Below are positions 1-37,337 of a stretch of 37,337 nt of DNA, piece by piece. The stretch lies in NCBI GenBank assembly GCA_019429325.1, contig JAHYJA010000012.1, positions 1-37,337 on the forward strand. Direction: 5' to 3'. Position numbers and translations under genes: made by a program. This DNA comes from Bacteroidales bacterium (lineage in GTDB: Bacteria > Bacteroidota > Bacteroidia > Bacteroidales > VadinHA17). Each line of letters starts with the position of its first letter. Position 1 is the first letter of the stretch. Under the pieces are notes generated by a model, which was not told the origin of the DNA, ran no database searches, and was given only the letters and a program-made list of their open reading frames with translations.

Positions 1-1016
1 GCGTTTTCTTCTTCCATATTATCACCAAAAAAGAGGGCGAGAACAAGGTCAGTTCCTATCTCAAATGACTCACTGCATGCCTGTTCGGCTATCTCAACCC
101 AGCCATCCGAAAAGAGGTGAAGGTCGGCCCGGTAATGATCGAAATGAAGAGCTCTCAGGATCCTGATCTCATTTTCAGTCAGGGTTCTCTGACGGTACGA
201 CCGGCAGGTGCCGATTGATGGAAGCTTTCTGGTTATTTCCGGGAATAGCCGGATCACGACTTTATCATCCCGGCTCTCTTTAGTGCCTGGGCTCCTTCCG
301 GTGCTGAATACTATTTTCTGGCGTATCCGCGCTCCCTTTTCGATTGTGACCGGATATGGTTCCGACAGGGGGGTGGAATAGGTTTTGTAAGAAGCATCTG
401 TCCAGTTCCTCTGATCCTCTGTCTCAAATATGTCTCCCTCAAACTCAATCCTGCAATTGACTCCGTGGGTAAACCATTGCATTGATTTGATATCCAGGAA
501 TATCTGATGAGGGCTTATCTCTTCGGGAAAGAATGACTGCTCTCTTAATCCACCTCCGTGTTCAATTATACAGTTGTTTCCGGCGCACCCTTCAACAGGA
601 TGAAGAATGCAGAGCCCGATCCTGTTCTTCTGAAAAGCTGTCATTGCTTCGCCTTCAAAAGTGCAGATTAAAGTGCAGTCAGATCTGCCTTCTAATCTGA
701 CATCGGCAACAAAATCGATCCCTCGCGAATTGTAATGTGCCCTGTACTTTATGAAGAAGGCATCAGTGCTGGTTTCAACTGTCTCGTCGCTTATAACAGG
801 ATTAATCGTTAGCCAATCACTGTCGCGCACCGCGGCGTATATCATTCGGATTAACTCATTGCCACCCGCTTTCACATACCGGATCGCACCGTTTTCATAA
901 ATCATTGACAGATCGCCTGCAAACACTTCGATATTGAGGTCATTTTCACAATGATTGCCGTGTAATAAATAATTGCTGTCCTTACTTGACAACAGTGCTG
1001 CCTGATCATTCATCAT
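1..1016 (-). CDS. D-apionate lactonase-like protein (C-terminus cut by window edge)
   Basis: This open frame was read by hand and is missing from the ORF track because it has no stop inside the window. It starts at the ATG ending at 1016 and stays open for 338 codons to the left edge. The translation contains IYAAVRDSDW near residue 50, then KNRIGLCILHPVEGCAG, ISPHQIFLDI and EDQRNWTDASYKTYSTPL. From memory this motif order matches the N-terminal half of the D-apionate lactonase (ApnL) family, which opens D-apionolactone in apiose catabolism. No signal peptide is seen, so it is probably cytoplasmic. The start overlaps the stop of the upstream apiosidase-like gene as ATGA, so the two are probably translationally coupled. 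Family members also occur away from apiose genes, so the substrate is inferred. The second ATG (1013) is an alternative start. Confidence 0.68.
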   Translation of the reverse strand, partial: MMNDQAALLSSKDSNYLLHGNHCENDLNIEVFAGDLSMIYENGAIRYVKAGGNELIRMIYAAVRDSDWLTINPVISDETVETSTDAFFIKYRAHYNSRGIDFVADVRLEGRSDCTLICTFEGEAMTAFQKNRIGLCILHPVEGCAGNNCIIEHGGGLREQSFFPEEISPHQIFLDIKSMQWFTHGVNCRIEFEGDIFETEDQRNWTDASYKTYSTPLSEPYPVTIEKGARIRQKIVFSTGRSPGTKESRDDKVVIRLFPEITRKLPSIGTCRSYRQRTLTENEIRILRALHFDHYRADLHLFSDGWVEIAEQACSESFEIGTDLVLALFFGDNMEEEN

Positions 1017-2560
1017 TTATCATTATTGATTAGCCTTAGGAACCAGTCATCCCCATGTGCGGGAGAAGTCAATCCTTTTCCGTCTTTTGTTTTTCCGCCG
1101 TTGATAATCTCCTGAAGATCACTTGCATTTATCCAGATGACCGAGTATTCTCCCTGTTCCGGATTCAGGTTCACTGTTCCCCCTTCCCCGAGATAGACAA
1201 GATATTCTTTCCCGGACAAGGCAAGGCAATAGCCATTGTCTGTAATTTCATTCATCGGACTCATTTTATAGTATCCGAGAGATTCAAAAAAATCGAGTGT
1301 ATTATGAAAAATTGCATGAATCTCATTATTTGCCATTTCAGGGTCAAGGGAGCCTGAGAATCCTGATGATGAATCACCGTTCATGTCGGCAAAATTTATC
1401 ATTGCCGCTGCCATTGTAGCCACTATTGTATTTTTCCTGATATCGCTGTTTGTATAGGTTGGATGATATTTATTTCCCGGCCAGAGTGTTTCCTGAGCAT
1501 AGAGTCCTTTTCCCCCTGGATGATTTCTCATCAACCCTTCATACAGTACTTTATGGTCGGTGGTTTTTGGCCCCTGCAGTGTAACAAAATCAAGCCATGG
1601 TTCATCCATGAATTCGCTGTCGCCTGTTGGAGTATGCACCGTAATGAGATTACCGGATTTGTTTAACTCCTTTATCCTTATACCTGCATTAATTATTTCT
1701 TCCCGCGTGAGGTAAGGGGAGTGTGGAAGGGTAGGTTCGGGTCCGCCCACATTAAACACTATGTTCCAGTATGGTGCAAGTCGGGCTATTGTATAACTTA
1801 GATAGAGTTCAAGCTTATCAGGATCAGTTGGAAAGTCAGAATTTCTGCCAAGGAATCCTGCAAATGGAAAAACAATTATCTTTCTGCCTGCCAGTTCATT
1901 CAGGACTTTCTCCATCCTGTCAAATTCCTCAGGAACAGGTATCTGCCTGTCAGAATCCCACAGACCTGGTGTCCTCCAGCCTTTGCCTCGTCCTTCAGTG
2001 TTTCTGTTGAGGTAATGACTGGCTATGGAGAGCGTGTTATACCTGTTCTCCTGCAGCCAGTCGAGAAACCTGTTCCGTTGAACATCGCTCCATTCATCAC
2101 CGGTTATAAGATTTGAAGTGTCGGCAAAAAACCTGTCACCAGCGTGAAAACTGCGCAGGAGGAGAGGCATGCCTGATGAGTATCCAAACCAGACAGGATT
2201 AGCCTCGTAAAGGGTTACCAACCCGGGAAGATCAGATTCATTGCACAAGAAAGTCCCTGTAAAATTTTTACTTCTATCTGAAAATTCAGCTGTGAATTTC
2301 CACCGGCCCGTCTGGTCAGGCATTAACCTTATTTTCCAGGTGTGGTTGCCGGCATAAAAACCAGGGAACCCAACAATAGTGCCGTCGGGACGGGTACAAA
2401 TAACATTAAGGCTGACATCCTCAAAAGGATTTGAGTATGTTCTTCTGTTTTCAATCGTTGATTCAAATATCTGCCAGATTCCTGTTTCCGTAGATTTTCT
2501 GCAACCGGATATCAGCAGGATTATCAGACATAAGGAATATATTATTCTGTGTTGTACCAT
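1013..2560 (-). CDS. Apiosidase-like (DUF4038) lipoprotein with DUF5060-type N-domain
   Basis: The 515-residue protein is probably a glycosidase exported to the periplasm or cell surface. It opens with a lipoprotein signal (LCLIILLISGC, lipidated Cys about residue 20). A DUF5060-like beta domain follows to about residue 110 (YSNPFEDVSLNV, HTWKIRLMPDQTGRWKF). Next is an apiosidase-like TIM barrel (DUF4038, the domain of GH140 enzymes), with WLQENRYNTLSI and YWNIVFNVGGPEP. The C-terminus resembles the collagen-binding-like cap of these enzymes (YLVYLGEGGTVNL). The length is normal and the frame intact, unlike two relatives in this window. The gene ends in an ATGA overlap with the apionate-lactonase-like gene and starts 36 bp after the upstream isomerase stop. 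Family membership is fairly secure; hydrolysis of an apioside is inferred. Confidence 0.75.
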   Translation of the reverse strand: MVQHRIIYSLCLIILLISGCRKSTETGIWQIFESTIENRRTYSNPFEDVSLNVICTRPDGTIVGFPGFYAGNHTWKIRLMPDQTGRWKFTAEFSDRSKNFTGTFLCNESDLPGLVTLYEANPVWFGYSSGMPLLLRSFHAGDRFFADTSNLITGDEWSDVQRNRFLDWLQENRYNTLSIASHYLNRNTEGRGKGWRTPGLWDSDRQIPVPEEFDRMEKVLNELAGRKIIVFPFAGFLGRNSDFPTDPDKLELYLSYTIARLAPYWNIVFNVGGPEPTLPHSPYLTREEIINAGIRIKELNKSGNLITVHTPTGDSEFMDEPWLDFVTLQGPKTTDHKVLYEGLMRNHPGGKGLYAQETLWPGNKYHPTYTNSDIRKNTIVATMAAAMINFADMNGDSSSGFSGSLDPEMANNEIHAIFHNTLDFFESLGYYKMSPMNEITDNGYCLALSGKEYLVYLGEGGTVNLNPEQGEYSVIWINASDLQEIINGGKTKDGKGLTSPAHGDDWFLRLINNDK

Positions 2561-2596
2561 TCTTTCAGTGTTGTGCGTTTGTGGTAAAACCAGATA

Positions 2597-3442
2597 TCAG
2601 AAAGTGAGGTTTTTCAGATATTCAGATGCCGATCTCAGGCAGGCAATTCCATCAGGGACATTATCCCGTTCAACCATATAGTGATTAATTCCCTGTGAAT
2701 AAGCTTCACTGAATATTGGCCGGAAATCGATAATCCCGCTGCCGGGACACTCAAAATCCATTGCCTCACCGGGGGCCATATCCTTTATGTGCAGGATATT
2801 ATATCGCCCCCTGTACTTCTTCAGGACCGACAGAGGATCGCCTCCTCCCTTTGCCACCCAGTATATGTCGAGTTCACATTTTACCAGCTTGCTGTCGGTA
2901 TTCGCCATGAGGTAATCGAAAGGGAGGCCTTCTTCCATCGGTATGAATTCCTTGTCGTGATTATGCCAGCAGAATGTGAGGCCATTCTCATGGCATTTCT
3001 GGCCCAGGATGTTCAGCCTTTCCGCACTTCTCTTACACTCATCGAGGCTGAATGGACCGCCCGTGTACCATGGCCAGTAGGTAACTGCGATCTTCATCCC
3101 AAGCTTACTGATCAGGTCAAAGCTCTTCATCAGTTCCTCGTCGGTGGCTGTGAAATTTATCCCGCCGGCAATTGGCTTAAGTCCGATCTCTTTGAGAAAG
3201 GCCAGATAGCTCTCAGCCGATTCGCCCAGGAACCCTCCTGTTTCAATTTCGGTGTATCCGAATGAGGCTGCCATTCTGAGAACAGCTTTCCAGTCGCCTT
3301 TAAGCTCACTCCCGATTATTCCTGAGATGAAACCAAAGTCTTTAAGCCTGTTCTGCTGCGGAATTGAGAAAATATCAGTTACAAATGCAGCCGAAGCGAT
3401 TACCGCGGCAGATCCTGTTATAAATTTTCGTCTTGTTATCAT
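2597..3442 (-). CDS. Exported sugar phosphate isomerase/epimerase-like TIM barrel (AP endonuclease 2 superfamily)
   Basis: The 281-residue protein starts with a twin-arginine-type leader (MITRRKFITGSAAVIASAAF), so it should act outside the cytoplasm. The rest is a xylose-isomerase-like TIM barrel. Likely metal-site segments are EIETGGFLGES, FCWHNHDKEF, KCELDIYW, ILHIKDMAPGE and the C-terminal MVERDN. Such proteins isomerise, epimerise or dehydrate sugars and sugar acids, often as partners of Gfo/Idh/MocA dehydrogenases, one of which lies directly upstream. It is separated from that gene by about 146 bp containing a GC-rich tandem array. Exact substrate is unknown. A Tat leader on this fold is common in Bacteroidota and suggests work on sugars still in the periplasm. 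Confidence 0.8.
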   Translation of the reverse strand: MITRRKFITGSAAVIASAAFVTDIFSIPQQNRLKDFGFISGIIGSELKGDWKAVLRMAASFGYTEIETGGFLGESAESYLAFLKEIGLKPIAGGINFTATDEELMKSFDLISKLGMKIAVTYWPWYTGGPFSLDECKRSAERLNILGQKCHENGLTFCWHNHDKEFIPMEEGLPFDYLMANTDSKLVKCELDIYWVAKGGGDPLSVLKKYRGRYNILHIKDMAPGEAMDFECPGSGIIDFRPIFSEAYSQGINHYMVERDNVPDGIACLRSASEYLKNLTF

Positions 3443-3518
3443 TTTGTTCCTGATTTTGTTGTGGTTCTTAAGACAGAAGACAAATCAAAAATCAAAAAAC
3501 CTCGTTCCCTAGGCCCCA

Positions 3519-3587
3519 TCGCTCCCTCGCTCCCTCGCTCCCTCGCTCCCTCGCCCCTCGCCCTGAGCCCTGTGCCCTGAGCTCCCT
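3519..3587. repeat. GC-rich 8-bp/7-bp tandem array next to a stop codon
   Basis: Read on the plus strand, there are four copies of TCGCTCCC (3519-3550) followed by 7-bp units TCGCCCC, TCGCCCT, GAGCCCT and GTGCCCT, and then GAGCTCCCT. The array ends one base before the stop codon (3589-3591) of the minus-strand Gfo/Idh gene, so it forms the start of that gene's 3' flank. A decayed run of the same word (GGGAGCGA on the other strand) lies after the GH3 gene near 31835. No protein or RNA function is apparent. Confidence 0.85.
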
Positions 3588-3588
3588 G

Positions 3589-4914
3589 CTAATATACCGG
3601 CAGTTTCCACGGTGACCTGTATAACGGAGAAATATATTCATTTGCCCTGGTACTGTTTGTGAAGCGGTTATTGGCATTGTCCCATAGAAGAACAGATTCT
3701 CCGCAACGGGCTGCAATATTGGGAATATGCACATGCAAAGCTGCTGCTCTTCCGGTTTCGGGCGGGCAGGCCGGTTTACTGCCACTTCTGATGCACTCCA
3801 GGAAATTCTTTACATGTTCTCCATGGGATTCTCTGCCTTCGGTGAACCTGTATTCTTCGGTTTTAGGTTTTTTTGCCTGACCGTCCCACTCCGGATAAAC
3901 AATAATCTTCGATCTGTCTGCTACGATAGTAGCATTATCGCCGATAAATGCAAATCCGTATTGCATCTCATAAGGGCCTTTTTCAACTCCGGCTGTCATA
4001 TCCCAGTTGATAACAAAGTCATCTTTCGGATATATTACTGTCATCGAGTCGAAGGTCTCCCGGCTCCTTGGCTCGCTGAAGGTGTTTGCACCGTAAACCA
4101 TGACTTTTTCCGGAGGCACATCAATATCTTTCGCCCATAAGCCTATGTCAAGCAGATGTACGCCCCAGTCGGACATAAGTCCTCCTCCATAGTCCCAGAA
4201 CATTCTCCAGATCCCGTGAAACCTCGTACGATTGAATGTTCTCGCGGGAGCAGGTCCCAGCCACATGTCAAAATCGACTCCCTCAGGTACCGGTTCATCG
4301 GGTACTGTCCTCTGACCTGTCCCGTATGCGAAATTGGCCCATATATTAATTCTCCTTAGTTTCCCGATACTGCCGTTCTTAATAAGTTCCATCGTCTTCT
4401 TAAAGACAAATCCGCTTCTTTGCTGCTGACCTATCTGAACAACACGGTTACCGTAATAAGAGGCGGCCTTTACCATTATATTACATTCCGCAATAGTATT
4501 GGCCATCGGTTTTTCGCAATAGACATGCTTTCCCGCCTGAAGGGCGTAAACTGTCATCAGGCAGTGCCAGTGATCGGGCGTGCCGACAATAACAGCATCT
4601 ATGTCTTTCTGTTCGAGTAATTTGCGAAAATCCTTATAGAGTTTCGGTTTCTGACTGTGATTCTTTAAAACATCAGATGCCCTGTTGTTGAGTACTGTCT
4701 CATCGACATCACATAATGCCACACAGTTGACACCAGGATTGGAGAGATGATGCTCAAGGATTCCGAATCCCATGTTTCTGCATCCTATGAGTGCCACATT
4801 AAGCGTATCAGTCGGAGAGACGCCTGCTGACCAGGCCCCTGACGGAATAATAACATTCAGCCCGAGTCCTGCGGAGGTTAGCGAAGTTCTGCGGATAAAT
4901 TTTCTTCGATCCAT
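3589..4914 (-). CDS. Exported Gfo/Idh/MocA-family oxidoreductase
   Basis: The 441-residue protein is a predicted NAD(P)-dependent sugar or cyclitol dehydrogenase. A twin-arginine-type leader (MDRRKFIRRTSLTSAGLG) precedes a Rossmann domain (VALIGCRNMGFGILEHH, then VALCDVD). The signature CEKPMAN near residue 135 carries the usual catalytic Lys. The C-terminal beta domain has GGGLMSDWGVHLLDIGLWA with the His/Asp pair typical of the family. It lies 12 bp downstream of the URO-D-like gene and is probably in the same transcript. Family assignment is firm. Placement beside an isomerase and an apionate-lactonase-like gene would suit a periplasmic sugar dehydrogenase, but exported members often lack a proven substrate. 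The 97-residue ORF overlapping its 3' end is a shadow. Confidence 0.88.
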   Translation of the reverse strand: MDRRKFIRRTSLTSAGLGLNVIIPSGAWSAGVSPTDTLNVALIGCRNMGFGILEHHLSNPGVNCVALCDVDETVLNNRASDVLKNHSQKPKLYKDFRKLLEQKDIDAVIVGTPDHWHCLMTVYALQAGKHVYCEKPMANTIAECNIMVKAASYYGNRVVQIGQQQRSGFVFKKTMELIKNGSIGKLRRINIWANFAYGTGQRTVPDEPVPEGVDFDMWLGPAPARTFNRTRFHGIWRMFWDYGGGLMSDWGVHLLDIGLWAKDIDVPPEKVMVYGANTFSEPRSRETFDSMTVIYPKDDFVINWDMTAGVEKGPYEMQYGFAFIGDNATIVADRSKIIVYPEWDGQAKKPKTEEYRFTEGRESHGEHVKNFLECIRSGSKPACPPETGRAAALHVHIPNIAARCGESVLLWDNANNRFTNSTRANEYISPLYRSPWKLPVY

Positions 4915-4926
4915 ATCTGCTAATAA

Positions 4927-5928
4927 TTAAATTATAGTTGCCCTGCTCATGGCAAGAAGGTTTTGATGCGGGGTAAGAACTGTTATCTCACAACCTGCTG
5001 CCAGTAAATATTTCTGATCCTTGTATTTTTCCACAAGCGACCTGGAAATAGCATAAACTTCATCTTCAGATTTGTCTTGTACAAGCACCGGATTAATATT
5101 GCCGCCGATTACAACCTCATTGCCCAGTTTTTCCCTTGCAAGATCTATATCAACCTGCCAGTCAAGGTCAATAATATCGGTATTGATTTCTTTTAATGAT
5201 TCAAGCAAATGTGTTATATCGCCACAAATATGCAGTTTGACCTCAGCTCCGCATTCATGGATAAAAGCAATTAATTCGGCATGACGATCTTTAATATAAA
5301 TATCGTATGTATCCCTGTCTATCTGCGAACAGATTGCATCACCCATCCCTATAAGATCACAGCCTGCTTCAATCTGGGCTCTGGCAAATTTCTTTGCTGT
5401 AATCATGCATTTATCCATAAGCAGGTTCGAAAAATCAGGATCTGTCATCAGACTGAGGAGCATCTCACTGACCCCTGCCAGATCGCATGCTTCGGCAAGC
5501 GGGCCCTCTATCCAGCCGCTTACAGGAACGGTCCCTTTAAGCAATTGCTGGTAGTATTCTGCTCCCTTTATCCTGTCGTAAGTTCGTTCACAATTGAATA
5601 CATCGGGGTCAGGGAGGTTTCTGACATCCTCAATTGTTCCCACAATCCTGTCAAGACAGCGTGGAACGCCCTCATCGATATAATCAATCCGGGCCCCGAA
5701 AGCAGAAGTTTCACGGTATGGATCCGATATAAGGCTGACCATATCGGTGTCAAAGTATTCCATTGCCCGGATATTGCTTTCAACCAATGTTTTATAATCC
5801 GAGGCAAATTTTCCGTATGTAGTATTGTTAAATCTTGCGGCAAAATGCATGAGTATCGGCCGGAAGAATACCTTTTCCTTATTCCCGTTACCTCTTAAGA
5901 GCGCATGATAAAGTTGTAGCTTATTCAC
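4927..5928 (-). CDS. Uroporphyrinogen decarboxylase-fold protein, methyltransferase-like (MtaA/CmuA type)
   Basis: The 333-residue protein has no signal peptide. It has the URO-D TIM-barrel fold with GWIEGPLAEACDLAG, DLIGMGDAICSQI and, near residue 235, VKLHICGD. The His-x-Cys-Gly element with a further Cys near the C-terminus (LAAGCEI) resembles the zinc site of corrinoid-dependent methyltransferases (MtaA/MtbA/CmuA) rather than the Arg-rich porphyrin site of HemE. The role is therefore more likely methyl-group transfer than haem synthesis. It sits 12 bp before the Gfo/Idh gene in a glycan-degradation block, where similar genes are often found. No corrinoid protein or reactivase is visible nearby, so the methyl acceptor and donor are unknown. 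Confidence 0.75.
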   Translation of the reverse strand: MNKLQLYHALLRGNGNKEKVFFRPILMHFAARFNNTTYGKFASDYKTLVESNIRAMEYFDTDMVSLISDPYRETSAFGARIDYIDEGVPRCLDRIVGTIEDVRNLPDPDVFNCERTYDRIKGAEYYQQLLKGTVPVSGWIEGPLAEACDLAGVSEMLLSLMTDPDFSNLLMDKCMITAKKFARAQIEAGCDLIGMGDAICSQIDRDTYDIYIKDRHAELIAFIHECGAEVKLHICGDITHLLESLKEINTDIIDLDWQVDIDLAREKLGNEVVIGGNINPVLVQDKSEDEVYAISRSLVEKYKDQKYLLAAGCEITVLTPHQNLLAMSRATII

Positions 5929-5983
5929 GAAAGTTTTTATCCCAAGTTAGAACAAATTCTGATAATGGCTTAATGTTTTGAGC

Positions 5984-7552
5984 TTAGAAATATACTTTAT
6001 TTCCCGGATCGGCTGTTGAATACAGGATAACATCTCCTGCTTCGACACGGTATCCTTTTGGAATATTCCTGGCTGTTAACCGGATGGTGTGCTTACCCTC
6101 AGGCAGGTCGTATTTCCATGCCACCTCGAGCCTGCGTATGCGGGACTGTGTCGGCATTTTCACAGTTTCAAGAAACACGTCATCAGCTAAAACATCGAAT
6201 TCAAGAGTTGCCTCGGGCATGTTACTTTCTTTGACAGCTCTGCCGGTTACAACAAAACCACAACCCTCCATTTCGAATGAAAGTTCGGGAGTCTCAGCAG
6301 TGAGCCACTTCCGCAAACCATGACGTACAGTAGGAAAAATACCCTCAAAGGCGACTTCGTACGGCACCTGTTGCGGAACCTGATATTTAATTAAAAGTTT
6401 GTCGCCTTCAGCTCCGCCGCCATTGAGTCTGATCATATCAGTGGCATGCCGGTATCCGGTCTCATACACCTTGTTGAGCGACATGTCGGTGTACCGGAAG
6501 TTCATATTTTCCACCTTTTCTATGCCCTGTTTCCAGTAATCGGGAATCTGGCTGTAACCTGTCATGGTTGCGAGGATACCGGCAGCATTGGCAGGGTTGC
6601 AGTCGGAATCGTAACCGCAGCGGGTGCTGATATCGACAGTTGCCCCGAAATCACCTTTGCCGTAGAGCAGTCCGATCACAATATAAGCCGCATTGATCTT
6701 TGCATCGATATTAAAAGGACGGAAAACGCCGTCAGGACATCCCTTATCAAAAGTCCATTTTTTTTGCGCTTCAAACCAGGCCCTTTTCCAGTCATCGGGA
6801 TCTTGTTTGTACCACCGGATAATATCAGCAATACATTTATGGAATTGGCTCTGCTCAGGAATGGTTTTCAGTGCTTCGGTAACGATGAATTCGATATCAT
6901 TGTAGACAAAGGCAAGGGCATACATCGCTGCGACATATATACCGCCATAAACGCCATCTCCATAATTCATTATGTGTCCGATCCTGTTGCCAATTCCGGC
7001 TGCCGTATTAACCATTCCGGGTGACATAAGGCCTGCAAAGTCGGCCTCAATCTGAAAGTCGATATCATCTGCATGAGGGTTGTTCTTCCAATGCCCCGAA
7101 GCAGGAGGCATTATTCCGTTCAGAATATTATACCTGGCGGCCTGATTGGCGTGCCACAACTGGTATTCAGCGTTTGCAAATGCCAGGGCATGCAACGAGT
7201 CAGGTGCATCCAGACCATGTTTCTCAAAAATGTCAACAAATGTCAGGTCCATATACACATCGTCGTACAGACCCGGAGAGTTTTCGTAATACCAGAGCAT
7301 CCGGGTATCGTCCCAGGGTATGGGTACGCGATCTCCGATCATTGTTCCGTTCCATTGAAATTCCGTAGGACCTCCATAAGTGCACCCTATTACCTGGCCT
7401 GCCCATCCTCCTTTTATTTTGTCCTGAAGAAGCTCAATGGGAATGGTTACAATTTCTCTTTCGGCGTATTGGACATCTTTTTTTTGGACCGTCTGTGTCT
7501 GGCAGGAGATTAAAACCGTTACCACGAGAGATAGTACTATAAGCTTTCTCAT
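5984..7552 (-). CDS. ADP-ribosylglycohydrolase-fold lipoprotein with C-terminal beta domain
   Basis: The 522-residue protein has a lipoprotein signal (VVTVLISC, Cys about residue 17). An ADP-ribosylglycohydrolase-type helical domain spans roughly residues 40-370. Its two metal-site motifs are recognisable: PWDDTRM near residue 80 and RCGYDSDCNPANAAGI near 310, where the usual D-S/T-D-T reads D-S-D-C. A beta-rich tail of about 130 residues follows (VLADDVFLETVKMP, LPEGKHTIRLTARN) and resembles a carbohydrate-binding or sandwich domain. Export and the glycan context argue against reversal of intracellular ADP-ribosylation and for a glycosidase-like role on an extracellular glycan, but this is inference. 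It lies about 55 bp upstream of the URO-D-like gene. Confidence 0.75.
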   Translation of the reverse strand: MRKLIVLSLVVTVLISCQTQTVQKKDVQYAEREIVTIPIELLQDKIKGGWAGQVIGCTYGGPTEFQWNGTMIGDRVPIPWDDTRMLWYYENSPGLYDDVYMDLTFVDIFEKHGLDAPDSLHALAFANAEYQLWHANQAARYNILNGIMPPASGHWKNNPHADDIDFQIEADFAGLMSPGMVNTAAGIGNRIGHIMNYGDGVYGGIYVAAMYALAFVYNDIEFIVTEALKTIPEQSQFHKCIADIIRWYKQDPDDWKRAWFEAQKKWTFDKGCPDGVFRPFNIDAKINAAYIVIGLLYGKGDFGATVDISTRCGYDSDCNPANAAGILATMTGYSQIPDYWKQGIEKVENMNFRYTDMSLNKVYETGYRHATDMIRLNGGGAEGDKLLIKYQVPQQVPYEVAFEGIFPTVRHGLRKWLTAETPELSFEMEGCGFVVTGRAVKESNMPEATLEFDVLADDVFLETVKMPTQSRIRRLEVAWKYDLPEGKHTIRLTARNIPKGYRVEAGDVILYSTADPGNKVYF

Positions 7553-7639
7553 AATTGTTTATTTATAATTTAATACCTGTAATTTAATCCAGATCAGTTT
7601 GTTAAGTCGTTTTGCAGGTTCTCTTTTCACAGTATGGCT

Positions 7640-8820
7640 TTAATTATATGATCTTTCACCGATAATTAATACCCATGGGTTGTTATCGGGTGCTTTAAAA
7701 GCAGAATCAGGGGATGTCGTTCCCTGTATGGCGATCTCTCCGTTTTTGGGATTAAACCAGCAGAAAGAAAGGCCTTGGGGTACATTCCTGATCTCAATCT
7801 CCCCCCCGTTTTCAAGGTATGAAATATAGAATTTCCCTTCTTTGGCAAGAAGCGGTTTATTTGCATCGGTAAGATCCCATCTCTTTTCCATATCGGCAAA
7901 GTCAAAACCACCGAATGCACTTGAAACAAGCCCTGCATAATTACTGCCTTCCTGTGACATAGCTTCTCTCCACGACATCGGTGCATTTGTCCAGCTGTCC
8001 CAGCCGGGTTCGTCGGGCGTTATCTTCCATTGCCACAGGCATACTGCCCCGTAAACAACACCCATGGTACCGCCGTGCATAAGCTGGTTCCATGCTTCCT
8101 CACCCTGCCACCAGCCAAGACCGTTTTTACCGTTACCCATCCCTTCATAAGTGGGCTCTCCGTTCAGGTTTGCCTTTACAGGTTTGTTGTCGTACATCCT
8201 TTCAACCTTATGATATAGATGTAAACCATCGTGACCTGTCTGTGCCCATTGAAAATCAAGCCAGGGCTCATCCTGTCGGCTGCATACTCTTTTACCTGGC
8301 CCGTTGTTGCCCTGAAAGGAATTGACCATGGAGTATCGCCAACCACAAGAAAGGATTTGCCATTAGCATGAATAATATTGCGTTTTCCCTCCGACATTTT
8401 CAGGAGTCCACGTCTCAGAAGGCTGTTATTGCCGGTGTAAGTAACGGAGATCAGTGAACCTTTTTTACCGGAAAGACCTCTGTCATGAGGGCTGGAGAAG
8501 GTTGTCCAGTACCAGGTTGTGCCGGCATCCGGAGGTGAGAACCTGATTTTCCATGTGTTTCCTCCATCCCAGAAAGCCGGCCTTGTCAGGGTGTCCCCGT
8601 TTCCGTTCGTGAAGTATGCCCAGACATCCATATCCGTATATCCGTTATCGTAAGATGATTGTGATTTCAGCGTAATCTCATGGGTGGTCCATTGCTGAAC
8701 TTCAGGTGGTGGCAAATGATCGGCACAACTTGAAGTTATTACAACTGCAAATAACACTGCAAAAATGATCTTCCATGGCAACAGTTGGGTTTGGGTTTGA
8801 TTTAGTGTGTCTTTTTTCAT
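7640..8820 (-). pseudogene. Broken DUF5060/DUF4038 (apiosidase-like) lipoprotein: internal deletion with frameshift
   Basis: Two overlapping ORFs are the two ends of one gene. The N-terminal part (8820 down to about 8270) has a lipoprotein signal (VVITSSC), a DUF5060-like domain (GGNTWKIRFSPPDAGTTWYW) and the start of the DUF4038 barrel (FLVVGDTPWSIPFRATT, QVKEYAADR). The C-terminal part continues in another frame with DEPWLDFQWAQTGHDG, MYDNKPVKANLNGEPTYEG and a cap domain ending WVLIIGE. In relatives, as I recall them, well over 100 residues including the first half of the barrel lie between AADR and the WLDFQW segment. Here they are joined within about 15 bp near 8265-8280. A simple single-base frameshift cannot explain the missing residues. 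The product is probably non-functional, unless the join is an assembly error. Confidence 0.8.
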
Positions 8821-8865
8821 TCGAGAATAACTTTTTTATGTTATTGTATATTAAGATGTTCGAAT

Positions 8866-8888
8866 CCCTGCCTGTCGGACAGGCAGGG
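8866..8888. repeat. Perfect 11-bp inverted repeat (REP-like palindrome)
   Basis: CCCTGCCTGTC, one G, then GACAGGCAGGG form a perfect 11-bp hairpin with a one-base centre. It lies in the roughly 100-bp gap between the DUF4832 gene and the broken DUF4038 gene. No T-run follows on either strand, so it does not look like an intrinsic terminator. Short GC palindromes of this kind occur in many copies in some bacterial genomes; copy number here cannot be judged. Confidence 0.85.
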
Positions 8889-8922
8889 TGTCAGCATGAT
8901 TTTATAACAGTTGGCATTCCTC

Positions 8923-10449
8923 TCAACTCTGCAGCGTAACTTGTCCGATTAAAGCAAACCCTTCCCCATCAATCAGCGTTTCCTTCAGCCCCACCTTCAC
9001 TTCGTGCTGTGGGTCAGTGCTTCTATCCAGTAGCTTGAATTTCACGGAATATTCACCTTTTTGAAATGCAGATGGCAGGTCAGGAATATACTGTTCTTTT
9101 CGCTTTTTACCCGGTAACCAGTTCCTGTTTCCCGAATCTTCAATAACCACATCGAAAGTATGACCATCGATGGAAGAGGTAAAGCGGAATATAAGTGCAA
9201 ATGTGTGGTAAGCAGGGGCAATACCTTTGTTCAGCCACTCCATTTCAATAGTATTGATACCCGACTTCAGCTTTTTTGGAAAGGTAACCGATGCAGGGAA
9301 ATACCAGTACCCGCACAGGTTGGCCAGTTCTTTGGTCAGCTCCGGGTTATCGGAGAGCCACTCTTCGGCGTAGCCGTGATACCCGATGTAGGTTGCCCGC
9401 ATCGTTTCAATGGCATTTTTCATAATTTCGGCGGCTGAATATCCTAAAGAAGGTAATACCTCTGATCCGTTCGGACCTTTCCAGTTGCCGTCGCGCTTAA
9501 CCATGTGGTAATGCTGTAACTCAAAAATGATGGGCTTCGTCAGGTAGAGCGGATCATAAAAGTGCGGATGGCTGACCGACCAGGTTTCTGCATTTTGCTG
9601 AAGGTACCATTCAACCATCGGGCTGTCATCACGCAGGGTAATTCCGGTTGAAATCACAGCCTCAAGCAATCTCAACTGATCTTCTTTGGGTTTTCCGTAA
9701 TAGAGCAGATCGTCGGTTACCACCAGCTGACTGTTTTTATAGTGTTTCAGGTGAAGGTCAGCATGGGCTATCACCTCATCGGGAGTTGGCGGCACCTTTG
9801 TCGAGAAGCTTGTATGCCCTTCGCCCCATTCGCCTATACTCCCGATATCGACATAGCGTACCCATGGCTTGCCATCATACCTTTCGGCAAAACGGCGGTG
9901 GAAGTTGTCAAGCTTTTCCAGGAAAACCTGATCATCCCATTTTGGGGTCCACGACCTGGTACCCCATGCTTCGGTCACCGTTCCTTTTGCCCCGGCTTTT
10001 TCGACCCAGACGGGCGTGGCATACATCACCCCGTTTTGCTGTTGCCCCGCCGAACCCGGCCATGTTCCGGTTTCCTTGCAGGTTATCCTGAAGGAAATAC
10101 CATAGCCTGATGGTACATATTTTTCAACCACGTCATCAATATAATGCCAGTCGAAAATCCCCTCTTCGGGCTCAAGGTAACTCCAGGCCAGCCTCAGGTA
10201 CAGGTGGTCCATTCCGGGAAAAGAATAAAACAGGGAGTCATCTGTTATCTGATATTTTGAGATGCCATTGTCCAGCAGGTGGTGGTACCAGCCTTTGTGT
10301 GGATTTTTTAATACCCTTAGGGAATCCCATTTTTGTGTAAATTCAATGGTATTTAACTTTTTATTCTGCACGTTGCAGGAAACAAGACATGTTTGAATTA
10401 AAAGCAGGACTGCAAGAGCCCGGAAGATAAACTTCATTTCCTTATGCAT
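8923..10449 (-). CDS. DUF4832-type lipoprotein with glycosidase-like TIM-barrel N-terminus
   Basis: The 508-residue protein has a lipoprotein signal (LLLIQTCLVSC, Cys about residue 25). The N-terminal region reads like a GH42/DUF4874-type barrel: VLKNPHKGWYHH, YLRLAWSYLEPEEGIFDW and, near residue 205, DIGSIGEWGEGH with candidate acidic residues. The C-terminal third is a beta sandwich of DUF4832 type (TIEMEWLNKGIAPAYHTF, KGEYSVKFKLLD). A glycoside hydrolase role on the cell surface is likely but unproven. It is the first gene of the minus-strand block, divergent from deoC across 267 bp. The second in-frame ATG (MKFIFRA, about 10437) is an equally good start because the signal peptide begins there. 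Confidence 0.7.
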   Translation of the reverse strand: MHKEMKFIFRALAVLLLIQTCLVSCNVQNKKLNTIEFTQKWDSLRVLKNPHKGWYHHLLDNGISKYQITDDSLFYSFPGMDHLYLRLAWSYLEPEEGIFDWHYIDDVVEKYVPSGYGISFRITCKETGTWPGSAGQQQNGVMYATPVWVEKAGAKGTVTEAWGTRSWTPKWDDQVFLEKLDNFHRRFAERYDGKPWVRYVDIGSIGEWGEGHTSFSTKVPPTPDEVIAHADLHLKHYKNSQLVVTDDLLYYGKPKEDQLRLLEAVISTGITLRDDSPMVEWYLQQNAETWSVSHPHFYDPLYLTKPIIFELQHYHMVKRDGNWKGPNGSEVLPSLGYSAAEIMKNAIETMRATYIGYHGYAEEWLSDNPELTKELANLCGYWYFPASVTFPKKLKSGINTIEMEWLNKGIAPAYHTFALIFRFTSSIDGHTFDVVIEDSGNRNWLPGKKRKEQYIPDLPSAFQKGEYSVKFKLLDRSTDPQHEVKVGLKETLIDGEGFALIGQVTLQS

Positions 10450-10716
10450 TTTTTATTGATTATTTACTCCAGAGAATATAATTTTCGATCCGTTCCTGAA
10501 CGATAAACCCAAAGTGCGTCAGCAGTCAAAATGCTTATTCTTCATCAGTAAATATAAAAAGAGTTAGTCAATGGATCAATGTTTCCGGCTGAAATTTGTA
10601 ATATTGAGAGGCAAACAGTTTGAATGAATGATGCGGAAGCGATTCATTGAACTACAAGAGCAGCCATCAGGTAAAAAAGAATCTGAATGTTTAATTAATA
10701 ATGAAATGAGAAGGAT
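10450..10716. other. Divergent intergenic region between the DUF4832 gene and deoC
   Basis: These 267 bp must hold the promoters for both the minus-strand block and the plus-strand deoC block. I see no convincing full Bacteroidota promoter pair (TTTG with TAnnTTTG), no operator-like palindrome and no small gene; the 72-residue minus ORF here is a shadow overlapping deoC. A purine-rich GAGAAGGAT stretch just before the deoC ATG is a plausible ribosome-binding site. Confidence 0.5.
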
Positions 10717-11433
10717 ATGACTAAGGTAGAGGAACTTGCAAAAATGATCGATCATTCCATTCTGCATCCGACAATGACGGATGATGATCTGCATAAGGAG
10801 TGCGAGGTTGCGCTTAAGTATAATGTGGCTTCAGTTTGTGTAAAACCTTATGCTGTAAAGCAGGCTGCAGGGATATTAAAAGGTTCTGATGTGCTGGTTG
10901 GTTGTGTTATAGGATTCCCTCATGGCAACAGCTCAACGGAGGTGAAGGTTTTTGAGGCGGAGCATGCCTGTAAAGAAGGAGCAGTTGAAATAGATATGGT
11001 TATCAATATCGGGAAAGCCCTTGGAGGTGACTGGGAATATATTGAAAATGAGATAAAAGCTGTTGCTGATGCCTGTCATCGCAATAATGCCATCGTAAAG
11101 GTTATTTTTGAAACTGATTATGTTACCAAAACAGACGATAAGATAAAACTTTGCCGAATATGTACCAGTGCTGGTGCTGACTTTGTAAAAACATCAACAG
11201 GGTATGGATTCGTTAAGAGGGAGGATGGCACTTATAATTACACGGGAGCCACTGTTGAAGATATAGAACTTATGCGCAGACATTCTGGCCCTGATGTACA
11301 GGTTAAATGTGCAGGCGGAGTCCGGACACTCAGCGACCTGATTAAAATGAAAAGTTCCGGCGCCACCCGCTCAGGTGCCACAGCCACTGTGGCAATGCTT
11401 GAAGAAGCAAAGAAGCTTTTTGGAGATAAATAG
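10717..11433 (+). CDS. deoC: Deoxyribose-phosphate aldolase
   Basis: The 238-residue cytoplasmic enzyme cleaves 2-deoxy-D-ribose 5-phosphate to glyceraldehyde 3-phosphate and acetaldehyde (class I aldolase). The diagnostic residues are present: EIDMVINIG with the proton-relay Asp, DFVKTSTGYG with the Schiff-base Lys, and VQVKCAGGVR with the second active-site Lys. The start is supported by an AGAAGGAT site directly upstream. The length is normal for the short bacterial form. It leads a plus-strand run with hexokinase and a sugar isomerase-like gene, so it may serve sugar breakdown rather than nucleoside salvage; no other deo genes are in view. Confidence 0.93.
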   Translation: MTKVEELAKMIDHSILHPTMTDDDLHKECEVALKYNVASVCVKPYAVKQAAGILKGSDVLVGCVIGFPHGNSSTEVKVFEAEHACKEGAVEIDMVINIGKALGGDWEYIENEIKAVADACHRNNAIVKVIFETDYVTKTDDKIKLCRICTSAGADFVKTSTGYGFVKREDGTYNYTGATVEDIELMRRHSGPDVQVKCAGGVRTLSDLIKMKSSGATRSGATATVAMLEEAKKLFGDK

Positions 11434-11475
11434 TACCTCAATATTTTTATATCTTTACCGAAAACCTGCCAGATT

Positions 11476-12759
11476 ATGAAAAATGTGAATGTTTTTTTAC
11501 AAGAGCATAAACTAAGAGCTTCTGATATAGATATTCAGCAATTAGTTGATTTATTTACAACTGAAATGACAAATGGCCTTGCCGGCCGGGAAAGTTCTCT
11601 GCGTATGATACCTACCTACATTGAAGCCGACAACGAGTTCCTTTATGAAGTCCCGGTTGTTGCAATAGATGCCGGGGGTACTAACTTCAGGGCTGCAGAA
11701 GTAATCTTTAGTAAAGAAGGAGAACTTGAGATAAGGGATTTGGTCAATGCGAGAATGCCAGGATTGGATGGAGAGGTATCAAAGGATGAGTTTTTCAGTA
11801 CACTGGCCGGATATATAAAACACCTCGCAGTAAAATGCGACAGGATCGGTTTCTGCTTTTCCTATCCGACTGAAATTCTGCCGGAAAAAGATGGTATACT
11901 GCTTCAATTCTGCAAGGAAGTGAATGCTCCGGGAGTCATAGGGCAGATGATCGGGAAAAACCTTCTGGAGGCTCTTGGAATGCCTGAGAAAAAGATTGTA
12001 TTGCTGAACGATACAGTTGCCACCCTCCTGGCTGGCAAGTCCGCTTCGGTCAGTAAAACCTACGATTCGTTTATTGGTTTTATCCTCGGAACGGGAACCA
12101 ACACCTGCTATATCGAAAGCAACCGGAACATTCTGAAAAAACCCGGGCTTGATCCGGGGAAAAGCCAGATCATTAACATTGAGTCAGGTAATTTAGGCAA
12201 TCCGCCCCGCACGGCACTTGATACTGAATTCGATAACACGACCGCCACTCCGGGAAATTATGCCTTTGAAAAGATGATTTCCGGAGCTTATCTCGGGAAC
12301 CTTTGTCTTCACGTACTTAAAAGGGCTGCCACAGATAATGTTTTTTCACAAGAGACTGCCAGGCAGATCCTGGGTTTGTCCCAGCTTTCATCCGAAGACG
12401 CCAGTAACCTTGACACAATGTACGGGAATAAACTTAACCTCCTGGGCAAATGTATCTCGTCTGCAGAGGACGAGATCAACAGTGTCACCATAATTGACAA
12501 CCTGATTGACCGTGCCGCAAAACTGGTGGCAGCAAACCTTGCCGCTGTGGTTCTTAAAACAGGTAAAGGAGAATCGGCAGAACATCCCATCCTGATGACC
12601 ATTGAAGGAACTGCATTCTATAAGCTGCACAGGCTGAAGGAGAGGTTTGAGAATTATTTCTCGGACTACCTCAGCGGACAACGGAAGCGTTACGCCGAGT
12701 TTACCGAGGTCCCGCAATCAAGCCTGGTCGGGGCGGCACTTGCAGCTTTAGTCGAGTAG
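11476..12759 (+). CDS. Hexokinase family sugar kinase
   Basis: The 427-residue protein has the eukaryote-like hexokinase fold and should phosphorylate a hexose with ATP in the cytoplasm. The phosphate-1 loop is VVAIDAGGTNFRAAEV near residue 60. A sugar-binding stretch FCFSYPTEI, the catalytic segment VLLNDTVATLLAG and the glycine-rich FILGTGTNTCYIES follow in the expected order. It starts 42 bp after deoC and precedes the TIM-barrel isomerase by 25 bp, so these three are probably co-transcribed. Hexokinases of this type are frequent in Bacteroidota; the sugar specificity cannot be read from sequence. Confidence 0.88.
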   Translation: MKNVNVFLQEHKLRASDIDIQQLVDLFTTEMTNGLAGRESSLRMIPTYIEADNEFLYEVPVVAIDAGGTNFRAAEVIFSKEGELEIRDLVNARMPGLDGEVSKDEFFSTLAGYIKHLAVKCDRIGFCFSYPTEILPEKDGILLQFCKEVNAPGVIGQMIGKNLLEALGMPEKKIVLLNDTVATLLAGKSASVSKTYDSFIGFILGTGTNTCYIESNRNILKKPGLDPGKSQIINIESGNLGNPPRTALDTEFDNTTATPGNYAFEKMISGAYLGNLCLHVLKRAATDNVFSQETARQILGLSQLSSEDASNLDTMYGNKLNLLGKCISSAEDEINSVTIIDNLIDRAAKLVAANLAAVVLKTGKGESAEHPILMTIEGTAFYKLHRLKERFENYFSDYLSGQRKRYAEFTEVPQSSLVGAALAALVE

Positions 12760-12784
12760 AGATTAACCTAAAATATGAACAGAA

Positions 12785-13699
12785 ATGAAACTCGGATTTG
12801 TTAGTGCAATTTTACCTGAGCTCAGTCTGCAGGACCTTATCGATTATGCAGCGGAGCAGCGTTACAAATGTATCGAGGTCTGCTGCTGGCCCATGGGAAA
12901 AGCCGAAAGAAGGTATGCAGGTGTAACCCATATCGATGTGGATATGCTTGATGCTGAACAGGCTGCCCTTATTAACAGCTATCTCGTCAATATGGGAGTG
13001 GAGATCTCCGGACTGGGATATTATCCGAATCCACTAGATCCCGATGAGGAGAAGAGCAGTTTCTATGTGTCGCATATTAAGAAAGTGATCGACGCATCAG
13101 CCTTGCTGGGAGTGAACGAGATCAACACCTTTATCGGCAGGGACAAGAATAAATCGGTGGACGAAAACTTTGAAAGATTCCGGATTATCTGGAAACCCCT
13201 GATAGAATATGCTGAAGAGAGAAAAGTGAAGGTAGGCATCGAAAACTGCCCGATGATATTTACAAATGATGAATGGCCGGGAGGAAACAATCTGGCAACA
13301 ACGCCCCGTATCTGGAGACGTATGTTCAGCGAGATCAACAGCGACTTCTTCGGCTTGAATTATGATCCTTCCCACCTTCTCTGGCAGCAGATGGATTATG
13401 TTAAGCCACTCTATGAATTCAGGGAAAAAATATTCCATGTCCATCTTAAGGATGCCAGGGTATACCGCGACAAACTCAATGAGGTTGGTATTATGGCTGC
13501 CCCGCTTGAGTTTCATTCGCCGAAACTGCCCGGACTGGGTGACATTGACTGGTCGGCCTTCGTATCAGCGCTGAATGATATCAGATATGACGGCCCTGTT
13601 TGTGTTGAGGTGGAAGACAAGTCTTTTGAGAATTCACTCGACGACAGAAAGAATGCCCTGGTACTTACCAGGAGCTACCTTAAGCAATATATCATATGA
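12785..13699 (+). CDS. Sugar phosphate isomerase/epimerase family protein (xylose isomerase-like TIM barrel)
   Basis: The 304-residue protein lacks a signal peptide, unlike its exported relative at 2597-3442. It shows the metal-ligand pattern of this superfamily: VGIENCPMI (Glu), [12 protein letters not shown] (Asp/His), [11 protein letters not shown] (His/Asp) and [10 protein letters not shown] (Glu). The probable role is aldose-ketose isomerisation or epimerisation in the cytoplasm, feeding the upstream kinase or aldolase. Its stop overlaps the start of the beta-helix gene by four bases (ATGA), which ties the intracellular sugar step to an exported glycosidase in one transcript. Confidence 0.85.
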
Positions 13700-15819
13700 A
13701 AAGACAACTGTTTATATTATTGATATTTGCCTGGTTCCTTTCAGGTCGTGATACTGCCTGCGGACAGGTAATCTATGTAGGCCCTTCAGGTAACGACATG
13801 AACCCGGGAACAAGGCTGAGACCGCTTGCTACCCTTGAGGGGGCACGGGACAGGGCCAGGGAGCTTAAGCTGGTCAACATTAAGAATAATCCCATCGAAA
13901 TAATCATACTCGAAGGAGAGTATTTCCTGTCAGAACCTCTTATTCTAACCCGCGAGGATTCGGGAACTCCGACGGCCCCGGTGGTGTATAAATCGGAACC
14001 AGGTAAAAAACCTGTCTTCTATGGAGGCATTAAGCTGGCGGGTTTCGAGAGGGTAAACGAAAAACTTTGGAGAATGTACCTGCCTGAGGTTGCACGTTTT
14101 GGGTGGGATTTTGAGCAACTTTTTGTAAACGGAAAAAGAGCGGTCAGGGCAAGGACTCCCAGTGAAGGATTCCTTTTTATCAGGGATGTGGCTGAGACAG
14201 TTGTGGAAAAGGGAACAGGTCGTGCCCCTGAACTGGCCGTCCAGAAAATTTTCCTCGACAGTGCGGGCGCCGGGATATTCAGCGGAATGTCGCGGCAGGA
14301 AATGGAGAGAGCTATAATAACTTTCTACCACAAGTGGGACAATACCAGGAAGCCTGTTTATGATTATAATCCTGCCGATGCTGCAGTATTTACTATAGGA
14401 ACAGGAATGAAACCATGGAATCCTCTCGATAAACAGACACGTTATTTTGTCGAGAACTACAGGGGAGCGCTTGATGCTCCGGGGGAGTGGTTCCTGGAAC
14501 CTTCAGGCAATCTTTATTATGTTCCGCGGGAGGGCGAAAATCTATGGAACAGCACTTTTATTGTACCTGTAACAGATGAATTCCTTGTTTTCAAAGGTGA
14601 TGAGGAGACAGGGAAACCGGTTGAAAACATAAAATTTGAGGGCATCGCTTTTAAGGTTGCAGGCTACAGGATGCCTGAAAAAGGCAATGAAGCTGCACAG
14701 GCTGCTGCACCGGTTGATGCTGTAGTAAACCTCGATTTTGCCAGGAATATTACATTCATTGATTGTGAGATTGCGCATACAGGCAAATACGCTTTCTGGT
14801 TCCGGAGAGCATGCAGTAACTGCAATGTTGTTCAGTGCTATATGCACGATCTTGGCGCAGGCGGAGTGAAAATAGGTGAAACCGTTATCCGTTCCAAAAA
14901 ATCAGAGATAACAAACAATATCATTGTTGATAATAATATTATCAGGGATGCCGGACATCTTTTCCCCTGTGCAGTAGGAATTATTATATTCAATGCAAGC
15001 GATAACAAACTGACTCATAACGAAATATCCAGTCTGAGATATTCAGGCATATCGGTCGGGTGGGTCTGGGGATATGCAGAGAGCCCGTCGAAAAGAAATA
15101 TTGTGGAGTTTAACCATATCCATCATCTGGGCTGGGGTGAGCTGTGCGACATGGGAGGTGTTTACACCCTTGGAGCCTCCGAAGGAACAAGGGTAACAAA
15201 CAATCTGATCCATCATATCTATTCTTTCGATTACGGAGGATGGGGCTTATATACCGACGAAGGCTCCTATGGCATAGTGATGGAAAATAACCTGGTTTAT
15301 GCATGCAAGAGCTCAGGGTTTCATCAGCATTACGGAAAGGAGAACATCATCAGGAACAACATATTTGCCTTTAATATCAGGGCCCAGTTACAGGCCACAA
15401 GAGTGGAGGAGCACAGGTCGTTCTCCTTTACAAATAATATAATCTATTTTGATAAGGGAACGCTCCTTAGCAGTAACTGGAATAAGTTCAATCTGACAAC
15501 GGACCTGAACTGTTACTGGGACACCCGTTCCGCAGATATCTGGTTTGGGAATATGCGCATAAATGAATGGCAGAAATCAGGAAAAGACAAAAACTCAATT
15601 ATCGCTGATCCGCTTTTCAGGGATCCCGGAGGATACGATTTCAGGTTCAGGAACCAGTCAGTTATCCGGAAGATCAGGTTTGAACCGTTTGACTATTCGA
15701 TGGCTGGTGTATACGGGCCGGAAGAATGGAAAAAACTCGCTGAAACTGACCCGGCGACACTTGTAAGGTTTGACAGACTTGTCGAAAAAGCTGAAGCGGC
15801 AAGAGCAGGCGAGCGGTGA
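13696..15819 (+). CDS. Secreted right-handed beta-helix protein, GH141-like
   Basis: The 707-residue protein begins with a Sec signal peptide ([19 protein letters not shown]). It continues with [21 protein letters not shown], the usual opening of beta-helix carbohydrate-active enzymes. The middle holds many Asn-rich helix coils ([30 protein letters not shown]) and the segment [12 protein letters not shown] followed by [10 protein letters not shown]. The layout resembles GH141, a family with fucosidase and xylanase members, but GH120 or an unclassified family is possible. It is coupled by ATGA to the upstream isomerase gene. Oddly, the last two codons and stop (GAG CGG TGA) already belong to the first unit of the 22-unit heptamer array downstream, so the extreme C-terminus may have been rewritten by the repeat. 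Confidence 0.7.
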
Positions 15820-15964
15820 GCGGTGATCAGTAATCAGTAATCAGTAATCGGTGATCAGTAATCAGTAGTAAGTAGTCAGCAACCAGTAACCAGCAACCAA
15901 TAACCAGCAACCAGTAACCAGTAACCAGTAACCAGTAACCAGTAACCAGCAACCAGCAACCAGT
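15811..15964. repeat. Heptamer tandem array, 22 units in unbroken 7-bp phase
   Basis: The 154 bp divide exactly into 22 heptamers without slippage. Units drift from GAGCGGT (2) through GATCAGT/AATCAGT/AATCGGT (6), AGTAAGT and AGTCAGC, to AACCAGT/AACCAGC/AACCAAT (12). Positions 4-7 (mostly CAGT or CAGC) vary least. The array starts inside the last codons of the beta-helix gene and ends 19 bp before the DoxX-fusion start. The units are direct, adjacent and lack spacers, so this is not CRISPR. The graded change in unit sequence suggests repeated local duplication. Confidence 0.92.
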
Positions 15965-15983
15965 AAACATAATTCAGAGCGGA

Positions 15984-17579
15984 ATGAGAACAAAAGAAAG
16001 CACAGCAAAGGGAATCAACCAGATACTGCCATGGCTGGTATCAATTGTCAGGATTGCCATCGGATGGCATTTTTTATATGAGGGAATGGTGAAAATCGTT
16101 GGCGGGACCTGGTCGTCGGCTCCCTACCTGGCAGGATCCAAATGGATCTTCGGTCCGCTGTTCAATGCAATGGCAGAAAGCCCAGCAGTTGTAGGCATAA
16201 TTGATTTCATGAATATGTACGGGATGATACTCGTAGGCGCCGGGCTGATTATGGGATTGCTTACAAGGTGGGCGAGCCTGGCCGGAGCAGTTATGCTTTT
16301 CTTCTATTTCGTCGCCTATCCGCCTGTGTCGGGTTATACAGTCGGAGTACCTGTTGAGGGAAATTACCTGTGGGTAAACAAGACTCTTATTGAGTTTCTT
16401 GTCCTTTCCGGATTTATTTTCCTCTCTTCAAAATACCATTTCGGGCTTGACCGGCTTTACAGCAACTGGAAAGAGATCAGGGTCCGGAAACCTGTTCCTG
16501 CCCCCTCCACGGAAGGTAAAAAGAAGCTTGATCGGAGAGAAGCCATTAAGGATCTGATAACAGTGCCTGCTCTGGGTCTCTTTGCTTATGCATTTTACAG
16601 GAAACGCAAATGGGATAGCTTTGAGGAGAAGCTTCTTCAGGTTGAGGGTATCGATGCAAATTCAAGTGAAACCCTGCTGACCTTTAACTACTCGACTCTT
16701 TCCGATCTTAAGGGACAGGTGCCAAAAGCTTCCATCCCGTACACTGACAAGGATGGAATGCCTGCAACATTTGAGCTCAGCCGGATAGTCATGGGGGGGA
16801 ACCTTATCGGGGGATGGGCTCACGCAAGGGATCTGATCTATGTCTCAAGGCTTGTGAAGACCTATCACACAGACGAGAAGGTGATGCAAACCCTTGCCCT
16901 TGCAGAGAAGTGCGGTATTAATGCAATTATTACCAATCCACAGCTCGGAAGGGTTTTCCAGAAATACAAGCGGGAATTTCATGGTAAAATGAAATTCATT
17001 TCCGACTGCGGAGTGGGTCTCGACTTCCAGAAGGGGATTGCGATGTCGCTGGCTGTTGACTCCGATGCTCTTTATTGTCAGGGGGAGATAACCGACAGGT
17101 GGGCCGATGAGAACTGGGATGATAGCGAAAAAAGAACGGTTGCGCAGCGCATGGAATTGCTTGGGAGGGGGCTTGATGAAATACGACGTTATGGCAAACC
17201 AGCCGGTATCGGCGCTCATAAGATTGAGGCTATTAAAGTGTGTGTTGAACATGGACTCAGACCTGATTTCTGGGTAAAAACCTGCCACAGCCATAATTAC
17301 TGGTCAGCTCAGCCGGAATCAGCATGGAAGGACAATATGTTCGATTACGATCCGGAAGAGACAATCCGCTTCATGGGAACCCTTAAAGAGCCATGGATCG
17401 CCTTCAAGGTACTGGCCGCCGGAGCCATCAAACCCGAGGTGGGCCTCAGGTACGCATTCAATAACGGTGCCGACTTTGTCTGCCTGGGAATGTATGACTT
17501 CCAGATTGTTGAGGATGTCAACATTGCACTTGACACTCTGAGCCAGGTTAAAGAACGTCCGAGACCATGGATAACATAG
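15984..17579 (+). CDS. DoxX-family membrane domain fused to an aldo/keto-reductase-like TIM barrel
   Basis: The 531-residue protein joins two parts. Residues about 1-165 form a DoxX/TQO-like membrane domain with several helices (IVRIAIGWHFLYEGMVKI, YGMILVGAGLIMGLL, AVMLFFYFVAYPP, TLIEFLVLSGFIFL). A Tat-like segment DRREAIKDLITVPALG and one more hydrophobic stretch come near residue 185-205. The remaining 320 residues are a soluble barrel with SRIVMGGNLIGGWAH, KFISDCGVG, PAGIGAHKIEAIK and GADFVCLGMYDFQIVEDV. The C-terminal part resembles the aldo/keto reductase superfamily, but the usual catalytic tetrad is not evident. I recall similar fusions in other Bacteroidota, so it is unlikely to be an artefact. 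Function is unknown; a membrane-tethered redox role is a guess. Confidence 0.68.
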   Translation: MRTKESTAKGINQILPWLVSIVRIAIGWHFLYEGMVKIVGGTWSSAPYLAGSKWIFGPLFNAMAESPAVVGIIDFMNMYGMILVGAGLIMGLLTRWASLAGAVMLFFYFVAYPPVSGYTVGVPVEGNYLWVNKTLIEFLVLSGFIFLSSKYHFGLDRLYSNWKEIRVRKPVPAPSTEGKKKLDRREAIKDLITVPALGLFAYAFYRKRKWDSFEEKLLQVEGIDANSSETLLTFNYSTLSDLKGQVPKASIPYTDKDGMPATFELSRIVMGGNLIGGWAHARDLIYVSRLVKTYHTDEKVMQTLALAEKCGINAIITNPQLGRVFQKYKREFHGKMKFISDCGVGLDFQKGIAMSLAVDSDALYCQGEITDRWADENWDDSEKRTVAQRMELLGRGLDEIRRYGKPAGIGAHKIEAIKVCVEHGLRPDFWVKTCHSHNYWSAQPESAWKDNMFDYDPEETIRFMGTLKEPWIAFKVLAAGAIKPEVGLRYAFNNGADFVCLGMYDFQIVEDVNIALDTLSQVKERPRPWIT

Positions 17580-17621
17580 CCTGACAGAAGGTCATTTTCT
17601 GTCTACTTAACTTTGCTGAAA

Positions 17622-20141
17622 ATGAAATCATTTATTGGATGCCTTAGTATCGTTGCAGGTATTGCAATGGTCCTGGATTCGTGTACACAACAACCTGTTC
17701 AGGTCTTGTACGATTTTGATTCAGTGAATGACAGGATCTGGATCGGAGAAGATTTCTGGGCAGTGCCCCTCGAAGACTGGCGTATTAATAATGGTCGTAT
17801 TGAATTTACCGGCGAGGGACAACAGGCTACCTGCGCTCTTCTGCCGTACAGGATCGGCCAACATGAAAAACCATTCAGTATAAGCATGGAGATGGGCCTG
17901 CTCGATCAGGGTGAGAATAACGGATCAGCCGGACTGATCATTGGCTCACAGGCTTCTGAAGAAGATGACATCAGGGCCGCGATCTTCTTTGGAAGCGGTA
18001 TTAACGCCGGGATTCACACTGACGGCTACGCCTTTATCGGCCAGAATACAAAAAAATTACCGGCTGAGTTTGTGTTCAGCAAATTCCGGTTACTCCTCAC
18101 CGGCGATAAAAGTCCTGAAGGATTTCTTTTACGTCTTAATATTATTGATGATGAAGGCAATTCCGTAACAGAGGTGACATCTGTGCCGGAGACCCCGGTT
18201 ACCGGCATCATACAGTTTGTTAATAACCCGAGGAGTGCCAGATCAAAGAACAACGGGCCTAAATTCTGGTTCGATAACTTTGCGATTGAAGGCGCTGGCT
18301 TTGATTATGAACCTGAAAACAGATTTGGTCCTGTCTTGTGGAGCATGTACACTCTGAGCAGGAACACCCTTAAAATGACAGCACAGCTTCCTCCAATCTC
18401 TGAAATGGATAATCAAATCGTGGAGCTTGAACTGAAAACGGGTAAAAATTGGATATCTGCCGATACTCAACCAATAGAACCTGATTCACGCACCACTTCA
18501 TTCAGAATTGAAAACTGGGATCCTCTGAAGAAAAAGGAATACAGGATATTATACCGGTACATAAACATTCAGGGCAGGGAAGAGACCTTTAGTTATGCAG
18601 GCATGATACGGAAAGAGCCAGCAGGTGGCCAGTTGCGCATGGGAGCAATGACCTGCCAGTACCATACAGGGTTTCCTTACTCTCCCGTGGTAAGGAACCT
18701 CGGCTTAAAAAATCCGGATATTCTGTACTTCTCAGGTGATCAGATCTATGAGCAGAACGGAGGTTACCCTATAAAAAGGGAACCCGAAGATATGGCTATT
18801 CTGAGCTACCTTGGCAAATGGTATATGTTTGGCTGGGCTTTCGGTGATATTATGCGGGATGTTCCCGCCATCTGCACTCCTGACGATCATGATGTCTTTC
18901 AGGGCAACCTGTGGGGCGGGGGAGGAATAGCGAGGCCTCCCGGGACAGCAGGCAGCGATGATCTTATGGGATTTACCCAGACAGTCAGAATGGTCAATGT
19001 CGTAAATACAACACAGTGTTCTCATCTGCCCGATCCATTCGATCCTGCTCCCATAGAACAGGGAATGAAAGTATGGTACACGAGCCTTAACTATGGGAGG
19101 GTAAGCTTCGCTATAATAAGTGACAGGGTTTTCAAGTCGGGCCCTAACCTGGTGGCGGACTGGGAAGGAAGGAAAGACCATCTTAAAGAACCGCTCAAAG
19201 ATCCTTCAGTTATTGACAGACCTGAACTGGTTCTGCTGGGAGAGAGGCAGGAAGCATTCCTCGAAAACTGGATCAGGGACTGGAAAGATGTCGATATGAA
19301 AATTCTGTTATCACAGACACCTTTTACGAACGCTGCAACTCACCACGGACAGCAGGACGGCTACCTTTTCGGCGACCTCGATTCGGGAGGATGGCCAAAG
19401 AAAGCACGCGACAGGGCGATAGGAATAATACGCAAAGCTTTCGTTCTTCATATAACAGGCGACCAGCATATTCCTTCTCTCGTCCAGTACGGACTGGATA
19501 GTTTCCGGGATGCCGGCTGGTGTTTCTGCACTCCCGCGATTGCCGTTGGCTATTCCAGATGGTTCCGTCCCGATGAACTGAATATCCCAGTAAGCAACAG
19601 GCCGGAACATAACCTGCCCAATACCGGGGAATACACCGATGCATTCGGCAATAAAAACTATATCTGTGCAATAGGCAATCCGGGCGATTTTGGAGGGATC
19701 AGCAACCGCTATAAATTCCAGCAGGAAAAAACTGCCGGACTCGGGTTTGTTATTTTTGATATTGAAAACCGCGAAATTACAATGGAATCATGGCGCTTCC
19801 TTAGTGATGTTACCAGACCCGACAGTGAGAGCCAGCATCCGGGCTGGCCGCTGACAATCATCCAGACGGATAATTATGGACGCAAGCCTGTGGCCTTTCT
19901 GCCGACCCTGAAGATATCAGGAGATCCTGATCCCGTTGTGGAGATCATTAATCAGACAACAGGAGAACTTGAGTATATATTGAGGATTAAAGGCAATGAG
20001 TTTATACCCGGAGTATTCAGCAATGAAAGGTTCAAGGTAAAAGTCGGCTATCCTGAAAAAAACCTCGAAAAAACATTTTTTGATATTACTCCCGGTACTG
20101 CCTCCGGTCAATCAGAACTTATAATTGATTTCAATCAATAA
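17622..20141 (+). CDS. PhoD-like metallophosphatase lipoprotein with N-terminal beta domain
   Basis: I start this at the ATG at 17622 rather than the TTG three codons earlier, giving 839 residues. A lipoprotein signal ends at VLDSC. Residues about 30-230 form a lectin/LamG-like beta domain (DDIRAAIFFGSGINAGIH, FWFDNFAIEG). The rest is a PhoD-type metallophosphatase with GAMTCQYHTGF, PDILYFSGDQIYE, AICTPDDHDVFQGN, ISDRVFKS and VLHITGDQHIPS, which together supply the Asp, Asn and His metal ligands of the family. It probably cleaves phosphodiester or phosphomonoester bonds outside the cytoplasm, perhaps on a phosphorylated glycan given the context. It starts 42 bp after the DoxX fusion. Confidence 0.78.
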   Translation: MKSFIGCLSIVAGIAMVLDSCTQQPVQVLYDFDSVNDRIWIGEDFWAVPLEDWRINNGRIEFTGEGQQATCALLPYRIGQHEKPFSISMEMGLLDQGENNGSAGLIIGSQASEEDDIRAAIFFGSGINAGIHTDGYAFIGQNTKKLPAEFVFSKFRLLLTGDKSPEGFLLRLNIIDDEGNSVTEVTSVPETPVTGIIQFVNNPRSARSKNNGPKFWFDNFAIEGAGFDYEPENRFGPVLWSMYTLSRNTLKMTAQLPPISEMDNQIVELELKTGKNWISADTQPIEPDSRTTSFRIENWDPLKKKEYRILYRYINIQGREETFSYAGMIRKEPAGGQLRMGAMTCQYHTGFPYSPVVRNLGLKNPDILYFSGDQIYEQNGGYPIKREPEDMAILSYLGKWYMFGWAFGDIMRDVPAICTPDDHDVFQGNLWGGGGIARPPGTAGSDDLMGFTQTVRMVNVVNTTQCSHLPDPFDPAPIEQGMKVWYTSLNYGRVSFAIISDRVFKSGPNLVADWEGRKDHLKEPLKDPSVIDRPELVLLGERQEAFLENWIRDWKDVDMKILLSQTPFTNAATHHGQQDGYLFGDLDSGGWPKKARDRAIGIIRKAFVLHITGDQHIPSLVQYGLDSFRDAGWCFCTPAIAVGYSRWFRPDELNIPVSNRPEHNLPNTGEYTDAFGNKNYICAIGNPGDFGGISNRYKFQQEKTAGLGFVIFDIENREITMESWRFLSDVTRPDSESQHPGWPLTIIQTDNYGRKPVAFLPTLKISGDPDPVVEIINQTTGELEYILRIKGNEFIPGVFSNERFKVKVGYPEKNLEKTFFDITPGTASGQSELIIDFNQ

Positions 20142-20191
20142 TCAGGAACGTATAAATTCAGGTATTTGTTAAGCAACCAAAATGATCTGAA

Positions 20192-21853
20192 ATGAAAAAG
20201 CTTTTTGTGCTGTTGATTTTGACATGTGTCAATCAAATGGCTTTTAGTCAAGGTATTACTGAATTCGACCTTGTGATTTACGGAGGTACATCTGCCGGTA
20301 TCAGCGCGGCTATTCAGGCTTCGCGGATGGGAAAATCGGTAGTACTGATTGAGCCCACCAGCCGGATTGGCGGGTTAACTACAGGAGGATTGGGTCAGAC
20401 CGATATCGGCAACAAGCAGGCCATTGGCGGAATTGCCCGCGAGTTCTATCAGGATGTTAAGAAGTATTACCAGCAACCCGAAAACTGGAAATGGCAAAAA
20501 GCGGAAGAGTATCGCGATGGAGGCCAGACCCGCACCGAATCAGCCGAAGATGCCATGTGGACCTTCGAACCATCGGCCGCTCTGAAAATATTTCACCGGA
20601 TGCTTGCCGGGGAGAAAAATATCACCCTCGTTTATGACCAGCGGCTTGACAGGCAAAAAGGGGTTACGAAAAAGAAAGGAGTAATTACCTCCATCTCGAT
20701 GGAAAGTGGCCTGACATACTCCGGCAAAGCCTTTATCGACGCCACCTACGAAGGTGATTTAATGGCCACTGCAGGGGTCTCCTACGCCGTGGGCAGGGAA
20801 TCTGACAGAAAGTATGGCGAAACGCTCAACGGCGTTCATACCGCCGATACTGCCCGTACAATGACCAACCAGGTTTCACGTAATTCGATTAACCATAATT
20901 TTGTGCATGGAGTTGATCCATACCGCGAGAAAGGCAACCCTGCAAGCGGACTGCTGCCGTTTATCAATCCTAAAGGCCCCGGAAAGGAAGGTTCTGCAAA
21001 TAAAGGTGTGCAGGCCTATTGCTTCAGGATGTGCCTTACCGACCACCCCGAAAACCGTATCCCGTTTGAAAAGCCTGCAAACTACAACGAACTCGATTAC
21101 GAACTTCTGCTGAGAAACTACGAAGCAGGAGAAAAAGGATTTCCCTGGATCAACTCTGACATGCCCAACCGAAAAACTGATACTAATAACAGACTTGGTT
21201 TTTCAACCGATTTTATCGGGCAGAATTATGATTATCCCGAAGCCTCTTATTCCGAAAGGCAGCTAATTGCAGAACGCCACCGCAATTACCAGAAAGGACT
21301 TATGTGGACACTGGCATATCACCCCCGGATGCCCGAACACATCCGGAAAGAAGTATCGCGTTGGGGTATGTGCAAAGATGAATTTACCGAAGGTAACGGC
21401 TGGCAGGAACAGTTGTATGTGCGCGAAGCCCGGCGTATGATAAGTGATTACGTGATGACTCAGTACAACTGTGAAGGCCTTGCCGTGGCGTCCGACCCGG
21501 TGGGTCTGGCTGCCTACGGAATGGATTCGCACCATGTTCAGCGATATGTCACAGCTGAAGGATTTGTGAAAAATGAAGGTAATGTGGAAGCCCGTGTCAG
21601 AGGCCCTTATCCAATCAGTTACCGGGCCATCATACCCAAAGAAAAACAATGTAAAAACCTCCTGGTGCCGGTTTGCGTCAGCGCAACTCATATTGCCTTT
21701 GGTTCAATCCGGATGGAACCGGTTTTTATGGTGCTGGGGCAGTCGGCAGCCATCGCGGCCTCCATGGCAATCGATAAGCAAATTCCTGTGCAACATGTAA
21801 ATTACAATGAATTAGCGAAAACATTACTGGAAAACAAACAGCGGCTTCAATAA
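20192..21853 (+). CDS. Secreted FAD-dependent oxidoreductase
   Basis: The 553-residue protein has a Sec signal peptide ([17 protein letters not shown]) followed directly by an FAD-binding Rossmann fold: [42 protein letters not shown]. Further family marks are [19 protein letters not shown] and a C-terminal [20 protein letters not shown]. Relatives are often loosely annotated as xanthan lyase or FAD-dependent oxidoreductase in glycan loci; I have no evidence for lyase activity. Substrate is unknown, perhaps an oxidisable sugar or sugar acid. It starts 50 bp after the phosphatase and the frame is intact. Confidence 0.85.
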
Positions 21854-21897
21854 AATGGTTATTGATTTGATGATATGATTTTTAGCCTGATTATTTT

Positions 21898-21973
21898 ATG
21901 CACCTTGTGACCCTTTGTTTAACCCTTCGTGCGACTTTGTGGTTAATAACTTTTTTACCACAAAGGACCCCTA
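21898..21973. repeat. Intergenic repeat with CTTTGTGGT/ACCACAAAG hairpin
   Basis: CTTTGTGGT (21935-21943) and ACCACAAAG (21957-21965) form a 9-bp perfect stem around a 13-base T-rich loop. They are flanked by CACCTTGTGACCCTTTG and CCTTCGTGCGA. Text of this type (…CTTTGTGGTTAA…ACCACAAAGG…) recurs between genes in many Bacteroidota as I remember them. It sits 45 bp after the FAD oxidoreductase and just before the VCBS remnant. It could act as a terminator-like hairpin, but copy number and function are not testable here. Confidence 0.6.
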
Positions 21974-22001
21974 AGTGTATCGGATAGAATGTTTAATTAC
22001 T

Positions 22002-22409
22002 ATGAAGAAACTGACACTTTGTTTATTGATTGCCACTTTAACAGGCAACTTTATGCTTGCCCAGATCACCTGGGTACACCTTTCAAGCAGTAATGGCGAT
22101 CTGGAACCTCCAAATGCCGGAAAACAGCAAACCTCCTGTGCCGTTGCCGATTTTGACAATGACGGCATAAACGATTTTTGCATCTCCGAGCGGACAACTG
22201 CTCCCGGACTTGTCTGGTACCAGCGAACAGAGAACGGATGGAAAAGACATATTGTTGAGGATGCGATCTGTTTTATTGAAGCAGGCACCATTGCTTTTGA
22301 TGTCGACAACGACGGCGATCTGGATATTCTCGGGAAACCTTATGATGGCGATGCTCCAGGGCTTGATATATGGCTTCAGAATGGAACAAACAGAATTATA
22401 TCCAGATAA
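22002..22409 (+). pseudogene. Truncated FG-GAP/VCBS-repeat protein (N-terminal remnant)
   Basis: The tracked ORF opens at a GTG (21975), but the natural start is the ATG at 22002, giving 135 residues with a Sec signal (LTLCLLIATLTGNFMLAQ). Two Ca-binding VCBS/FG-GAP loops are seen: VADFDNDGINDFCISE and AFDVDNDGDLDILGKPY. After LDIWLQNGT the frame runs out within five residues, three bases before the sulfatase ATG. Family members normally carry several more repeats and are several hundred residues long, so the 3' part appears deleted. The secreted stub might still be made but is unlikely to fold as a propeller. Confidence 0.65.
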
Positions 22410-22411
22410 GT

Positions 22412-24184
22412 ATGGAGTTAAGAAGAATGACTCTCGTCAGAACAGGTTTACTGTTAACTGGTGTGGCAGGCATTTCTCTTGTGTCCTGTAAGCAGACTGA
22501 ACATCCGAATGTGATCCTTATAATTACTGACGACCAGGGTTACGGAGACATAGGATTTAACGGAAACCCCCATGTCAGAACCCCTGTCCTGGATAATCTC
22601 GCCAGGCAAAGCATCCGGTTCAATAATTTCTATGTATGTCCGGTTTCAGCACCTACCAGAGCCGCTCTGATGACAGGACGCTATTCACTCCGTACCGGTG
22701 TCAGGGATACTTATAACGGCGGAGCGATGATGGCATCATCGGAAGTAACTATTGCAGAATTGCTAAAGGAAGCAGGGTACTCTACCGGGATCTTCGGCAA
22801 ATGGCACCTTGGCGATAACTATCCGATGAGACCGGGCGACCAGGGGTTTGATGAATCGGTGATCCACCTTTCAGGTGGTATGGGTCAGCCGGGAGATTTT
22901 ACCACCTGGCCCAGAGGCGACAGCAGCTACTACGACCCAGTCCTCTGGCATAATGGTAGTCAGAAAGCTTATGACGGATACTGTTCCGACATCTTTACTG
23001 ATGAAGCAATCAGGTTTATTGATCAGAACAGAAACGACCCCTTCTTTTGCTACCTTTCATTTAATGCACCCCATACCCCGTTACAGGTGCCTGAAGAGTA
23101 TTATAATATATACAGGGATCTGGATCCATCTTCCGGTTTTGTGAACGACACAAGGCCTTTTCCGGTGATGAGCGAAAAAGACAAGGAGGATGCCAGGAGA
23201 GTATATGCAATGGTAACAAATATTGATGATAACGTGGGCAGACTTCTGAACAGACTTGAAGAACTTAAGATATCGGAAAAGACTATTGTCATTTTCATGA
23301 CTGACAACGGACCCCAGCAGAGACGCTATAATGCCGGAATGCGCGGACTTAAATCTTCAGTCTACAGCGGAGGTGTGAGGGTGCCTTTTTGGATCAGATA
23401 TCCCGGAACGAAAAGTACCGGCATCGATATAGAGGCAACGGCGGCTAATATAGATCTTTTTCCCACGCTGGCTGATATCTGTAATGCCAGAATACCTGAT
23501 GGCCTGAAGATTGACGGAATAAACCTCACCCCTTTTATAAGGGGAGAGAATATAAATACCTCTGATCGTTCACTCTTCTTCTACTGGACAAGACACTCTC
23601 CGGAACTCTATACCAATATTTCATTGCAGAAGGGAAGGTACAAGCTCGTTGGGAACGGTGACTTTAATGCCTCCATTGAGAAGTTTGAACTCTTTGATAT
23701 TGAACAGGATCCTTATGAGCAGAATAATTTCCTGAATGATAATCCTGCAAGAGCTGACGAGATGAAGAAAGAACTTGACCGGATTTTCTGCGACCTGGCG
23801 TCGTCGGATAACCTGCTTGACCGTCCACTTATCGTAATAGGTACCAGGCATGAAAATCCTGTTGTACTGAACAGGAATGACGCCGACGGGCAATGGGGAA
23901 TATGGGTGCAGTCAGAGATCTTTGGCTTCTGGCGGGTGCTGATAAATGAAGGCAGGTACAACCTCAGGTTTAAGTTCATTGAACCGGTTCCATCAGGCGG
24001 AAGGATGATGGTCGAAACAGGAGCCTTCATAAACCAGATGAAGAATGACAAAAGCGGAACAGACTTTTTAGAGATGAAAGACGTAAAACTTCCGTCAATA
24101 AGCTGCGATTTCGTTCCGTTCTATCTCTCCGGCACCAGTAGAATATTCCCGTTATGGGTTGAAATAGAACGTATTGATATTTGA
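22412..24184 (+). CDS. S-type sulfatase lipoprotein with extra C-terminal beta domain
   Basis: I choose the ATG at 22412 (MELRRMTLVRTG) because the lipoprotein signal (GVAGISLVSC) starts there; the upstream ATG at 22370 lies in the VCBS remnant. The 590-residue formylglycine-type sulfatase has NVILIITDDQGYGDIGFNGN and the serine-type active-site motif VSAPTRAALMTGRY, then GIFGKWHLGD, NAPHTPLQVP and IFMTDNGPQQRRYNAGM. Ser in place of Cys means it would need an anSME-type maturase, which is not in this window. After about residue 460 a further 125 residues of beta-rich sequence (FGFWRVLINEGRYNLRFKF) form an appended domain. The likely role is desulfation of an extracellular glycan. Confidence 0.88.
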   Translation: MELRRMTLVRTGLLLTGVAGISLVSCKQTEHPNVILIITDDQGYGDIGFNGNPHVRTPVLDNLARQSIRFNNFYVCPVSAPTRAALMTGRYSLRTGVRDTYNGGAMMASSEVTIAELLKEAGYSTGIFGKWHLGDNYPMRPGDQGFDESVIHLSGGMGQPGDFTTWPRGDSSYYDPVLWHNGSQKAYDGYCSDIFTDEAIRFIDQNRNDPFFCYLSFNAPHTPLQVPEEYYNIYRDLDPSSGFVNDTRPFPVMSEKDKEDARRVYAMVTNIDDNVGRLLNRLEELKISEKTIVIFMTDNGPQQRRYNAGMRGLKSSVYSGGVRVPFWIRYPGTKSTGIDIEATAANIDLFPTLADICNARIPDGLKIDGINLTPFIRGENINTSDRSLFFYWTRHSPELYTNISLQKGRYKLVGNGDFNASIEKFELFDIEQDPYEQNNFLNDNPARADEMKKELDRIFCDLASSDNLLDRPLIVIGTRHENPVVLNRNDADGQWGIWVQSEIFGFWRVLINEGRYNLRFKFIEPVPSGGRMMVETGAFINQMKNDKSGTDFLEMKDVKLPSISCDFVPFYLSGTSRIFPLWVEIERIDI

Positions 24185-24233
24185 TATGCCCGGATATTTA
24201 CGAAGAGTCTTAATGAAGTAAAACTATAAAATA

Positions 24234-24539
24234 ATGCGCAGAAGAGATTTTATAACCAGGGTCACAATTGCTGCCGGTTCACTCGGTCTTGGGATCGGTT
24301 GCAGCAAGAGAGCTTACACACATTCTGAAGGTTTATTGTTGAACAGGGAGCATGGCTGGGATAAAAACATCACCATGAAGCAAAAAACACAGGAATTATA
24401 TAAATTGCTTGTTCACTGGAGAAAAAGCCTGCATGCCAATTTGCCAGGCTCCCCTCCCTGGAGGGGCCGGGGGTGGGTCTTTCTCCAGACTCCCCTCCCG
24501 GGAGGGGAATTCTTAAAAAGAGAATCTCTTTCTGCATGA
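24234..24539 (+). pseudogene. Tat-leader plus sulfatase-tail remnant invaded by a GC-rich repeat
   Basis: The 101-codon ORF starts with a twin-arginine lipoprotein-like leader (MRRRDFITRVTIAAGSLGLG, then IGC). After about 25 unremarkable residues comes KTQELYKLLVHWRKSLHANLP, which is very like the extreme C-terminus of many Bacteroidota sulfatases. Everything between, normally more than 400 residues, is absent, so this looks like a gene reduced to its two ends. The last 30 codons (GSPPWRGRGWVFL…) are translation of the double palindrome repeat at 24448-24507. It is unlikely to encode a working protein. Confidence 0.6.
24448..24507. repeat. GC-rich double palindrome repeat
   Basis: Two related palindromes lie 25 bp apart: CCCCTCCCTGGAGGGG (7-bp stems) at 24451-24466 and CCCCTCCCGGGAGGGG (perfect 16-bp palindrome) at 24492-24507, with GCCGGGGGTGGGTCTTTCTC between them. 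It interrupts the sulfatase-tail remnant. From memory, the phrase 'cccctcc…ggaggggccggggg' is a dispersed repeat in Bacteroidota. It could be a small mobile palindromic element. Confidence 0.75.
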
Positions 24540-24620
24540 GAGATAGTATAATTGACTATGGTAAAAGCTATGAAAAGATAGAATAGATTATTTATGCCGT
24601 ACAAATTAGATTTTAGAATA

Positions 24621-26372
24621 ATGCTTAATAAAAATAACTGCAATCCATCCTGCTTAATTGCACTGGCAGCGTCTATTACTGCCTGTAGTGGTCCGTCTGC
24701 AGATACGAAGCCAAACATTGTAATGATCCTTGCCGATGATATGGGCTGGGGCGATATTAATGCCAATGGTAACGACCTGATATCAACACCGGTACTGAAC
24801 AGACTCAGGTCGGAAAGCCTGAGCTTTGACAGATTCTATGTATGTCCGGTAAGTGCTCCGACACGCGCCCAAATGCTAACGGGAAGATATTTTCTCAGAA
24901 CAGGTGTCTCTTCGGTTACCCGAGGATATGAAAATATGAGAAGCGATGAGGTTACAATTGCCGAAGTACTTAAAGATAACGGCTATACGACAGGGTGCTT
25001 CGGAAAGTGGCATAATGGCCGGTATTATCCGCAGCACCCCAACAGGAAGGGTTTTGATGAATTCGTAGGGTTTCCCGTCGGACACCTTGGATACTATTAT
25101 GATGCCTGGTTTCTCCATAACGATGAAGAAAAACAATCGTCTGGGTATACAAGCGATTATTTTACCCGGCAGGCTATTGAATTCATGGAGAGGAACAAAG
25201 AGAACCCTTTCTTATGTTACGTTTCACATAATGTTCCTCATTCACCCTTTCAGGTGCCCGAAAAATATTTCAGTAAATACAGGCAGGCAGGTCTTGACTC
25301 AACACTCTCCTGTGTCTATGGAATGGTGGAGAACATGGACGAGAACATAGGCCTTATCCTTCAAAAGCTTGAGGATCTGGATATTGCTGATAACACGATT
25401 GTGATCTTCTTGTCTGACAACGGACCCAATACCGACCGCTACAACGGCGGCATGAAGGGGAGAAAGGGATCTGTCGATGAGGGAGGGGTAAGGGTCCCTT
25501 TTTATATCAAATGGCCGCAAAACATAAAACCAGGAACAACTGAACAACTGGCTCAGGACATTGATATCATGCCCACTCTTTTAGGTTTGTGCAGGTTGGA
25601 ATACGATCCGGAGAAACCATTTGACGGCATCGATCTTTCCGGGATCATTAATGGTAAAAAGAAAACTTTTGACCGTCTCATCTTTTCGCGTCAGGGTAAC
25701 CAGGTGATTGAGAACTGCAACAGCTCCGTGAGGAATGACAGGTACCGCCTGGTACTTACCAGGAAAGACACCTTGTTGTACGACATGCTTAAAGATCCTT
25801 CACAAAGTACAGATATATTTGATATTGAAAACAATACAGGTTTGATGCTCCTTTCCGGACTCGTGGGTCTGAATAATGAACTGGTTTCAACCTATGAATC
25901 TGTAACAACAATTGAAGCCGGTTTCAGAGATGAAAAAAGCTTTACCCTCCCAGTTCAGGATGCCCTGCTCTCGGGGAAGATCAGGTTCTCAAGTATTCAT
26001 CCCAACCAGTCGCATACTGAGAACTGGATCCAGGAGGGCGATTCAATCTACTGGAAATTAAACATTAATAGTTCAGGAACCTATAAAGTAGAAATGCAAT
26101 ATGGTTGTCCGGCAGGTAAAACAGGCAGCATAATCCAGATCGAAAGTAACAGCGGATCGGTCATTTTTAGTATTGATGAACCTTTTGAGTCGGTCATTCT
26201 TCCTGATCGTGATTATGTCAGGCGAAGTGAATCAGTGGAAAGAACCTGGAGATGGATGGAAATCGGACAGATCATACTTAATGGTGGCCCGGAGACCGTA
26301 ATACTGAAACTTCTCGATGTTAAGAAGAGTGAAGCAGGACTTATTAAAGCCCTTAAGTTTAGCAGACTTTAA
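24621..26372 (+). CDS. S-type sulfatase lipoprotein with C-terminal carbohydrate-binding-like domain
   Basis: The track start (24594) adds nine residues before the natural MLNKNNCN start at 24621, which leads straight into a lipoprotein signal (LIALAASITAC). The 583-residue sulfatase has NIVMILADDMGWGDINANGN, serine-type motif VSAPTRAQMLTGRY, GCFGKWHNGRYYPQHP, SHNVPHSPFQVP and IFLSDNGPNTDRYNGGM. The catalytic domain ends near residue 430. The last 150 residues (DSIYWKLNINSSGTYKVEMQYG) look like a beta-sandwich sugar-binding module of the kind attached to some sulfatases and fucosidases. It is a close relative of the sulfatase at 22412, with a remnant between them, pointing to duplication of sulfatase genes here. 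Confidence 0.88.
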   Translation: MLNKNNCNPSCLIALAASITACSGPSADTKPNIVMILADDMGWGDINANGNDLISTPVLNRLRSESLSFDRFYVCPVSAPTRAQMLTGRYFLRTGVSSVTRGYENMRSDEVTIAEVLKDNGYTTGCFGKWHNGRYYPQHPNRKGFDEFVGFPVGHLGYYYDAWFLHNDEEKQSSGYTSDYFTRQAIEFMERNKENPFLCYVSHNVPHSPFQVPEKYFSKYRQAGLDSTLSCVYGMVENMDENIGLILQKLEDLDIADNTIVIFLSDNGPNTDRYNGGMKGRKGSVDEGGVRVPFYIKWPQNIKPGTTEQLAQDIDIMPTLLGLCRLEYDPEKPFDGIDLSGIINGKKKTFDRLIFSRQGNQVIENCNSSVRNDRYRLVLTRKDTLLYDMLKDPSQSTDIFDIENNTGLMLLSGLVGLNNELVSTYESVTTIEAGFRDEKSFTLPVQDALLSGKIRFSSIHPNQSHTENWIQEGDSIYWKLNINSSGTYKVEMQYGCPAGKTGSIIQIESNSGSVIFSIDEPFESVILPDRDYVRRSESVERTWRWMEIGQIILNGGPETVILKLLDVKKSEAGLIKALKFSRL

Positions 26373-26433
26373 TGAAAATTATTTGCCAACTGCTTTGTCA
26401 ACCGTAGCCATGCGGAGGTTGGGTGAAGGCTGG

Positions 26434-26454
26434 CCAACTGCCAACTGCCAACTC
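26434..26454. repeat. Three-unit heptamer array (CCAACTG) abutting a stop codon
   Basis: CCAACTG, CCAACTG and CCAACTC run from 26434 to 26454. The minus-strand esterase stop codon begins at 26456-26458, one base away. The array lies in the 83-bp convergent gap between the sulfatase and the esterase. It has the same 7-bp period and the same position at a 3' gene end as the long array at 15811, but a different unit. Confidence 0.75.
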
Positions 26455-26455
26455 C

Positions 26456-28198
26456 TTAATACAGCCAGCTTGTCAGATCTGCACCCGGGGGAGCCGTCTC
26501 TTTAATTCTTTGCAGGATTACCGGGACATACATCTCGTTATATCTGAGGCGGGAAATATAATTCGGACGTTCATGGTCGCCGTTCCAGCAATGCTCTGCC
26601 CTGTCGCCGTAATCAACTTCACCGTCATAATAGGGATCAGTGGTGCTTTCAAGGAACTCTTCCATAAGATAAACGGCGTTATTCAGGTAGTAATTATCCA
26701 TATCGCCGCAATATATCCTGATCTTTCCTCTGAGCTTCGGCCCGAGTGTTTTCCAGTCGCGTTCAAGTATATACCTGAGGTCATAATTTTCCCGCCAGTA
26801 GTCCGCCACTTCTTTATCTATCACCCCTGTTTTCTTATCCCATATTGGTTTGGGATATCCGTCTTCACCCCGGGGCGAGAAAACGGCCTGCCAGATGTCC
26901 CACTGGTCGCCCGACCTGCTTTTATTGCCAATCGCATTTTCCATAAGGTTCTGCATCCTGACTGTTGAACTTACGTTCCCGAGCCAGTCGCGGAAGCCGG
27001 GTCGCTCTATCCGGCCAAAGGGACCATTAAGGTAGTATGCATTTTCATCTTCATATATATTAACCAGGCAATATGCCCTGAAATCGACCGGGTCGGGACA
27101 GGCTGCGAAACAACCGTTATATTCGTCGGGATAGAAGACCTGTGCGGCCAGCGCTTCCCACCCTCCTGTAGAACCGCCGTATAGGAAGCGGGCCCATCCT
27201 TCGCCGATGCCCCTGAACCGTCTTTCTATTTCGGGTAAAAGCTCATAGGTTATTGCATCGCCGTAGGGACCAAGATTCTCGGAGTTTACCGCATATGAGT
27301 CATCATAATACGGATTTGCATGCTGGATCTCAACAATCAGCATTCTCGGGAAATCCTTCGAAATCCATTTTCTGTAAAAATCATAAGCTGTCTGCTGCTG
27401 GATAATGTTATATCCCGATATCCGGAATCTTTCACTATAATCAGTTTTCAGCGTTGTATCGGGAGGTTCGGTCCTGAAACCGCCGAAATCGGAAGGGAAA
27501 TGACCGTGAAAAATGCAGATCGGGTATCTTGCCCCAGGGTGATCATCGAATCCTTCAGGTACCAGTACATGGGCCCCGAGGTGCATCGGTCTTCCCCAGA
27601 ATTCAGAAAGGAGCTTACTCCCGATCTTTATGTGCCTTACATATTTGGTGTCCTCCGGGTCAGGAAGCGGGGGATTAATGCCATCGAGAATGAAGTTGTG
27701 ATTCATACTGCCGTTTCCCGTGATTTTAATCTTTACAGGTTTGCTGAAAAGATTTCCAGGCGCCCTCCTCCAGTTCTGCCCCTCACCACGGTCCATCGGA
27801 AGTTTCACAGCATGTCCGCCGGCCAGCCTGAATGTTTCATATTTATGCAGCACGGCCTGTAAATAATATTCTCCGGGAGGTATATCTGCCATTGCCGGTA
27901 AGGGAGCACCATCCTCATCTCCGTCAAATATCTTTGTTTCTCCTTTTTCCCAGCCTTCAACGTCCATACCGAATACCTGAGCAGAAAGGTAATCGATCCT
28001 CACCAGGTTTCTTGGCTCGGAACCGCTGCTGTCGGATATAATCAGCAACAATCTTCCGTCGAATGTATCATTATGCAGTGAATCGGCTATTGAGACACTG
28101 AATTTGAATACCGGTAAGTTTTTCTGCTCTTTGCAATTACATATTATCAATAAAGTAATTGCGATTACCGGAAGCAGTACTTTAATTTTTTTTCTCAT
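26456..28198 (-). CDS. Alpha/beta-hydrolase (putative esterase) lipoprotein
   Basis: The 580-residue lipoprotein (signal AITLLIICNC) has an N-terminal beta-rich region of about 190 residues (GEYYLQAVLHKYETFRL). An alpha/beta-hydrolase domain follows (AHVLVPEGFDDHPGARYPICIFHGHF). The nucleophile elbow is FLYGGSTGGWEALAAQ, the acid is probably in RIYCGDMDNYYLNN, and the base in AEHCWNGDH. It resembles putative carbohydrate esterases or esterase-D-like proteins found in glycan loci, probably removing acyl groups outside the cell. It is transcribed against the flanking sulfatases, with a divergent promoter region (28199-28346) shared with the sulfatase at 28347. Confidence 0.78.
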   Translation of the reverse strand: MRKKIKVLLPVIAITLLIICNCKEQKNLPVFKFSVSIADSLHNDTFDGRLLLIISDSSGSEPRNLVRIDYLSAQVFGMDVEGWEKGETKIFDGDEDGAPLPAMADIPPGEYYLQAVLHKYETFRLAGGHAVKLPMDRGEGQNWRRAPGNLFSKPVKIKITGNGSMNHNFILDGINPPLPDPEDTKYVRHIKIGSKLLSEFWGRPMHLGAHVLVPEGFDDHPGARYPICIFHGHFPSDFGGFRTEPPDTTLKTDYSERFRISGYNIIQQQTAYDFYRKWISKDFPRMLIVEIQHANPYYDDSYAVNSENLGPYGDAITYELLPEIERRFRGIGEGWARFLYGGSTGGWEALAAQVFYPDEYNGCFAACPDPVDFRAYCLVNIYEDENAYYLNGPFGRIERPGFRDWLGNVSSTVRMQNLMENAIGNKSRSGDQWDIWQAVFSPRGEDGYPKPIWDKKTGVIDKEVADYWRENYDLRYILERDWKTLGPKLRGKIRIYCGDMDNYYLNNAVYLMEEFLESTTDPYYDGEVDYGDRAEHCWNGDHERPNYISRLRYNEMYVPVILQRIKETAPPGADLTSWLY

Positions 28199-28346
28199 GC
28201 TGTAATTTTAATTTTACTGTTTTTCCCCAAACAGGAAACTTAAGCCATTGATGCCGCGAAAAACGTGGTAATAGTTTCATATTTCATGGATTATTATTAA
28301 TTTGGATGATTATGCTGTGAAATAATTCTCAATTTATAAAAAAAAG

Positions 28347-29960
28347 ATGAGAGAGAGATTTCAATTTGAGATTATTCCTGCGATAGGGACCCTTGCACTG
28401 ACAATTACCGGATGTTCAACTGAAAGTGTGGCTGAAAAGCCTAATATAGTCCTTATCATGGCCGACGATATGGGCTATTCCGATATCGGATGCTTCGGGT
28501 CAGAGATCAGCACCCCAAACCTTGACTTGCTTGCAGAGCAGGGTATCCGGATGACTCAGTTTTATAATGCATCACGCAGCTGCCCGACCAGGGCTTCCCT
28601 TCTAACAGGATTATACCAGCACCAGGCCGGGGTGGGCGATATGGTATCAGATTTGGGCTATCCCTCATACCAGGGTTATCTGAATGATCAGTGCGTAACG
28701 CTTGCTGAAGCCCTTAAGATGTCGGGATATAATACCTGCATGTCGGGCAAATGGCATGTTGGAGCAAGACCTGAGGTTCACCCCATGAAGCGTGGTTTTG
28801 ACCGTTACTTCGGCCTTATTGACGGTGCCGGCAGCTATTTCGAGAGGAGGGCCTACAGGGTTAACCAGCAGCCTCCGCGCTGGATGCTCGACACTGTCGA
28901 TTATGACCCGCCGGCCACAGGCTTCTACCTTACAGATGCCATAACCGACTATGCATTATCATTCCTGAAAGTTGGCCAGGTTAACAGGAACCCCTTTTTT
29001 CTCTACCTTCCTTATACCGCACCTCACTGGCCCTTGCATGCTTTGCCGGAAGATATAGAAAGATACAGGGGTAAATATCAGAAAGGATGGGATTTCTTAA
29101 GGGAGGAAAGATACAGACGTTTAATGGAAACGGGGATAATAGACGGATCAGTCAAACTCTCTCCAGGAGATGAAATGGCTCCGGAATGGAATGATCTGTC
29201 AGATGAGGAAAAAGATATGTGGGACCTCAGGATGGCAGTCTATGCAGCTATGATCGACAGGATGGATCAGAATATCGGAAGGGTTGTCAATTATCTGACG
29301 GAAACAGGTGAACTAAACAATACCCTGATCATCTTCCTGGCCGATAACGGCGGATGTCATGAACCAATTAAGAACCGGGGCAATTATCTGCCTACAACTG
29401 CCGAAACAGGTACACGTGAATCATTTGACGCTTATGAATATCCCTGGGCCAATGCCGGCAACACACCATTCCGGATGTTCAAGCACTGGGTTCATGAAGG
29501 AGGGATAGCCTCTCCATTTATCGCATTTTATCCGGGATTGATAAAGGGAGGCACAATGTCAGATCAAACGGCTCATATTATAGACATAATGCCCACTCTT
29601 ATTGAACTGGCAGGAGGTGTTTACCCTGAAACACATAACGGAAAAACGATAAAGCCAATGGAAGGAATAAGCCTGGTCCCTGTTTTTAAAGGTAAAAGCC
29701 TCGTAAGAGACACCCCTCTTTTCTGGGAGCATGAGGGCAACAGGGCTGTACGTGACGGAGACTGGAAACTGGTGTCGGCTTATGATTACGGCAAAAAGGA
29801 ATTTAAGAAGTGGGAACTCTATAACCTGAAGGAAGACAGATCGGAACTTAATGATCTGAGTGAAAAATTCCCGGAAAAACAGTCTGAAATGATCGGGAAG
29901 TATGAAGGATGGGCTGAAAGGGCTGGTGTGGTTTCAAAAGAAGTAATTGACAGAAGGTAA
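28347..29960 (+). CDS. Cys-type arylsulfatase lipoprotein
   Basis: The 537-residue sulfatase has a short leader ending in a lipobox-like LTITGC. Its formylglycine motif is the cysteine form, SRSCPTRASLLTGLYQHQAG, preceded by NIVLIMADDMGYSDIGCFGS. Further family segments are MSGKWHVGAR, YTAPHWPLHALPEDIERYRG, IIFLADNGGCHEP and the C-terminal REGNWKL-like VRDGDWKLVSAYDYG. The HQAGVGDM stretch is typical of arylsulfatase A-like (S1_4-type) enzymes as I recall them. Being Cys-type, it differs from the two Ser-type sulfatases nearby, though anSME enzymes of Bacteroidota can serve both. It is followed 22 bp later by the broken GH3 gene. Confidence 0.9.
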   Translation: MRERFQFEIIPAIGTLALTITGCSTESVAEKPNIVLIMADDMGYSDIGCFGSEISTPNLDLLAEQGIRMTQFYNASRSCPTRASLLTGLYQHQAGVGDMVSDLGYPSYQGYLNDQCVTLAEALKMSGYNTCMSGKWHVGARPEVHPMKRGFDRYFGLIDGAGSYFERRAYRVNQQPPRWMLDTVDYDPPATGFYLTDAITDYALSFLKVGQVNRNPFFLYLPYTAPHWPLHALPEDIERYRGKYQKGWDFLREERYRRLMETGIIDGSVKLSPGDEMAPEWNDLSDEEKDMWDLRMAVYAAMIDRMDQNIGRVVNYLTETGELNNTLIIFLADNGGCHEPIKNRGNYLPTTAETGTRESFDAYEYPWANAGNTPFRMFKHWVHEGGIASPFIAFYPGLIKGGTMSDQTAHIIDIMPTLIELAGGVYPETHNGKTIKPMEGISLVPVFKGKSLVRDTPLFWEHEGNRAVRDGDWKLVSAYDYGKKEFKKWELYNLKEDRSELNDLSEKFPEKQSEMIGKYEGWAERAGVVSKEVIDRR

Positions 29961-29982
29961 TTAAATTATAAAAACCCCGACC

Positions 29983-31826
29983 ATGAAAAGATCTATTCTG
30001 ACTACACTTTTTCTCTGCGCATATATTGCTTTAAGCGCACAGGGATATCCTTTTCAGAATACGAGTCTCCCGGAGAATGAGAGAATAAGGAATCTGATCT
30101 CGCTGATGACAATTGATGAGAAGATAAGCTGCCTCTCAACCCGCTTCACCGTTCCGAGGCTTGGAATTTACGGCACACGCACTATTGAAGGACTGCATGG
30201 ACTCGCTTACAGCGGTACTGCCAACTGGGCAGTAAAAGGCCCCAAGGCTTCACCAACAACCACTTTCCCGCAGGCCTACGGACTTGCTCAGACCTGGGAT
30301 CCGGAACTGCTCCGGAGAATAGCTGACTGGCAGGCAACTGAGGCCCGTTATCTTGCACAGAGCAAACGATTCGGAACAGGGGGCCTTATTGTCTTTGCGC
30401 CGAATGCGGACCTCGGCCGCGATATCAGGTGGGGCAGGACGGAAGAGTGTTTCGGGGAGGATGCCTTCCTCAATTCAGTTATGGTAACGGCCTGGGTAAA
30501 AGGACTTCAGGGAGATCACCCTCTTTACTGGAAGACAGCTTCGCTGATGAAACACTTTCTTGCAAACAGCAACGAGAACAACAGGACCTATAACAGCTCC
30601 GATTTCGACGACAGGCTATTCAGGGAGTATTATTCATATCCATTCTGGAAAGGGGTGGTGGATGGGGGATCTCAATGCTTTATGGCTGCCTACAACAAAT
30701 ACAACGGAATACCCTGCACAGTCCATCCTGTTCTGCGCAGTGTCACAATGAATGAGTGGGGCCTCAGGGGAATCATTTGTACTGACGGCGGAGCCTATCG
30801 TCAATTGCTGACTACACATGATTATTATCCATCACTGGATATTGCTGCTGCAGAGTGTTTTAAAGCAGGCATAACGGTTTTCCTTGATAATTACAGGGCT
30901 CCGCTTCAGGAGGCTCTCCAGAGCGGCCTGATTTCAATGAAAGAAATTGACGAGGCAATTTACGGGAACCTGAGGGTGCTCCTGAAACTGGGTCTTATGG
31001 ATGATTCACCGAATAATCCTTATTCGAACATTGGTATTTCCGACACAATAGCTCCCTGGACAAAACCGGAGGCCTTTGAACTGGTGCGAGAAGCGACGGG
31101 CGTGAGGATGTTGACCGCCAGGCAATAACACTCGAGCAGGAGGACCTTGTCAGACTTGTAATGAAAGCCAATCCAAACACTATAATGGTAGTTGTTTCAA
31201 GTTTTCCGTATGCCATTAACTGGACCGGAGAGAATGTCCCGGCAATACTTCATGTGAGCCAGTCAAGCCAGGAACTGGGCAATGCAGTCGCCGATGTGAT
31301 ATTTGGCAGGGTGAGTCCGTCGGGCCGCCTCGTGCAGACATGGATAACTTCAATAGATCAGCTTCCGCCAATACTCGATTATAACATTAGGAACGGAAGG
31401 ACCTACATGTATGATAAAAATGAACCACTTTTCCCCTTTGGTCACGGGCTTACATATACCAGTTTTTCTTATTCTGACTTGAAATTGTCGCGCAAATCAG
31501 TTCAGGCAAATGATATCGTTGAAATTACATTTAATGTCAGTAATACCGGTAATTACGACAGCGATGAGGTTGCCCAGCTCTATGTCAGTTTTCCGGATTC
31601 AAAGGAGGAAAGGCCCATAAAGGAATTAAAAGGATTTTCACGGGTAATGGTCAGGAAAGGAGAGTCCGAAAGAGTGACCATTTATCTGAAGGCAAATGAT
31701 CTGATGTACTGGGATGACATTAAACATAGATGGACGCTTGAACCCGGAAGGGTCAGTTTCTTTGTCGGATCCTCTTCTGTTGATAAAAGGCTTGAGGGAG
31801 AGATTACCGTACGAGGCCGGAGATAA
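29983..31826 (+). pseudogene. Broken GH3 beta-glucosidase-like gene: middle deleted, frame changed
   Basis: ORFs 29983-31128 and 31161-31826 are the two ends of one GH3 gene. The N-terminal part has a Sec signal (LTTLFLCAYIALSAQ), the GH3 barrel (GLHGLAYSG, GRDIRWGRTEECFGED, SLMKHFLANSNENNR) and the nucleophile region IICTDGGAYRQL. It runs to AFELVREATG and then hits a stop. In another frame the DNA from about 31105 reads EDVDRQAITLEQEDLVRLV, joining in frame to the tracked ORF (VVVSSFPYAINW, LFPFGHGLTYTSF, then a fibronectin-III-like tail). In intact GH3 enzymes, roughly 150-250 residues of the second domain separate these points. The join lies within 31085-31110. An active enzyme is unlikely. 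Confidence 0.85.
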
Positions 31827-32135
31827 GAAGCATAGGGCGAGGGGCAGGGAGCGAAGAGCAAGACAGGGCGAGGGTGCGATGGACCGATGGAGCGAAAGGA
31901 CGGGTCATTCAGTGGTCATTCGATAGTCATTCAATAGTTTAACAATGAATGACAGCGAAGCAAATGACGTCACGCTTGCGGGACAAATGACAGCCGACCC
32001 GTCCGCCGGAGCACTGGCGAAGGTGGAAGGCCAAATGACACTATCTTCCGTCTTCCGTCTTCGGTCTTCGGTCTTTTTTAACTTGTTTATCAGCAGAATA
32101 TTCACTATCTTTAAGAGGATTTCAGGTCATAGTTA
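31827..32135. repeat. Repeat-rich spacer: decayed GGGAGCGA run, 11-bp triplicate, hairpin and heptamers
   Basis: These 309 bp contain no credible gene. From the GH3 stop they hold a decayed GAGGG/GGGAGCGA run (31835-31898, words shared with the array at 3519). Next comes an 11-bp direct triplicate GTCATTCAGTG/GTCATTCGATA/GTCATTCAATA (31904-31936). An imperfect hairpin TCCGCCGGAGC…GAAGGTGGA lies at 32002-32026. Four heptamers CTTCCGT, CTTCCGT, CTTCGGT, CTTCGGT (32045-32072) are followed by CTTTTTT. The small ORFs tracked here are translations of these repeats. Confidence 0.8.
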
Positions 32136-32405
32136 ATGAACAGCCCCGAATTAAAAGCATTTATACGCAAACACAGTTCTCTTTTCTGGTATATCCCGGA
32201 AGATAAGAAGGAGGACCTGAGTCCCGATATAGTTGTAGAGTTTATTTTTAATTACGGGACACTGGATGATGTTAAGACTTTAATCAAAATATTGGGAGTT
32301 GAGAATACAGCAAAAATTTTTTTTGCGGCCAGGGGGAGGAAAAAATTAAACTATTATCCTGAGATTTATAATTACTTCTCTCTCTATTTTAAAAGATATG
32401 CATAA
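32136..32405 (+). CDS. DUF6922-like small protein, probable antitoxin partner
   Basis: The 89-residue protein has no signal peptide or helix-turn-helix that I can identify. The core FIFNYGTLDDVKTLIKILG and the C-terminal NYYPEIYNYFSLYF match, from memory, the DUF6922 pattern (a 'gVleyGdiedikwLik…' helix pair). Such genes are usually found directly upstream of AbiEii-type nucleotidyltransferases, as here, where the two overlap by 8 bp. The antitoxin role is inferred from position. This and the next gene look more AT-rich than the glycan genes, which suits horizontal transfer. Confidence 0.6.
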   Translation: MNSPELKAFIRKHSSLFWYIPEDKKEDLSPDIVVEFIFNYGTLDDVKTLIKILGVENTAKIFFAARGRKKLNYYPEIYNYFSLYFKRYA

Positions 32406-33015
32406 AGAGATCTTCACTGAAAATCAGCTTAAACTTTTTCCGCTGGTTAAAGCTTTTAAGCGGGAATTCTATCTTGTTGGAGGCACTGCAATAGCTTTAT
32501 ATCTGGGACACAGAAGGTCGATAGATTTCGATTTATTTAAAAGCTCTTCCCTTCATCAAAAAAGAATTATTTCAAAAATATCAGCGTCTCATTTTAAATA
32601 TAAGGTAACCAGAAGAGTTACGGAACAACTTAATGTGACTATAAATGATGTCTCATTTACTTTCTTTGAGTACCCATATGTAATTGATGCTAAAAACAAT
32701 TTTGAGGACGTAATGCGTTTGCCTTCCCTAATTGACCTTGCCGCTATGAAGGCATACGCCCTTGGACGAAGATCGAAATGGAAAGATTATGTCGACTTTT
32801 ATTTTCTTTTAAAAAATAATTTCACCATTAACCAGATTTCTGACCGTGCTGTTGAAATTTACGACCAGATGTTCTCACAAAAGCTATTCAGAGCGCAGTT
32901 AAGTTTCTTTAAGGATATAAATTATGATGAACCTGTTGAATGCCTTGAAGAAGCTCCTTCCAGAACTGAAATCCAAAGATTTCTTATCGACAGGGCTATC
33001 GATATCGGGATCTGA
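32398..33015 (+). CDS. AbiEii/MenT-type nucleotidyltransferase (probable toxin)
   Basis: The 205-residue protein has the nucleotidyltransferase signature FYLVGGTAIALYLGHRRSIDFDLF near residue 25-50 (GG…T-A…D-x-D), followed by LPSLIDLAAMKAYALGRRSKWKDYVDFYFLL, typical of the AbiEii/AbiGii toxin family (PF08843). Members act as toxins in type IV-like toxin-antitoxin or phage-defence pairs, probably by adding nucleotides to tRNA. It overlaps the upstream DUF6922-like gene by 8 bp, so they are likely translated together. It sits between two broken glycosidase genes. Confidence 0.8.
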   Translation: MHKEIFTENQLKLFPLVKAFKREFYLVGGTAIALYLGHRRSIDFDLFKSSSLHQKRIISKISASHFKYKVTRRVTEQLNVTINDVSFTFFEYPYVIDAKNNFEDVMRLPSLIDLAAMKAYALGRRSKWKDYVDFYFLLKNNFTINQISDRAVEIYDQMFSQKLFRAQLSFFKDINYDEPVECLEEAPSRTEIQRFLIDRAIDIGI

Positions 33016-33060
33016 CAAGTTACTTAACCGATGCTATCTGAGATTAATCTGGAAGTAAAC

Positions 33061-34406
33061 TTATTCACGCTTTATAAGACATACCCAGTCCTTTCCGTCG
33101 GATGCCGGAGGATTTCCTGTCGGTCTGAAGCCTCCGCCATTAACATTCGTCAGGCTTCCCTTTACCAGATCACCTGCTGTACGGGGATTGTACCACTCCA
33201 CGGTATATTTACCCTGCGGCAGTCTGATTACAGTCCCTCTGCCTTCAGGAAGATAAATGGAATATACCTCTCCTTCTTTTGCCAGACAATAGCTGTTATT
33301 ATCTCCAATGATCTCGTTGGCATTTCTCATTTCAGTGAAAGGCAGGTGTTTGTGAAAGAAATCAAGTGCAAACCTGGTCTGGTCCCATAATATGTCGCGA
33401 CTGCGCCAGTCCTCGCAACTCAGGTCCGAGTGAGGGTAATTATACCCGAAATACCATTCCACCCCTGCTCCCCCGGCCATAAGATTGCCCCAAAGCACCT
33501 TGTGCCTAATGGTGTCGTGACCAGGATCAAACTCATCTGGCATTGCCCCTTTCCAGTGCTGGCCAATCTCATCGGAACAAACAACCCATTTGTGATTTGC
33601 TTTGGCTGATTCGTTCAGCCAGTATAAGGCATCGCCGTGCACCTCGTTGATATTCCCGCATTGCACGGACGGGCCTTCGACGTTTCTGAATCCCAGGTAT
33701 TCCGTCATGTCTTTCAGCCTCTGTTGGGGAGCTGCATGTGTATGAATAACGATGAAATTATTATAAGGGTCTGTTTCCCTGAGATAATCAGCCATAAGTT
33801 TCGTGTCCCTGTAAGTCTGCCCATAAGGCGACCATTCAGTAGGGTGATGCTCTTCTCCGAGATTCCAGGTTATTCCCAGATGATGTGCAAACCTGGCAAC
33901 AAGCTCCCTCAGATACAGTTTCCGTTGTACATCGAGGTAGCCGCAATCGAGAAGACATTCATTTTCTGTCTCCTGCAGGACAAAATGTTTCATGATGCCC
34001 AGCCTGTCGGCGTGTTCAAATACTATTTTCCACTGGTCGAGTTTACTGCAATCGAAGCGATATCTTTCATTGCGGTCGGTGTAGGGCCATACATCCTCGC
34101 CATCTCCCAGAATGTTCATCGTAAGGAAATAGAAGCTGTTCATTCCTTATTTCCATCGGCGGCAAAATAGCCAGGTACAACATATTTTTCCGTACCGTTT
34201 GAGAATTCAGCATCGAGCCTGTAATTGGTGAATGGATTCACCGTATCATATTCGCTGGCAAAGGGGCCCGCAAAAGTGAGGGTTAAAGTATGCCATGCCT
34301 TCATCTCGCCATCGATGGCGAGTTCTGAGGTCCTTGTACATCTGAGTGCAAGCGGTACTGTAAGCAGTAATAAAATAGAGCTTAGAAATAAATTTGATTT
34401 TCTCAT
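33061..34406 (-). pseudogene. Broken DUF5060/DUF4038-type glycosidase-like lipoprotein: middle deleted, frame changed
   Basis: ORFs 34140-34406 and 33061-34143 are two ends of one gene. The N-terminal 88 codons have a lipoprotein-like signal (LLLTVPLALRC) and a DUF5060 opening (WHTLTLTFAGPFASEYDTVNPF, YVVPGYFAADGN). The second ORF begins abruptly with MNSFYFLTMNILGDGEDVWPY, which in relatives lies deep inside the barrel, and continues through QETENECLLDCGY, RFAHHLGITWNLGEEHHP and GNLMAGGAGVEWYFGYNYP to a collagen-binding-like cap (SIYLPEGRGTVIRL). About 200 residues expected between ADGN and NSFYFLTMN are missing, and the frames meet in an accidental ATGA. The ATG of the second ORF is therefore not a true start. 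Confidence 0.82.
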
Positions 34407-34441
34407 TTGATATGATTTAAGTCTGGTGGGTCACGGGAAGG

Positions 34442-34579
34442 CTATTTTCCGGGGCTGTGTTCACATTCCTGCATAAACCAACAGAGCCAGCCTTGCAGGT
34501 TAAAGCCCCACGATCCCCAGCACAGCATGGTTACTATGCAGAGCAATACCGCCAGCGAATAACTTTGTGGTATGAACAT
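34442..34579 (-). pseudogene. N-terminal stub of a GRP-type sugar/drug-metabolite transporter
   Basis: This 45-codon frame is too short for the ORF track. It begins MFIPQSYSLAVLLCIVTMLC and then WGSW, which matches from memory the start of Bacteroidota GRP-family (DMT superfamily) sugar transporters, normally over 300 residues with ten helices. After GSW the sequence changes to GFNLQGWLCWFMQECEHSPGK and stops. Only the first membrane helix remains. It lies directly upstream of the broken DUF5060 gene on the same strand. A genuine 45-residue membrane peptide cannot be excluded. Confidence 0.5.
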
Positions 34580-34811
34580 TTTCCGTTAAGATTTTAATAT
34601 GACAGCTAAAGTTATGAAAAAACAATAAATAAGGATGATATTATAAATTATTCGTAAAATATATTAATTTTGCGCCGGATTTCGTTGGAAATAGTTATTA
34701 TTCTTATAAATTGAAACCTTCATCTGCTAATTTACATAACAAGATGATTAAAATCATGAAGGTTCCATTCGAGCAACTTAATATTCAATTCTATATCTAA
34801 GCTATTTTCGA
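34580..34811. other. Upstream region of proBA with an 18-codon leader-like frame
   Basis: This stretch separates the minus-strand stub from proB. It contains the promoter-like element at 34665-34672. A short frame at 34744-34800 (MIKIMKVPFEQLNIQFYI, stop) ends 11 bp before the proB ATG. The frame has one Pro codon and no Pro run, so a proline-attenuation leader is not supported. No terminator-like hairpin was seen. Confidence 0.4.
34665..34672 (+). promoter_or_regulatory. Possible Bacteroidota -7 promoter element for proBA
   Basis: TAATTTTG fits the TAnnTTTG -7 consensus of the Bacteroidota primary sigma factor, in an AT-rich stretch. No matching -33 TTTG at the usual spacing was found, so support is partial. 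Transcription from here would give a 5' leader of about 130 bases before proB. Confidence 0.35.
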
Positions 34812-35930
34812 ATGAAAAACAATAGTATAAAATTCAAGAGAATTGCGATCAAGGTGGGAAGCAACGTGATAAGTTGTAAAGACGGATCACTCAATGTAGG
34901 AAGGATGTTGCGCCTTGTCGAAGATATCGCCGTTCTCTGCAAGCAGGGTAATGAGGTAATATTAATCTCATCGGGAGCAGTCGCGGCAGGCAGGGGCGAG
35001 ATTATCCCATCAAAGAAGACCAACGAGATAGCGGCAAAACAGATTTGGGCCGCGGTAGGCCAGGTGAAGCTGATGTCTAACTACCAGTTCCTCTTTGGCA
35101 AATACGGTATACAGGCAGGTCAGATGCTTGCAACAAAAGAGAGCTTCAGGGACCGCAGGCATTACCTGAACATGAAAAACTGCATTACCGCAATGCTTGA
35201 GAACAAGGTCTTGCCTGTAGTCAATGAGAATGATACTGCATCGGTAAATGAGCTTATGTTCACCGATAATGATGAGCTGTCCGGCCTCATCTCCTCTATG
35301 ATGGATTGCAGAACACTGATAGTTCTTACCAACGTGGATGGAATTTTCAATGCTGTCCCGGGCTGTCCGGGCGCTGAACTGATAAGGGAGGTAGGACCGG
35401 AAACAGGTGACCTGAGCCAGTTCATCCTTTCTTCAAAATCCGGACTGGGACGAGGCGGCATGCTGACAAAGTACTCAAATGCCCGCAGAATTGCTGCTGA
35501 AGGGATAGATGTGTATATCGCAAATGGCAACCGCGATTCGATTATTTCAGACATAGTTAGGGGGAAAGATGTACCTTACAGCCATTTTATGGCCAGCACC
35601 GGCAGGTCAAATGGTGTGAAGAAGTGGCTCACTCATTCCGATACATTTGCACGGGGAGCAGTCTGGATCAACGAAGGTGCCCGGGCCGCTCTGACAGGAG
35701 ACAAGGCAACCAGTCTTCTGATGATCGGCATAACAAGGGTAGAGGGATATTTCAGGAAGGGTGATATAGTAAGGATACTCGATCAGGAAGGTAATCCCGT
35801 CGGGCTTGGGAAATCGCAGTACGATTCAAAGAAGGCTGAGCAAAGCATAGGTGAAAAACGAGGAAAGCCATTAATCCTTTATGATTATATGGTTATTAAT
35901 GAGAATATTAAGGAGACAGCGCTGGTATAG
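34812..35930 (+). CDS. proB: Glutamate 5-kinase with PUA domain
   Basis: The 372-residue cytoplasmic enzyme makes gamma-glutamyl phosphate from glutamate and ATP, the first step of proline synthesis. The amino-acid-kinase domain shows IAIKVGSNVISCKDG, VILISSGAVAAGRGEI, LPVVNENDTASVNELMFTDND and IVLTNVDGIF. A SKSGLGRGGMLTKYSNARRIA stretch closes the kinase. A C-terminal PUA domain follows from about residue 275 (GAVWINEGARAALTGDKATSLL, GDIVRILDQEGNPVGLG). This full kinase-PUA architecture is standard. proA follows 27 bp later on the same strand. Confidence 0.96.
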   Translation: MKNNSIKFKRIAIKVGSNVISCKDGSLNVGRMLRLVEDIAVLCKQGNEVILISSGAVAAGRGEIIPSKKTNEIAAKQIWAAVGQVKLMSNYQFLFGKYGIQAGQMLATKESFRDRRHYLNMKNCITAMLENKVLPVVNENDTASVNELMFTDNDELSGLISSMMDCRTLIVLTNVDGIFNAVPGCPGAELIREVGPETGDLSQFILSSKSGLGRGGMLTKYSNARRIAAEGIDVYIANGNRDSIISDIVRGKDVPYSHFMASTGRSNGVKKWLTHSDTFARGAVWINEGARAALTGDKATSLLMIGITRVEGYFRKGDIVRILDQEGNPVGLGKSQYDSKKAEQSIGEKRGKPLILYDYMVINENIKETALV

Positions 35931-35957
35931 TAAGCTTGACCCTAAACTGAAACTCAG

Positions 35958-37205
35958 ATGGATCTGTTACCCGTTTTCAGGAAAACTATTAAAGCAAGCA
36001 GGTCACTTGCCGGCACAGATGACAGAACGATCAATGAAACCCTTCTGTTGCTTGCCGGGTCAGCCATCGGCAATGCAGGATACATTATTGCAGAGAACAG
36101 GAAGGATCTGGATCTGATGGATGAGTCAGATCCGCGCTATGACCGGTTATTGCTGAATGCCGGGCGTATTAACGGAATAGCTGATGATATCAGGAACATT
36201 GCCCGGATGGCTTGTCCGACGGGCCGTATCCTTTCCAGGACCATCAGGCCAAACGGCCTTGTAATATCCAGAATATCAGTACCTTTTGGAGTAATAGCTG
36301 TGATCTATGAAGCCAGACCGAATGTAACCTTCGATGTGTTCTCCCTTTGCCTTAAGTCAGGAAATGCCTGCATCCTTAAAGGCGGCAGCGATGCATTGAA
36401 TTCCAACACTGCAATCGTAAACACTATTAAGGAAGTACTCGAAAGATCTGACCTGGATCCTGATATCATTACTCTCCTTCCTGCAGGTCGTGAGGAAGCA
36501 GTACAGCTTTTAAATGCAAGGGGTTTTGTTGACCTGATCATTCCAAGAGGCAGCAGGAACCTGATCGATTTTGTCAGGGAAAATGCCACGATCCCGGTAA
36601 TAGAGACCGGCGCCGGCATCTGCCATACATATTTTGACAGACACGGGGATAGGGAGAAGGGAAGGATTATAGTTAATAATGCCAAAACCCGGCGGGTGAG
36701 CGTCTGTAACGCCCTCGACTGCCTCATAATACATGAAGAGCGCTTACAGGATCTTTATTATCTCACTGAACTTTGTGCTGATTCAGACGTTATTATTTAT
36801 GGTGATAAGAAGGCATACGGTTCCCTCAAGGGAAACTACCCGGAACATCTGCTGAAAAATGCTACCTTTGAATCATTTGGCACTGAGTTCCTTTCATATA
36901 AAATGGCTGTAAAGACAGTCGGATCGCTTGAAGAAGCAGTTAAACATATTGATGAATTTGGCTCAAGGCATAGCGAGGCAATAATTTCTGAAGATGAGGA
37001 ACAGAAAAATAAATTCTTCAGAATGGTTGATGCATCGGCCGTTTACTCCAATGCATCGACCGCATTTACCGACGGGGCTGAATTCGGACTTGGTGCGGAA
37101 ATCGGGATCTCGACCCAGAAGCTTCACGCGCGCGGACCTATGGCACTTGAGGAGCTGACGACCTACAAATGGATAATCGAGGGCAACGGACAGATCCGGG
37201 ATTAA
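35958..37205 (+). CDS. proA: Glutamate-5-semialdehyde dehydrogenase (gamma-glutamyl phosphate reductase)
   Basis: The 415-residue enzyme reduces gamma-glutamyl phosphate to glutamate semialdehyde with NADPH, the second step of proline synthesis. Diagnostic segments are [48 protein letters not shown], the catalytic-Cys region [16 protein letters not shown], and [13 protein letters not shown] and [22 protein letters not shown]. The length is normal. With proB it forms a two-gene housekeeping unit, intact and outside the decaying glycan island, which makes it a good marker for finding the syntenic position in relatives. Confidence 0.96.
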
Positions 37206-37266
37206 AATTACAATGCTGAAAATTTACCGGCATATTACATGTTAAACGACCTTGGATAAAAGAATT

Positions 37267-37337
37267 ATGGTCCTGAACCTGGAAACTACAGAAACATTTT
37301 ACCGGAACCTTCCTGCGAAGATCAATAGCATAAGGAA
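37267..37337 (+). CDS. Start of an unidentified gene, cut by window edge
   Basis: An open frame begins at an ATG 61 bp after proA and reads MVLNLETTETFYRNLPAKIN before running off the right end (23 codons). A slightly earlier TTG in the same frame is possible. The wording faintly recalls the N-terminus of Bacteroidota aconitate hydratases, but 23 residues do not allow a call. Confidence 0.35.
   Translation, partial: MVLNLETTETFYRNLPAKINSIR

Follow-up and report, generated by a model that had tools for sequence, protein, structure and literature searches.

A candidate family of quinone-linked periplasmic oxidoreductases built from a DoxX membrane module and an aldo-keto reductase-like barrel

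The window (the whole stretch of DNA analysed here, 37,337 nucleotides) contains an open reading frame that joins a DoxX-type membrane domain to an unnamed TIM barrel. This locus raises the question of whether the two halves truly belong to one protein, and what a membrane domain of this type could do for the barrel. The features of the reading frame are:

15984-17579, + strand: DoxX-barrel open reading frame, 531 amino acids, intact from ATG to stop
15984..16499, + strand: DoxX domain with four transmembrane helices, residues 1-172 (Pfam match, AlphaFold2 model)
16533..16613, + strand: twin-arginine R184-R185 and fifth (Tat-type) helix with RKRK at its end, residues 184-210 (conservation)
16653..16673, + strand: position of the flavinylation-type motif, residues 224-230, here the degenerate D-A-N-S-S-E-T (family alignment)
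16707..17576, + strand: unnamed TIM barrel with an aldo-keto reductase (AKR)-like fold lacking the tetrad, residues 242-531 (Foldseek)
16794..16841, + strand: most conserved barrel loop, GGNLIGGWAHARDLIY, residues 271-286 (invariant residues)
17277..17306, + strand: second conserved barrel loop, KTCHSHNYWS, residues 432-441 (alignment)

The DoxX-barrel fusion and its genomic context

Residues 19-108 match the Pfam family DoxX (PF07681) with 25.3 bits, above the curated cut-off of 23.6, and in the AlphaFold2 model (pLDDT 87.4, pTM 0.74) the four DoxX helices are followed by a fifth helix and by an alpha/beta barrel that stands apart from them. Both the DoxX membrane module and the barrel half proposed in the earlier note on this DNA were confirmed in this way. 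Pfam DoxX is matched by 68 of 76 homologues (E up to 1), and NCBIfam TQO_large_DoxD also by nine homologues. No sequence match to the C-terminal half was found in Pfam, NCBIfam or PDB. The same note's view of the protein as an uncharacterised putative membrane redox enzyme was supported.

The source genome is fragmented (3.39 Mb in 263 contigs, the window being contig C199), and an assembly error or a chance read-through could in principle have joined two unrelated genes. This explanation is refuted, with negligible residual probability, by the recurrence of the same junction in 104 homologues from many genomes; the fusion is therefore no artefact but a real protein architecture. The earlier note had also considered that homologues might always be split in two genes, or that a deletion join might lie near residue 180. 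Neither was the case: the 104 homologues are fused, and they read through this position with R184-R185 invariant.

The nearest named relatives are Bacteroidales-type genomes. In a survey of the same order, 50 of 247 genomes matched the protein or its DoxX part, and nearly all barrels in these genomes are fused to DoxX. The GTDB survey revealed at least 570 barrel relatives, and about 70 of the best 80 loci are DoxX fusions. Altogether, 104 fused sequences were aligned. Among the matches listed, fusions occur in Bacteroidota, Planctomycetota, Acidobacteriota, KSB1, Hydrogenedentota, Kiritimatiellota, Verrucomicrobiota and Calditrichota, where single phylum assignments may be misbinned because most of the fusion genomes are metagenome-assembled. 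This distribution indicates that the fusion is widespread and old. In a Kiritimatiellales genome (L120), two DoxX-barrel fusions stand in tandem at 5224-6843 and 6994-8421.

Barrel relatives lacking DoxX comprise eight true cases; a fused protein cut by a contig edge (L104) and a doubtful reading frame on a very long branch (L152:4203-5369) were set aside from this count. The eight are scattered on the barrel tree, whose root position is not fixed, and this scatter suggests several separate losses of DoxX. A paralogue in the window's own genome (contig C29) has retained the first DoxX helix alone. Two same-genus barrel paralogues (L066 9107-10306 and L064 7789-9093) are DoxX-truncated or DoxX-less, and the complete flavinylation motif is also gone from them.

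The earlier note had connected the protein with its neighbours, and two genes that it named are present downstream:

17613-20141, downstream: PhoD-like phosphatase
20192-21853, downstream: FAD_oxidored protein

Sulfatases lie further downstream, and a beta-helix protein with GH141-like segments lies upstream. A link to these neighbours was not supported; the flanking genes vary from genome to genome. Membership of glycan loci was rejected likewise: among the 68 operonic neighbours, each Pfam family is represented three times at most, a raw count taken without a background rate, so that a weak enrichment would be possible.

Several other features of the window are recorded here. At 15828-15966, a 7-bp unit (CAGTAAC) is repeated in tandem about 20 times, and the array stops 17 bp short of the start codon; the repeat did not turn up at the other loci retrieved, and a phase-variable spacing of a promoter or ribosome site is possible. 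An apiosidase-like gene (7640-8820, - strand; DUF5060, Apiosidase, Collagen_bind_2) is split across two overlapping reading frames in different frames, by a frameshift, as a pseudogene or through a sequencing error. A GH3 enzyme (29983-31826, + strand) is likewise divided into two reading frames, the second of which begins within the GH3 C-terminal domain. A hexokinase (11476-12759, + strand; Pfam Hexokinase_1/2), in this bacterial genome, adjoins deoC and a xylose-isomerase-like barrel. An AbiEii-type nucleotidyl transferase, which represents the toxin of a type IV toxin-antitoxin system, lies within a glycan region (32398-33015, + strand).

The twin-arginine anchor and the linker motif

Two elements between the DoxX domain and the barrel were overlooked by the earlier note, namely an internal twin-arginine anchor and a flavinylation-type linker motif. 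R184 and R185, directly before the last helix, are present in all 104 fused homologues, as is P195 within this helix. Basic residues follow the helix, with R or K at position 206 in 96/104 and at position 207 in 87/104. A low hydrophobicity of the last helix would be expected of a dual Sec-Tat protein; the mean Kyte-Doolittle value of helix 5 is 1.35, compared with 1.32 to 2.10 for helices 1-4, so that helix 5 is only weakly hydrophobic but not less hydrophobic than helix 1. In the DoxX-less relatives from Planctomycetota, an ordinary Tat signal (for example NRRRFLKG or DRREFLQG) forms the start of the protein. TatC is encoded in 17 of 18 fusion genomes; its presence was rejected as a proof of Tat use, TatC being general. 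The barrel is very probably exported outside the cell membrane, and by analogy with the known dual Sec-Tat proteins the Tat system would probably be the route.

The proven dual Sec-Tat proteins include the actinobacterial Rieske protein, Sco3746, a polyferredoxin and the YkuE family (PMC5449189). They share with the DoxX-barrel proteins the order of Sec helices, a twin arginine before the last helix, basic residues and an outside globular domain; in contrast, the combination of DoxX and barrel is not among the families named in the consulted part of PMC5449189.

The same anchor was also found apart from the barrel. Where a standalone DoxX of this type occurs, the next gene begins with the same RR-helix in 24 of 24 distinct loci (nine loci plus 18 loci, with three places common to both sets), and in the loci scanned by Pfam and clustering this gene encodes a Gfo/Idh/MocA oxidoreductase. 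A 36-residue RR-helix profile built from the fused proteins was searched against 379 neighbour genes, and it retrieved exactly nine Gfo/Idh/MocA partners (E 9e-9 or better); whereas three other genes of the Gfo/Idh/MocA cluster were not matched. The helix therefore travels with DoxX and not with the enzyme family. The 15 further split loci showed the same arrangement, and DoxX plus the RR-helix is therefore a portable membrane module. The split pairs use the same DoxX subfamily and the same helix as the fusions, divided over two genes; however, they carry another enzyme domain and no flavinylation motif. The pairs at L068-L076, L003-L008 and L026-L037 make up a two-gene putative exported oxidoreductase that is apparently undescribed, and no paper describing the standalone DoxX and Gfo/Idh/MocA pair was found.

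The linker between the anchor and the barrel carries a motif that resembles the target site of the flavin transferase ApbE. Sites of ApbE follow the consensus D-x-x-[S/T]-G-A-[S/T], in which FMN is carried by the last residue (PMC12052999). In motif mutants, loss of this Thr abolishes flavinylation and changes of the Asp matter little; whereas the tested Gly or Ala changes leave about half of the flavinylation (PMC12052999). The strict pattern D..[ST]GA[TS] is found in 52 of the 104 fused homologues, and 33 more fit D..[ST][GS]A[TS] with Ser in place of Gly (85/104). Position 230 is always Thr (94) or Ser (10), and position 229 is Ala in 95/104. Ser replaces Gly at the fifth position in 41/104, and the motif departs further from the consensus in 17/104. 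The linker columns around it are variable and gapped in the 104-sequence alignment. As a background, the strict motif occurs in two of the 379 neighbour genes.

The motif also tends to occur together with DoxX. Allowing G, S or A at the fifth position, it is present in 87/104 fused proteins compared with one of the eight DoxX-less relatives (Fisher p 7e-5, uncorrected for relatedness); the exception is L140, which keeps DTVTAAT. The sites of FMN_bind proteins, an established substrate family, read DAITAAT or DAITAST in the same genomes, and Gly is therefore not essential in this lineage. ApbE is encoded in 18 of 18 fusion genomes, which is unspecific because their FMN_bind proteins also need ApbE. 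No apbE gene was linked to the fusions at the loci examined; in the window genome, the sole ApbE shares its contig with an FMN_bind gene some 3 kb away, and its presence is therefore not specific. Overall, flavinylation is rather likely in most of the family.

The window copy itself is an outlier. It retains Asp224, Ser227 and Thr230; whereas Gly and Ala are lost (G to S and A to E), and it is the only one of the 104 with Glu at position 229. The copy of the sister genome reads DANTSAT, and the nearest relative (L079) reads DANSGAT. Because of this degenerate motif, flavinylation of the window copy is doubtful, and the motif is claimed only at the level of the family; the window copy may be modified poorly or no longer at all. 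The earlier note had suggested a structure prediction to look for a cofactor pocket; no pocket is visible at the motif because this loop has a pLDDT below 50.

The barrel domain

Foldseek placed the barrel closest to PA4992 (4exb/4exa), a putative aldo-keto reductase, with E of about 1e-6, a TM-score by target of 0.65-0.70 and an identity of 15-17%. Other AKRs followed, such as L-galactose dehydrogenase, and weaker matches were obtained to deoxyribose-phosphate aldolase and ribulose-phosphate epimerase. The secondary structure and these fold matches are shared by two AlphaFold2 models, the second of which is the model described above. Pfam Aldo_ket_red (PF00248) was matched by only one of the 76 members, weakly (E 0.15), and no Pfam or NCBIfam family was assigned to the barrel. 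The Asp-Tyr-Lys-His tetrad is absent at the aligned positions, as judged from a weak full-length profile alignment, in accordance with the earlier note, which had seen no clear tetrad. Plain membership of the AKR family was rejected on the missing sequence match and the missing tetrad, the latter subject to the same weak alignment.

The barrel has conserved residues of its own. In the loop 271-286, the residues G271, N273, G277, H280, R282, D283, L284 and Y286 are invariant (alignments A1 and A3); residues 281-288 have low pLDDT, as expected for a mobile loop. This is probably an active-site or cofactor loop. In the second loop (432-441), T433, Y439 and W440 are invariant, and K432, H435 and S441 are conserved at 90% or more. 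Further invariant residues are H412, K475, D505 and Q507. Given these invariant residues, the barrel is probably catalytically active, with a site unlike that of the AKRs.

Proposed mechanism, alternatives and relationship to known systems

The twin-arginine anchor and the linker motif together lead to a concrete mechanism, in which the protein would be a quinone-linked periplasmic oxidoreductase, integrated by Sec and Tat, whose tethered FMN would sit between the membrane domain and the barrel; the chances of this full scheme are about even. The four DoxX helices would enter the inner membrane via Sec, leaving the twin-arginine motif exposed in the cytosol, and the weak fifth helix with its basic residues would then be handed to the Tat system, which would move the folded barrel into the periplasm. 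In most members, the linker just outside the membrane would be the ApbE target, with the FMN phosphate joined to Thr/Ser 230. The tethered flavin could carry electrons from the DoxX/quinone site to the active site of the barrel or back, and the barrel would reduce or oxidise a compound with a carbonyl or hydroxyl group. As a tentative guess, this compound could be a sugar or a derivative of one. A contact of the DoxX domain with the quinone pool is slightly favoured; a quinone or thiol redox function of this domain would follow by analogy with DoxD of thiosulfate:quinone oxidoreductase, not from DoxX-barrel proteins.

Three other readings assign the parts differently. In one of them, the motif would be a docking or structural element that lets the linker pack against the periplasmic side of DoxX, and the anchored barrel would use a diffusible redox cofactor or none. 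The frequent Ser for Gly, the Glu at position 229 of the window copy and the absence of a linked apbE fit this explanation, and a joint loss of the motif and DoxX would be expected from it as well. However, it has no need of a close match to the ApbE consensus or of an attachment position that is Thr or Ser without exception. Moreover, the split Gfo/Idh/MocA partners share DoxX and the helix, yet do not have the motif, and docking to DoxX alone therefore needs no such motif. Overall, docking without a flavin is rather unlikely.

The remaining two readings concern the barrel. It might simply be a divergent NAD(P)-dependent aldo-keto reductase tethered to the membrane, since its best structural matches are AKRs (PA4992 and L-galactose dehydrogenase); this is quite improbable, because the single Pfam match is weak, the tetrad positions in the weak alignment are not Asp, Tyr, Lys or His, and the periplasm would offer no free NAD(P)H pool. 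Alternatively, DoxX and the anchor could serve to retain a non-redox, aldolase- or epimerase-like barrel or to help it fold, in line with the weaker structural matches to such enzymes. This is also improbable, given that, where the loci were examined by Pfam and clustering, the module's other partner class is an oxidoreductase, and that the linker bears an attachment motif for a redox cofactor.

Compared with known systems, the parts of the quinone-linked, flavin-tethered oxidoreductase are of known kinds, and their combination appears to be new. The DoxX/DoxD proteins (PF07681 and PF04173), which include the membrane subunit of thiosulfate:quinone oxidoreductase, have the same four-helix membrane domain; whereas the DoxX studied here is fused via an RR-helix to a predicted periplasmic barrel, and no thiosulfate partner was seen. 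The named families of ApbE-flavinylated extracytosolic proteins are FMN_bind, DUF2271, DUF3570, Flavodoxin_4 and FMN_red (PMC8238504, PMC11334425). They resemble most DoxX-barrel relatives in the seven-residue motif, and also in a predicted extracytosolic site and a link to the membrane electron pool; in contrast, the DoxX-barrel proteins contain neither FMN_bind nor any other of the known substrate domains, and their motif lies between the anchor and the barrel. DoxX is not mentioned in these two surveys, which took ApbE linkage or FMN_bind as their starting point and would therefore miss unlinked substrates. The aldo-keto reductases provide the nearest solved fold (PA4992, 4exb/4exa); however, the barrel lacks their tetrad and a convincing Pfam match. 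A search of open-access papers yielded no work that connects DoxX with flavinylation, with Tat anchors or with AKR-like barrels, and nothing relevant on DoxX with quinone.

It is about an even call whether these proteins form an undescribed family, spread over some eight phyla, of quinone-linked periplasmic oxidoreductases that carry covalent FMN on a linker between a DoxX and Tat-anchor module and an AKR-like barrel. If so, they would be both a new class of ApbE substrates and a new family of dual Sec-Tat proteins, of which few are known. DoxX plus the RR-helix would then be a general plug-in that couples periplasmic enzymes, also those of the Gfo/Idh/MocA type, to the membrane. DoxX, an abundant domain of which little is known functionally, would gain a role as a membrane coupler for exported oxidoreductases. 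For Bacteroidota, Planctomycetota and Acidobacteriota, this would provide exported sugar-type dehydrogenases with an electron route to the membrane.
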